Below, in pieces: positions 1-48,837 of a DNA stretch of 48,837 nucleotides. Position 1 is the stretch's first letter; each line of letters starts with the position of its first letter. Both the position numbers and the translations under genes were made by a program. The notes below the pieces were generated by a model that made no database searches, was not told the DNA's origin, and saw only the letters and a list, made by a program, of their open reading frames with translations. The stretch spans positions 1 through 48,837 of the forward strand of contig JAIUPL010000037.1 in the NCBI GenBank assembly GCA_020160935.1. Direction: 5' to 3'. This stretch comes from Bacteroidota bacterium (GTDB lineage: Bacteria > Bacteroidota > Bacteroidia > Chitinophagales > Saprospiraceae).

Positions 1-208
1 TTTTCCCCCCCCCCCCCCCCTTACGAAGGTTTGGCCATAATTTCAATTTCATCGTTAAAAATATTTAGTGAATTAATAAAGATTTACCCTGCTAATATAC
101 CAGACATGCGCCACATATAGCGTTAACTTTTCATCAAATGTACAAAACAGGCATTTTCAGGTGTGAAGCGGGCAGTATGCGTGGTGAATGAATCTCCCGC
201 CCCGATAT
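1..208. other. Window edge with a 16-nt C run, no gene
   Basis: Positions 5-20 are an uninterrupted run of 16 C residues after four T residues. The rest of the stretch is AT-rich and lies beyond the 3' end of the ypdA-like gene on the minus strand. No coding sequence, structured RNA or convincing terminator is visible. A long C run exactly at a sequence end may be an assembly or end-trimming artefact rather than real DNA. Confidence 0.5.
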
Positions 209-1210
209 TCACAGGTTGAAAGATTTACCCCTTTGCCCCTTGCCTTTAATTTTTTTCACCATTTCAATGATTTTCTCCGCATGCACCCTCGAATTCTCAA
301 TAAACCACACATGCGTTTCCATGCCGCCGCACACTACGCCGGCAAGAAACAGCCCGGGAACATTGGATTCCTGTGTATCGGGATGATAAGCAGGGCGGCA
401 AAATTCATCGTCGCTGAGTTCCACGCCCAGTTTTCGTAGAAAATCGAGGTTGGGTTGATAGCCGGTGGCGGCAATCACGTAGTCATTTGCGATGGTAATG
501 AGTCCCTCCGGAGTAAGAATATCCACTTCGTTTTTGCGAATGGCGTGGAGCGAAGAGTTGAAAAAAGCATGTATAGAGCCTTCTTCTATGCGGTTGACAA
601 TATCGGGGCGCGCCCAGTATTTGACACGGGAGCCGATTTCTTCCTGGCGTACCACCATGGTTACTTCAGCGCCTTTGCGCCAGGTTTCGAGGGCGGCGTC
701 TACGGCGGAGTTGTTGGCGCCCACCACCACTACTTTTTGCCGGTAATAGGCGTGCGGCTCCTGGTAATAATGCGTCACTTTGGGCAGGTCTTCACCTTCG
801 ATGTTCAGTTGAACCGGAATATCATAAAAGCCGGTAGCCAGCACGACGTTGCGGGCAAAGTAAGTGTTCTTGTTTGTAATGACCTGAAAACCAGTCTCTT
901 GCCGGATTACATCTGTCACTTCTTCATACAGGTTCAGGCGTAGTTTGCCTGATTCGGCCACCCGACGATAATATTCCAGCGCTTCCGATCTCGTAGGTTT
1001 GGCATTGTTGGACACGAAGGGAATGCCGCCGATTTCCAGTCGCTCGGACGTGGAAAAAAAAGTCATATTGGCAGGGTAGTGATACAGGGAATTGACCAAA
1101 GCGCCTTTTTCAAGAACGATGTATGCCAGATTTGCCTTTTGCGCTTCCAGGGCACAGGCAAGGCCGATAGGGCCACCGCCAATAATCAGAATGTCAAGTT
1201 GTTGTGTCAT
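209..1210 (-). CDS. ypdA: YpdA-family putative bacillithiol disulfide reductase
   Basis: 333-residue flavoprotein of the pyridine nucleotide-disulfide reductase class. An N-terminal FAD-binding Rossmann motif, IIGGGPIGLACALEA, starts near residue 9. A second nucleotide-binding motif, VVVGANNSAVDAALE, lies mid-protein, and an ATGYQP motif follows near residue 245. The family has no CxxC redox pair, and none is visible here. In Firmicutes YpdA (Bdr) reduces bacillithiol disulfide with NADPH, and many Bacteroidota also make bacillithiol. That role is inferred from family resemblance, including the conserved HYPANMTFFST region. It lies 14 bp downstream of a TatD-family gene on the same strand, so the two are probably co-transcribed. 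The length is normal for the family. A generic NAD(P)/FAD oxidoreductase remains possible. Confidence 0.85.
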   Translation of the reverse strand: MTQQLDILIIGGGPIGLACALEAQKANLAYIVLEKGALVNSLYHYPANMTFFSTSERLEIGGIPFVSNNAKPTRSEALEYYRRVAESGKLRLNLYEEVTDVIRQETGFQVITNKNTYFARNVVLATGFYDIPVQLNIEGEDLPKVTHYYQEPHAYYRQKVVVVGANNSAVDAALETWRKGAEVTMVVRQEEIGSRVKYWARPDIVNRIEEGSIHAFFNSSLHAIRKNEVDILTPEGLITIANDYVIAATGYQPNLDFLRKLGVELSDDEFCRPAYHPDTQESNVPGLFLAGVVCGGMETHVWFIENSRVHAEKIIEMVKKIKGKGQRGKSFNL

Positions 1211-1224
1211 GATGAGGGTCCTTG

Positions 1225-1887
1225 TCAGGGTTTGATAGCAAAGCAGCGCGACCAGTTGGCAGCCTGAATAGCCGCCAGTTCGCCCGATGAAATGCCGCGA
1301 ATGTCGGCCGCTTTTTGATATATCTGCCTGATACTGATGTCCTGCTCGTCATCGGTTTCCAGAAAAAAAAGTTCGGCCGGCGTTTGGCGCAAGGCTTCGG
1401 CACTGTGGTTGCCATCGCGCAGAATGGAAGCGCCGAACGACAGGTAGCAGCCTTCGCGCAGGAGCATGGCAGCGATGTCGGTGTTTTTATTAAAACCGTG
1501 AAAAATCCAGGATTGTGTGGGCCTGATTTCTTTTTTGATTTGAACAACTTCATTGTGCGCCCGAACACAATGGATCACCAGCGGTTTGTTCAACTTTTCC
1601 GACAGGCCAATGCAAAATCGAAAGGCTTGCTCCTGCAATTCCCATGGCGTATCACACACTTTATCCAGCCCAGCCTCGCCAACAGCCACTACACCGGGCT
1701 GGGCCAACTGTTTTTCAAGCCAGGCTTGGGCGGCGTCCATATTGTCAGGCTGCAAAAACCACGGATGCAAACCCGCCGACAGATAAGGTGTTTTGCCGGA
1801 AGCCGACTGCCCGAAATACAGGTTTTCTATTTCCGGCAGGTTCGGATTGCCTGTAGGAAAATGGGTATGGATGTTCAGGTAATTCAT
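1225..1887 (-). CDS. TatD-family metal-dependent hydrolase
   Basis: 220-residue protein with the TatD/amidohydrolase-fold metal motif HTH at residues 7-9, a VGEAGLD segment carrying the bridging acidic residue, an IHC segment with a further metal-binding His, and a late FLETDD motif. TatD proteins are metal-dependent phosphoesterases or DNases, and YcfH-like members are often annotated only by family. It is somewhat shorter than the usual 255-265 residues, as is common for Bacteroidota members. The ATG at 1887 is the natural start because the HTH motif follows directly. It is the first gene of a probable two-gene unit with ypdA and diverges from the hydrolase gene at 1967. The substrate cannot be told from sequence. 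Confidence 0.85.
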   Translation of the reverse strand: MNYLNIHTHFPTGNPNLPEIENLYFGQSASGKTPYLSAGLHPWFLQPDNMDAAQAWLEKQLAQPGVVAVGEAGLDKVCDTPWELQEQAFRFCIGLSEKLNKPLVIHCVRAHNEVVQIKKEIRPTQSWIFHGFNKNTDIAAMLLREGCYLSFGASILRDGNHSAEALRQTPAELFFLETDDEQDISIRQIYQKAADIRGISSGELAAIQAANWSRCFAIKP

Positions 1888-1966
1888 CTTGTTAACGAAG
1901 GCTCAAACACTGCTTTTCGGCAATAGTTCGGCGCAACCAGCGTTCTGTTTTCCTGTTGTTGACGTT

Positions 1967-2860
1967 ATGAAATCTTGCATAGTCTTTGTTTTGGCGGGCC
2001 TCCTGCTGTCGGCCTGTAGCCGCCGGGTGCCTCCACATTTCAGCGCCTGGAAACTCACCAGTTCCGACAGCCAAATATGGGAATCATTTGCCGATGCGGC
2101 CCTACAACCCACTATTTTTTACTTCCGCTCGGGTGAATATACCTTACGGGGCTGGACGATCGGCGCAGATTCCCTGCCAGTCACCCTGCTGCTGCATGGC
2201 GCGCCGAGTTCGATGGTAAAATACCGCGCCCTGTTTCGCGATTCCTCGGTGTACAACCACACCCGGCTGGTGGCGGTTGATCGGCCGGGTTACGGGAAAT
2301 CGCATTATGGCAAAGCCGTCGTTTCCATCGTCGATCAGGCAAAAATCATGGAACCATTGCTGAAAAAATTGTCGGAAAACGGCCCTGTCGTGCTCTGCGG
2401 CTCTTCTTATGGCGGTTCGGTCGCCACCAAACTAGCCATGGATCACTCCGATCAGTTACGGGCACTTGTACTTCAATCTGCTTCGGTGCAGCCCTACGCC
2501 GAACGCACGCCTAAAATTGCCCGCTGGATACACTCTCCGCTGGGATTTGTTTTCCCGAAATGGGCGCGTGTGGCAACCCGCGAAAAGTACGCGCATTCCC
2601 AGGCCCTCGAAGCCATTCAGGAGGGCTGGCAGCGTATTCAATGTCCTGTATGGATTTTGCATGGCGCCATGGACGACCTGATTTACCCATCCAATGCTGA
2701 ATATGCCTACCAGCAATTGTCGCCGCACACCACCGTTACCTACATGCCGCTCGATTCGACCCGGCATAATATGTACTGGGCGCGCCGCGATGTGGTGAAA
2801 AGTTTTTTGCTCGAAGCCCTGCACTGCTCTGATGTCAATACTCTTTCCGTCACCCGATAA
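1967..2860 (+). CDS. Lipoprotein alpha/beta-fold hydrolase
   Basis: 297 residues from the ATG at 1967. That start is preferred over upstream in-frame starts because it opens a signal peptide, MKSCIVFVLAGLLLSAC, with a lipobox-like LSAC. The protein is probably a lipid-anchored periplasmic or outer-membrane enzyme. The alpha/beta-hydrolase fold shows an HGAPSS oxyanion region, a VDRPGYGKS strand, the nucleophile elbow GSSYGG, an acidic residue in HGAMDDLIYP, and a C-terminal His in STRHNMYW. Together these make a complete Ser-Asp-His triad. The family includes esterases, haloalkane dehalogenase-like and C-C hydrolases; the substrate is unknown. A predicted promoter for the next operon begins 70 bp after its stop. 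Confidence 0.8.
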   Translation: MKSCIVFVLAGLLLSACSRRVPPHFSAWKLTSSDSQIWESFADAALQPTIFYFRSGEYTLRGWTIGADSLPVTLLLHGAPSSMVKYRALFRDSSVYNHTRLVAVDRPGYGKSHYGKAVVSIVDQAKIMEPLLKKLSENGPVVLCGSSYGGSVATKLAMDHSDQLRALVLQSASVQPYAERTPKIARWIHSPLGFVFPKWARVATREKYAHSQALEAIQEGWQRIQCPVWILHGAMDDLIYPSNAEYAYQQLSPHTTVTYMPLDSTRHNMYWARRDVVKSFLLEALHCSDVNTLSVTR

Positions 2861-2929
2861 AATAAGCACTGTTCAGGGTCTTGTAAAATTAATATCGGCC
2901 AGTTTAAAAAAAGAAAAGCAATAAAATGC

Positions 2930-2959
2930 TTGGTGTAAATTATACGCGAAGTACATTTG
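2930..2959 (+). promoter_or_regulatory. Bacteroidota-type promoter for the dehydrogenase operon
   Basis: TTG at 2930-2932 is followed after 19 nt by TACATTTG at 2952-2959. This matches the Bacteroidota primary-sigma pattern TTG...TAnnTTTG. Transcription would begin near 2966, just before the inverted repeat array, so about 250 nt of repeat-derived leader would precede the coding sequence at 3216. It is assigned from sequence only. Confidence 0.5.
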
Positions 2960-2971
2960 CCCTAGACTAAC

Positions 2972-3211
2972 GAGAGGGTGAGAGATGTGAGAGGGTGAGA
3001 GGGTGAGAGGGTGAGAGAGTGAGAGGGTGAGAGACCGTATAGTCGACCGCTCTGCTCATTGAAACGGTTCTTAACAGATTAAGAGCAAAGCAGTACACTC
3101 TACGTTCTCTCACTCTCTCACACCTCTCACACCTCTCACTCTCTCACACCTCTCACTCTCTCACACCTCTCACCCTCTCACACCTCTCACCCTCTCACCC
3201 TCTCACTCTCT
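2972..3211. repeat. Two-armed inverted tandem-repeat element, copy 1
   Basis: The left arm (2972-3033) is built of GAGAGGGT/GAGAGAGT-type octamers. The right arm (about 3106-3211) is built of the reverse-complement CTCTCACC/CTCTCACT units. The 72-nt core between them (3034-3105) is itself an imperfect inverted repeat with a GTATAGT...ACTCTAC pair and matching GCTCTGCTC/GAGCAAAGC segments. The core is about 90% identical (7 differences by eye) to that of the element at 3778-4006. The right arm ends 4 nt before the start codon at 3216, so no ordinary ribosome-binding site is present. The whole element fills the intergenic region after a predicted promoter. Confidence 0.9.
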
Positions 3212-3215
3212 AAAT

Positions 3216-3779
3216 ATGCTACGTCGCGACGCACTCAAAAAAATATCCCTGCTCTTGGGAGGGCTTTCCATAGCGCCGGAACTGTTGGCGAAGGCGCTGG
3301 CCAATGCTCCGGCCACGCTGGCACAATTTCCTGCCGATCGGCTGGCATTGCTGGCAGAAATGGCAGATACCATTTTGCCAGATACCGATACGCCTGGCGC
3401 CAAAGCGGCCAAAGTGCACGAATTTATTGCCGTGGTGGTACAGGACTGTATGCCGCAGGAAGATGCAGCCCAGTTCTGGACTGAACTCGATGCTACCAAT
3501 GACTTGTGCAAGGCCACACACGGCACCGGCTTTGTGGAATGTACGCCTGCACAGCGGGTTGCATTTTTCACTCAACTGCAATTCGATGCCAAAAAGGCGC
3601 AAGCGGCAGACCCTTCCAGCCGCCCGTTTTTTTATCACTTGAAAAACCTGACCATCGGCGGTTATTTCAGTTCGGAAATCGGGGCTACACAGGCCCTCGC
3701 CTACGACCCTATTCCCGGCGGCTGGATACCGGATATGATTATTGATGAAAAGACGAAGGCGTGGACGCCTATGTTTTAG
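3216..3779 (+). CDS. Gluconate 2-dehydrogenase subunit 3 family protein
   Basis: 187-residue protein with a twin-arginine-like N-terminus (RRDALKK followed by a hydrophobic stretch), suggesting Tat export. The rest resembles the small subunit of membrane-bound gluconate 2-dehydrogenases: ADTILPDTDTPGAK near residue 50, AVVVQDCM, and a late LTIGGYFSSEIG and YDPIPGGW. In that family the small subunit helps export and stabilise the flavoprotein subunit. The next gene encodes a GMC flavoprotein and the one after that a cytochrome c, which supports one electron-transfer complex. The substrate is not determined; gluconate, glucose or another sugar or alcohol are possible. The stop codon TAG at 3777-3779 runs straight into a GAGAGGGT repeat array. 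Confidence 0.85.
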   Translation: MLRRDALKKISLLLGGLSIAPELLAKALANAPATLAQFPADRLALLAEMADTILPDTDTPGAKAAKVHEFIAVVVQDCMPQEDAAQFWTELDATNDLCKATHGTGFVECTPAQRVAFFTQLQFDAKKAQAADPSSRPFFYHLKNLTIGGYFSSEIGATQALAYDPIPGGWIPDMIIDEKTKAWTPMF

Positions 3780-4006
3780 AGGGTGAGAGAGTGAGAGGGT
3801 GAGAGGGTGAGAGGGTGAGAGGGTGAGAGAGTGAGAGAAGTGAGAGACCATATAGTCGACCGCTTTACTCATTGAAACGGTTCTTAAGAGACTAAGAGCA
3901 AAACGGTACACTCTACGTTCTCTCACTCTCTCACTCTCTCACTTCTCTCACCCTCTCACTTCTCTCACCCTCTCACTTCTCTCACCCTCTCACCCTCTCA
4001 CTCTCT
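3778..4006. repeat. Two-armed inverted tandem-repeat element, copy 2
   Basis: Same architecture as the element at 2972-3211. A left GAGAGGGT/GAGAGAGT array (3778-3847) is followed by a 72-nt core (3848-3919) about 90% identical to the first core, then a right CTCTCACC/CTCTCACTT array to 4006. The left arm begins within the stop codon of the subunit-3 gene. The right arm ends 4 nt before the GMC start codon, with ATTT in between. The copy therefore occupies the entire gap between two genes that should be co-transcribed. Confidence 0.9.
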
Positions 4007-4010
4007 ATTT

Positions 4011-5687
4011 ATGAAGCGCAAATACGATGCAATAGTGGTCGGTTCCGGAATCAGCGGAGGCTGGGCGGCCAAGGAACTCTGCGAGAAAGGGCTCAAAACC
4101 CTTGTACTCGAACGCGGGCGCCCGCTGGAGCACATCACCGATTACACAACAGCCATGACCAATGTGTGGGAGTTTCCGCACCACAACTGGCCAACGCAGG
4201 AGGATGTGAAGAAAGATTACCCGATACAGTCGGTATGTTATGCTTTCAATGAAGGTACCCGGCATATGTGGGCTAAAGACAGCGAGCACCCGTACACGCA
4301 AGTCAAGCCATTTGAGTGGATCAAAGGGTATCATGTGGGGGGGAAATCGCTGATGTGGGCCCGCCAGACCTATCGCTGGGCCGAATTTGATTTTGAAAGC
4401 AACCTGAAAGACGGGCACGGGGTCGACTGGCCGATTCGATACCAGGACATTGCGCCGTGGTACAGTTATGTAGAAAAATTTGCCGGCATCAACGGCAACA
4501 AAGACGGGCTGCCGCAGATACCCGATGGCGAGTTTTTGCCACCCATGGAACTGACGATTCTGGAAAAACACCTGCGCGATTCGATACACCGCAATTTTCC
4601 GGGCCGAACCCTGGTCAATGGCCGCAGCGCCAATATCACACAAAGCATTAATGGTCGCACGCCCTGCCAGTACCGCAGTCTGTGCCACCGCGGGTGCCCG
4701 TTTGGCGCGTATTTCAGCAGCAACGGCGTGACCCTGCCCGCTGCCGCCAAAACCGGAAAAATGACCCTGCGGCCGTACAGCATCGTCGAGTCGGTGCTGT
4801 ACGACGAAAAGAAAGGCCGTGCCCGCGGTGTTCGGGTGATCGATGCGCAAACGAAAGAAGTGATCGAATTTGAGGCAAAAATCATTTTCCTGAATGCCGG
4901 CACCCTGCCTACCACGCAAATCCTGCTCAACAGCACAGGAAATCGCTTCCCACACGGCCTGGGCAACGACTCGGGTGTATTGGGCCATTACCTGATGGAC
5001 CACAACTACCGGGCGCGCATGGGCGGCGAATACGAAGGTTTTCAGGATCATTACCACAAAGGGCGGCGTCCGGTAGGATTTTATGTTCCGCGCTTCCGCA
5101 ATTTCGGCAACGACAAACAAACGGCATTTGTACGTGGATACGCTTTTGGCGGCGGCGGCGAACGTGGGCCCGCATTTTATGATGGCGGCGAAGGCTTTGG
5201 CGCCGATTTCAAAACCGCCCTGACCAAACCCGGCAAATGGAGCCTCAGCCTCTTTGGCATGGGCGAATGCCTGCCACATTTCGATAACAAAGTGACGCTG
5301 AACAAGGAAAAACGCGACGCCTGGGGACTACCTACCTTGAATATTGACTGCCAGTGGCGTGAAAATGAAGATGCCATGGTGAAAGATATGCTGCAAACGG
5401 GTCAGGAAATGCTCGAAGCCGCTGGCTTCACCAATATCTGGTCCAATGACTCGCACGAACCGCCCGGCCGCGGCATTCACGAAATGGGCACCGCCCGTAT
5501 GGGCCGCGATCCGAAAACTTCCATGCTGAATGGGCAAAACCAGTTGCATGCAGTACCCAATGTGTTCGTGACGGATGGCTCCTGCATGACTTCCGGTGCT
5601 GCGCAAAACCCGTCCATCACCTACATGGCGCTCACAGCCCGGGCTGTCGATTTTGCTGTTAAAGAATTGAAAAAGAGAAATTTATAG
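4011..5687 (+). CDS. GMC-family FAD-dependent oxidoreductase, dehydrogenase large subunit
   Basis: 558-residue glucose-methanol-choline family flavoprotein. The FAD dinucleotide-binding motif VVGSGISGGWAA is at residues 9-20, and a C-terminal GMC domain carries HEMGTARMG with catalytic His490 and the paired Asn533 in GAAQNPSIT. The C-rich segment CQYRSLCHRGCPFGAYFSS in the middle is typical of gluconate and sorbitol dehydrogenase-like members. It probably oxidises a sugar, sugar acid or alcohol and passes electrons to the cytochrome c encoded 60 bp downstream. The Tat-type subunit encoded upstream could carry it across the membrane, as it has no signal peptide of its own. The start at 4011 places the FAD motif at the usual distance. 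The substrate is unknown. Confidence 0.9.
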   Translation: MKRKYDAIVVGSGISGGWAAKELCEKGLKTLVLERGRPLEHITDYTTAMTNVWEFPHHNWPTQEDVKKDYPIQSVCYAFNEGTRHMWAKDSEHPYTQVKPFEWIKGYHVGGKSLMWARQTYRWAEFDFESNLKDGHGVDWPIRYQDIAPWYSYVEKFAGINGNKDGLPQIPDGEFLPPMELTILEKHLRDSIHRNFPGRTLVNGRSANITQSINGRTPCQYRSLCHRGCPFGAYFSSNGVTLPAAAKTGKMTLRPYSIVESVLYDEKKGRARGVRVIDAQTKEVIEFEAKIIFLNAGTLPTTQILLNSTGNRFPHGLGNDSGVLGHYLMDHNYRARMGGEYEGFQDHYHKGRRPVGFYVPRFRNFGNDKQTAFVRGYAFGGGGERGPAFYDGGEGFGADFKTALTKPGKWSLSLFGMGECLPHFDNKVTLNKEKRDAWGLPTLNIDCQWRENEDAMVKDMLQTGQEMLEAAGFTNIWSNDSHEPPGRGIHEMGTARMGRDPKTSMLNGQNQLHAVPNVFVTDGSCMTSGAAQNPSITYMALTARAVDFAVKELKKRNL

Positions 5688-5747
5688 GGCCAATTCAGGT
5701 CGGACTTCCACAATTTTGCAATAAAATCTTTCATCACCGATTCAAAC

Positions 5748-6074
5748 ATGAAAAAAACTTTAGCATTTCTGCCCCTCTTGTTGCTGTTGGCAGCCTTCAC
5801 ACCGGCTTCCAAACCGGCAGACCCCGAAATTCCTGCTGATGTAAAACCGCTGCTCGAAAAATACGGCTGTGTAGCCTGTCATGCCCTTAACCGCAAATTA
5901 GTTGGTCCGATGTGGACGGATGTGGGCGCCAAAAAATACTCCGCTAAACGTATCATGCAACTTGTTGCCAAACCCGAACCTGCCAACTGGCCGGGTTACC
6001 CGCCTATGGCCGCCCAGAAAGTGCCAAAAGCCGACCTGACGAAAATCGCGAACTGGTTGTCGTCGATGAAGTAA
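5748..6074 (+). CDS. Small monohaem cytochrome c (class I)
   Basis: 108-residue exported protein. The signal peptide is MKKTLAFLPLLLLLAAFTPA, followed by a short mature class I cytochrome c. Haem attachment is by C41-V-A-C44-H45. The likely distal ligand is Met87 in GYPPMAAQ, and the C-terminal helix KADLTKIANWLSSM is typical of c551/c552-type domains. It lies 60 bp after the GMC flavoprotein gene and is probably its electron acceptor, feeding a terminal oxidase or another carrier. Classical gluconate dehydrogenases use a three-haem cytochrome subunit, so a one-haem partner is a simplified form. The stop codon TAA (6072-6074) is directly followed by a long inverted repeat. Confidence 0.88.
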   Translation: MKKTLAFLPLLLLLAAFTPASKPADPEIPADVKPLLEKYGCVACHALNRKLVGPMWTDVGAKKYSAKRIMQLVAKPEPANWPGYPPMAAQKVPKADLTKIANWLSSMK

Positions 6075-6277
6075 TTTTCTTGTGGAGTATTTTCCGTAGA
6101 GTGGTTTCCCGCAGAATTCGCAGATTTTCCCGCAGAACTCGCAGAACGTAGCGTTCACCTATTTCTTCCATGCGATCAAAATGTGTACTCTACGCATACT
6201 CTACGTTCTGCGAGTTCTGCGGGAAAATCTGCGAATTCTGCGGGAAACCACTCTACGGTAAACTACTCTACAGAAAA
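6075..6277. repeat. Long inverted repeat with perfect 56-bp arms
   Basis: Positions 6096-6151 and 6201-6256 are exact reverse complements over 56 nt, and the similarity continues imperfectly outward to 6075 and 6277. The arms contain short internal repeats of the CTGCGGGAAA/TCTGCGAATT kind, bounded by GTAGAGT/ACTCTAC. The 49-nt centre holds the extra copies ACTCTACG at 6186-6193 and 6198-6205. The element starts at the base after the cytochrome c stop codon and leaves 43 nt before the kinase-like start at 6321. It would fold into a very stable hairpin in RNA or cruciform DNA. Confidence 0.92.
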
Positions 6278-6320
6278 ACACCCTACCAGAAACACACCTC
6301 CACGAAATCAAAAGCACTTT

Positions 6321-7118
6321 ATGGCCTACTATCCACCAGAAATTCGAACCGTTCAGGTCACGCGCTACATCGCTCCGCTGCGCGAAGGCGGTTCCTTGCC
6401 GGCGCTCACGGAAGCCGACGACGATTTCAAGTATGTGCTGAAATTTCGTGGCTCGGGCCAGGGCCCTAAAGCCCTGATCGCCGAACTGATTGGTGGTGAA
6501 ATAGCCCGTATCCTGGGCCTGAAAGTACCAGAACTGGTATTTGCCCAACTCGATGAAGCCTACGGACAAACTGAACCCGACGAAGAAATCCAGGATTTGC
6601 TCAAAGCCAGTCGCGGACTCAACCTTGCCCTGCATTTCCTCTCCGGCGCCATCACCTTCGACCCGGCAGCCACCGAGGTAAAACCGGAAGAGGCCTCGCG
6701 CATCGTCTGGCTAGATGCTTTTATCACCAATGTTGATCGGACATTTAAAAACGTAAATCTGCTGGCCTGGCACCGCGATTTGTGGCTCATTGACCATGGC
6801 GCAGCACTGTATTTTCACCACTCCTGGGACAACTGGGAGGCGCAGGCGAAAAGCCCTTTCAGCCTCATTAAAGACCATGTTCTGCTATCAAAAGCAACTA
6901 TGTTGGCCGACACCGATGCAGAATGCCGTACTTTGCTGACGGAAGACAAGATTCGGACGGTGGTAGCGCTCATTCCCGACGCGTGGCTGCAGTGGGACAA
7001 TACCGATCAGACACCCGATGCCTTGCGCGAGGTGTACTGCCAGTTCCTGCTGACGCGCCTGCAACACTCCGATATTTTTACAAAAAAAGCCCAGGATGAA
7101 CGCGAAGCACTTGTATGA
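6321..7118 (+). CDS. HipA-like kinase domain protein (HipA_2 type)
   Basis: 265 residues from the ATG at 6321. Upstream in-frame codons would be translated from the inverted repeat and are rejected. Recognisable are a KYVLKFRGSGQGPKALIAEL segment resembling the ATP-binding lysine region, WLDAFITNVDRTFKNVNLL with a catalytic-loop-like D and N, and LWLIDHGAALYFHH with a metal-binding Asp. These match the minimal HipA-like kinase family that lacks the toxin's N-terminal subdomain. No HipB-like antitoxin is adjacent. Instead the gene overlaps a DUF3037 gene by 23 bp, a recurrent pairing. The role is unknown: a protein or small-molecule kinase is possible, and toxin function should not be assumed. 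Confidence 0.75.
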   Translation: MAYYPPEIRTVQVTRYIAPLREGGSLPALTEADDDFKYVLKFRGSGQGPKALIAELIGGEIARILGLKVPELVFAQLDEAYGQTEPDEEIQDLLKASRGLNLALHFLSGAITFDPAATEVKPEEASRIVWLDAFITNVDRTFKNVNLLAWHRDLWLIDHGAALYFHHSWDNWEAQAKSPFSLIKDHVLLSKATMLADTDAECRTLLTEDKIRTVVALIPDAWLQWDNTDQTPDALREVYCQFLLTRLQHSDIFTKKAQDEREALV

Positions 7119-7479
7119 ATACGCTGTGATCCGGCTGGTTCCAGTGGTAGAACGCGAAGAATTTCTCAACGTGGGCATCATCCTTTTTTGTAAAAAAGCC
7201 GATTATATCAAGGTTTTATATGCCATCGACGAAGAGCGCCTGGAGATTTTTTGCAGCGAACTGGACCTCGAACAAGCCTACAAGAACCTCGAAGCCTTTG
7301 AAAAAATCGCGCTTGGCGCCGAAAACTGCGGCCCCGTCGCACGACTCGATGTACCTTCCCGTTTCCGCTGGCTCACCGCTGTACGGAGTTCGGCTATCCA
7401 AACATCCCGCCCGCATCCCGGCCTGACGGAAGACCTGGAAGGAACGGTAGCAAGGTTGTTTGAGGAGTTGGTGTTATGA
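7096..7479 (+). CDS. DUF3037 domain protein
   Basis: 127-residue protein beginning YEYAVIRLVPVVEREEFLNV, with VGIILFC following: the characteristic start of DUF3037 proteins, which have no known biochemical function. No signal peptide or membrane segment is visible, so it is probably cytoplasmic. It overlaps the HipA-like kinase gene by 23 bp, implying translational coupling and a shared task. The natural hypothesis is that it is a partner, substrate or regulator of the kinase; this is inferred from linkage only. The stop codon TGA (7477-7479) is made by the first unit of the following GAGAGAGT repeat array. Confidence 0.78.
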   Translation: MNAKHLYEYAVIRLVPVVEREEFLNVGIILFCKKADYIKVLYAIDEERLEIFCSELDLEQAYKNLEAFEKIALGAENCGPVARLDVPSRFRWLTAVRSSAIQTSRPHPGLTEDLEGTVARLFEELVL

Positions 7480-7687
7480 GAGAGTGAGAATTCAGAGAGT
7501 GAGAGAGTGAGAAGTCAGAAAGTGAGAGGGTGAGAAAGTGAGAGGGTGAGAGACCGTAGAGTTGACCGCTCCGCCTAAACATTTTTTGGGAGGAGTGGTC
7601 AACTCTACGGTCTCTCACCCTCTCACTTTCTCACCCTCTCACTCTCTGACTTCTCACCCTCTCACTTCTCTCACGTCTCTCACCTCT
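7477..7687. repeat. Two-armed inverted tandem-repeat element, copy 3
   Basis: GAGAG-type arrays of mixed 7-8-nt units form the left arm and CTCTC-type arrays the right arm. Positions 7522-7567 and 7597-7642 are exact reverse complements over 46 nt, including the core GTAGAGTTGACC/GGTCAACTCTAC. Similarity extends further with a few mismatches. The 29-nt centre contains a TTTTTT run. The element separates the convergent DUF3037 gene and RNase P RNA, starts inside the DUF3037 stop codon and ends 6 nt before the rnpB 3' end. It could act as a bidirectional terminator. Confidence 0.92.
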
Positions 7688-7693
7688 AAAAAA

Positions 7694-8078
7694 ACCGCAG
7701 ATCTATAAGCCGGATTCTGTACTTCGTTTTCACAAAGTCTCTGTCATTTATCTGGTTCCGTGCGAAACGGAATCTGCGCTGCCTACCCCCCTTGCCCTCC
7801 TTCGCCGAAGCGAAAAAGGCTGTGCGAGCCGCACATTAACAAGGTGTACATGGCATTTCAACCCGCAAGGTTTATCCCCCGAGGCAGTTGCCTGCTCCGG
7901 TCGTGCGCTCTTACCACACGTTTTCACCCTTACCGCAAGCGGAAAACCGGCATGCGGCGGTAATTTTCTGCGACACTTTCTGTACCCCGCCCAAAAGCGG
8001 AATCCCGTCGGTTAGACGGTGCGGTGCTCTGTGTTGTCCGGACTTTCCTCCCCGAAAGGCGACAGAGCGATCTGCGGC
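7694..8078 (-). ncRNA. rnpB: RNase P RNA (bacterial type A)
   Basis: On the minus strand the 5' part contains GAGGAAAGTCCGGAC, the near-universal RNase P RNA segment, shortly after GCCGCAGATCGC. The 3' part contains AGAATCCGGCTTATAGATC and ends with TGCGGT, which pairs with the 5' end to form helix P1. The roughly 385-nt length fits type A RNAs. This is the catalytic RNA that matures tRNA 5' ends. Open reading frames across this stretch are coincidental. The ends are set by the P1 pairing and could be off by a few bases. Confidence 0.95.
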
Positions 8079-8103
8079 TATTTTTTAGTAGTAAAATTCA
8101 GTA

Positions 8104-8132
8104 TTGGCTTAAACTTTGTTTGGATACTTTTG
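8104..8132 (+). promoter_or_regulatory. Bacteroidota-type promoter for the large histidine kinase
   Basis: TTG at 8104-8106 is separated by 18 nt from TACTTTTG at 8125-8132, fitting TTG...TAnnTTTG. Transcription would start near 8139, giving a leader of about 70 nt before the kinase gene at 8210. The same 131-bp gap must also hold the minus-strand rnpB promoter, which I could not identify. Confidence 0.5.
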
Positions 8133-8209
8133 CACGACCAAACTACCGTGACATACTATCAGAAACTTAATAACAGACGCCGCCGAAAAAACCATTCCTG
8201 AATCCCGAC

Positions 8210-11200
8210 ATGATAAAGCGTTTGCTTCTATATATCGTAGCGATGTTTCTCTTGCTGGCGCTGGCACTCAGTGCCGGACAGTGGGACAAAGATACAACGC
8301 TCCTGCAACAGCATGCCGAAGAAATATCGGAGTGGCTGGCCGCCCGGGAATCGGAAGGCCTGGCCTGGGGGCGTGCGCATGCCGATCAGCCCGACTTTTG
8401 GCAAAACCAGTCGGACGAGGCCTACACCGTTTTGCTGCACCGGCAGGATTCGATGCTGGCCTGGTCGAATACGCACGCCATTCCAACGGGGCCGGTACTG
8501 AGAAAAATAGCCGCTACGCCTGGACGTTCCTTGCAACAATTGCCGCTGGGCTGGTTTCTGAGCAACAGCGAAACACGTGGCAACAATACCTTGACGGTAC
8601 TTATTCCAGTGCGTTACACGCTGGATTTCAATGTGTTGGATCGTGGAACCCTGTTTCCGGCAGGCAGAAACATAGACGACCACATCGAGATAACACATAC
8701 CGAAACTCCGTATCCGATTCAGATAGAAGGCCGCCCTTTGGCCTGGCTCGATGCTTCCAAAGCAGTAGCATCGGGTTGGTTGCAGTGGGTTCAGTTGATC
8801 GCATATCTGTTGTTTCTGATCGTATTTCTGGGGCTGCTGAATCAGGCAGCCGTGTGGCTCAACAAAAAAGCCGGGGCCCTTGCAGGTACGGGCTTGCTTT
8901 TGCTCACGGTAACGGCCTTGCTGGCCTGGAATGCTGCAACGGGCTTCACCCAACAACAATTTAGCGCACTACCATTGTTTGCGCCTGCATTCGAAAATGC
9001 TGCACTGATCGGAAATTCGGTGGGCGACTGGTTGTTGCATGCCAGCCTGCTGGTGTATGTCATGATATTTTTCCACCGGTATTTTGATCGTTCCGGACAA
9101 AACCAGGCAGATGATCAGGAAACTACAGAAGTCCCACAGGAAAAATCGGGACTAAAATCTGTCCTGGCCGTTTTTTGTTATTTTCTGGCCATGCTGAGCA
9201 TTCCTTTCAGTGTACAGGCTATGCGCGAACTGGTGTTGCACAGCCGACTGGGGTTTGATTTTGAAAATATTCTGCACCTGGGTACACAAGGCGTGTTGGC
9301 GCTGGCTGGCGTGATTGTTTTGATGTTGGGGCTGTTTTTGTTTAGCCACCGCATGCTGCTCACCGTTCAGCAACTGGCCTTGCCCTTGCAACAACGGGCC
9401 ATCGCGATTGGTGTTGCAACGCTCATGGCTACCGGACTGGCATTCCCGCTGGGCCTCGAACCTTTATTTGTGGCTGTTTTTGCATTGCTGTATGCCGCTC
9501 TTTTTGATGCATTTGTCTATTGGAAAGGTTCGGGTTTCGGCTGGCTGATTGCCTGGTTGCTGGTATTTTCCTGTTTTGCCTCCACACAATTATACCATTA
9601 CAGCGCATCCAAGGACAAGGAACTGCGTTTCCAATATGCCGGGGCATTGGCTACCGATCGGGATACGCTGGTGGAAAATATTTTGCCGGATGTGTGGAAT
9701 ACCTTGCAGAAAGACTCGCAGGCAACTGGCCTGTTGATGAAACCCTGGCCATTCAAGGCAGGCGCTGTGACAATGGCCGCGCACCTGAGTGAGCAAATTT
9801 TCGGGCAAGCCTATCTGTTCCAGCATTACCGCTTGCGCGCTTTTGCGTTCGACCGGGAAAATCAGCCGCTCCTGCTCGATCAATCGCTTGGTTATGAGCA
9901 GGTTATGCAAAAATGGAGTCAGCAATCGGCTTCTGCATTTTCCAACCCCAATATTCGTATCGGCCTCGACGAAGAAGGCAAAACGCGTTATATGCTGCTG
10001 TTGAGTGTGAATCGCATGGGCGACCCGACACAACCTACGCGCCTTTTTGTATTCTTCGATCACATATTCCCTGCGCCGACTCAGGTGTACGCCCAGATAT
10101 TTTACCAGACGCCGTATAAAAACCTTGACAGGTTGTCGTTTTACGACTTTTCGGTGGAGAAAAACGGCCGATTGCTGGTAGAACAGGGCATGACAAATGC
10201 TTCAGTGCTGAATACCCGGCTGGAAAACGGCACTAGCGTGGAAATAGATGCCGGTGGCCGACTGGATGCAGTGGCCAAAAGTGCCGATGGTTCAACGATC
10301 GCCACAGTAGGCAGGGTTTCCGGCGGCTGGCTGAAACCGATTTACCTGTTTTCCATCCTGTTTACGCTGGCATCCATCTTTATGATCTTGATGGCGGTGG
10401 CCAATTCTCTGTTCGGCTTTTTACCGGAAGCCTATGATTTCCGCCTGAGTACCCGTGGATCGCTGGCGCGTCGCATCCACATGTGGTATGTGACCCTGCT
10501 GGCAGCGGCATTTTTTGTAACCGGTTTTCTAACGTACAGACATTTTACGCAGGCGGCCCGTGACAATGAACGCAGCGACCTTGATTACAGGGCCGAGACA
10601 CTGCTCAACGGCCTGAAAAGCCAGTTGCTGAATGCCCGGCTTTCAGATGACAGCATTCGAAGTACACTGCCACAGACCCTGCGCAGTATGTCGGCCAGCA
10701 TGGGAATGGACGCGAATCTGTACGGCGCCGATGGCAAATTACTGTTCACTACGCAGGAAGACCTGGCTGCCCTGGGTATTATTCCTTCGCGTATGAATGC
10801 GGAGGCTTTGCAAACGTTGAAGTCAGGAGAACAACCCGAAGAAGTTGTAGGCGAGCAAGTGGCCGGTGTCGCCTATAATTCGAAATACCTGACCGTGTAC
10901 AGTGACGTACACAAGGTGCTGGGCTACCTTGGCGTACCATACCAACTCAGCCAGCGCAAAGTGGGAGTAGAAGTGTCCGATTTTCTCGGCATGCTTGCCA
11001 GCCTGTATGTTTTCCTGTTGCTGATCGCGTATGCCGTCACACTTTTGCTGGCCCGTTCGATTGTTCGGCCGATCAGCCTGCTCTCGGACAAGGTGCGCGC
11101 TGTGCAACTGACCGATAAAAACATGCCGCTGGAATACGCCGGCGACGCGCAGGATGAGGTGAGTGAACTCATCGGTCAGTACAACCGCATGGTAGACAAA

Positions 11201-11908
11201 CTCGAAACCTCGAAGGTCCAACTTGTCCGCCTCGAACGCGAAGGCGCCTGGCGCGAAATGGCTCGCCAGGTGGCGCACGACATCAAAAACCCGCTGACAA
11301 CCATGAAACTGTCGATGCAGCAACTCGAACGGGTGTCCAACAACCCCGAACAGGCTGCAGCATACCTGCGCAAGGCTATCACTCGCCTGATTGAACAAAT
11401 CGACTCACTGGCACAAATTGCTTCGGAATTCTCCATGTTCGCCAACCTCGATATCCAGGCCAAGAACGATGTGATCATCAATGAAGTGGTGGAAAGTGTT
11501 CACGACCTGTTCAGCGAGCAGAAAAATGTAGACCTGCAATTGACACTTCCGGAACAGCGTTTCCATATTCTGGGCGATAAAAACCACCTGATTCGGGTGT
11601 TTAATAACCTGGTTATCAATGCCATACAGGCTATTCCTTCCGACCGTCGCGGGCACATCCGTGTGTCGCTGATACGCCGTGATAACAGCGTGGTCATTCA
11701 AATCAGCGATAATGGAGGCGGGATTCCCGAGGAAATTGCAGAACGGGTATTTGAGCCCAATTTCACCACCAAAACTTCCGGCAGTGGCCTGGGACTGGCT
11801 ATTTGCAAAAAAATCATTGAAGCCCACGACGGCGATATCCGCTTCGAAACAAGGGAAAATGAGGGAACGGATTTCTTTGTGGAGATTCCTATTTCGGCGA
11901 TCGGGTGA
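8210..11908 (+). CDS. Large multi-pass membrane sensor histidine kinase with HAMP domain
   Basis: 1232-residue kinase. A transmembrane helix at about 5-22 precedes an external segment to about 185. A block of some seven to eight helices follows (about 190-455), then a second external domain to about 705. Further helices lie near 706-730 and 765-785, then a third external segment and a last helix near 925-945. A HAMP linker (RSIVRPISLLSDKV) leads to the dimerisation box VAHDIKNPLTTMK with phospho-acceptor His1023. The ATPase domain shows NNLVINAIQAI, DNGGGIPEE and GSGLGLAICKK. The organisation recalls NtrY-like kinases with an enlarged sensor. No response regulator gene is adjacent, so it is an orphan kinase here. 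The signal is unknown. A predicted promoter lies 78 bp upstream. Confidence 0.88.
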   Translation: MIKRLLLYIVAMFLLLALALSAGQWDKDTTLLQQHAEEISEWLAARESEGLAWGRAHADQPDFWQNQSDEAYTVLLHRQDSMLAWSNTHAIPTGPVLRKIAATPGRSLQQLPLGWFLSNSETRGNNTLTVLIPVRYTLDFNVLDRGTLFPAGRNIDDHIEITHTETPYPIQIEGRPLAWLDASKAVASGWLQWVQLIAYLLFLIVFLGLLNQAAVWLNKKAGALAGTGLLLLTVTALLAWNAATGFTQQQFSALPLFAPAFENAALIGNSVGDWLLHASLLVYVMIFFHRYFDRSGQNQADDQETTEVPQEKSGLKSVLAVFCYFLAMLSIPFSVQAMRELVLHSRLGFDFENILHLGTQGVLALAGVIVLMLGLFLFSHRMLLTVQQLALPLQQRAIAIGVATLMATGLAFPLGLEPLFVAVFALLYAALFDAFVYWKGSGFGWLIAWLLVFSCFASTQLYHYSASKDKELRFQYAGALATDRDTLVENILPDVWNTLQKDSQATGLLMKPWPFKAGAVTMAAHLSEQIFGQAYLFQHYRLRAFAFDRENQPLLLDQSLGYEQVMQKWSQQSASAFSNPNIRIGLDEEGKTRYMLLLSVNRMGDPTQPTRLFVFFDHIFPAPTQVYAQIFYQTPYKNLDRLSFYDFSVEKNGRLLVEQGMTNASVLNTRLENGTSVEIDAGGRLDAVAKSADGSTIATVGRVSGGWLKPIYLFSILFTLASIFMILMAVANSLFGFLPEAYDFRLSTRGSLARRIHMWYVTLLAAAFFVTGFLTYRHFTQAARDNERSDLDYRAETLLNGLKSQLLNARLSDDSIRSTLPQTLRSMSASMGMDANLYGADGKLLFTTQEDLAALGIIPSRMNAEALQTLKSGEQPEEVVGEQVAGVAYNSKYLTVYSDVHKVLGYLGVPYQLSQRKVGVEVSDFLGMLASLYVFLLLIAYAVTLLLARSIVRPISLLSDKVRAVQLTDKNMPLEYAGDAQDEVSELIGQYNRMVDKLETSKVQLVRLEREGAWREMARQVAHDIKNPLTTMKLSMQQLERVSNNPEQAAAYLRKAITRLIEQIDSLAQIASEFSMFANLDIQAKNDVIINEVVESVHDLFSEQKNVDLQLTLPEQRFHILGDKNHLIRVFNNLVINAIQAIPSDRRGHIRVSLIRRDNSVVIQISDNGGGIPEEIAERVFEPNFTTKTSGSGLGLAICKKIIEAHDGDIRFETRENEGTDFFVEIPISAIG

Positions 11909-11920
11909 GATTTGTAGATA

Positions 11921-12107
11921 TTGTTCGGCTTCGCCTCACAGGGGGGATTTGGGATTTTGCGGATCAAGCGGATTTTTGAGATTTTTCCGCCTTCGGCGGT
12001 TTTACACTATAAAAATCAATAAAAAATGGCCGACAGGCCATTAAAAATCCTAAACATCCGCTTGATCCGCAAAATCCCAAATCCCCAAGTGAGGCGAAGC
12101 CGAACAA
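11921..12107. repeat. Long inverted repeat between kinase and DUF1990 genes
   Basis: Positions 11921-11973 and 12056-12107 are nearly exact reverse complements over about 52 nt, differing mainly where the left arm has extra G residues. The arm contains GGATTTGGGATTTTGCGGAT and TTCGGCTTCGCCTCAC. Inside are two small hairpins, CCGCC-TT-CGGCGG near 11989 and ATGGCC-GACA-GGCCAT near 12027, and A/T-rich loops. A further partial GCGAAGCCGAAC copy follows at about 12120. It probably terminates the kinase transcript. It lacks the GTAGAGT core of the other elements. Confidence 0.85.
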
Positions 12108-12214
12108 CAATATATAAGAAGCGAAGCCGAACCACATCTATTTTCAATAATTTTTGAAAGTTGTGAACATTGGTAATCTCTTCCTGTTTCATCTGCGTAT
12201 CAAACAGCGAAACC

Positions 12215-12790
12215 ATGTTCTCTTTCACACGCCCCTCCGCAGCCCAAACGCAGGCACACATTTTCCGGCAGCAGCATCTTCCATACAGTTACACAGAAAC
12301 GGGTTTTACACAACGCGATGAAAAGGTAAAAGGTTATGACAACGACCTGAATTTCATTGAATTAGGTAAAGGAGAGGCCACCTGGCAAACAGCAAAAAAT
12401 GCCATACGGCAATGGATTATGTTTCCGGCCTCCTGGGCATTTATTCGTCCGCAACAGGCGCCTATTCATCCCGGAACCGTCGTTGCCATGTCGGCACGTG
12501 TCTGCGGCGTCTGGTGGATCAATGCCTGCAGAATTGTGTACACCTTTGACGAACCGGATCGTTTCGGTTTTGCATATGGCACCTTGCCCGGGCATGTGGA
12601 AATGGGAGAGGAAATATTCATGGTAGAGCGCCTGCCGGACGGAATGGTGCGCTACGTCATCAAAGCCTTTTCAAGACCCCGTTTCTGGATGGCACGTATG
12701 GCATACCCGCTGGCGAGATGGTACCAGCGCAGGTTTGTACGCGATTCGAAAGCAGCCATGTTGCAATACATTCAACAGCAACAAGTATGA
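12215..12790 (+). CDS. DUF1990 family protein
   Basis: 191 residues from the ATG at 12215. Features of DUF1990 proteins are visible: an N-terminal YSYTETG segment, VKGYDNDLNFIELGKGEATW near residue 30, RQWIMFPASWAFI, and a FGFAYGTLPGHVEMGEEIF core near residue 125. The family is cytoplasmic with no established function; it may have a lipid- or ligand-binding fold. The gene overlaps the following YndJ-like membrane protein gene by 4 bp (ATGA at 12787-12790), indicating translational coupling. A short ORF extension upstream of 12215 does not resemble the family, so the internal ATG was chosen. Confidence 0.8.
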   Translation: MFSFTRPSAAQTQAHIFRQQHLPYSYTETGFTQRDEKVKGYDNDLNFIELGKGEATWQTAKNAIRQWIMFPASWAFIRPQQAPIHPGTVVAMSARVCGVWWINACRIVYTFDEPDRFGFAYGTLPGHVEMGEEIFMVERLPDGMVRYVIKAFSRPRFWMARMAYPLARWYQRRFVRDSKAAMLQYIQQQQV

Positions 12791-13662
12791 AACGAGCACT
12801 TTTGATACTGGCCTGGCTTATCTCCTTGCTGCTGGGTGGGACGGATTATTTTTGGGCACACTGGGAGACAGCCTTGATCCTGTTTGCAGCATGGGTGCTG
12901 GTTCCGGAAACCCTAGCATTGTTGAAAATACAGACACCGCTGTACTATTTCGCTACCGTATTCTTGCTGGTTTTTTCCTACCTCTACGACCAGCCTTTTC
13001 GGGCCTGGGCGGCTGTTCCTTATGTTTTTTTTGCTTTTTGGCTTACAATACGTGAGGCTGCAGGCTTGCTGGAACTTGTCGAAATCAGAACTGCCGATAT
13101 GGTTCGCGTGGCGGCCCTGGCGTACTGGGCCACAGGAGCCTTGTTTGCCTTGTTTTCCCTCGCAGCATGGCAACCGCTGGGTTTTGACCCGACCATTGTT
13201 GCCCTGACGGCTGCCCATTTTCATGTGGCGGGTTTGGTACTGACGAGTGTGGTATTTTGCATACTGGACGCGTCGCCCGGACCATACGCGCGGATTTTAG
13301 GCAAAGCGTCGATCGCAGGTATGCCTACAGTGGCTACTGGCATTGTATTGACACGCCTGGGTTATGCCCCGGTTTTTGAAGTGGTATCTGCCCTGTTTTT
13401 TGTCCTTTTTGCCATGAGTATAGTTGTCTGGCATGTAGCAAGGGCACAGGATCAGCGGTTTTCAGGGGCGAGCAGGCGACTGTGGATTGCCGGGGCAGGG
13501 TGTTTGCTGGCAGGCATGGTATTGGCTTGCCTGTATGCATTACGCTTTGAGGCGCCCATGCAGTGGATAAATATTCCAAATATGAAAATCTGGCATGGCA
13601 CACTAAATACCCTCGGATTTGCATGGCTGACGCTGCTGGGCTGGCGACTAAATGCGCACTAG
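12787..13662 (+). CDS. YndJ-like multi-pass membrane protein
   Basis: 291-residue integral membrane protein with roughly eight to nine hydrophobic segments. The pattern ALTAAHFHVAG near residue 140 and the C-terminal KIWHGTLNTLGF are characteristic of YndJ-like proteins, whose function is unknown. The ATG at 12787 overlaps the DUF1990 stop codon (ATGA), so it is the coupled start. YndJ and DUF1990 modules are often linked, and the overlap suggests that the two products act together at the membrane. The gene's 3' end overlaps by 15 bp the convergent secreted-protein gene on the other strand. Confidence 0.72.
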   Translation: MKRALLILAWLISLLLGGTDYFWAHWETALILFAAWVLVPETLALLKIQTPLYYFATVFLLVFSYLYDQPFRAWAAVPYVFFAFWLTIREAAGLLELVEIRTADMVRVAALAYWATGALFALFSLAAWQPLGFDPTIVALTAAHFHVAGLVLTSVVFCILDASPGPYARILGKASIAGMPTVATGIVLTRLGYAPVFEVVSALFFVLFAMSIVVWHVARAQDQRFSGASRRLWIAGAGCLLAGMVLACLYALRFEAPMQWINIPNMKIWHGTLNTLGFAWLTLLGWRLNAH

Positions 13663-15837
13663 TTTTCCCCTGAACGACTGCCCGTCAATGTCTACCTGCC
13701 AGGTGTACACGCCGCTGGTTGGAAATACACTCGCAGGTACTTCCAGTAAATGAGCGCCTTCAGGCAGTTGCATTTGCTCGGCAAAAACTTTATTCCCGTT
13801 CAAGGCGCCAATTTCCACCCGCAGGGTAGATGCTTGCCTGAGTCGTAGCGGAAAACGTACATTGATCGAACCAGGATTGGGCGAAGGTGGAAATACCTGT
13901 GTTCCAGGATATGCATCGGAAGAAGATCGGAATGAATACTCCAGTTTTGTGGTTTCGCCTCCTGGCGTATAAATTTCAGAAGCAAAGGAATGTTTTTCAG
14001 GTAAAAAAGCCGCTTGAAGTGGGCCCGACTGCAGCGCCCTGATCTGCACATAAAACAAGGCTTCGTCCCGCAAAATCACACCCGGTTTGGTATCGAACCA
14101 ACTGATGCGAACATCACCTGGAACAGCCTGTGCTGCGGCAAATTCCTGCGAATTGATAGCAGTGCCTGCCCGGATGCCCAACACCTCCACTTTTTGGGGG
14201 TCGAAAGGCAGGTTGCATTGAAACCCCGACCATTTGCCAGCCTGTTGCAGGCGAACGGGAATATCGATTGTTTCATTTTTTTGCAAAAACAATTCCGGCA
14301 TTTCCAGCAGGGTAGTGGAGCGTTCTGCTGTTTGTTGCAGGTTGTTAACCATCGCAGAATTGTTGACATCCCCCACTTTGAGCCCGTAAAAACGAATTTC
14401 TTCCGGGTAGGCCCAAAAAGGCATTGAAGCAAACTCGTACGAATTACTGCAAATGGTCACCTCGAAAGGATTCGGCGGAAACTGACAATTGTCGGCAAAA
14501 AAACGCCAGGTGCCATTGCTCCCAGGCAATACAGGAATGATACCCAATATCAGGCGCCGGAGTTGCACAATATCATTGGTCGTAACACTGCCGCTCAAAT
14601 TGGCATCGGCAGCAATGATTTTCCAGGGAGCATTGAGGGGTTCAATCGCAAGCACGTGGCGGGAAATAAGCAACAAGTCGAAGGTCGTTACACCATTCAG
14701 CGGATCGGCCTGGCAGAATTCGGTAATAGAAAAAGGGTAAGGTGGGAAGGTATCCAGCACATTGCAGCCTTGCAGGGTGGAATCGAGTGTATAGGTCCAT
14801 TCGGTTCCCATCTGATCTTGCCAGGTAAGCCTTGTCTCCACATTTTCGATGACGAGACTGCTGTCCCAAAAAGCGTGTGCACAGATCATGGGCAATTCGC
14901 TGCAACTGAAAACGCTATCGGCCAGCGCCACATTTACGGCACAATTGGCCGTATTGCCATGACGATCGCGTGCCCAGACTTGCAAAAGGTTGTCACCCAG
15001 GTGGTTGCAATCAAGTGTCAAAGCCGATACGGGTTGACCGTTTTCAAGCGGAAACCCGCTACCGGTTCCTGACTCCCGCATCGAAATTTCCAGGTCGGCA
15101 AACGGGGTAATATTGTCACCGACATATTCGATCAAGTCCTGTGCAGCAACGGACAAAATATGATCAGGGCCGATGTCATCTGCCATGCTGCCCTTGCAAA
15201 CCAGCACTGGCGGCGCACAGTCGGTTATCTGGAAACTATATTGACAGGTGCGGGTAACGCCATCCTGGGTTACTGTCCACAAAATCCCGTGCCTGCCTTC
15301 CGGAAGCCGCGGCAAAAGGTATTGCAAAGGTGTTTCCTCCGTATTCCACCGCAGGCGCGCATAGACGGTGTCATTACTGGTGTTCAGGTCCAGTACAAAT
15401 TTGAATTTGGCAGTACTCGGCACATTTCGTTTGTCAAACCGCAGGGTATCATCAGTATTGCCCGGGCTTTGCCCGTTGTTGGCAAAAATGATACCTGGTG
15501 GTGGCAGTTCATTGCTGTTTACCACAGTTTCGCTGAAAAAATCGCTGTCGAGATCGAGCAACAGTTTGTAAGAAACGGCTACTGCGCCGCCATTGTGGCA
15601 AACCACTGCACGCATGTTTAAATCAGCAATGACTTCATGCAGGTCGGCCGATTCCAGGAGCGGGCTCCAGGTGTACAGCGGTTCATTCCATAAAGTGGAA
15701 TCGTTTTCGGAAGGGTCGCAAATGGTTTGAAGCGAAGCGGGGCATTGGAGTATGGCGGGGCAATTTTGTGCATTGCCTACAACTGCCAAACCCCACACGT
15801 ATGCCAAAAGCACTGACGTGTAAGTCAATTTTCTCAT
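13648..15837 (-). CDS. T9SS-sorted secreted protein with dockerin-like and cohesin-like regions
   Basis: 729-residue secreted protein. A signal peptide ends near VVGNAQ (residue 24). The central part includes an HYR-like segment, DCAPPVLVC to about residue 310. A dockerin-type duplicated motif follows: LLISRHVLAIEPL, then ADANLSGSVTTNDIVQLRR with calcium-loop-like D/N residues, near 385-430. A cohesin-like beta region follows (about 500-620). The C-terminal 80 residues (PNPGSINVRFPL..., then LPEGAHLLEVPAS, ending KLVRI) form a type A T9SS sorting domain. It is therefore probably exported across the outer membrane and attached to the surface. Whether the dockerin- and cohesin-like regions bind each other or partners is unknown. 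It stands alone with a 99-bp gap upstream. Confidence 0.8.
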   Translation of the reverse strand: MRKLTYTSVLLAYVWGLAVVGNAQNCPAILQCPASLQTICDPSENDSTLWNEPLYTWSPLLESADLHEVIADLNMRAVVCHNGGAVAVSYKLLLDLDSDFFSETVVNSNELPPPGIIFANNGQSPGNTDDTLRFDKRNVPSTAKFKFVLDLNTSNDTVYARLRWNTEETPLQYLLPRLPEGRHGILWTVTQDGVTRTCQYSFQITDCAPPVLVCKGSMADDIGPDHILSVAAQDLIEYVGDNITPFADLEISMRESGTGSGFPLENGQPVSALTLDCNHLGDNLLQVWARDRHGNTANCAVNVALADSVFSCSELPMICAHAFWDSSLVIENVETRLTWQDQMGTEWTYTLDSTLQGCNVLDTFPPYPFSITEFCQADPLNGVTTFDLLLISRHVLAIEPLNAPWKIIAADANLSGSVTTNDIVQLRRLILGIIPVLPGSNGTWRFFADNCQFPPNPFEVTICSNSYEFASMPFWAYPEEIRFYGLKVGDVNNSAMVNNLQQTAERSTTLLEMPELFLQKNETIDIPVRLQQAGKWSGFQCNLPFDPQKVEVLGIRAGTAINSQEFAAAQAVPGDVRISWFDTKPGVILRDEALFYVQIRALQSGPLQAAFLPEKHSFASEIYTPGGETTKLEYSFRSSSDAYPGTQVFPPSPNPGSINVRFPLRLRQASTLRVEIGALNGNKVFAEQMQLPEGAHLLEVPASVFPTSGVYTWQVDIDGQSFRGKLVRI

Positions 15838-15936
15838 ATTGGGATATTTTCATGTGTGGGGATTAAATCAAAATTACGGTATGTCCTTCCGAAGAGCCGT
15901 ATCGGGATTATTACTATCTGTACAAAAATTGCGCCA

Positions 15937-17136
15937 CTACCGCATTTTGGGTACCTTCACTGTGAAGGTGGTTCCTTTTCCTGGCTCCGATCTTTTTACA
16001 TAAATACGGCCGCCGTGGTATTCCTCGATAATGCGTTTGGCCAGTGAAAGGCCCAGGCCCCAGCCCCGTGTTTTGGTAGAAAAGCCGGGTTTAAAAATGG
16101 TTTTGAACTTTCCGGGCGGAATTCCCTTTCCGGTATCGCTCACATCGACACAGGCGTAACGTCCTTCTTCGTACACGGTGGCGGTTATTTTTCCGACGCC
16201 ACCTTCCATGGCGTCGATGGCGTTGCGCAGCAGGTTTTCGATGACCCAATCGAACAGCGGGCCGTTCAGATCGGCCATCAGGGGCGGGTTGTCGCCGGGC
16301 GTAGGGAAGTCGAATTCTACTTTTCGCGGACTGCGCCGTTGCATATAGGCCCTGCAGGATTCCAGTTCTTCGTAGAAATTGACCGTACGCAATTCGGGTG
16401 TGGCGCCGATTTTTGAAAAACGGTCGGCTACCAGTTCCAGGCGCGTCACATCATTGCGGAGTTCATCGAGCATTTCCAGGGTGTCGGCGCGTTCTTCGTT
16501 GACGGCCTTGAGTGTTTCGATCCAGCCGAGAATGGCCGTGATAGGAGTGCCGAGTTGGTGGGCGGTTTCCTTGGCCATACCCAGCCATACCTTGTTTTGT
16601 TCGGCGCGCCTTGCAGTACTGAAACCGATATAGCCGAAAGCGATGAACGCCGCGATCAGGCCCAGTTGTACAAATGGATACCACCACAACTGGCCCAGCA
16701 GTTTGGAACGGGAGTAATACACTTTTTTGTAAATCTCCGGTGGAATGGAGGCATCGACCGAGTCGACTCCTTCCCGAAACATGCGATTGAGTTCCTGCCG
16801 CACACGAGCCGTATCGACGGTTTTTCCTTCACTTCCGGGTACATTCAGCGCATCTTCTATCTGGCCGGAACTGTTGACCAGCACGACCGGGATGGTATTG
16901 TTTAATTCCAGCACCTTTACCGGCATGGTCAGGTCGCAGTGAAAAAACTGGAAAGTATCCAGTTCCACCTTGTTGAGGGCACGTTGCGCCTCTGCCCACA
17001 GTTTGGCCTGCTGTTCTTCCCGTTCGGTAAGTTGATCGGCCAGGTACCTGGTGTAAAACATCGAAATGATAATAATGAACACTGCGCCGGCAGCGAGGTA
17101 CCATTTCAAGTACGATTTGCGGGTGTATAGGTCCAT
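15937..17136 (-). CDS. Sensor histidine kinase (HisKA/HATPase)
   Basis: 399 residues from the ATG at 17136; an in-frame TTG 9 bp upstream is less likely. The N-terminal helix WYLAAGAVFIIIISMFY (residues 12-28) and a second helix near 155-175 (QLGLIAAFIAFGYIGFS) bracket a short external sensor. The phospho-acceptor motif KETAHQLGTPITAILG has His193. The ATPase domain contains NLLRNAIDAMEGG, DTGKGIPPG, TRGWGLGLSLAKRI and a final GTTFTVKVP. No response regulator is adjacent, so this is a second orphan kinase. It diverges from the carotenoid genes across a 294-bp gap, which may just be chance placement. Confidence 0.88.
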   Translation of the reverse strand: MDLYTRKSYLKWYLAAGAVFIIIISMFYTRYLADQLTEREEQQAKLWAEAQRALNKVELDTFQFFHCDLTMPVKVLELNNTIPVVLVNSSGQIEDALNVPGSEGKTVDTARVRQELNRMFREGVDSVDASIPPEIYKKVYYSRSKLLGQLWWYPFVQLGLIAAFIAFGYIGFSTARRAEQNKVWLGMAKETAHQLGTPITAILGWIETLKAVNEERADTLEMLDELRNDVTRLELVADRFSKIGATPELRTVNFYEELESCRAYMQRRSPRKVEFDFPTPGDNPPLMADLNGPLFDWVIENLLRNAIDAMEGGVGKITATVYEEGRYACVDVSDTGKGIPPGKFKTIFKPGFSTKTRGWGLGLSLAKRIIEEYHGGRIYVKRSEPGKGTTFTVKVPKMR

Positions 17137-17430
17137 ATCGTGCAAATATGTAGCAAATGTACGCTTTCATTTGTTTGGCAAAGCAGCTTGCATCAAAACG
17201 TATGACTTGCAGCCTTGTGGCTGAAATAAAAACGCACTCCCCGTACGAAGGAATATTAACCCATTGTTGAAATTGTACAGAAAATATCCTGCTTTACTTC
17301 TGTTTTTTTCAACAGAATACAAGATGAAGTGCCAATTATTTACACTTTTTTGAAAATTTGTTTATCTTTTTAATGGTAAAAGTTAAACAAAAAATCAAAA
17401 CCGTATGTTTGCCTGTAAATTCGCTTGTAC
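17137..17430. promoter_or_regulatory. Divergent intergenic region upstream of crtI
   Basis: This 294-bp gap separates the minus-strand kinase and crtI, so it should carry two promoters. TATGTTTG at 17404-17411 is an exact TAnnTTTG -7 box 19 nt before the crtI ATG, but I see no TTG at the right distance upstream. The region from about 17330 to 17400 is very A/T-rich. No terminator, repeat or RNA gene was recognised. Confidence 0.35.
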
Positions 17431-18906
17431 ATGGGAAAAAACGTGATAGTCATAGGGTCAGGATTTGCAGGGCTTTCTGCCGCCTGCAACCTGGCTGCGG
17501 CAGGTTTCAAGGTTACGATATTAGAAAAAAATGACTCCCCCGGCGGTCGGGCACGCCAGTTCCGAGCAGAAGGTTTTACATTCGATATGGGACCTTCGTG
17601 GTACTGGATGCCCGACGTTTTTGAACAATTCTTTGCACGATTTGGTAAAAAAGTATCCGATTACTACGAATTGAAGCGCCTGGATCCTTCCTACGCTGTC
17701 ATTTTCGGCGATGGCGATACAATGAAAGTGCCGGCGGCCATGCCGGAACTGGAAGCCATGTTTGAGCGCTACGAACCAGGCAGTGCTGCCAAATTGCGCC
17801 ATTTCCTGAAAGAAGCGGCCTACAAATACCGGGTAGGCATGACCGAGTTTGTACACAAGCCCAGCAACAGCATCCTGGAATTTGCCGACCTGCGCATACT
17901 GTCCAGCATGTTTCGCTTGCAAATGTTTTCGCCGGTTTCCAAACAGGTAAGAAGCCTGTTTCGCAACAAAAAACTGGTCGACCTGCTCGAATTCCCCGTT
18001 CTGTTTCTGGGCGCCACGCCCGAAAAAACACCTGCGCTCTACAGCCTGATGAACTATGCCGACATGGCGCTCGGCACCTGGTATCCCATGGGGGGCATGT
18101 ACAAGATCATCGAGGCCATGGTGTCGCTCGCTGAAGAGCTGGGTGTGGAATTAAAAATGAACGAAGAAGTGGTGCGGATACACACTTCCGAGGGGCGCGC
18201 TACCCGTGTTTTGACCAAACAGGGATATAGTTACACGACCGACGTCGTGATCGGCGGGGCCGATTACCACCATATCGAAAGCAGTTTGCTGGATGCGCCT
18301 GCCCGAAATTATTCGAAAAACTACTGGGAAAAACGCACCATGGCGCCTTCCTGCCTGTTGTGGTACCTGGGTGTCGGCAAACGCCTCGAGCGGCTCCATC
18401 ACCACAACCTGTTCTTCGACGAAGATTTTGGCTTGCATGCACAGGAGATTTATGAAGACCCCAAGTGGCCAAGTCGCCCCTTGTTTTACGTCAGTGCGCC
18501 CTCTGTGACCGACCCATCCGTTGCGCCGGAAGGCTGTGAAAACCTGTTTGTTCTGATTCCGGTAGCACCCGGGCTGGACGACACGCCAGAGGTGCGCGAA
18601 CGCTACTACAATATGGTTATGGAAAGGCTGGAAAAGTATGTGGGCGAGTCTGTTCGCGATGCTGTGGTGTACCAGCGATCCTATGCTCATGCCGACTTTG
18701 TTCAAGACTACCATGCTTTCAAAGGCAATGCCTACGGACTGGCTAATACGCTTTTGCAAACTGCTTTTTTAAAACCCAAAATGAGAAATCGGAAGGTGGA
18801 CAACCTCTATTACACCGGGCAACTCACGGTTCCGGGGCCCGGTGTACCACCTTCACTCATCAGCGGACAAGTGGTGGCCTCCGAAGTCGCCCGCCGCTTC
18901 GGCTAA
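17431..18906 (+). CDS. crtI: Phytoene desaturase
   Basis: 491 residues from the ATG at 17431; an earlier in-frame TTG is rejected. The FAD-binding motif [20 protein letters not shown] is near the N-terminus, followed by a second conserved stretch, [20 protein letters not shown]. The C-terminal signature is [20 protein letters not shown]. CrtI-type desaturases convert colourless phytoene to lycopene or neurosporene at the membrane. It is followed 39 bp later by crtB, which makes phytoene, so the pair supplies the carotenoid backbone. Genes for cyclisation, ketolation or hydroxylation are not in the window. The gap to crtB is filled by a one-armed CTCTCACC repeat. Confidence 0.93.
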
Positions 18907-18940
18907 CCCTCTCACCTCTCACTTCTCACCTCTCACCTCT
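18907..18940. repeat. One-armed CTCTCACC/CTTCTCAC tandem array
   Basis: A 34-nt array of CTCTCACC and CTTCTCAC-like units fills the gap between the crtI stop codon and the crtB start. It is in the CTCTC orientation, the same as the arms that precede start codons at 3211 and 4006. No matching GAGAG arm is nearby. Confidence 0.8.
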
Positions 18941-18945
18941 GATCA

Positions 18946-19788
18946 ATGAATCACTTTCAGTTGTTCAAAGACACCTGCTTCGAGTGCAGCAAATTGATTA
19001 CGCGACGTTACTCCACGTCTTTTTCATTGGGTATTCGTCTGTTTGACCACCGCTTTCGGGCGCCCATCTGCGGGATTTACGGATTTGTACGTTTTGCAGA
19101 CGAAATCGTGGATACTTTTCACGATTATCCGAAAGAAGAATTGCTCCGTCAGTTCAGACTGGATACATACAAGGCGATCGAAGAACGTATCAGCCTGAAC
19201 CCCGTACTGCAATCGTTTCAGCAGGTAGTGCATGCGTATGGCATCGAAATGGAACTGATCGACGCCTTTTTGCACAGCATGGAAATGGATCTGACGCGTA
19301 CCGAGTACGACTGGGCCGGGTACGACGAGTATATATATGGCTCGGCAGAAGTGGTAGGACTGATGTGCCTGCGCGTTTTTTGTGAAAACGACGATGCGCG
19401 CTACCAGTCGCTCAAGGCTTCGGCGCGGCGCCTGGGTGCTGCTTTCCAGAAAATCAACTTCCTGCGCGATATTCAAAGCGACTTTGATGAGCGCGGGCGG
19501 GTGTACTTCCCGGGTGTGGATTTCAGGCATTTCACCCAGGAGGACAAGCACCGGATCGAAGCCGATATTGATGCTGATTTTCAGGCTGCTCTGGAGGGCA
19601 TTCGTGCCTTGCCGCGTGGCGCGCGGCTGGGTGTGTATCTTGCATACAAATACTACACACAGTTATTTATGAAAATACGCAGGGCCTCGGTGCATTGCGT
19701 TTCCCGCACCCGTTTCCGCGTGTCAGACAAGCGGAAAGTGTATTTGTTGTTCAGTTCGGCGCTGCGGCACCAGTTGAATTTTTTGTAG
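18946..19788 (+). CDS. crtB: Phytoene synthase
   Basis: 280-residue squalene/phytoene synthase family enzyme. The first aspartate-rich motif appears in YGFVRFADEIVD near residue 52, and the second in NFLRDIQSDFDERGRVYFP near residue 170. A conserved CSKLITRRYSTSFSLG lies near the N-terminus. It condenses two geranylgeranyl diphosphates to phytoene, the substrate of the CrtI encoded just upstream. The start at 18946 leaves a normal-length N-terminus. A stand-alone 31-nt palindrome follows 18 bp after the stop codon. Confidence 0.93.
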   Translation: MNHFQLFKDTCFECSKLITRRYSTSFSLGIRLFDHRFRAPICGIYGFVRFADEIVDTFHDYPKEELLRQFRLDTYKAIEERISLNPVLQSFQQVVHAYGIEMELIDAFLHSMEMDLTRTEYDWAGYDEYIYGSAEVVGLMCLRVFCENDDARYQSLKASARRLGAAFQKINFLRDIQSDFDERGRVYFPGVDFRHFTQEDKHRIEADIDADFQAALEGIRALPRGARLGVYLAYKYYTQLFMKIRRASVHCVSRTRFRVSDKRKVYLLFSSALRHQLNFL

Positions 19789-19806
19789 GATGGGTGGCTG
19801 TTTTTA

Positions 19807-19837
19807 GATTTGACAACTTTCAAAAAGTTGTCAAATC
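19807..19837. repeat. 31-nt palindrome, single copy (loop CAA)
   Basis: Two exact 14-nt inverted arms (GATTTGACAACTTT and its reverse complement) flank the 3-nt loop CAA. The minus-strand gene ending at 19831 uses TGA from this palindrome as its stop codon (AAG ATT TGA). It lies between convergent genes and may be a bidirectional terminator. The same arms occur at 35748-35874 and 44645-44879. Confidence 0.95.
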
Positions 19838-20607
19838 TTTTCAGCCAGGTATTTCCTGTTGAAAAAATAACTCAGCGAAACGTTCCACAAAAAATCCTTG
19901 CTACCGGTAATACCCGTTTTCAGTACTTTGTTGATGCTCGATTGCAGCATAACAGGCCAGTTTTTCCGGGAGATGGTGGCGGTTTCTGTAAAATACCAGC
20001 CATCCTGTCCGTCGAGGTACAGATAATAGAAAGCCGGATTGAACTGAAATTGAAAACCTCCGCCGAGTTTTAAATTGGAAATAGACGTATTCAGGGTTAC
20101 GAAATGCGTTACCTGCGGACCATCTTTTTGCAGGCCGTTCCCTTGTAGGTAGTACATGCCCACACTCCAGTTGGGTAAAATCCGGAAGGAAGGCGCCAGT
20201 TCTTCCGCAATAAATCGCCGCGCCTGGGTGACATCGGAAGCGATACCGTTTTCAGTAATGGTTCGAAGAGCAAGGTTATATGCCGGGTGAATACCCACAC
20301 GCAGGTGGAAGCGCTTTTTTTCGATGGCATGGTAGCGAAACCAGAAAAGCATGCTGCCTTTTTTTGCGTCGAGGGTGAAACGGAAGTCAGGGTCGAAACT
20401 GAATTTCTTTTTTCTCCACGATAATTGCATCACAGCGGCAGGCGCATTGAGCGAGAAGGTAGGTACGATGGAGAATCCGTTTGTGGTAAGACCGACATTG
20501 CCCGAAAAAGTGCTGGCTACGCGGGTGCTGTCCGCTTGTTGGGCACTGACATGTTGGTACAAAGCACAAAACAGGAGCGCTGCAAGTGCAGATTTTAAAG
20601 TTGGCAT
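19831..20607 (-). CDS. Exported beta-barrel-like hypothetical protein
   Basis: 258 residues from the ATG at 20607, which opens a signal peptide (MPTLKSALAALLFCALYQ, cleavage after VSAQ). Upstream in-frame codons would add an odd second hydrophobic segment. The mature part is rich in alternating aromatic and polar strands (for example FDPDFRFTLDAKKGSMLFWF, and late WNVSLSYFFNRKYLAEKI), suggesting an outer-membrane or periplasmic beta structure. No specific family is recognised. Its last residues, K-I-stop, are encoded by a 31-nt palindrome. It is convergent with crtB. Confidence 0.65.
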   Translation of the reverse strand: MPTLKSALAALLFCALYQHVSAQQADSTRVASTFSGNVGLTTNGFSIVPTFSLNAPAAVMQLSWRKKKFSFDPDFRFTLDAKKGSMLFWFRYHAIEKKRFHLRVGIHPAYNLALRTITENGIASDVTQARRFIAEELAPSFRILPNWSVGMYYLQGNGLQKDGPQVTHFVTLNTSISNLKLGGGFQFQFNPAFYYLYLDGQDGWYFTETATISRKNWPVMLQSSINKVLKTGITGSKDFLWNVSLSYFFNRKYLAEKI

Positions 20608-20842
20608 TTCTAACAATTTGTGCGTGAAAAACTTGGCACAAATGTAGAATACGAAAACCCACACCATTTTTATACGGATTACTGGTTTTCCTACCATTTT
20701 TACCTGCCGGGGTTATCTGCTGATTTCTCCATTTCGTCGATACATTCCCTAAATTGATCGTTACTTGTTCACATGCTGCAACCTTTCTGCAATCCAGGTC
20801 GTCTATTGGTTCAAATTTCACTTGACACTACCAACCTTAAAT

Positions 20843-21154
20843 ATGAAAACCCGAATTTTTGCTTTCGCACTCATCTGTTTCTTTTTCAATATGTTGCAAC
20901 CTGTATGGGCTGCTTCCCCAGCGTCTGATCCGGCTGTAAAAGTGGTGGTCAGCGCCAAACGCATCTGGCTGGTTACCGATGAGATTTCGGTAAAAAGCAT
21001 GAGTGTACAGGTCATGGACCAAAACGGCAAAACCGTGCTGGAAAAGAACTTTTCCTCCAAAACCACCGACTGGTCGCTGTACATCGAGCAACTGCCAAAA
21101 GGCTGCTACACCGTACAGATAGACGGCAAGAAAGCCACGTGCTTTAAACACTAA
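20843..21154 (+). CDS. Small exported protein resembling a lone sorting-domain fold
   Basis: 103 residues. A signal peptide, MKTRIFAFALICFFFNMLQP, ends near VWA. The remainder (VQVMDQNGKTVLEKNFSS... then LYIEQLPKGCYTVQIDGK) resembles the beta-sandwich of T9SS C-terminal domains, but without a large N-terminal cargo. It could be a small surface or periplasmic protein; no function is recognised. The ATG at 20843 was chosen for the signal peptide. A strong intrinsic terminator starts 37 bp after the stop codon. Confidence 0.65.
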   Translation: MKTRIFAFALICFFFNMLQPVWAASPASDPAVKVVVSAKRIWLVTDEISVKSMSVQVMDQNGKTVLEKNFSSKTTDWSLYIEQLPKGCYTVQIDGKKATCFKH

Positions 21155-21190
21155 TGGAATGAATGTATTTGATTGAATAAAGTTTGTCTA

Positions 21191-21228
21191 CGCCCCGGCT
21201 CTCCTTCATGAGCCGGGGCGTTTTTTTT
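21191..21228 (+). terminator. Intrinsic terminator
   Basis: A perfect 10-bp stem, CGCCCCGGCT / AGCCGGGGCG, with a 10-nt loop is followed by eight T residues. It terminates the small exported protein gene on the plus strand. Confidence 0.92.
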
Positions 21229-21234
21229 AACGTA

Positions 21235-21255
21235 GGCAGGGTTTTAAACCCTGCC
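21235..21255. repeat. 21-nt near-perfect palindrome
   Basis: GGCAGGGTTT and its reverse complement AAACCCTGCC flank a single T. It lies 12 bp beyond the stop of the minus-strand beta-barrel gene and just after the plus-strand terminator. It lacks a T run on either strand, so it is more like an intergenic palindromic repeat than a full terminator. Confidence 0.75.
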
Positions 21256-21266
21256 AATGTTGGTTA

Positions 21267-21929
21267 TCAGAAAAACACCGAAAAACCTACATCCGCTGAA
21301 ACACCCTTATTGGTATCTGTACTTTCAATGGTATCACCCTGGAAGTTGACATAACTGTCTTTCACCTTGAAAATGCCATACCCTGCGCCCAGATCGAGCG
21401 AAAAGCGCTCCAGGAGAAAATAGGAGATGCCGGCAGAAATGGAACTGCGGAAGATTTTGGAGGCGTTGCCAATGTTTGCTCCGTTTATTTTGGTTTGTGC
21501 CGTTCCCCATGCGCCGCTTCCGCTGATCCAGAATTTGGATTTGGCCCCGCCATTGATATAGTAACGCATTTCCAGCCCTCCGATGGAAATATTGTTTTTG
21601 TAAGTATCTCCACCCGTTCCTTTTTCATTCAGGCTTTGAAAAAGAAGGTTGACGTTAGGACCGATCGAAAGATTATTGATGAGAAAGTACTGTGCGCTGC
21701 AATTGAACCCCAGTGAAGTGTAGGAAGATTTGGTTTTCGTGGAGCCGGTTTCAGACTCTATATTGCCAAAAGAAATACCGAATGAATTGGTGGGAGCCAA
21801 CAGGCTGCTGGATTCTGATAAATGCGGCGAGAAATTGTGCAGGCTTAAGGAAAAATTGCCTTTTTGTGTTTGACCAAACGCCAGCGCGCCGCTTGCTACG
21901 AGTACGAGGGCTAATGCTACCTTTTTCAT
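21267..21929 (-). CDS. Outer membrane beta-barrel protein
   Basis: 220 residues with a clear signal peptide (MKKVALALVLVASGALAFGQ). The mature chain alternates hydrophobic and polar residues in strands, with repeated GISFGN, SLGFNCSAQYFL, LEMRYYING and SLDLGAGYGIF segments. It ends in ADVGFSVFF, whose terminal Phe fits the beta-signal of outer-membrane barrels. This resembles the eight-stranded OmpA/OprF-like N-terminal domains common in Bacteroidota; the role is unknown. It is convergent with the small exported protein. Confidence 0.78.
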   Translation of the reverse strand: MKKVALALVLVASGALAFGQTQKGNFSLSLHNFSPHLSESSSLLAPTNSFGISFGNIESETGSTKTKSSYTSLGFNCSAQYFLINNLSIGPNVNLLFQSLNEKGTGGDTYKNNISIGGLEMRYYINGGAKSKFWISGSGAWGTAQTKINGANIGNASKIFRSSISAGISYFLLERFSLDLGAGYGIFKVKDSYVNFQGDTIESTDTNKGVSADVGFSVFF

Positions 21930-22033
21930 GATAAAACGCTTTGAATGATGAAGTATGATACTGCAAAAGTGCAGGGCGCTTATTGCCTCCTTTCAGCGTT
22001 TTATCCCTGATTTATATGTAGATTTATTTTATA

Positions 22034-23347
22034 TTAATTCGGTTTCCTGAAAAACCTGAACACGCCCCATCCCACTACCAGCAATCCCACGCCAGGTAGC
22101 GCCTGTGCAGGCCGCTCCAGCAGCGTGTTTACAGCGAATGCGGCCGAAACCAGCACAAAAAATGCCGGAATAATGGGATATCCCCAGGCTTTTACCGGCC
22201 TCAGCGCTTCCGGCCGACGCTTGCGCAATAAAAACACCGCCGCCCCGGCCAGGCCCATATAAGCGATGTCTAAAAAAGTGACAAATGTGATAATACGATC
22301 GAACAAACCCCTGAAATAAAACAACACCGCCAATGCCCATACCACCTGTACCAACATAGCCACTACGGGTGTTCGCCAGCGTGGATGCACCCATGCCAGT
22401 TGGCGGAAAAAAATGCCGTCTTGCGCCATGGCAAAGTAGATACGCGGCGCCGACATGGTGTAAATGCTGATCGTTCCGAAAATGGACAGTGCAATGGCGA
22501 TGGCTACCGCCTGTCCGCCCCAGGGCGCTACAACAGCCATAGCATCACCGGCAACACGTGTAGAGCGGGCGATAACGTCGATGGGCAGCAGTCGCAGAAA
22601 TGCTAAATTGACCAGCAAATACATCGAAATTACGATCAAAACACCCAAAAACATGGCTTTGGGCACTGTGCGCGGCGCATCTACGGCTTCTCCGGCCATG
22701 TACGAGGCATGGTGCCAGCCTCCTACGGAGAACAGCACACCGATTAGTCCTGTAAGCAGTGCTGTGGATAGTTGTGTGGGCAGGTGATTGCCTGCACTGA
22801 AGTCGGCAGCCGATACCTGGGGCTGGCCGTACCAGAATCCGGCGAAAACAATACCGCCGATGGCCAGCAGTTTGAGTCCGGTAAAAAAATTGGACAAGCC
22901 CTGACTGATATGGACGCCCAGGATATTGATGCCGGTGAGTGCCAGCATGGTACCCGCGGCGAGCGCTGTTTTGCTGTGTTCGGCCATGTCGGGGAAGAAA
23001 ATCTTCATGTACTCGGCAAAAGCCACGCACAGACCGGCCAATGCGCCGGTGTTGATGACCAGCAGAATGGCCCAGCCATACAGGAACCCTGCCATTTCGC
23101 CATATGCTTCTTTCAGGTACACATATACGCCACCGGCGCCGGGAAACATACCGCCCAGTTCGCTGAATGTGAGCGCGCCTGTCAAGGCAATCAGCCCGCC
23201 CAGCACCCAAACGCCCAGAAACAAAGCCGGCAGGGGCAGGGCATTGGCAATCTGGGCCGGTGTTACAAAAATACCGGAGCCGATGCAGCCTCCCACGGCA
23301 ATCATGGTAAGGCCATACAGGGTAAGTTTCTGCTGAAGATGCGACAT
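22034..23347 (-). CDS. APC-family amino acid permease
   Basis: 437 residues from the ATG at 23347 (MSHLQQKLTLYGLTMIAVGG). About twelve hydrophobic helices are present. The first contains the APC-superfamily substrate-binding glycine motif GCIGSGIFVTP, and helix 3 has GWAILLVINTGALAG. It is probably a cytoplasmic-membrane cation-coupled amino acid transporter. Extra upstream in-frame residues lack family resemblance and are excluded. The precise substrate cannot be inferred. No amino-acid metabolic gene is next to it. Confidence 0.87.
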   Translation of the reverse strand: MSHLQQKLTLYGLTMIAVGGCIGSGIFVTPAQIANALPLPALFLGVWVLGGLIALTGALTFSELGGMFPGAGGVYVYLKEAYGEMAGFLYGWAILLVINTGALAGLCVAFAEYMKIFFPDMAEHSKTALAAGTMLALTGINILGVHISQGLSNFFTGLKLLAIGGIVFAGFWYGQPQVSAADFSAGNHLPTQLSTALLTGLIGVLFSVGGWHHASYMAGEAVDAPRTVPKAMFLGVLIVISMYLLVNLAFLRLLPIDVIARSTRVAGDAMAVVAPWGGQAVAIAIALSIFGTISIYTMSAPRIYFAMAQDGIFFRQLAWVHPRWRTPVVAMLVQVVWALAVLFYFRGLFDRIITFVTFLDIAYMGLAGAAVFLLRKRRPEALRPVKAWGYPIIPAFFVLVSAAFAVNTLLERPAQALPGVGLLVVGWGVFRFFRKPN

Positions 23348-23915
23348 GTCGGATGCAATTTGATACGATCGGACAAGGTAAGCGTAGTCGCCAAAAAAAT
23401 AAGCGCCATGCCTAATGTTACGACAACATTCTGCATGACGCACATCCTACATACTATCTGAAGAAGGTGTTCTGATTCCCGTACCTATCTAGTGTTTGTT
23501 TTTTTCTGTAAAAGTGCCGGTCGGAAAACGTACCCTGCGTTTTCGACCCCGGTTTCCTGATGCAATACCCCCCGTTACTGCATGTGGATCGGGTGCGGCT
23601 GCGCAGTTTGTTGTACGTTTTCGACCGGCCGCGTTTTCAATTGGTTTAGTTCTCTTACTCCACAGATACTACATAATTCTTCCTGTTTAACTGGGTTCAT
23701 TTGGGACGATGCAAAGGTGCCGAACTGCCCGTTGCTGTGGTAGCGTAGAAATACGCGATTTCTCAAAACGGGCATTTTTACGGAAAAACACAGGTACTCC
23801 CCGGGGGAAGCATACAGGTATTTTTACCTGTTTTTTCAAGTCCTGCCTGAAAATGCGCACAGGTAAAAAGACGCTCGGTATTTTTATGTTTTGAATTTAT
23901 CAACCATATGTTTTT
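23348..23915. other. 568-bp intergenic region with small hairpins, no gene found
   Basis: It separates the minus-strand permease from the plus-strand lipoprotein gene, so promoters for both should be here. An imperfect inverted repeat pairs 23517-23533 (CCGGTCGGAAAACGTAC) with 23613-23628, and a third similar GTTTTCGACC lies between them. A small hairpin, ACAGGTA-TTTT-TACCTGT (23814-23831), is followed by five more T residues, and CAGGTA recurs nearby. Short ORFs here have no protein-like composition. TATGTTTT at 23907-23914 resembles a -7 box but is too close to the start codon. Confidence 0.5.
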
Positions 23916-24347
23916 ATGATGAAAAATCTCCTCTTTTTGTTCGCAGCAGGATTGTTTGTAACGTCTCAATTTGCCTGTGGCTCGGAAAGCAAGCCACAGG
24001 TTTCTGCCGGGGCTCCTCTGTTACAAATGGACCCTGAGAAAGCTCAAAAAGCCATTGAAAAGTGGGATAGTACCCGCACACAAGTCATTATTGCCCTCGA
24101 CAGCATGGGGCGTGCTGGAGATAGCATGTATGTTGTCAAAGGATTTCATGTGCCATTCAAGGATATTCGTTCGTTGATGGACAATGTGGGCGATGATGAA
24201 CAAGTGTTTGCCATGCTGGCTGTTGAAACCGACAAGTTGGGCAAACCCCAGTTTTCACTTATTTTCCAGGCGCCGGATACGACCAAAGAACGAACCATCC
24301 GGTACTACGATTTTACCAAGCCTTGCCCAACGAACTGTCCGGATTAG
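23916..24347 (+). CDS. Putative lipoprotein, unknown function
   Basis: 143 residues starting MMKNLLFLFAAGLFVTSQ, followed by FACGSES. A Cys at about residue 21 in a relaxed Bacteroidota-type lipobox suggests a lipoprotein. A second start at 23919 is equally possible. The mature part is mostly charged and helical near DPEKAQKAIEKWDSTR, then a beta segment containing DDEQVFAMLAVETDK and a PCPTNCPD tail. No family is recognised. It stands alone before the two-component cluster. Confidence 0.6.
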   Translation: MMKNLLFLFAAGLFVTSQFACGSESKPQVSAGAPLLQMDPEKAQKAIEKWDSTRTQVIIALDSMGRAGDSMYVVKGFHVPFKDIRSLMDNVGDDEQVFAMLAVETDKLGKPQFSLIFQAPDTTKERTIRYYDFTKPCPTNCPD

Positions 24348-24445
24348 GGTAATGCTGCAGATACAGGCATCGAACGATGCAGGCTTTGGATAAAAAAGAT
24401 CAACTTTGGCCGGCTGATTATTGATTTTCAGCCTCATACAAATTT

Positions 24446-25144
24446 ATGTGGCACATTATCTGGAATGAATTGTACGATAGTACGACCCTGCCGGTCATTT
24501 GTTTATTCTGCTCTTGCGTACTGGCTGCCTGTTATTGGAAACGATTGCCGAATCCGATGCAAGTGCTGGCTATATTCCTGTTTTTCAATTTGTTTATTGA
24601 AATAGCAGCGCGTATAGCCAGCCATGTTTGGCGGCAAAATCTTCCCTTGCTACACCTATATACCCTTGGTGAATATTTGTTGCTATCTGCTTTTTACTGG
24701 CAGATACTGGATAGAGAGTCCGTTTTTCGCAGATATTTTCGATGGATTGTCGGCGGAGTTTTCTTGCTGGTCGTCTTAAATACTGTTTTCCTGCAAAAAC
24801 TGACCGAATTCAATTCGTATGCAAAAACGCTGGTGCAGATACTGATCATTCTGTATGCCCTCGACTACGCCTTCCGATTTTCGGAGCAAAGCCTGTCCGA
24901 CACTGTCCTGAACAGAATGCTCCGACTGATAAATGCGGCCATACTGGTTTACTATTGTGGAAGTTTATTTGTATTCATGTCCAGCCAGTTTGAAATCAAA
25001 ACCCAGGGCGCATTGCGTATATTATGGCATATCAATACGGTACTTAATTTAATCTTTCACATCATCGTATTCTACGCTTTATGGATAATAACCTTTCCAC
25101 CACAGAAATTATCCTCTTCTTCGGAGCAGGCATCCTCATCATGA
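24446..25144 (+). CDS. Multi-pass membrane protein linked to a two-component system
   Basis: 232-residue hydrophobic protein with about six to seven helices, for example PVICLFCSCVLAACYW, VLAIFLFFNLFIEIAA, GGVFLLVVLNTVFL, and a final LIFHIIVFYALWII. No known family is recognised. Its 3' end overlaps the start of a NarL-type kinase gene (64 bp if that gene starts at 25081, 4 bp if at 25141), so the two are co-translated. It may be the signal-sensing or scaffold component of the kinase, which itself has only one helix. This is inferred from position only. Confidence 0.6.
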   Translation: MWHIIWNELYDSTTLPVICLFCSCVLAACYWKRLPNPMQVLAIFLFFNLFIEIAARIASHVWRQNLPLLHLYTLGEYLLLSAFYWQILDRESVFRRYFRWIVGGVFLLVVLNTVFLQKLTEFNSYAKTLVQILIILYALDYAFRFSEQSLSDTVLNRMLRLINAAILVYYCGSLFVFMSSQFEIKTQGALRILWHINTVLNLIFHIIVFYALWIITFPPQKLSSSSEQASSS

Positions 25145-25887
25145 TTGCACTTGCACTGGTGATGATTTCCTACAGCAGTCGTGCACAACGCCGGATACTG
25201 ACACAACGTATGGAAAATCAGGCCGCCGAATTGCGCCACCAGCAGGAACTCCTCCAGCGCAACCTGCTGGTGCAGGAAGAAGAACGCCAGCGTATTGCAG
25301 CGCAACTGCACGACGACATCGGCTCCAAACTCGGGGTGCTGCACCTGGCATTCCACCGCCTGCGTCGCGCCGATCGGACAGAAAAGAGTACGGAACCCAT
25401 GTATGAAGAAATCAATACGCTGATATCCAATGCCCTGGAAACTACCCGCCGTATTTCGCACGAATTGCTGCCTCCCACGCTGGAAGACTTTGGCCTGTTG
25501 GAAGCCTTGTCAGAGTTTTTTGAAAGCGTACGGAAAACAGGCGCCGTATCGGTACACTTTGATCACAATGTAGCACGCTCCGATTTTCCCAATCCCGCTA
25601 CCGAACTGCATCTCTTCAGGATTGTACAGGAACTCACCAGCAATTCGCTGAAATACGCATCGGCACACAATATTTCGGTTCATCTCACAAAAGCCGATGA
25701 CAATGCAATCCAACTGCATTACCGCGACGATGGAAATGGCTTCGATCAGGAGACCATGATATCCAAAGGACTGGGTTTCAGAAACCTGCAAAACCGCACC
25801 AAAATGATCGGAGCAGAGTTTCAGGTGCGCACCGCTCCCGGACAGGGTTTTGAAATGAATATCACCTTGCCTTTGTCCCGTTCATAA
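25081..25887 (+). CDS. NarL-type (HisKA_3) sensor histidine kinase
   Basis: 268 residues. One N-terminal helix (about 10-31) is followed by a coiled coil and the dimerisation box RIAAQLHDDIGSKLG with phospho-acceptor His77. An HATPase domain follows, with ELTSNSLKYASAHN, DDGNGF and GLGFRNLQNRTKMIGA. It lacks a sensory input domain. A second possible start at 25141 forms an ATGA overlap with the upstream stop codon. The 25081 start is preferred because it supplies the complete transmembrane helix. The response regulator follows 18 bp later. Probably the upstream membrane protein or a cytoplasmic cue provides the signal. Confidence 0.88.
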   Translation: MDNNLSTTEIILFFGAGILIMIALALVMISYSSRAQRRILTQRMENQAAELRHQQELLQRNLLVQEEERQRIAAQLHDDIGSKLGVLHLAFHRLRRADRTEKSTEPMYEEINTLISNALETTRRISHELLPPTLEDFGLLEALSEFFESVRKTGAVSVHFDHNVARSDFPNPATELHLFRIVQELTSNSLKYASAHNISVHLTKADDNAIQLHYRDDGNGFDQETMISKGLGFRNLQNRTKMIGAEFQVRTAPGQGFEMNITLPLSRS

Positions 25888-25905
25888 CATCTCTCTCTTG
25901 AAAAA

Positions 25906-26565
25906 ATGGATATCCTCATTGCTATAGCCGACGACGAAGCCCTGTTCCGCAGGGGTATGCGCCTGATTCTGGAAGACTACTCTGGCCTGAAAGTCATCAT
26001 CGAAGCCGAGAACGGACAACACCTGCTCGACTGCATTCGCGCCTCCGACGAACTACCGGATGTGCTGCTGCTCGACCTGAAAATGCCCCTGATGGGTGGC
26101 ATCGAAGCCGCAGAAATTATTCGGCGGGAATTCCCTTCGATTCTCATCGTGGTGATCTCATCGCATTTTAGCAAGGCATTCATTATCAATATGATAGAAA
26201 TAGGCGCCTCGGCCTATCTCGGGAAAAATACCGCCCCGGATGAAGTGGTGGAAACCATCCGGATGGTGCGCGAAAAAGGGTTTTACTACAACACGGAAGT
26301 GATGGGTATTATCAGGGAAAATATCATGTCGCCCATGCAGACCAGGGCCAACCGCGAGCAAATCATTGACATTACCAACCGGGAAAAGGAAGTGCTTCAA
26401 TTGATCTGCGAAGAATGTACTACCCAGGAAATTGCAGATCGCCTCTTTATCAGCGTCCGCACGGTCGACGGGCACCGCAACAACCTGCTGAGCAAACTCG
26501 GCTGCCGAAATACGGCAGGGCTTGTGGTGTATGCGCTGCAAAACGGATTGGTGAATTTGAAATAG
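25906..26565 (+). CDS. LuxR/NarL-family response regulator
   Basis: 219 residues. The receiver domain (about 1-120) has acidic residues D9/D10, phospho-acceptor Asp57 in LLLDLKMPLMGG, and a conserved Lys near residue 107. The C-terminal LuxR-type helix-turn-helix contains TNREKEVLQLICEECTTQEI and RTVDGHRNNLLSKLG. It should be phosphorylated by the kinase encoded 18 bp upstream and act as a DNA-binding regulator. The targets are unknown. The hybrid regulator gene begins 132 bp downstream. Confidence 0.92.
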   Translation: MDILIAIADDEALFRRGMRLILEDYSGLKVIIEAENGQHLLDCIRASDELPDVLLLDLKMPLMGGIEAAEIIRREFPSILIVVISSHFSKAFIINMIEIGASAYLGKNTAPDEVVETIRMVREKGFYYNTEVMGIIRENIMSPMQTRANREQIIDITNREKEVLQLICEECTTQEIADRLFISVRTVDGHRNNLLSKLGCRNTAGLVVYALQNGLVNLK

Positions 26566-26697
26566 AGAGACAGAAAGTCGCATCAATTATTTTTCTGTTG
26601 TTATGTTTACGAAGTGAATCCTCGGATCATTGTCAATGTACGATCCGATTCAGGCGCGCTTTATGCCAATTACACTCAAGCCTGATACACTCCGGGA

Positions 26698-29559
26698 ATG
26701 ATACCACGACCACGGATGTCTTTCTTTCAACGCTGTTCCGGCAGCATCCTTCTGCTGTCGGTTTGTTTGCTGTGCATGGCCGATATGGCGCTGTTGGCAC
26801 AACCCGTCTTACCCGTAACCGTTTGGGACGACAACAAATGGCACGGCAGCGAAGTGCCGAAAGTGCTCATCCGTTCAGACACAGGCAACCTGTTAACCCC
26901 GCAGCAGGCCTGGGCCATGTTTGAAGCAGGTCAGTTCAAAGCCTTCACCGATAGCCTGCTACCCGGCAAGTTCGAATATGAACGATACACATTCTGGGCG
27001 GTGTTTGCCCTGGAAAACAGAACAGACAGTTTGCTGGATCTGCTGGTACAGATTGATCACTACCGCGACACCATCTGGAAGGTTCGGCATGGCGTACTTA
27101 CGCCGGTGGCATATGTCCCAAAACTGTTTCCCGTTTCGCTTGCTCGGCCCCTGTTGCCATACCATGTCAGGACATTGAGTTGTTTGCAGTTTTCCCCATT
27201 AGATCGGGATACCCTTCTGGTAAAAATCAGGCATTATCGACCCATGCGTTCTTTCCTGCCTGTTTTGTACGAACCTGCTGTCTACGAACAGGTGCGTATT
27301 TATTCCAATCAGTATTCCAGCGCGTTCTATTTTTTGTTTTTCGGGGTGCTATTTACCGTTTTTTTGTACTGTATCGCACAGTATTTCCATCAGCACAACG
27401 CTATATTTCTATGGTTTTCCTTGTACCAGATATCATTGTTACTGGTAACCTGGCGCAATATTGAAACCGAAAATCCTTGGCTTTACAGTACATTTTACTT
27501 GGCGCCCTGGTTCTGGACGAAAACCCTTTTTTCATCTGCTCATTTTTGCTTTTATACCCTTTTTGTATACCGATTCCTGCAACAGGATGGCAATAGTGCC
27601 ATATTCACTCCTCAGACGCTGCGCAGGATATGGGGGGCGTGTTTGCTCGCTGTTGTGCTGGATTTTGTGCTGCTGCTTTTCGATGCTTTGTATGAAAGTT
27701 GGTTGTTGTATTATGCCAATCGTTTGTTGCTGACGGTATTTTCCCTTTGGTTTTTGTGGAAACTCTGGCGTAACTGGAAAGACAAGTTTACCCGCATCGT
27801 TTTGGTTGCAACTTTTTTGGCCCTAACGGGCGAATTCACCTCCCTGCTTTTGAAACAACCAACCTCCAGCATCGTCAGTGGTATGGGTATTTTATTACAA
27901 ATTGCTCTATTATCCGTTGCATTGGCTTATCGCTCATATGAATTTCAAAAGGAATACCAACGCCTGCAAATTCGACATATCCGGCAATTGGAAGAAAATG
28001 CACGATTAAGTGTAATAGAGCGGCGCGAAGAAATCGAATCTTTTAAAAACAGGTTTTACGCCAATATCACCCACGAGTTTCGTACGCCTCTGACCATTAT
28101 TATCGGTATGGCAGATACATTGAAATCACATGCCGACCTCCGGGTGAGACACATTATCGAAACTCTATTGCGCAGCAGCCACAACCTCTTAAACCTTGTC
28201 AATCAGTTGCTGCGACTAAGCAAGGTGGAATCTGGAATGCTTCAATTGCATGTTAAAAATGCAGATGTCATGCAATTTGTAAAAATAACCAGCCAAACAT
28301 TCGAGTCGCTGGCAAGTCTCAAAAGTCAACACCTGGAAGTAACAGTAGTGCCTGAGCACTACTTTATGGATTTTGATGCCGACTTTCTGCAGCAAATTTT
28401 GTCGAACCTCATCGGAAATGCAGTGAAATACACTGGCGTCGAAGGAATGATTCGAGTAAAGGGGTATATGGAGCCCTCTACATTGGTCATTGAAGTGCAA
28501 GATACAGGACAGGGAATTTCCGAAAATGAGTTGCCATATATTTTTGACCGCTTTCGTCAGGGAGAAAATAAAATACCCCTTCAGGACGGCATCGGATTGG
28601 GTTTGGCGCTTGTAAAAGAACTGGTAAACTATATGGAAGGTACAATTCAAGTAGAAAGTGTGGTAGGAAAGGGAAGTTTGTTCAGGGTATTAATTCCGGT
28701 ACGAGATACCTATATGCATACAGAAAACACAGCGCAAGGGATCGATTGGAGCGAGAGGCAGCATCTTTCGCAGTCCGTATTGCCACAATCTTCGGAAGAA
28801 TTACCCGTATTGTTACTGGTGGAAGACAACCAGGAAATGGTTAAATACCTGTCGACGATCCTACAAGCAGAATATCAAATACTACATGCTGCGAATGGAG
28901 ATGAAGGTTTTGAAGAGGCTATTCAACACCTGCCTGATGTAGTACTCAGCGACCTTATGATGCCTGTGCTGGATGGATTGGGCCTTTGCAGAAAATTAAA
29001 AAACGATCACCGTACCAGCCATATCCCGATCGTGATGCTTACTGCCCGCGCCAGTGTGGAAGATAAAATAAACGGCTTGAAAGCAGGTGTAGATGCCTGG
29101 CTTACCAAACCTTTCCACAAGGAAGAAATGCTGTCTACACTGATAGCCTTGCTGGATAGCCGGCGGCGTTTGCGGGCATTGTTCGAAACCGGTAATTTGG
29201 ATATCCAAACAGAGATGTTGCCCTGGGTAGAAAAAGAAAAGGTTTTTTTGAAACGTTTGAATGACTGTATTGAAGCGCATCTGGGCGATCCGGATTATGA
29301 TGTGCCAAAGTTGAGCCGCGACATGGCCATGAGCCGGGTACAGTTGCACCGAAAATTGAAATCATTGGGAGAACCGCCACCTTCCTTGTTCATTCGTGCA
29401 TACCGGCTTTCACGCGCTAAAATGATGTTGAAATCAAGTGATGATACAGTGGCTCAAATAGCATATCAAACCGGCTTTAATGACCCGGCTTATTTTTCCA
29501 ACTGTTTTAAAGATACGTTCGGTGCCAGCCCCTCCGAATGGCGCAAGGGTAATACTTGA
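26698..29559 (+). CDS. Hybrid one-protein two-component regulator (7TM sensor, kinase, receiver, AraC HTH)
   Basis: 953 residues; a second possible start is at 26716. In order: a signal peptide (to about residue 34); an external domain of the 7TMR-DISMED2 kind (about 35-195); seven helices (about 205-410); a coiled-coil linker; the dimerisation box NITHEFRTPLTII with His459; an HATPase domain with NLIGNAVKYTG, DTGQGISENE and GIGLGLALVKEL; a receiver with Asp752 in VLSDLMMPVLDG; and an AraC-type helix-turn-helix at the C-terminus (IAYQTGFNDPAYFSNCFKD). Such proteins often control polysaccharide or surface-protein genes in Bacteroidota. Three secreted-protein genes follow directly and are plausible targets, but that is inference. 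Confidence 0.9.
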   Translation: MIPRPRMSFFQRCSGSILLLSVCLLCMADMALLAQPVLPVTVWDDNKWHGSEVPKVLIRSDTGNLLTPQQAWAMFEAGQFKAFTDSLLPGKFEYERYTFWAVFALENRTDSLLDLLVQIDHYRDTIWKVRHGVLTPVAYVPKLFPVSLARPLLPYHVRTLSCLQFSPLDRDTLLVKIRHYRPMRSFLPVLYEPAVYEQVRIYSNQYSSAFYFLFFGVLFTVFLYCIAQYFHQHNAIFLWFSLYQISLLLVTWRNIETENPWLYSTFYLAPWFWTKTLFSSAHFCFYTLFVYRFLQQDGNSAIFTPQTLRRIWGACLLAVVLDFVLLLFDALYESWLLYYANRLLLTVFSLWFLWKLWRNWKDKFTRIVLVATFLALTGEFTSLLLKQPTSSIVSGMGILLQIALLSVALAYRSYEFQKEYQRLQIRHIRQLEENARLSVIERREEIESFKNRFYANITHEFRTPLTIIIGMADTLKSHADLRVRHIIETLLRSSHNLLNLVNQLLRLSKVESGMLQLHVKNADVMQFVKITSQTFESLASLKSQHLEVTVVPEHYFMDFDADFLQQILSNLIGNAVKYTGVEGMIRVKGYMEPSTLVIEVQDTGQGISENELPYIFDRFRQGENKIPLQDGIGLGLALVKELVNYMEGTIQVESVVGKGSLFRVLIPVRDTYMHTENTAQGIDWSERQHLSQSVLPQSSEELPVLLLVEDNQEMVKYLSTILQAEYQILHAANGDEGFEEAIQHLPDVVLSDLMMPVLDGLGLCRKLKNDHRTSHIPIVMLTARASVEDKINGLKAGVDAWLTKPFHKEEMLSTLIALLDSRRRLRALFETGNLDIQTEMLPWVEKEKVFLKRLNDCIEAHLGDPDYDVPKLSRDMAMSRVQLHRKLKSLGEPPPSLFIRAYRLSRAKMMLKSSDDTVAQIAYQTGFNDPAYFSNCFKDTFGASPSEWRKGNT

Positions 29560-29696
29560 ATTGCAACGCCCCGCGTTTCTACCCGAAATGAGGATGCAGG
29601 CAGGGCAGGTTACCAGATTCCAATATTTTGATACCATATTACAAGGAAGGGAAATGATGCAGGCTGACTTTTGTGGCGCACAAATCCCTTTCAATT

Positions 29697-32060
29697 ATGA
29701 AAAGTTCAATCCCTTTCACCTGCCTTTTTTTACTCCAGATACTATCCTTGCCTTTTAGTGCAACCTCGCAGTGTACCTGGAACGGTACCACGGGCAACTG
29801 GTCCGACGGTTCCAAATGGAGTTGTGGACACGCTCCTTTACCTGCTGAAAACGTGGTGATCAATGCCGGTACCGTAACGCTGGATGTATCGCCCACGGTG
29901 GCCAGTTTTACCATGTCCAATGGCACTATCACTGGCGCGTACGATTTGAATGTCAACAATGATTTAATCCTGAGTGCAGGCGTGCTGGGCAACACCGGCA
30001 ACGTGGCAGTATCAGGCACATGCTCCTGGTCGGGCGGCACACTGGGCAGCACCGACGGCACGGCTACCGGCACAATCACAATCACAGGGGCTGCCACGCT
30101 TTCAACGGGCACACTTAAACGCCTGTTTGGCAAAACGTTACAACTAAACAGCGGCGCTTCATACTCGGGCATCGGCGCCCTTTCGCTGGGCTATGGCGGC
30201 GTATTGAATGTACCTGCCGGACAGGTGTTTTCGGCCGATGTAACAGGTAATGTGTCGTGGACGGCTTTTACCGGCGGCGGCACCTGGAACAATGCCGGAA
30301 CGTTCGACAAACAGGGTAATGGCGCACTTTCCATCGGTTTTGTGTTCAATAATTCTGCTGCGGTACAGGTGAACAGCGGCGCGCTGGACCTGTCGAACGG
30401 AGGCGCCCACAACGGCTCTTTCAGTATTGCCCCGGCAGCCACCCTGGAATTCGGGGGCGGCACACACGACCTTAGCACCAGTACTTTGAGCAGCACGGGT
30501 TCTTTGATTGTGTCGGGTGGCACGGCCACAATGCCCAATAACAGCACTCATACGGATGTGACACTGAGCGGCGGTACAGCCCATTTATCAGGAAACAACT
30601 CGATGGACGACTTGATGGTGAGCGGCGGCACCCTGAATCTGTCGGGAAGCCTGGTCGTTCAAAGCCTGACCATGACCAACGGCACCGTGGCAGGCGCTTG
30701 CTCCATTACGATTGCCGGCAACCTGAGCCTCAGTGCAGGCGTACTAGGCAATACGGGCAACGTGGCAGTATCAGGCACATGCTCCTGGGCTGGCGGCACA
30801 CTGGGTAGCACCGACGGCATGGCTACCGGCACGATCACGGTGGCAGGGGCTGCAACCTTTACTTCCGGCTCGCTGAAACGCTTGTTTGCCAAGACATTGA
30901 ACCTGAACAGCGGCGCTTCATACTCGGGCATTGGCGCCCTTTCGCTGGGCTATGGCGGCGTGTTGAATGTACCTGGCGGGCAGGTGTTTTCGGCCGATGT
31001 GACAGGTAATGTGTCGTGGACGGCTTTTATCGGTGGCGGCACCTGGAATAACGCCGGAATATTTGAGAAACAAGGTACAGGTTCACTCAATATCTCGTTC
31101 GCATTCGACAACAGTGGCACTATCACAGGAACGGGAACAGTTACATTCAGTGGCACTTTCAACAATACCGGGCTGATCTCCCCTGGCGCTTCGCCAGGCA
31201 TACTCAACCTGAACAAAACCAGCGCTGGAATCCCCGTGCAAAACCTGGCCATCGAACTGGAAGGCCCAACGCCCGGCGTCGGTGGCTACGACCAACTCAA
31301 CAATACGAGCGGAGCCCTCAATCTGAATGGCGGCATTCTTTCCGTTACCCTGCTCAACGGTTATCTTCCAGATGTAGGTACATCCTTTGTCATTGCGACA
31401 GGCACTTCACGAACCGGCACATTCGGCACCTTACAGTTGCCTGTCGACAATACGCGCTGGACGGTGACCTATAATGCCACAAATGTAACGCTCACCGTAG
31501 CATCGTCTTTGCCTGTACAATTGGTTGATTTTCAAGTGAAAAGAGAAGGGGTTGTGGCACTTCTGAACTGGTATGCCGCCACTGAACGCAACAACCGCGG
31601 CTTTTGCATAGAACGCTCCATAGACGGCCACAATTTTGAAAACATTGCTTTTGTGGCAAGCAGGGGCGATACAGATACGCCTGTTTCCTACACCTTTGAA
31701 GATGCCACTCTCCCCTCTGCCCCCAACGTGTATTACCGGCTTCGGCAGGAAGACAACGATGGCGCCATTTCATACAGCATCATTCGCAAGGTGACGGGCC
31801 GTGTCTCTTTTTCTGCCACTCTCAGCCCCAATCCGGCTGTAGATGTGGTTACCATACTGGCCGATCTGCCCCGAAAGTCAACTGTAAATGTCAGCATTAC
31901 CGATCTGCAAGGACGGCCGGTTTATCAGGCGCCAGGCAATCTGCTGGAAGCCGGTCTTCAACAACTGCAGGTACAGGTCAATGACATTCCCACGGGGGTA
32001 TATCTGTTTCATTTACAGACAGATACGTCCATTCAAAGTGTACCAATGATAAAACAATAA
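29697..32060 (+). CDS. Secreted repeat protein with T9SS sorting tail
   Basis: 787 residues from the ATG at 29697, with a signal peptide (to about SATSQ). The body is rich in G, S, T and N, with many short beta strands as in beta-helix or adhesin proteins. Two long sections are near-copies of each other: AGVLGNTGNVAVSGTCSW occurs twice with identical flanking order, offset by 253 codons (759 bp; 30001 and 30760). LSLGYGGVLNVPAGQVFSAD and TWNNAG also recur. The last 85 residues (LSPNPAVDVVTILADLPRKS, then GVYLFHLQTD and ending IKQ) form a type A sorting domain. It is likely a surface-exposed adhesin or structural protein. It is the first gene of a probable three-gene unit. Confidence 0.82.
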   Translation: MKSSIPFTCLFLLQILSLPFSATSQCTWNGTTGNWSDGSKWSCGHAPLPAENVVINAGTVTLDVSPTVASFTMSNGTITGAYDLNVNNDLILSAGVLGNTGNVAVSGTCSWSGGTLGSTDGTATGTITITGAATLSTGTLKRLFGKTLQLNSGASYSGIGALSLGYGGVLNVPAGQVFSADVTGNVSWTAFTGGGTWNNAGTFDKQGNGALSIGFVFNNSAAVQVNSGALDLSNGGAHNGSFSIAPAATLEFGGGTHDLSTSTLSSTGSLIVSGGTATMPNNSTHTDVTLSGGTAHLSGNNSMDDLMVSGGTLNLSGSLVVQSLTMTNGTVAGACSITIAGNLSLSAGVLGNTGNVAVSGTCSWAGGTLGSTDGMATGTITVAGAATFTSGSLKRLFAKTLNLNSGASYSGIGALSLGYGGVLNVPGGQVFSADVTGNVSWTAFIGGGTWNNAGIFEKQGTGSLNISFAFDNSGTITGTGTVTFSGTFNNTGLISPGASPGILNLNKTSAGIPVQNLAIELEGPTPGVGGYDQLNNTSGALNLNGGILSVTLLNGYLPDVGTSFVIATGTSRTGTFGTLQLPVDNTRWTVTYNATNVTLTVASSLPVQLVDFQVKREGVVALLNWYAATERNNRGFCIERSIDGHNFENIAFVASRGDTDTPVSYTFEDATLPSAPNVYYRLRQEDNDGAISYSIIRKVTGRVSFSATLSPNPAVDVVTILADLPRKSTVNVSITDLQGRPVYQAPGNLLEAGLQQLQVQVNDIPTGVYLFHLQTDTSIQSVPMIKQ

Positions 32061-32091
32061 CATCCATAGTTCACTCAATAAACTTTTTACG

Positions 32092-33480
32092 ATGAAATCA
32101 ACAATTACCGCTTTTCTGCTCCTGTCTATCCTGACCGCTACCAGGCTGCAAGCCCAGTGGCAAGGTTACGACCCTGCATTTGCCGACACCGTGGACGCTT
32201 ATGACCTTCGCATCTCTTCCAGCAACCCGCAGATAGCCTGGTCATTGATGACCAAGTACTTTATCGACGAAGACGGCTTTTATAACTGGCTGCCGATGGA
32301 AACGCTTCGGTTTGCCAAAACCACTGACGGCGGCCAAACCTGGAGCGAAGGCGCCGTGCCCGCAGGTGATGCGCCTTATCCGAGCAGCATCAGCGGTGTA
32401 GACGCTAACACAGCGTGGGCAGCCGCCATCGATAGCAATTATGCCAGCCAAATTGTGAAAACCGAAGACGGCGGGCTTACCTGGACACGCCAACTGGAAA
32501 ACGGATTTTCCAGTCCTACTTCTTATGTAGACTTTATTCATTTCTGGGATGCCCAAAACGGCATTGTTATCGGCGATCCGGCTTCTTCAGATACCAACCC
32601 CGACAAATTCTGGGAAGTTTACAAGACTTCGGATGGCGGCCAAAACTGGACTCGGGTGAGCAGCGACCAAATTCCGGCGCCTACAGAATATGAAGTAGGT
32701 TATGCAGGTGATTTTTTTGTGTCTGGCGATCATATCTGGTTCCCGGCATTCGATTATGTTACAAACTCGTGGACACGTATTTACAAATCTGACGACCGCG
32801 GTTTGAGTTGGTCGGCTGTGACCGCCTATTGCGGCGTGCTCTCATTTGCCGATTCGCTGCATGGCATCGGGCGCGCATACAACAATGGCGCTTTTCCGAT
32901 ACGTTACACGGAAGATGGAGGCAATACCTGGTCAAACATTCCCGAACTCAAAGTGAACAACGTGGCTTCCATCGCGCTGATTCCGGAGTCCTATTTTTTG
33001 CTGGCTGTTGTCATCGATGATGTGCTGGCAGATGAGGCACGCACTATTCTCAGTACCGACCAGGGCGCATCATGGATGGAACTTGGTACTTCGGAAGGAG
33101 TACCAGGAAATGCCAAATTTGCCAGCCCAACCCTTGGGTACGCCGGCGGATGGCAGCCTTATGCCATGACCACCCGCATGTACAAGTATAACGGCAACCC
33201 ATTGGTGGGCCTCTTTTCCGGCGTTGCGCTGAATGCAGACGTTACACTTGCGCCCAATCCGGTGTCTGAGCACCTACAGGTACGGGTTCAGGTGGCTGAA
33301 CCGGCTTCATTTACCCTGCTACTCAATGATGCACAGGGAAAACTGATGGAAAGAAAAACACTTGAACCATCGGCTGATATTCAAACAGATTTTGACGTGC
33401 ATCGCCTGCCCGCAGGCATGTACACGCTTACGGTGAGTAGTGAAAAAGGTTTTCTGACTCGTAAAATTGTAAAGCAATGA
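32092..33480 (+). CDS. Secreted BNR/Asp-box repeat protein with T9SS sorting tail
   Basis: 462 residues with a signal peptide ending near LQAQ. At least six Asp-box-like repeats are visible: TTDGGQTWSEG, TEDGGLTWTRQ, TSDGGQNWTRV, SDDRGLSWSAV, TEDGGNTWSNI and STDQGASWMEL. These predict a six- or seven-bladed beta-propeller like sialidase or Ycf48-type proteins. Catalytic residues of sialidases are not evident, so a binding or structural role is likelier. The C-terminal APNPVSEHLQVRVQV... PAGMYTLTVSSEKGFLTRKI is a sorting domain. It lies 31 bp after the preceding secreted-protein gene, and its stop codon overlaps the next start (ATGA, 33477-33480). Confidence 0.85.
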   Translation: MKSTITAFLLLSILTATRLQAQWQGYDPAFADTVDAYDLRISSSNPQIAWSLMTKYFIDEDGFYNWLPMETLRFAKTTDGGQTWSEGAVPAGDAPYPSSISGVDANTAWAAAIDSNYASQIVKTEDGGLTWTRQLENGFSSPTSYVDFIHFWDAQNGIVIGDPASSDTNPDKFWEVYKTSDGGQNWTRVSSDQIPAPTEYEVGYAGDFFVSGDHIWFPAFDYVTNSWTRIYKSDDRGLSWSAVTAYCGVLSFADSLHGIGRAYNNGAFPIRYTEDGGNTWSNIPELKVNNVASIALIPESYFLLAVVIDDVLADEARTILSTDQGASWMELGTSEGVPGNAKFASPTLGYAGGWQPYAMTTRMYKYNGNPLVGLFSGVALNADVTLAPNPVSEHLQVRVQVAEPASFTLLLNDAQGKLMERKTLEPSADIQTDFDVHRLPAGMYTLTVSSEKGFLTRKIVKQ

Positions 33481-34091
33481 AAATGAATCTTTTCCTTGCG
33501 CTATTTGCCTGCGCTTTGTACTCCCGGATGGCTGCTCAAACACCAGCGGCTAATGAAACCCCACTGATTCCAGCCCCCTTTTCCGTCTGGTCGCAACGCC
33601 AGGACATGAGCAAATGGGCGGATAAACATTTCCGGCTTAGCGCAGCAATCCGTGCCGAACCGGCCGATTCGGAATCCTTCGCGGTCGCTTTTGTCAGGAA
33701 TGAATATCCCGAACAAAAAGCCCGCAACTGGGTGTGGATGGATAACATGTTCGACCGCCCTGTGCGCGACACTGTCTGGAAAACGTATGTGCTGGAAGGG
33801 ATGTTCGACCGGAGCGCGCCATACATGGGTTGGGGAGTGTTGGGATACGGCAATGGAACATTTTACTTTGATGATTTTCAGTTGTCCGTAGAAACGGAAC
33901 CCGGAAATTGGCAGATTATTCCGCTTGTCAATGCCAATTTTGAGCAGGAAGGCCTGGAGCCCTGGCAACAAACCTCTATGGGCGTGCCGGTGCGGGTACT
34001 GGGCGCTTCGGCGTTGATCTGGGAAACCCACCCTTTTGAAGGAAAAAAATGCCTGCGGGTGACGAATAAATTTCTTTCAGACAAGGATTGA
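33477..34091 (+). CDS. Exported protein, unknown function
   Basis: 204 residues. A signal peptide, MKMNLFLALFACALYSRMAAQ, is followed by a mature domain with WKTYVLEGMFDRSAPYMGWG and FYFDDFQLSVETEPGNW, then NANFEQEGLEPWQQT. These segments look like a carbohydrate-binding jelly-roll region, possibly two half-copies, but no family is certain. No T9SS sorting tail is evident, so it may be periplasmic. The start overlaps the previous stop codon, giving a coupled three-gene unit. A strong intrinsic terminator follows 70 bp after the stop codon. Confidence 0.6.
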   Translation: MKMNLFLALFACALYSRMAAQTPAANETPLIPAPFSVWSQRQDMSKWADKHFRLSAAIRAEPADSESFAVAFVRNEYPEQKARNWVWMDNMFDRPVRDTVWKTYVLEGMFDRSAPYMGWGVLGYGNGTFYFDDFQLSVETEPGNWQIIPLVNANFEQEGLEPWQQTSMGVPVRVLGASALIWETHPFEGKKCLRVTNKFLSDKD

Positions 34092-34161
34092 ATACGCTAA
34101 TATTTGCAAGTGGCTGATAACCATTGTGTTACAGCCTGTTGCCATATGCATTTTCCACTCT

Positions 34162-34201
34162 TCCCGAATTTTTTCATTCGAAAAAATTCGGGATTTTTTT
34201 T
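34162..34201 (+). terminator. Strong intrinsic terminator of the secreted-protein unit
   Basis: A 14-bp stem with strands TCCCGAATTTTTTC (34162-34175) and GAAAAAATTCGGGA (34180-34193), loop ATTC, is followed by eight T residues. It ends the transcript of the three secreted-protein genes. Confidence 0.93.
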
Positions 34202-34285
34202 GCCTGCCGCGATCTGAAAACCGTGTTTTCCCGTATAGCCTCCAGAACGAATTCAAACATTCATTTTTCCAAATTTTCAACTACA

Positions 34286-34353
34286 ATGAAAACGTTACAG
34301 ATTCTTTTTTGTGTCTTTTTCTTTCCTGCACCCTCACCGCTCAGGACAAATAG
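34286..34353 (+). pseudogene. Broken signal-peptide leader of the following gene
   Basis: From the ATG at 34286 the reading MKTLQILF is followed by a run of six T (34305-34310). One additional T would put the reading into the frame of the next coding sequence and give CLFLSCTLTAQDK, a normal Bacteroidota signal peptide. In that frame a TAG at 34351-34353 then interrupts before ITVTMPAQMTV of the gene starting at 34369. Two lesions are thus needed to explain it: one missing base in a homopolymer and one nonsense codon. Sequencing error, true decay or phase variation are all possible. Confidence 0.6.
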
Positions 34354-34368
34354 TACATCACCGTTACC

Positions 34369-35307
34369 ATGCCTGCTCAAATGACAGTGGATGGCGATGA
34401 CGCCCTGTTTGCAAAAATCGGCGCTGCCGGACTCAGTAATTGTTTTTCCGAGTACCACGCTGCCGGCCCGGGCATGGCTGGCGGTTTTCTCGGCTTTACC
34501 ACCTTCCGTTCCAAAGCACAACTCGATGCACGCCTGGCGACTCTTCGGCCCTTGCTCGGCAATGTGCAACCCGTTCCGTATGTAGTGTATAACCTCATTC
34601 CGGGTAAAAATGCCGGCATGCGCACCGACAAAACCATCATCGTGTACTTCGATGTAAAAGGCATGACCGAGGCACAGTACGAGCAGACTCTGGACGGGCT
34701 GAAAAAAGCCGGGCAAATCGACCATCCGGGACGCCTGTATCATGTGGCTTTCAAAACGCCGGAAGGCCTTAAAGTTATCGATGTGTGGTCCGATGCTGAA
34801 ACATTTCAGGCCGCCGGCCAAACACTCGTCCCCATCATCATGTCGACCGGCCTGACGCCGCCACAACCTATGATTTATGGCGCACACGCCATTCGTATTC
34901 CTACCCAGGCCGACCGGAATGTGGATATAGTGCTGAGCGACTATGCGGCTTTTGGAAGAGGCGATATCGCCACGATTCAGGCTTCCCTCAGCGATAATTG
35001 TAACTGGACTCATGCAGGCGATCCGGCAGTGGTACCTTTTGCTGGCACGTTTGTCGGCAAAGCCGATGTGGGGCGTTTTTTTGAAAACGTTGGAAAATCC
35101 CTGCAAGTCACCCAATTCGAACCGGGAAACTATCACGCCAGCGACCGGGAAGTATCCTGTACCGTGTTGATCAAAGGGTCTGTGCTGTCTACCGGAAAAA
35201 CATTTACCAGCACCGTTCAACAAACCTTCGGTTTTGATGCCACAGGCAAAGTGTCGGAATGGAGTACAAAAGGCGATGTCAGCAGCCTGGAAGCAGCGTT
35301 TAAATAG
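34369..35307 (+). CDS. Two-domain protein: dimeric alpha-beta-barrel-like and SnoaL/NTF2-like
   Basis: 312 residues if started at 34369. The middle (PYVVYNLIPGKN, then FDVKGMTEAQYEQTLDGLKK and VWSDAETFQAAGQTLVPI) resembles an antibiotic-biosynthesis-monooxygenase-like ferredoxin fold. The C-terminal 130 residues (DYAAFGRGDIATIQASLSDN, then VVPFAGTFVGKADVGRFFEN) match the SnoaL/NTF2-like polyketide cyclase and limonene-epoxide hydrolase fold. No function can be given. The protein appears to have lost an exported leader at 34286-34353. The stop codon TAG lies at the start of a GAGGTGAGAAG repeat array. Confidence 0.65.
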   Translation: MPAQMTVDGDDALFAKIGAAGLSNCFSEYHAAGPGMAGGFLGFTTFRSKAQLDARLATLRPLLGNVQPVPYVVYNLIPGKNAGMRTDKTIIVYFDVKGMTEAQYEQTLDGLKKAGQIDHPGRLYHVAFKTPEGLKVIDVWSDAETFQAAGQTLVPIIMSTGLTPPQPMIYGAHAIRIPTQADRNVDIVLSDYAAFGRGDIATIQASLSDNCNWTHAGDPAVVPFAGTFVGKADVGRFFENVGKSLQVTQFEPGNYHASDREVSCTVLIKGSVLSTGKTFTSTVQQTFGFDATGKVSEWSTKGDVSSLEAAFK

Positions 35308-35357
35308 AGGTGAGAAGTGAGAGGCGAGAAGTGAGAGGTGAGAAGTGAGAGGCGAGA
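35307..35357. repeat. One-armed GAGAGGT/GAGAAGT tandem array
   Basis: About 50 nt of GAGAGGT/GAGAAGT/GAGGCGAGA units begin at the last base of the preceding stop codon. They are in the GAGAG orientation seen after stop codons elsewhere. No CTCTC partner is nearby. Confidence 0.8.
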
Positions 35358-35396
35358 TAGCCTCTATTGATTCCTACACAAAATATTCACTGTCAA

Positions 35397-35754
35397 ATGA
35401 TTATAAAAAATTCTTCCTCTCCTGGCTGGCTGCTGCTGTGGGCACATTCGTTTTCAATGGCCTTTTCCACGGGCTTTTGGCTGCTGATTTCTTCGATAGA
35501 AACAACGCTGCACTCGGAAGCGCCGCTGGATACTGTTCCGGGTGGGCGCCAATGGGCCAACTCTGAAAGAAGCCCTCAGCATCGGCGCTTTGTTTCACTT
35601 CTCTACTGCCATGACCTGGAATCTGGCCAATATGGCAAGTTTCGTTTCCTGGCCTCTGGCATTGGTTGCCGGCGATTCACTCTGGCATGTGCTGATGGGG
35701 TTGCTGGCGGGATGGCTGATTTACAAAACGGGCTTTCAAAGGAGCAAGATTTGA
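35397..35754 (+). pseudogene. Frameshifted small membrane protein gene
   Basis: Reading from the ATG at 35397 gives MIIKN and then an unrelated frame. Adding one A to the six-A run (35405-35410) gives MIIKKFFLSWLAAAVGTFVF and continues to about 35535 as a hydrophobic chain. A second frame change near the GGGTGGG at 35540-35546 is needed to join the C-terminal part, GANGPTLKEALSIGALFHFS to YKTGFQRSKI. Three or so helices are visible in the rebuilt chain; no family was recognised. The stop codon TGA is provided by the following 31-nt palindrome (AAG ATT TGA). Confidence 0.65.
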
Positions 35755-35874
35755 CAACTTTTGGAAAGTTGTCAAATCTGAGTTCATGCGAGATCAAGAT
35801 TTGACAACTTTCCAAAAGTTGTCAAATCTGAGTCCGTGTGAGAGATTTGACAACTTTTCAAAAGTTGTCAAATC
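35748..35874. repeat. Three 31-nt palindromes (loops TGG, CCA, TCA)
   Basis: Copies lie at 35748-35778, 35798-35828 and 35844-35874. Each has the same 14-nt arms, GATTTGACAACTTT and its reverse complement, around a different 3-nt loop. The spacings are 50 and 46 nt with similar but not identical linkers (TGAGTTCATGCGAGATCAA, TGAGTCCGTGTGAGA). They lie between the broken membrane gene and the DNA methyltransferase gene. Confidence 0.95.
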
Positions 35875-35924
35875 GACGATGAAAGCAGTATTTTTACGGA
35901 AAATCCGTTCCTTCGCTTTCATCT

Positions 35925-36686
35925 ATGTTCAACCGAATTTACAATGAAGACTGTATTGCCGGTATGGCGCGGCATTTGCCGGATCGATGCATTGATCTGG
36001 TGATAACCGACCCGCCTTTTGGCATCGATTTTCAGGCTGCCAAGGCCAATTACAACCGTAAAGAGCAGCATGTCCTGAAAGGGTACAATGAAATTCCCGG
36101 TGGCGATTACCTCATCTTTACCCGCGACTGGCTCACACAGGTAAAACGGGTGCTCAAACCCGACGGTAGTCTCTACATTTTTTCCGGCTGGAATTACCTC
36201 AAGGAAATCCTGATCGTACTCGACGAACTGCAGATGCCTCTGGTCAATCACCTGATCTGGAAATACCAGTTCGGGCTGGTCACGACCCGTAAATACGTGA
36301 CCTCGCATTATCATGTCCTGTTCGCCGGGATCGATGAAAAAAAGCGCCGCTTTTACCCGTATGCCCGTTTTGAAAAAGACGACAAACACCCCGAAGGCGG
36401 CAGCGCGCATTACAAAGACAAGGAAGATGTGTGGACCATCCCACGCGAATACTGGAACGGCGATGTAAAAACACCCACCAAACTCCCCTCCGAAATCATT
36501 CGTAAAATACTGGCATACAGTAGTTTACCTGGCGATGTGGTACTCGATCCATTCCTCGGCTCCGGCCAAACGGCTGTTGTTAGCCATCTGGAAGGCCGGC
36601 AGTATGTGGGCTTTGAAATCGTGCCCGAGTATTATGGTTTTGCGAAAGAGCGGCTGGAAAGCGGGAAGTACCGAATAAAGTCCTGA
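35925..36686 (+). CDS. DNA methyltransferase (adenine-N6/cytosine-N4, beta type), orphan
   Basis: 253 residues. The catalytic motif DPPF (residues 29-32, after LVITD) precedes the AdoMet-binding motif DPFLGSGQT near residue 208, the order of the beta class of amino-methyltransferases. Other features are VKRVLKPDGSLYIFSGWNYL and the C-terminal GFEIVPEYYGFAKERL. No restriction endonuclease or specificity gene is adjacent, so it is an orphan; the recognition site is unknown. Its last codons, AAG TCC TGA, are encoded by an inverted repeat arm, so the protein ends K-S because of the repeat. Confidence 0.88.
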   Translation: MFNRIYNEDCIAGMARHLPDRCIDLVITDPPFGIDFQAAKANYNRKEQHVLKGYNEIPGGDYLIFTRDWLTQVKRVLKPDGSLYIFSGWNYLKEILIVLDELQMPLVNHLIWKYQFGLVTTRKYVTSHYHVLFAGIDEKKRRFYPYARFEKDDKHPEGGSAHYKDKEDVWTIPREYWNGDVKTPTKLPSEIIRKILAYSSLPGDVVLDPFLGSGQTAVVSHLEGRQYVGFEIVPEYYGFAKERLESGKYRIKS

Positions 36687-36813
36687 GTCGTAAGTCCTGA
36701 GTCCTGAGTCCGTAGAGTACACGTTGTTACCCTTGAGGTTCATGAAAATTATTGCCAAGGGTAATAATGTGTACTCTACGGACTCAGGACTCAGGACTTA
36801 CGACTCAGGACTT
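36678..36813. repeat. Symmetric inverted TCCTGAG element between convergent genes
   Basis: Positions 36678-36722 and 36769-36813 are exact reverse complements over 45 nt. The arms are made of TCCTGAGTCGTAAG-like repeats and end with GTAGAGTACAC/GTGTACTCTAC. The interior also pairs (TTACCCTTG near 36727 with CAAGGGTAA near 36756). It separates the methyltransferase (plus) and the decarboxylase (minus). Both genes take their final codons AAG TCC TGA from opposite ends of this element. It probably serves as a bidirectional terminator. Confidence 0.95.
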
Positions 36814-37797
36814 TAAGAAATCCAGCGTATTCCGGTAAAAAATCTTCTCCAGCGTTTCCTGTTCCAGCCCCATTTCCTCGATAAAACGCCCGATTTCCAG
36901 GTCGCCGAGCGGGAAAGGGTAGTCGGTGCCCAGGCACACTTTATCGTCGCCGATCACATCGATGATATAGCGCAGCAACTGCGGGTCGTGGGTGGCGGAG
37001 TCGACCCAGAAATGGCCCAGGTAGGAGCGGGGCGGCACCGGATTGTCGATGGCTACCAAGTCGGGGCGGCAGTCAAAGCCATGCTGAATGCGGCCAATCG
37101 TCGGAATAAAAGAGCCGCCCGCATGGGCAAAACAGAACCGCAGGTCGGGCAGGCGTTCCATAACGCCGCCAAACATCAGCGAACAAATGGCACGGCTCGT
37201 TTCGGCAGGCATACCCACCAGCCAGGGCAACCAGTATTTTTTCATATCGGCCTCGCCCATCATTTCCCATGGATGCACCAGAATGGCCATATCGAGGCGC
37301 TGACAAGCCTCGAAAATGGGGAAAAACTGCGGCTCACCCAGGTTCATCTGATTGACGTTGGAGCCGATCTGAATGCCGGGAAACCCCAGGCGTTTGAGCC
37401 GCTCCAATTCCTTGATAGCCAGGTCGGTATCCTGCATCGGGATGGTGCCCAGCGCCATGTAATGCTCCGGATAATCCTCGACGATGCCTGCCAGGTGATC
37501 ATTCAGGAACATCGACAGTTCGAGGCAGTCGGCCGGTTTTGCCCAGTAGGAAAACATCACCGGAATGGTGCATACCACCTGCACAGGCGCCCGATACAGC
37601 ATGTATTCGTCGATGCGAATTTTCGGGTCCCAGCAATTGCGTGCAATTTCCCTGAAAAACACCCCGCCTTTCATCATTCGCGCAAAACCATCGCGGTGGT
37701 GCTCGAGGTGAATAAAGTCGCCATAGCCGAATTTTTTGGCAAAATCCGGCAGTTTTTCGGGCAAAATATGGGTGTGCAGGTCTATTTTATGCATCAT
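36805..37797 (-). CDS. Aminocarboxymuconate-semialdehyde decarboxylase-like amidohydrolase
   Basis: 330 residues closely resembling ACMSD. Shared segments include KIDLHTHILPEKLPDFAKKF, NCWDPKIRIDEY, FSYWAKP, GFPGIQIGS, ILVHPWEMMG, YWLPWLVGMPAETSRAICSL, CFAHAGGSFIPTIGRI and LGTDYPFPLGDLE. Metal ligands are HTH at residues 8-10, the His of VHPW and the Asp of GTDYPF. ACMSD removes CO2 from 2-amino-3-carboxymuconate semialdehyde in the kynurenine branch of tryptophan breakdown and diverts it from NAD synthesis. No other kynurenine gene is in the window. The start ATGA overlaps the stop codon of the C25 peptidase gene upstream. The stop codon lies inside the convergent repeat. Confidence 0.88.
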   Translation of the reverse strand: MMHKIDLHTHILPEKLPDFAKKFGYGDFIHLEHHRDGFARMMKGGVFFREIARNCWDPKIRIDEYMLYRAPVQVVCTIPVMFSYWAKPADCLELSMFLNDHLAGIVEDYPEHYMALGTIPMQDTDLAIKELERLKRLGFPGIQIGSNVNQMNLGEPQFFPIFEACQRLDMAILVHPWEMMGEADMKKYWLPWLVGMPAETSRAICSLMFGGVMERLPDLRFCFAHAGGSFIPTIGRIQHGFDCRPDLVAIDNPVPPRSYLGHFWVDSATHDPQLLRYIIDVIGDDKVCLGTDYPFPLGDLEIGRFIEEMGLEQETLEKIFYRNTLDFLKS

Positions 37798-40700
37798 GTT
37801 TTTACCACCTTTTTCACTTGTACGCCCGTCGGCGTTTTTACCTCGATGAGGTAAACCCCGGCAGCCAGGCGGCTCATGTCGAGGGGCAACTGGTACTGAC
37901 CTGCAGGCATCTGCTCGGGCGCTTGTGCGGTGCGCACCAGGCGTCCCAGATAATCGACAATGCGGATGCCTACTTCCTGCGCCTTGGGTAAATCGAGCAG
38001 GACAAAGGTATGATCCGTGAGCGGATTCGGCGACACCTGCATATGGAATCCGGCCAGATCGGGGGCATGTGTCGCCACCACGATTTCGTAAGGTGGCAGG
38101 AAAATTTCATCTACCCAGGCCCTGTCCGTGCCTTGCGTGGCAATTTCATCTTTGGAGTACACCCAGCGAAATTCGTGCAGACCCGTTTCTACTTCGTAAC
38201 TCACCTCTCCCCAGGGCACTTCGCCCGACCAGGCATCCATTTCCACATCGTCGATGTAGAAACGCAGGAAATCGTAGTCCTGCTCGGAACTCACGCGCCG
38301 CGCAAACGACACCTTACCAGCGGCAGAAATAAACAGGCTCATTTTCATTTCCGAATACTGGTTGTGGGTGATGGTGCCCGAACGTGCGCAATAGAAACCC
38401 GACCAGGTGTTGTTGGATGCGATCACCCAGGGTTTGTTGCCGTCCATTTGCCAGGGGAAGGTGGTGAAATTGTGCTGCTCGAAGGTTTCGATGATCGGAT
38501 TGATCAGTCGCGGCCCAACTTGCAGCGAAGCTCCGTACACACCTGCGGTGAGGGTGTATTCGAAATTGACGGGAACTACCTGCGGTGCATCGGGCGACAC
38601 GGTGACAACAAACGCGGTGTTTTCAACGCCGGCTACACCCAGCACGCCTATTTCCTGTGCCGGACTGATCGTCAGCCAGGGAGAATCGCTGATGAGTTGG
38701 CCGGTAGCCAGCGGACTGGCACTGTGTCCGTTGTTCAGGTTGAATACGGAAATGATGGCCGTTTCGCCGCTTTGCAGGTAGCCATCGCCGTTACCGCCGG
38801 TGACATCATTGATGAGGAAATTGCTCACGGCTAATTTCGGTGCTTGCAACACGACGGGAATTTGCGTTGTAAATGTTTGATTATCATTAAATTGGATATC
38901 CAGCGTAAACAAGGCAATATGACCATCCGTCACATCGTCGACCACGGTGAACGCAAAGGCCGCCGGTTTTTCAACAGCCTGACCTGCTTCCAGATCGCCA
39001 AATGTTTCATTGAAATCGGTGATATACACCTGGTCGTCCTGGGTGCTCAGGGTAGCACTTGTCACGTTGGCGATTTCCACGCCTACGTTGCTGAGGGTGA
39101 CGTTCATGGCCACCGATTCACCATAGTCAGCCTTCTGGTTGTTGTTTCCCGCGCTGTCGTCGAGGGTGACCAGTTGGTTGATGACAAATGCGCCTGCCGA
39201 TGGCGTCACCTGCAAACTGCCCTGGTAGGGTGTGTAGTTGAACTGGGTGCCTGTGATCGTCATTTCACCCACATTTGTCAGCGAAGGAAAGGTAAATACC
39301 GCCACGCCGCCCGTAACTACAGCCGTAGCCAGCGTTTGTCCTTGCCAGTACAGGCTCACGAGCGCGCCTTCCACGGGGCATTCAACACTCAGCGAATTGG
39401 CGCCGATAAACAGCCCTTGCGGGTGTGTCACCGTGAGTGTTTGGGGCAGTCGGGTGCGCAGCACCGTGGATGGTTCGCCGAAGGTATTCCAGAAACCAGC
39501 CATCAATTCGCCGCCTTCCGCATAAGCCTCGATCATTTTTACATTGCCAATGGCCAGTGTGCTGCCTACTGAAGGCACGATCGAAACACCGTCCGCATCG
39601 ATCAGGAACTGGTTCATACCATCCTGGCCTTCCATGGGCGGCGCCCAACTCTGGAAATCGCTGGAAAAATAGCCCGCAATGCCACCCCAGGCTTCTCCGC
39701 TGGCCAGGTCGCCGGCGCGCTGGAATGCTTCGCCCAGGCAGTCGCCGTTGTCGTTGTTGGTGTAGTTGCCCGCGCAGCAAGCCACCGCAATACAAACGGG
39801 GTAGCGGTGTACATTGCGCAGCATCGCCACCGCATCTACATTGAAATTGCCGCTCACGAGGCCTTGTTCCCAGCCGTGGCCGGTGTAGTTGTATACGCCG
39901 ATCCCACGGTTGTTGATGATATTCACCAATTGTGTGTTTACCGGATTGCCGTTCTGGTCGGCCGTTTCGTCGCCCGGGGTAGGGGAGATGTCGCCGTGGT
40001 TGCCGTCGTAGAATTCCCAGAATTTTTCGTAGCCATCAGCCAGTTGTTCGGTTTTCCAGGCATTTGCCTGTTCGTAGTCGGCCTGATTGTCGTCGCCGAT
40101 GCCCTGGCCTTCATTGGAAGCCGACCACATACCCTGGGCGCACCAGTTTTGTGCAGGGTCGGTCAGCGGCGTTTTTTCATAATCGAGGTTGCGATGCACC
40201 ATAATTTCCAGTTGCTGGATATTGTCGGCATGAAAGCGGCCCACGAACACTTCCGGCGCATTGTCGTCGCCTTCCAAATATCCGAAGCAGTTGTCGCAGG
40301 AATAATCGCCGCCATCCTGCCGCATTTGCGGTTCCAGCACATCGGCGCCGCCTACGAGCAGCAGGTAAGTGATGTCGTGTTCTTCGTAGTAGTTTTTGAC
40401 AAAATTGTAGATGTCGGTGGAAGAACTACCCACTTCGGAAGCAGGCACCACAGTGGTGTGAATACCCATCTGGCGTTTCCAGGTAACCAGGGGTTGCAAG
40501 GTTTCCACGAATTCATCTTTGGCAATCACCAGCATTTTTTCGGGCGTTTCACCGTTGCGTGTGAAATCGGCGTTGTCGTAATTGGGGAAGGTTTGCTGGT
40601 ACAACTGCCGGAAAGTGCGGCTGCCTGAACGCGTTGTTGTACTGGTGTTTTCATTAATGCCATTTTCAGCAGTGCTGCTAGCCAGCAGGGTGATGGATGT

Positions 40701-41231
40701 GTACACTCGCAGCACCCGCGAAACGGGATTGTATTGCACCGGATAAATCCAGATACCCTGCCCGCGGCGCTCGCGCAGCACAAAAGGTTTTTGCAAGTCA
40801 GCCAGTTGGCCCGGGAAAAAGGCGTTGTGTTCGTACGCCGTTCCGTAGGAATAGGGCACCGAAGCGGGGTCGACTTTGCGTTTTAAATCGCCTTTGGAAG
40901 GCGCTACATACACATTTGGGAAGTCCTGGTACTCGCTTTGCAGGATGCTGTACGTCATACCGCCGGCGTTGGGTATCAGCAGGTTGGCGGCAAATTTCGG
41001 CACATCGGGAGCGCCCGCCTGCAACAAAGGTGTACCCTCGGGCATCGAAACAACCACCGCTTCGCCCTGCGGCGTTTGCACAGTGCGCTGGTCGATACCT
41101 GTCAGGTCGAGGCGCACGATGGTATGCCCCGGCGTTTTGTCGAGCACAGAAAAGCGGGTTTTATTGACTACCTGACCGATCAGTACGCTGACCGAAAGGC
41201 TGTAAAACAAAAGGGTAAGTAAATTTTTCAT
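37794..41231 (-). CDS. Gingipain-like C25 cysteine peptidase with T9SS tail
   Basis: 1145 residues. A signal peptide (to about VLIGQ) is followed by a C25-type propeptide (about 25-225). The catalytic C25 domain contains His452 in NYTGHGWEQ and Cys485 in IAVACCAGNY. Trailing Ig-like beta domains, a lectin-like or jelly-roll region (about 910-1060) and a type A sorting tail (SPNPLTDHTFVLLDLPKAQE... PTGVQVKKVVKT) complete it. It is expected to be exported by T9SS, processed, and act as an extracellular protease; the primary specificity is unknown. It is co-directional with, and overlaps by 4 bp, the ACMSD-like gene downstream. Antisense reading frames over the gene reflect its codon use. Confidence 0.88.
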   Translation of the reverse strand: MKNLLTLLFYSLSVSVLIGQVVNKTRFSVLDKTPGHTIVRLDLTGIDQRTVQTPQGEAVVVSMPEGTPLLQAGAPDVPKFAANLLIPNAGGMTYSILQSEYQDFPNVYVAPSKGDLKRKVDPASVPYSYGTAYEHNAFFPGQLADLQKPFVLRERRGQGIWIYPVQYNPVSRVLRVYTSITLLASSTAENGINENTSTTTRSGSRTFRQLYQQTFPNYDNADFTRNGETPEKMLVIAKDEFVETLQPLVTWKRQMGIHTTVVPASEVGSSSTDIYNFVKNYYEEHDITYLLLVGGADVLEPQMRQDGGDYSCDNCFGYLEGDDNAPEVFVGRFHADNIQQLEIMVHRNLDYEKTPLTDPAQNWCAQGMWSASNEGQGIGDDNQADYEQANAWKTEQLADGYEKFWEFYDGNHGDISPTPGDETADQNGNPVNTQLVNIINNRGIGVYNYTGHGWEQGLVSGNFNVDAVAMLRNVHRYPVCIAVACCAGNYTNNDNGDCLGEAFQRAGDLASGEAWGGIAGYFSSDFQSWAPPMEGQDGMNQFLIDADGVSIVPSVGSTLAIGNVKMIEAYAEGGELMAGFWNTFGEPSTVLRTRLPQTLTVTHPQGLFIGANSLSVECPVEGALVSLYWQGQTLATAVVTGGVAVFTFPSLTNVGEMTITGTQFNYTPYQGSLQVTPSAGAFVINQLVTLDDSAGNNNQKADYGESVAMNVTLSNVGVEIANVTSATLSTQDDQVYITDFNETFGDLEAGQAVEKPAAFAFTVVDDVTDGHIALFTLDIQFNDNQTFTTQIPVVLQAPKLAVSNFLINDVTGGNGDGYLQSGETAIISVFNLNNGHSASPLATGQLISDSPWLTISPAQEIGVLGVAGVENTAFVVTVSPDAPQVVPVNFEYTLTAGVYGASLQVGPRLINPIIETFEQHNFTTFPWQMDGNKPWVIASNNTWSGFYCARSGTITHNQYSEMKMSLFISAAGKVSFARRVSSEQDYDFLRFYIDDVEMDAWSGEVPWGEVSYEVETGLHEFRWVYSKDEIATQGTDRAWVDEIFLPPYEIVVATHAPDLAGFHMQVSPNPLTDHTFVLLDLPKAQEVGIRIVDYLGRLVRTAQAPEQMPAGQYQLPLDMSRLAAGVYLIEVKTPTGVQVKKVVKT

Positions 41232-41303
41232 CCGATGTACAGAAAGTTTACAGGCGAGGAAGAGGTATTTGTTTGATATTCAGTGTTTTGAAAAGAATGT
41301 TGC

Positions 41304-41969
41304 TTATTTCCAGATGAAAAATCGTTCTGTTTTTTTACCCGTTTTCAGGAAATAAACGCCAGCAGGAAAAGGTGCAATATCGAGCGATAAAGTTGTTTGG
41401 GCGGCCAGCGATCCTTGCCATTTTACAGTGCCGGAAACATCCAGAATTTGCATGAACGCGTTTGTGGCATAGTCGTTTTTTACAAAAAGCACGTCGGTAG
41501 CGGGGTTGGGAAACACCTGAAAGGTGCTGCTTTCCGGTGTGTTTGTACCTACCGTGCCGGGTGTGTGCAGGTTGAAATATACATCCAGAAAATTGCTTGT
41601 TTGCTGAACATCGATGGCCCGAAACCACAGCCAGCCGCTTCCGGCCAGTGTGCCGGGCTGTACAATGAGTTTCAGATAGGGACGCACGGTATCGTAGGCA
41701 GGATTCATGGTGCCATTGGCAGGAATACCGGTGTAGCACAGACCGTAATCGCACAAATCGGCCGTCCAGCCTTCCGGAAGACTCATTTCCACCTGCCGCC
41801 ATTTCAGGTGCAGGGTATCGTCGGCAGGATGGTCGAAATAGATATAGCATTCGTTGGCCTCATTCCAGGCAAGTTCCTGATCGAGCACCTGGGCCGGCCA
41901 TGCACTAAAGGTTTGTGAAGTACCTGTTTGGAAACACAATAGAAGCAGTATGTAAAAGAAACTTCTCAT
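41304..41969 (-). CDS. Small secreted protein with T9SS sorting tail
   Basis: 221 residues from the ATG at 41969 (signal peptide MRSFFYILLLLCFQTGTSQ). A globular beta-rich part follows (PADDTLHLKWRQVEMSLPEG, then LCDYGLCYTGIPANGTMNP), and then the sorting tail FPNPATDVLFVKNDYATNAF to ERFFIWK. The Cys pair in DLCDYGLC could form a disulfide. No family is recognised for the N-terminal part. It is separated by 72 bp from the C25 peptidase on the same strand. Confidence 0.75.
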   Translation of the reverse strand: MRSFFYILLLLCFQTGTSQTFSAWPAQVLDQELAWNEANECYIYFDHPADDTLHLKWRQVEMSLPEGWTADLCDYGLCYTGIPANGTMNPAYDTVRPYLKLIVQPGTLAGSGWLWFRAIDVQQTSNFLDVYFNLHTPGTVGTNTPESSTFQVFPNPATDVLFVKNDYATNAFMQILDVSGTVKWQGSLAAQTTLSLDIAPFPAGVYFLKTGKKTERFFIWK

Positions 41970-42049
41970 GCTGGTGAAGTATAGAGGACGAAAATACAAC
42001 CCTTCCTTTACTTCAGCATTTTAAATAGGGCATTTCGACAACCCGTGAC

Positions 42050-42085
42050 ATCTCTCACTTCTCACCTCTCACTTCTCACCTCTCC
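42050..42085. repeat. One-armed tandem array spanning the truB 3' end
   Basis: Read on the minus strand, GAGAGGTGAGAAGTGAGAGG-type units run from 42085 to 42050. The first 21 nt are translated as the last seven residues of TruB (GEVRSER), and the TGA at 42062-42064 is the stop codon. It is in the after-stop GAGAG orientation relative to truB. Confidence 0.88.
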
Positions 42086-42898
42086 TTTCATCCACGCTTC
42101 CAGTTCTTCCACCTGCCAGGCATTATCGACCTGAAAGCCACCCGACCCTGTACGGCGCAGGCTGCTCAGGTACGCGCCACTGTCGACGGCTTGCCCCAGG
42201 TCGTGGGCCAGCGAACGTATGTAAGTGCCTTTGCTGCAAACAACCCTGAAATCGGCTTGAAGGCCTTCTGCATAATCCGGGTGCAGCATGATACGTGCGC
42301 CACGGTCACCTGCCACAACGGCTTCGTGCCGTTCGGGTACAACTTTCCGAAGCGGACCGATTTCCAAAGATTCGATATGAACAGGGCGGTGCGGCAGTTC
42401 GACTTCTTCGCCAGTACGGGCGTTTTTATAGAGCCGTTTTCCATCCACTTTTACCGCAGAGAAAATGGGAGGAACCTGCAAAATATCGCCTGTAAATGCC
42501 GGCAATTTTTCCTGCAACAGGCTATCCGTCAGGTGATCGACGGGAAACGTTGTTTCTACTGCCTTTTCCAGATCGAAACTGGGCGTAGTGGCGCCGAAGG
42601 TAACCGTGCCGGTATATGTTTTAGGCATGGCCTGCAAGGTGTCGATCAGGCGCGTGTACTGTCCAACACAAACGATCAGCAAGCCGGTTGCCAGGGGGTC
42701 GAGGGTACCTGCATGGCCTACCTTGAGTTTTTTCTGACCGGTTTTTCTGACCAGCGCGCCCCGCACTTTTTTCACGACATCAAAAGACGTCCATGCCAAA
42801 GGCTTGTCGATCAGAAACAGTCCGCCTGCCGGAAATGGATCGGGAAAAGGCTGGTTTTTTGAAAAAATATAGTACGATTCCGTTGTACTGGAACTCAT
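42062..42898 (-). CDS. truB: tRNA pseudouridine55 synthase
   Basis: 278 residues. The TruB signature KVGHAGTLDPLATGLL has catalytic Asp67. GGLFLIDKPLAWTSFDVV precedes it, and a C-terminal CSKGTYIRSLAHDLGQAVD follows. It converts U55 of tRNAs to pseudouridine in the cytoplasm. The length is normal for the family except for the final GEVRSER, which is encoded by a tandem-repeat array and looks like an extension replacing the original terminus. It lies between secreted-protein genes rather than in the common rbfA/ribF context. It starts 3 bp after the stop codon of the choice-of-anchor-B gene. Confidence 0.93.
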   Translation of the reverse strand: MSSSTTESYYIFSKNQPFPDPFPAGGLFLIDKPLAWTSFDVVKKVRGALVRKTGQKKLKVGHAGTLDPLATGLLIVCVGQYTRLIDTLQAMPKTYTGTVTFGATTPSFDLEKAVETTFPVDHLTDSLLQEKLPAFTGDILQVPPIFSAVKVDGKRLYKNARTGEEVELPHRPVHIESLEIGPLRKVVPERHEAVVAGDRGARIMLHPDYAEGLQADFRVVCSKGTYIRSLAHDLGQAVDSGAYLSSLRRTGSGGFQVDNAWQVEELEAWMKGEVRSER

Positions 42899-42901
42899 GT
42901 G

Positions 42902-44497
42902 TCAGGGTTGTTTGATGACTTGTACAGCAGCGCTCCGCATTTTGCCGTTCGACAGGGTAAGGTAGTAGGCGCCTGCCGGAAATTGCGCAACCTGCTGCAA
43001 GGTAAGGGCATTTCCTGTCAGGTTTTGTTCCAACACTACGATGCCTTTTGCATCCGTCATGCTAAGCCGGACGCCCGGCGTTGCCCAGGGGCTGTGTGCG
43101 GGAATGCTGATTTCCAGAAAATCGGAAAAGAGTGTGGGGTAAACCTGTATAAATAATTCTTTTTCAGCAGATTGTGTCGACGTGACAACCGGGTTCATAT
43201 AAATGTCCAACTGTGTAGTCTGTCCTGAAAACAGCGAGATGTCTGATAAAAAGACGGGTTCATAATCTTCCCTGTATGCGTTTACCTGATAGGCGCCAGG
43301 CGCAGCGGTTCCGGTTTTGTAAGCGCCTTGCAGATCGCTTTGATCCCAGTTGGGAGTGGCTGCCAGATACACGGAGGCGTTGTTCAGGGGCAGCCCTGTC
43401 ACAGCATCGCGTACCGTACCTTCCAGGCGGGCTGCCGAGTAGTAGATGGGTTGATATACGAACAAGCCTTCCTGTTTGGCGGTGGCAAACAGCAGGCCGG
43501 ATGGAAGATAAGGGTCGGCATCCCACACGAGCGAGTTGCCCAGCGAATCCCAGGCCGTTTCGATCAGGTTGTCGGGGTGCGAGGCATCTACGATGGTCAG
43601 TTGTCCCCGGTAGGATGGGTTTATGAGGAAATTTCCTTTTACGCGTACATTGTGTACCTCGCCAATGGGCAAACGACCGGGGCTATAGGTATCGATCAGC
43701 GTGATGTTTTCCAGGTCCGATACATCGAAGGCTGCCAGCGGGGCACTGGGCTTTTCATCGGTAGTGTACAATGTTCTCCCGTCGGGGCTGAGTTCGCTGT
43801 TGTGGTTGAATGCTGTCGGGGTAGGGTGGGTGGCCAGCAGGACGGGATTGCTTTTATTGGAAATATCGACTACGCCGAACCAGCCCTGGTAAATTTCACT
43901 GGTCCAGAGGGTATCGTTTCTAATAAAGCCGTCGTGTACATAATTCGCGGTATACAAGCCAACGATCGTTGGATTCCAAGGGTCGGCCAGGCTCGCAATG
44001 GTGCAGCCATTGGTGATGCCGCCACCGAAAACATACAGATAACCGTCCTTGGTTTGCACGGTGTGGCTGCGCCTGAGTTGGTTGGCGTATTGCCCGTCGC
44101 CGCGCCATACTTTCCAGGAAATGCTGTCGGGCAGCGTATTCAAATTAATGATGGTAATGCCGCTGCTATCGGCTTCCGAGCCTACATAGAGGTAGCCATT
44201 CCAGATGCGCAATTCCCGCCAGTTGCTGGGCAATCCGGGCACATTGAATCGTTCGGTAGGATGAGAAGGAATGTCCAAATCGACAATACTCACGCCGCCA
44301 CTGGTGCCTACGAGTGCCCATTCGCCACCAGTGTGGTCGACGTAATGCGTGCAACCTGCCAGGTTCAATGGCGCATACGACAAATGGCCGATCGGGAACA
44401 GATTGTAATGAGGGGGGAGCGATTGAGAGAAGCCTGCGCTGTCAAAAAACAGCAACGATAGCATCGGAAGAAAGGAAAATAATAGGCGATTCTTCAT
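42902..44497 (-). CDS. Choice-of-anchor B family secreted protein with T9SS tail
   Basis: 531 residues with an N-terminal signal peptide (to about GFSQ). Repeated propeller-like blades contain GVSIVDLDIPSHP, GITIINLNTLPDS, FGVVDISNKSNPVLLA, AAFDVSDLENITLI and LTIVDASHPDNLIE. This is the choice-of-anchor B pattern known in Bacteroidota and marine bacteria. A carboxypeptidase-regulatory-like beta domain follows (AARLEGTVRDAVTGLPLNNA, about residues 360-430), and a sorting tail ends it (IQVYPTLFSDFLEISIPAHS to VIKQP). The function is unknown; surface display is likely. It lies 3 bp upstream of truB. Confidence 0.85.
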   Translation of the reverse strand: MKNRLLFSFLPMLSLLFFDSAGFSQSLPPHYNLFPIGHLSYAPLNLAGCTHYVDHTGGEWALVGTSGGVSIVDLDIPSHPTERFNVPGLPSNWRELRIWNGYLYVGSEADSSGITIINLNTLPDSISWKVWRGDGQYANQLRRSHTVQTKDGYLYVFGGGITNGCTIASLADPWNPTIVGLYTANYVHDGFIRNDTLWTSEIYQGWFGVVDISNKSNPVLLATHPTPTAFNHNSELSPDGRTLYTTDEKPSAPLAAFDVSDLENITLIDTYSPGRLPIGEVHNVRVKGNFLINPSYRGQLTIVDASHPDNLIETAWDSLGNSLVWDADPYLPSGLLFATAKQEGLFVYQPIYYSAARLEGTVRDAVTGLPLNNASVYLAATPNWDQSDLQGAYKTGTAAPGAYQVNAYREDYEPVFLSDISLFSGQTTQLDIYMNPVVTSTQSAEKELFIQVYPTLFSDFLEISIPAHSPWATPGVRLSMTDAKGIVVLEQNLTGNALTLQQVAQFPAGAYYLTLSNGKMRSAAVQVIKQP

Positions 44498-44583
44498 GCT
44501 CGCAGATAGTTAGGATTGGAAAAAAGATTTATTCAAGAAGTCATTTTAGGGCAGAATGTTCAAACCACTTCTAAGAAACTGAT

Positions 44584-44631
44584 TTAAAAAAAGACATCCC
44601 GAACCCTGGCTTTTACCAAAATTCGGGATGT
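44584..44631 (-). terminator. Intrinsic terminator (minus strand)
   Basis: ACATCCCGAA and its reverse complement TTCGGGATGT form a 10-bp stem with an 18-nt loop. On the minus strand it is followed by a run of seven T. It sits downstream of sucD and the repeat array, so transcription from the sucD side would end here before the secreted-protein genes. Confidence 0.88.
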
Positions 44632-44644
44632 TTCCATTGAGAAT

Positions 44645-44879
44645 GATTTGACAACTTTTCGAAAGTTGTCAAATCTAATACAGGCATAGTGACCAAGATT
44701 TGACAACTTTTCGAAAGTTGTCAAATCTAATGCAGGCATAGTAACCAAGATTTGACAACTTTTCGAAAGTTGTCAAATCTAATGCAGGCAGTGACCAAGA
44801 TTTGACAACTTTTCAAAAGTTGTCAAATCTAATGCAGGCAGTGACCAAGATTTGACAACTTTTCAAAAGTTGTCAAATC
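44645..44879. repeat. Five-copy array of the 31-nt palindrome
   Basis: Copies start at 44645, 44697, 44749, 44799 and 44849, so spacings are 52, 52, 50 and 50 nt. All have identical 14-nt arms, GATTTGACAACTTT and its reverse complement. The 3-nt loops are TCG, TCG, TCG, TCA and TCA. The linkers are near-identical (TAATGCAGGCATAGTAACCAA or shorter), so the array grew by tandem duplication of the palindrome with its linker. The copy at 44849-44879 abuts sucD, whose stop codon TGA overlaps its edge. Confidence 0.97.
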
Positions 44880-45750
44880 ACTTCATCAGTCGCGCGATCG
44901 TTGCACCGATCTGTGCTGGAGATTCTACTACCTCTATACCGTTTTCGGAAAGAATGCGCATTTTAGCCGCTGCTGTGTCGTCGGCGCCGCCTACGATGGC
45001 ACCGGCGTGGCCCATTTTGCGGCCTTTGGGCGCCGTTTGGCCGGCGATAAAACCTACAACGGGTTTGCGGTTGCCATTGGCGCTGATCCAGCGGGCTGCT
45101 TCTGCTTCGAGGCCGCCGCCGATTTCACCGATCATCACGATGCCCTCTGTTTCGGGGTCGTTCATAAACAGTTCGACCGCCTGGCGTGTAGTGGTGCCGA
45201 TGATTGGGTCGCCTCCGATACCGATGGCCGTGCTTATACCGAGGCCGGCTTTGGCAATCTGGTCGGCTGCTTCGTAGGTCAATGTGCCTGATTTGGAAAC
45301 CAGGCCGATGGGACCGCGTTTGAAAACAAAGCCAGGCATGATACCCACTTTTGCTTCATCTGGTGTGATGATACCCGGACAGTTTGGCCCGATCAGGGTA
45401 ACGCCTTTCAAATCGACATAGGCTTTGGCGCGCACCATGTCCTGCACGGGAATGCCTTCCGTGATGGCTACAATGACTTTAATGCCAGCAGACGCCGCTT
45501 CGATGATCGCATCGCCGGCGTAGGCGGGTGGAACAAAAATGATGCTGGTATCGGCGCCTGCCTTGACGACAGCGTCTTCCACGGTATTAAAAACCGGACG
45601 GTCGAGGTGCATTTGCCCGCCTTTGCCGGGCGTCACACCGCCTACTACGTTGGTGCCGTAGGCGATCATTTGTTCAGCGTGAAAAGTGCCTTCTTTACCT
45701 GTAAATCCCTGTACGATGATACGGGAATGTTTATTTACTAAAATGGACAT
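44878..45750 (-). CDS. sucD: Succinate-CoA ligase alpha subunit
   Basis: 290 residues. Visible are the CoA-binding Rossmann region near [15 protein letters not shown], the conserved [25 protein letters not shown], and the active phosphohistidine His248 in [11 protein letters not shown]. It forms succinyl-CoA synthetase with SucC in the TCA cycle. The sucC gene is not next to it, so the beta subunit is encoded elsewhere. The length is normal. Its final AAG TGA is followed by palindrome sequence, with the stop codon overlapping the repeat edge. Confidence 0.95.
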
Positions 45751-45813
45751 GTATGAGTGGTTAGGTATGATGTTGTGTTGGTTAGACGGACTGGTTGTCG
45801 GCCGAATCAGGCT

Positions 45814-46128
45814 TTATTTATCTTCTTTTATGATAAAAACGTCCTCATCGCGGCGTTTCATGAAGTAATGTTCCCGGGCAAACTTTTCCTTGGTCAATTC
45901 GAAATCTTCCGCTTCTTCCTGTGCTTCCTTGATTTTTTCCTCGTAAAAAGCGCGGTCATTTTCCAGGCGTTGCTGTGCCCTGTACAGTCGCCACTGGGTC
46001 CACAAACTGTGTTTATCCAGAAAAATCAGGATAAAGAAGAAAACCAGCAACGTAAGGTAATACCTGTTTTGCAAAGGAGCGGGTAATCGGCTCCAGAGTG
46101 CCTGCCAAGGATTCTGTGGAATAGCCAT
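45814..46128 (-). CDS. FtsB/DivIC-like septum formation initiator
   Basis: 104 residues. A short cytoplasmic N-terminus precedes one helix (LTLLVFFFILIFLD, about 26-39). A coiled coil follows (YRAQQRLENDRAFYEEKIKE), and then a conserved LTKEKFAREHYFMKRRDEDVFII ending. This matches DivIC/FtsB-type proteins of the divisome core with FtsL and FtsQ/DivIB. It lies 63 bp from sucD and 116 bp downstream of adk, whose gap carries a one-armed GACTCAGGA repeat. Confidence 0.82.
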   Translation of the reverse strand: MAIPQNPWQALWSRLPAPLQNRYYLTLLVFFFILIFLDKHSLWTQWRLYRAQQRLENDRAFYEEKIKEAQEEAEDFELTKEKFAREHYFMKRRDEDVFIIKEDK

Positions 46129-46135
46129 ATAAAAA

Positions 46136-46178
46136 TAGTCCTAAGTCCTGAGTCGATAGTCCTGAGTCGGTAGTCGAC
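46136..46178. repeat. One-armed TCCTGAGTC tandem array
   Basis: TAGTCCTAAGTCCTGAGTCG-like units lie between adk and the ftsB-like gene. Read on the coding (minus) strand they are in the GACTCAGGA orientation and end 7 nt before the ftsB-like start codon. The same units form the arms at 36678-36813. Confidence 0.8.
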
Positions 46179-46244
46179 GGTAACTTAATCGCTCAAAAGT
46201 AGGCTGTTTATTGCAATACTTGGGCAATAAAACCATATGAACTT

Positions 46245-46823
46245 TTATCCGATCAATTGATCGATGGCGTCGCACAGTCGGCCAAAAATTTCATCAATGG
46301 TTCCTATACCATTGATTGTCTGGCTTTTATTGCTCTTTGCATAATGGTCGTATACCGGGCTGGTTTCGTTTTTGTACACGTTGATCCGGTTGCGAATGAT
46401 GCTTTCGTCGTTGTCGTCGGCACGGCCGGAAGTATTGCCACGCAGTTTGATGCGTTGAACGATTTCCTCGTCGGGCACATGCAAGGCCAGCAGACCGGCC
46501 ACCTGGGTGTTTTTGGCGGCGAGCATTTCGTCCAGCGCACCGGCTTGTGGAATAGTGCGTGGAAAACCGTCGAAAATGAAGCCGGCAGCATCCGGGTGCG
46601 ACTCCACCTTATTGAGCAGCATACCGATGGTCACGCTGTCGGGCACCAGTTCACCCTTGGCCATGTAGGCCTTCGCCTGTAGGCCAAGCGGGGTGTTGTT
46701 GCCCATTTCATAGCGAAAGAGGTCGCCGGTACTGATATGAACCAGGTTATATTTTTCTACGAGTTTGGCTGCCTGGGTGCCTTTTCCCGAACCGGGAGGC
46801 CCAAAAAGTATCAGGTTGATCAT
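46245..46823 (-). CDS. adk: Adenylate kinase
   Basis: 192 residues from the ATG at 46823; earlier in-frame codons are not family-like. The P-loop GPPGSGKGT is at residues 8-16, the AMP-binding region near residue 30 is STGDLFRYEMGNNTPLG, FDGFPRTIPQA lies near residue 80, and RGNTSGRADDNDESI covers the short LID. It is the short-LID type without a zinc finger. It interconverts ATP+AMP and 2 ADP in the cytoplasm. A TAnnTTTG box is 33 bp upstream on the minus strand. Confidence 0.94.
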   Translation of the reverse strand: MINLILFGPPGSGKGTQAAKLVEKYNLVHISTGDLFRYEMGNNTPLGLQAKAYMAKGELVPDSVTIGMLLNKVESHPDAAGFIFDGFPRTIPQAGALDEMLAAKNTQVAGLLALHVPDEEIVQRIKLRGNTSGRADDNDESIIRNRINVYKNETSPVYDHYAKSNKSQTINGIGTIDEIFGRLCDAIDQLIG

Positions 46824-46855
46824 TTTGTTTGAATGTGTCACGATAGTAGGAAGGG

Positions 46856-46863
46856 CAAAGTTA
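46856..46863 (-). promoter_or_regulatory. Possible -7 box for adk
   Basis: On the minus strand TAACTTTG (46863 to 46856) matches TAnnTTTG, with a weak TTA about 21 nt upstream instead of TTG. The start site would be near 46849, leaving a leader of about 26 nt. Confidence 0.4.
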
Positions 46864-47071
46864 GAAAGGGCAGGAACATCTGCCTAATTTTCATTTTGGA
46901 ATTTGAAACAAGTGTTTTTGTATGAAATCGGTTGCTTTGAAAAATTTAAAACCGGAAAAATTGTATTTTTTTAAAATAATGAACTGTTTCAGGTGTACAC
47001 ACTGTCCCGACGGGCTAAAGCCCATGATACCATCACCCCCATTATTCCCAGTCATTTCATAAATTTGGGTG

Positions 47072-48022
47072 CTAAAAATCCTTAAACCGATACCGTTCTC
47101 CATACTTTTCAATCCAGTGCAGCAATTTCCAGACGTCCTCCGCGTGAAAAAGTTCGGTACCAGTATTCATGGTGGCCGCACTGCCGCAAGCGACGCCGAT
47201 GCGTGCCATATCCTGAAATGTACGGCCTTCATTGAGCGCCCACACCATGCCTGCCACCATGCTGTCGCCAGCCCCGACGGTGCTTTGTTTGTGTACTGTT
47301 GGCGCCGGAATGTGCTCGAAACCATCTTTGCTGACCAACAGACACCCCTGGGGGCCGAGCGACACCACTACGACTTCACATTTGCCCTGGCCGATCAATT
47401 CCAGTGCAGCATCGTCGACCTGGTTCATTTCCAGTTTTTCCACCCCTACGAGGGCGCTTAATTCGCCCAGATTGGGTTTGAGCAAAAAAACACCTTCATC
47501 GGCAGCGGCCTGCAAGGCTTTTCCGGAAGTGTCGAGGATAAAACGCGCGCCGATCTTTTTGGCAAAATGGGCCACTTTTTCAAAGTAATCGCCCGGAAGA
47601 CCGGGCGGCAAACTGCCACTGGCAACAAGGTACGCCGGTTCTGCTTTTTTTACCAGATCAAGACACGCATTTGCCTGGTTTTCAGTGAGTTCTGTGCCGG
47701 GTAAGGTGAAACGATACTGCTGGTTGGAACTGGTTTCGGTGATGGAAATATTCTCCCTGGTTTCGCCGCTCAGTTCCAGCACAGCCGTTTCAATGCCTGC
47801 TTCGTGCAGCAGGGACTGAATCTGGCGGCCATTGTGCCCGCCGGACGGAAAAACGGACAGGCTACTGCCGCCCAGTTTTTGAATGCCTTTGGAAACATTG
47901 ATGCCGCCGCCACCTGCGTCGATGCGCATGGGCGTGCAACGCAGTTTTTGCTCGGGCACCAGTTTTTCGGTAGTCGAACTCTTGTCAAGCGCCGGATTCA
48001 GGGTAAGGGTGACAATTTTCAT
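47072..48022 (-). CDS. PfkB-family phosphofructokinase-like sugar kinase
   Basis: 316 residues from the ATG at 48022 (MKIVTLTLNPALDKSSTTEK). Ribokinase-fold signatures are DAGGGGINVSKGIQKLGG near residue 35, LVASGSLPPGLP near residue 130, and STVGAGDSMVAGM with the catalytic Asp near residue 250. The N-terminus is characteristic of the Pfk-2/1-phosphofructokinase/tagatose-phosphate kinase group. It phosphorylates a hexose phosphate with ATP; a minor 6-phosphofructokinase role is plausible but not proven. It diverges from the glycosylase gene across 35 bp. Confidence 0.87.
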   Translation of the reverse strand: MKIVTLTLNPALDKSSTTEKLVPEQKLRCTPMRIDAGGGGINVSKGIQKLGGSSLSVFPSGGHNGRQIQSLLHEAGIETAVLELSGETRENISITETSSNQQYRFTLPGTELTENQANACLDLVKKAEPAYLVASGSLPPGLPGDYFEKVAHFAKKIGARFILDTSGKALQAAADEGVFLLKPNLGELSALVGVEKLEMNQVDDAALELIGQGKCEVVVVSLGPQGCLLVSKDGFEHIPAPTVHKQSTVGAGDSMVAGMVWALNEGRTFQDMARIGVACGSAATMNTGTELFHAEDVWKLLHWIEKYGERYRFKDF

Positions 48023-48057
48023 AGGGATTACTTGCTTTTGCGTTTCTTTCGGTCGCA

Positions 48058-48690
48058 ATGATACTCAAATTGAACGAATCCTCTTTGCTCGAAGCCTGCG
48101 CCTGGCTTGCCGAACGCGATGAAGCGCTGGCTTTTGTGCTGCAACGCTACGGACCGCCCCCGCTATGGGCACGAGAGCCGGGCTTTTCCACGCTGGTGCA
48201 TATTATTTTGGAACAACAGGTGTCGCTGGCTTCTGCCAATGCAGCTTTTCAAAAATTGAAGACGCTGCTCGGCGGCCTGGTCGAACCGGAACCTTTTCTT
48301 GCCCTCGGCGACGATGCCCTGCGCCAGGCCGGTTTCAGCAGGCAAAAAATGCTCTATTGCCGCCACTTAGCCCAAACAATTGTAAACGGGCACCTGCACC
48401 TGCCGGCCTTGTCTGAACAGAATGAAGAAGAGATTCGCTACACGCTTAAACAACTAAAAGGCATCGGCGACTGGACGGTAGATATTTACCTGTCTGAATG
48501 CCTGCTTTATCCGGACATCCTGCCCAAAGGCGATATCGCTATGCTGGAGGCGTTTAAAGTGCTGAAAAAATTGCCCGCTCGCCCTATCCACGATGTGTTT
48601 CTGGCTGGCACAGAACACTGGCGCCCCTGGCGAAGCGTGGGAACGAGGATGCTTTGGCACTATTATTTAGAAGCGAGAAAAGAGTTATGA
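48058..48690 (+). CDS. DNA-3-methyladenine glycosylase II-like (AlkA/HhH-GPD)
   Basis: 210 residues. A helix-hairpin-helix GPD domain is visible, with ILEQQVSLASA near residue 50, the hairpin LKQLKGIGDWTVDIYL (about 130-145) and the catalytic Asp159 in LPKGDIAMLEAF. This is base-excision repair of alkylated purines without the AlkA N-terminal domain. WRPWRSVGTRMLWHYYL is a normal C-terminal segment. Its last codons and stop (AAA GAG TTA TGA) merge into a GAGTTATGA tandem array, so the final E-L may be repeat-encoded. It is divergent from the PfkB-like gene. Confidence 0.88.
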   Translation: MILKLNESSLLEACAWLAERDEALAFVLQRYGPPPLWAREPGFSTLVHIILEQQVSLASANAAFQKLKTLLGGLVEPEPFLALGDDALRQAGFSRQKMLYCRHLAQTIVNGHLHLPALSEQNEEEIRYTLKQLKGIGDWTVDIYLSECLLYPDILPKGDIAMLEAFKVLKKLPARPIHDVFLAGTEHWRPWRSVGTRMLWHYYLEARKEL

Positions 48691-48732
48691 GTTAGGGAGT
48701 TATGAGTTATAAGTTATGAGTTATGAGTTATG
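48682..48732. repeat. One-armed GAGTTATGA tandem array
   Basis: Units of the form GAGTTATGA, GTTATAA and AGTTATGAGTTATG follow the glycosylase gene. The stop codon TGA (48688-48690) lies in the first unit. They are in the after-stop orientation. No partner arm is visible before the window ends, so one may lie beyond it. Confidence 0.8.
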
Positions 48733-48837
48733 CCGAGTTTCATTAAGTCATAGTATCATGAGTTTCAAAAAGTCGTAGTACTTTTTAGGATTCAAAGAGC
48801 GGCAACTTTAGTTGCACACCAGGGAATGGGAAGTCGC

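Follow-up and report, generated by a model that had tools for sequence, protein, structure and literature searches.

Each member of the family reported here carries a central hairpin tagged GTAGAGT/ACTCTAC within arms of short tandem units. In related species the hairpin sites usually stay while their sequence changes, which suggests repeated copying of one arm into the other. We lean to the view that the elements belong to a family of palindromic repeats that are non-coding and intergenic, resemble REPs or MITEs in lifestyle and are known to date from some genomes of a single genus, and that arm-to-arm template switching plus overwriting by other palindromes explains this family; the explanation draws on compared copies.

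Results

The window is the whole analysed stretch, positions 1-48,837 (48,837 nucleotides) of contig JAIUPL010000037.1 in assembly GCA_020160935.1 of a Bacteroidota bacterium (Saprospiraceae). Its own genome is denoted G000, and the relatives compared with it are Saprospiraceae. Five palindromic elements, to which no strand is assigned, are considered in the window:

2972..3211, no strand: palindromic element with GTGAGAG-type arms; core 3037-3103, GTATAGT..ACTCTAC; ends just 5' of the ATG at 3216
3778..4006, no strand: palindromic element with GTGAGAG-type arms; core 3850-3916, ATATAGT..ACTCTAC; overlaps at its start the stop codon that closes ORF 3216-3779 upstream, and stops just short of the ATG at 4011
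6075..6277, no strand: palindromic element with CGCAGAACT/CTGCGGGAAA arms and two tag pairs, the outer GTAGAGT at 6096-6102 with 6250-6256, the inner GTAGCGT at 6148-6154 with 6198-6204
7477..7687, no strand: palindromic element with GTGAGAG-type arms and a core at 7556-7608; its first bases fall in the TGA of ORF 7096-7479, and its far end lies next to the minus-strand RNase P RNA gene (7690-8078)
36678..36813, no strand: palindromic element with AGTCCTG heptad arms; core 36712-36779; lies between convergent genes and forms row 1 of alignment A1

The first-pass annotation placed five elements with reverse-complementary arms here, and all five are indeed present. The arms pair over 82 nt at 94%, 65 nt at 97% and 60 nt at 97% complementarity, and the GAGAG elements at 2972 and 3778 are paired in shorter blocks. 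The window holds 11 copies of the GTAGAGT word where 1.75 would be expected, and none of 100 shuffles reached 11. The same annotation described a degenerate tag side, GTATAGT, in the first two elements; this is correct for 2972-3211, while 3778-4006 reads ATATAGT. Its GTAGAGT/ACTCTAC pair common to all five stands as a family tag, with the reservation that in 6075-6277 the exact pair is the outer one and the inner pair is GTAGCGT/ACTCTAC.

It further proposed searching the genome for the paired tag, counting the intergenic copies, comparing loci in close relatives and looking for a linked RAYT. The search takes the family far beyond five loci: the own genome contains 228 GTAGAGT..ACTCTAC places (a few share one end) versus 0 for the reversed control. 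An exact tag pair is not always a full element, since only 76 of 105 such pairs in eight genomes have a paired arm of at least 20 nt (29 fall below 20 nt); in the own genome the proportion is 41/47. The family is patchy. Five of 36 relatives in the genus have 175, 48, 19, 19 and 5 places of the GTAGAGT form, and the remaining 31 have background counts only. The last carrier, G012, is a weak one, with 5 tag pairs versus 1 in its control and a paired arm of at least 20 nt in 1/5. The analysed stretches of G000 and of the close relative G028 were mostly picked around known copies, so that element densities in them are biased upward.

The arm units, judged by eye, are about 7-12 nt long, and the core measures 44-69 nt in 79 of 81 elements. 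Arm type and core type are mostly coupled in the own genome: AGTCCTG arms go with cores of 66-69 nt, CGCAGA arms with cores of about 45-57 nt, and GTGAGAG arms mostly with cores of 53-60 nt (but 67 nt in window elements 2972-3211 and 3778-4006, and 78 nt in L012). Locus L079 of G028 has GTGAGAG-type arms around an AGTCCTG-type core. The invariance of the tag in our alignments follows by construction from the search, which required the exact tag; with one or two tag mismatches allowed, at least one side reads GTAGCGT or ACGCTAC in 4/17 G028 orthologues, and in two of these both sides do.

The location is intergenic for 77/77 copies in the studied set. Copies sit close to stop codons: a core is found within 45 nt of 61/102 gene 3' ends but of 3/52 gene 5' ends. 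The elements also prefer gaps between convergent genes (33/77 elements vs 112/569 gaps).

Kept sites and replaced sequences

In G028 an element is kept at 17 of 18 comparable sites; among 38 own elements two have no flank, and for 18 of the other 36 the G028 DNA analysed offers no pair of anchors that could be used. The BLAST blocks listed were those of at least 250 nt. The inner cores of G000-G028 orthologues have a similarity of 0.678, as against 0.673 after permutation (sd 0.008, p 0.30). Ordinary drift under a pairing constraint may account for part of this divergence, since third codon positions of the two genomes are themselves only 0.698 identical. One syntenic cluster of five elements shows within-species similarities of 0.852 and 0.828 versus 0.685 between orthologues. 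This homogenisation is seen in that cluster only: other pairs less than 10 kb apart give 0.661 (10 pairs) vs 0.638 for far pairs in G000, and 0.638 (4 pairs) vs 0.684 in G028.

In other relatives a palindrome occupies the element site in 25 of 29 comparisons and was not found in four, against 6/40 at control gaps, which are unmatched for gap type; without G028 the control gaps have a palindrome in 5/31 (Fisher p 7e-6). Fourteen of the 25 palindrome-holding comparisons lack the GTAGAGT word, and arms or core are often different. At the L053:16795 site, five arm families occur across six species. The idea of an exchange at a kept position is supported, and by stronger evidence than the first-pass annotation could have had: one intergenic site has palindromes with different arms in different species. 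The stricter claim, that the outer repeat is exchanged and the core kept, is right only in part; core sequences turn over between close relatives, and those of orthologues resemble each other no more than randomly paired cores do.

The window elements illustrate both sides of this. The sites corresponding to 2972..3211 in G028, G016 and G031 have a GTAGAGT-type element, and the G028 orthologue of 7477..7687 is present with a different core. For 6075..6277 there is a GTAGAGT-type element in G028, a different palindrome in G016 and none in G031 (15 nt). At 3778..4006, G022 has no palindrome (14 nt between anchors); G028, G016 and G031 have the same arms with other centres, so that one GTGAGAG arm family is kept in four species with a centre differing in each, which runs against the notion that the outer arms alone are exchanged. 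The inverted arms, and the short element-free sites of 14 nt in G022 and 15 nt in G031, might correspond to the terminal inverted repeats and empty sites of MITEs, with the qualification that these sites belong to different species rather than strains. Y1_Tnp and S23 were the genes considered as potential partners of the elements.

Pairing and mirrored variants

Among 3066 arm pairs 95.1% are Watson-Crick, and among 1600 stem pairs 96.5%; both values lean high, because the 81 elements behind them were picked with pairing required beside the tag and unpaired stretches are passed over when the pairing is extended. Both sides have changed at 15/31 core pairs of alignment A1 (0/500 shuffles), which comprises only 68-nt cores, 13 of them own and 6/7 from G028 (L079 was omitted for its arms).

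Private 12-nt words are mirrored between the arms in 33 of 135 elements. Under the looser word limit that the control needs, this becomes 43/135 elements vs 19/2679 mismatched left/right flanks. Even flanking DNA is mirrored between the sides in two loci. In one of them, L060, pairing runs about 25 nt beyond the arm, and three bases of this flank differ between G000 and G028 alike on both sides (GACG/CGTC vs GGTA/TACC); no ORF of at least 60 aa ends in the mirrored flank, and the neighbouring ORF 17924-18556 is on the other strand.

Discussion

The mechanism that we propose is as follows. During replication the nascent strand would fold at the hairpin and would copy one arm into the other, i.e., template switching or quasipalindrome correction. 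Changes, indels or adjacent DNA would thereby be mirrored, and the arms could stay complementary without selection on RNA. In addition, whole arms and cores would be overwritten from other palindromes, either through ectopic gene conversion or because a new palindrome inserts into the loop of the old one, and the site would remain a hairpin while its sequence is replaced. The hairpins made or kept by template switching in PMC8794818 are similar in that one event can mirror several bases and leave the stem perfect; that study deals with RNA genes, whereas the palindromes here are numerous, dispersed and intergenic, and in two loci the mirroring extends to flanking DNA.

A different reading takes the hairpins for functional RNA structures (terminators, 3' end protectors, RNase III sites) whose pairing is maintained by selection, with the sequence drifting freely while the stem survives. 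The preference for gene 3' ends and convergent gaps, the persistence of hairpins in several species and the strong covariation of the core are all in its favour, yet we consider it rather unlikely. The gene-sense strand of tandem elements shows no wobble excess (27 G.T vs 41 A.C among 68 mismatches, p 0.11, a small test), and mirrored private words together with mirrored flanks are hard to obtain by selecting single changes. These three observations favour arm-to-arm template switching over selection on RNA. The background counts in 31/36 genus genomes also speak against an RNA function, as does Rfam 15: in the window the RNase P RNA (7690-8078) alone exceeds its gathering score, and none of the window elements has a match that does. 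The comparison of L053 and L360 with known RNAs gave 25 matches (23 microRNA-precursor families, one sRNA and one leader), all below gathering scores and rejected.

It has also to be considered that the elements are ORF-less members of a wider palindromic class. Full members of this class, related to 23S rRNA intervening sequences, would contain a gene for an S23/IVP four-helix-bundle protein, and the S23 protein would help the elements to spread. Across ten genomes of the genus, 33 of 45 S23 loci lie between inverted repeats of at least 14 nt, versus 0/90 control intervals from the same loci and 0/30 GMC loci, although a number of these 33 are only 14-16 nt long or are not tandem. The 45 are those scored among 75 matches: 25 of the first 30 loci (four of the five omitted are near contig ends and one is of odd length) and 20 added regions, scored with one gene each though L299 holds two. 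Tandem units stand on both sides at 12/26 S23 loci vs 0/24 and 0/72 GMC loci; one-sided units, however, are also found at 9/24 genus GMC loci. In L178 and its orthologue L162, an S23 gene (PF05635) is flanked by two complete AGTCCTG/GTAGAGT elements, the arms of L301 contain GTAGAGT, and the GMC gap in G009 has an S23 gene between arms. Outside the genus only 3/30 S23 loci have such repeats and none has two-sided tandem units, so the arms are not a requirement for S23. An S23 gene is missing from most GTAGAGT elements, and an S23-type ORF is absent from the cores of those examined. We know of no movement mechanism for S23 elements. This reading appears to us unlikely. Intervening sequences of the rRNA kind sit in a 16S or 23S rRNA gene and are cut out by RNase III. 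The 23S rRNA intervening sequences of PMC4990558 are similar in that their complementary ends form a stem, and some palindromes here have an S23-type ORF; they differ in that the elements studied here are intergenic and mostly ORF-less.

The third alternative is that the elements are REPINs or GTAG-REPs, tagged with GTAG as in other bacteria and moved by a RAYT (Y1 tyrosine transposase). PMC3733652 reports a superfamily of GTAG-tagged REPs, some REP dimers being placed inside longer palindromes. Measured against it, the likeness is in the GTAG tag (with which ours begins), the high copy number, the extragenic location and the downstream and convergent bias. The difference is that GTAG here takes part in the pairing of a hairpin, mostly 44-69 nt long and bordered by arms of tandem units, that no RAYT linkage was found and that sequences turn over at kept sites. 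In place of an unpaired tag beside a 20-40 bp stem-loop, our tag faces ACTCTAC, a pairing that the search itself required. REPINs, as described in PMC3116915, share with our elements the inverted units forming one hairpin and the many copies per genome, and differ in that half-units here do not fold alone and no cognate RAYT was found. The folding energy of 162 half-cores equals that of shuffled sequences (-1.10 vs -1.17 kcal/mol), and a REPIN doublet was rejected on this ground.

The own genome does have two Y1_Tnp genes, but no flanking element was seen at any of 21 Y1_Tnp loci in the six genomes taken as carriers (about 1.5 kb on each side, less at contig ends), so the suggested RAYT linkage was not borne out. 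Y1_Tnp occurs in 33/41 genomes of the genus, and its presence shows no evident link with the number of elements. The transposase may act in trans, and for this reason the absent linkage is not proof against a RAYT. All in all, we believe the REPIN reading to be very unlikely. One Y1_Tnp locus, L113, has a single lone GTAGAGT word.

Chance similarity or an assembly artefact can practically be dismissed: several contigs do end at or near an element, and repeats break assemblies, but the reversed control is 0, independent assemblies agree on the sites and the cores show compensatory change. Assembly collapse in particular, named in the first-pass annotation as what could undo its reading, is unlikely because the independently assembled G028 has the element at 17/18 sites.

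Two mobile origins were tried and rejected. A pattern scan of viral contigs gave 11 stretches, none with tandem arms in the 60 bases on each side; ten share one core (in either orientation) with near-identical flanks, and the 11th is different. For a plasmid origin, 136 bases had no match (E 1e-3, low-complexity filter on). The family is undescribed among the open-licence literature matches listed for arm and core words, Saprospiraceae palindromes, long inverted repeats, four-helix-bundle proteins with repeats, REPIN/RAYT and template switching.

Returning to arm-to-arm copying with overwriting, one may speculate, and we put it forward as an improbable extension, about a class of "sequence-free" elements: the hairpin position would be inherited longer than the sequence, the arms would be continually recopied from each other, palindromes would overwrite older ones at the same site, and S23/IVP would be a trans-acting partner. 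The association of S23/IVP with inverted repeats in the genus is in itself a testable lead on a widespread protein family with no known function.

How long stems stay perfect is a long-standing question that these palindromes address. With hundreds of natural palindromes, selection for pairing can be separated from mechanical arm-to-arm copying. Strong covariation commonly counts as proof of a functional RNA; the present case warns that it could arise from copying at the DNA level.

Results

Each element is an intergenic palindrome in which a GTAGAGT/ACTCTAC-tagged core hairpin lies inside tandem-unit arms. The five described in the window by the first-pass annotation were borne out on re-examination:
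2972-3211, element
3778-4006, element
6075-6277, element
7477-7687, element, starting inside a stop codon and adjoining the RNase P RNA gene at its end
36678-36813, element

GTAGAGT occurs 11 times in the window against 1.75 expected (0 of 100 shuffles reach 11), and the family extends far beyond five loci: GTAGAGT..ACTCTAC with 5-65 nt in between was found at 228 places across the 5.84 Mb and 51 contigs of the own genome, compared with 0 for the reversed control. The same search in 59 relatives, which include metagenome assemblies (four of Saprospiraceae, one of Bacteroidota), gave 175, 48, 19, 19 and 5 places in five of 36 same-genus genomes and 0-2 tag pairs in each of the rest; the controls span 0-3. 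The genome with 5 places (G012) is a doubtful carrier, its control being 1 and a long paired arm being present in only one of the five. A stricter pattern matched two of 296 genomes in a phylum sample where the own genome is the sole member of its genus: the own genome (154 matches) and one with a single match, the inner bases of which are unpaired.

The stretches analysed were mostly chosen around known copies. The 77 elements with two neighbours are all intergenic as judged by the element centre, and 4 more lie at sequence edges. Their gaps are convergent in 33 cases, tandem in 36 and divergent in 8, as against 112, 365 and 92 of all 569 gaps; 61 of 102 flanking gene 3' ends are at most 45 nt from the core vs 3 of 52 5' ends, gene ends being taken from a simple codon-usage gene caller.

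Pairing is preserved while the sequence changes. The central hairpin, with the tag at its borders, measures 44-69 nt in 79 of 81 elements from the own genome and its close relative G028, selected with pairing required beside the tag. Outside it are short tandem units, chiefly GTGAGAG, AGTCCTG and CGCAGAACT/CTGCGGG, and in relatives CACATAG, CACGAGG, GTGAAAAGTG, AGTGCGAAGTC and others. A paired arm of at least 20 nt accompanies 76 of 105 exact-tag places compiled from eight genomes; arm identity of the long-armed ones is 0.95 in the own genome and G028, with G006 and G031 at 0.88-0.89. Watson-Crick pairs make up 95.1% of the 3066 pairs in arms and 96.5% of the 1600 in stems of the 81 elements, as estimated by an extension method that leans high. 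Among 19 AGTCCTG-type cores, each exactly 68 nt long, compensatory change altered both sides in 15 of 31 pairs, and 0 of 500 shuffles of this alignment attain any of five measures.

Sites are kept while orthologous similarity is lost. Flanks were long enough for comparison in 36 own elements; for 18 of them the G028 DNA examined contains both anchors, and an element is present at 17 of these 18 sites with flanks about 86% identical. Inner-core identity is 0.678 for orthologues; partners assigned by permutation give 0.673 (sd 0.008; p 0.30). For loops the two values are 0.490 and 0.518. Considering that identity between the two genomes is 0.698 at 39,256 third codon positions and 0.857 in aligned intergenic DNA, yet the cores have no extra orthologous similarity, replacement rather than drift alone is suggested; drift under pairing constraint may also underlie the core divergence. 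A five-element cluster (C20 in the own genome, C143 in G028) is homogenised inside each species, with identities of 0.852 and 0.828 within species (10 pairs each) vs 0.685 between orthologues. Other pairs less than 10 kb apart exhibit no homogenisation (own genome, 0.661 for 10 pairs vs 0.638 for distant ones; G028, 0.638 for 4 vs 0.684).

Nine own sites were compared with stretches from up to six relatives, a score of 15 or more defining a palindrome. A palindrome occupies the site in 25 of 29 comparisons (11 with a GTAGAGT, ACTCTAC or GTAGCGT word and 14 without) vs 6 of 40 at element-free gaps in the same two stretches. With G028 left out, the figures are 17 of 21 (word absent in 13 of the 17) and 5 of 31. 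Fisher p is 3e-9 and 7e-6, respectively, for same-site comparisons that are non-independent and gaps unmatched for orientation.

The first-pass annotation proposed that the outer repeat is exchanged and the core kept. Arms are indeed exchanged at kept sites, but so are cores. The clearest of the sites lies upstream of an EF-G-type gene (Pfam), where six species show five arm families between them (the G009 arms are just 15 nt), and the gap at 3778-4006 retains GTGAGAG arms in G028, G016 and G031 around three different centres. The latter gap has other arms in G009, enclosing an S23 gene, and only 14 nt between anchors in G022, where the palindrome is absent. Overwriting of elements by other palindromes is likely.

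Further features were noted:
window 11921-12107, long palindrome with GGATTTGGGATTTTGCGGATCAAG arms and outer TTCGGCTTCGCCTCA, GTAGAGT absent
C17c (own genome) 11646-11838, palindrome resembling the preceding one; a CGCAGA-type GTAGCGT element is there in G028
window 35747-35874 and 44644-44880, arrays of short AGATTTGACAACTTTTnnAAAGTTGTCAAATCT-type palindromes
locus L053 16640-16936, conserved non-coding DNA upstream of the EF-G-type gene, with the near repeat TTCACCAAACnAAnTTCTT on each side of the hairpin site

In the stretches analysed, palindromes whose arms pair exactly over 16 nt number 98 for the own genome (464 kb; centre intergenic in 96) and 53 for G028 (244 kb; centre intergenic in 52). 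About half have the GTAG[AC]GT word; the remainder are other arm families.

Discussion

Private 12-nt words (in no other element) are mirrored in the opposite arm of the same element in 33 of 135 elements; with two elements allowed per word, this is 43 of 135 vs 19 of 2679 mismatched left/right flanks. Mirrored substitutions are expected under both selection and copying; the mirrored flanks in two loci go beyond this. In L060, the pairing of the arms runs on for about 25 nt into flanking DNA, where no ORF of at least 60 aa ends; G028 shares this stretch, with a three-base difference present on both sides. Flanking DNA is mirrored in L057 as well. We believe that copying of one arm into the other is the best inference, and template switching at an imperfect palindrome, a known mechanism described for RNA genes (PMC8794818), would fit the mirrored arms and flanks.

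Selection on DNA cruciforms may keep the arms paired, and would likewise produce no G.T bias. Selection on the transcript predicts a G.T excess, which is absent among the gene-sense-strand mismatches of tandem elements (27 G.T, 41 A.C; p 0.11).

S23/IVP proteins (PF05635), which occur in 23S rRNA intervening sequences (PMC4990558), have 4-11 matches in every one of ten genomes of the genus; 14 control genomes have no match. Inverted repeats of at least 14 nt enclose 33 of 45 scored S23 loci (18/25 and 15/20 in two batches), compared with 0 of 90 control intervals in the same loci, 0 of 30 comparison (GMC) loci and 3 of 30 S23 loci from other genera. Tandem units occur on both sides of 12 of 26 S23 loci and on at least one side of 23; the GMC loci have 0/24 and 9/24 in the genus and 0/72 and 3/72 elsewhere. 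At L178 and L162, one complete AGTCCTG/GTAGAGT element stands on each side of the S23 gene, an arrangement that both species share. These sequences point to an association only.

The RAYT linkage that the first-pass annotation suggested looking for did not appear: Y1_Tnp occurs in 33 of 41 genus genomes in no obvious relation to element number, and the roughly 1.5 kb of flanking DNA on each side holds an element at 0 of 21 Y1_Tnp loci (six genomes taken as carriers), one of them (L113) having a solitary GTAGAGT word. Palindromes GTAGTTGGCGAGGACGCCAACTAC and ATTGTTGGCGTCCTCGCCAACAAT lie on both sides (L017 1271-1409 and 2066-2217) of the second Y1_Tnp gene, which is likely to form with them a RAYT/REP pair of its own; a long palindrome (L016 1290-1356) is immediately upstream of the first.

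Unlike in REPs and REPINs, the tag is paired here, half-units do not fold and RAYT linkage was not found. The elements pair through change, keep their sites, lose orthologous similarity and mirror private variants, and the family's way of life resembles that of a REP or MITE population of intergenic palindromic repeats.
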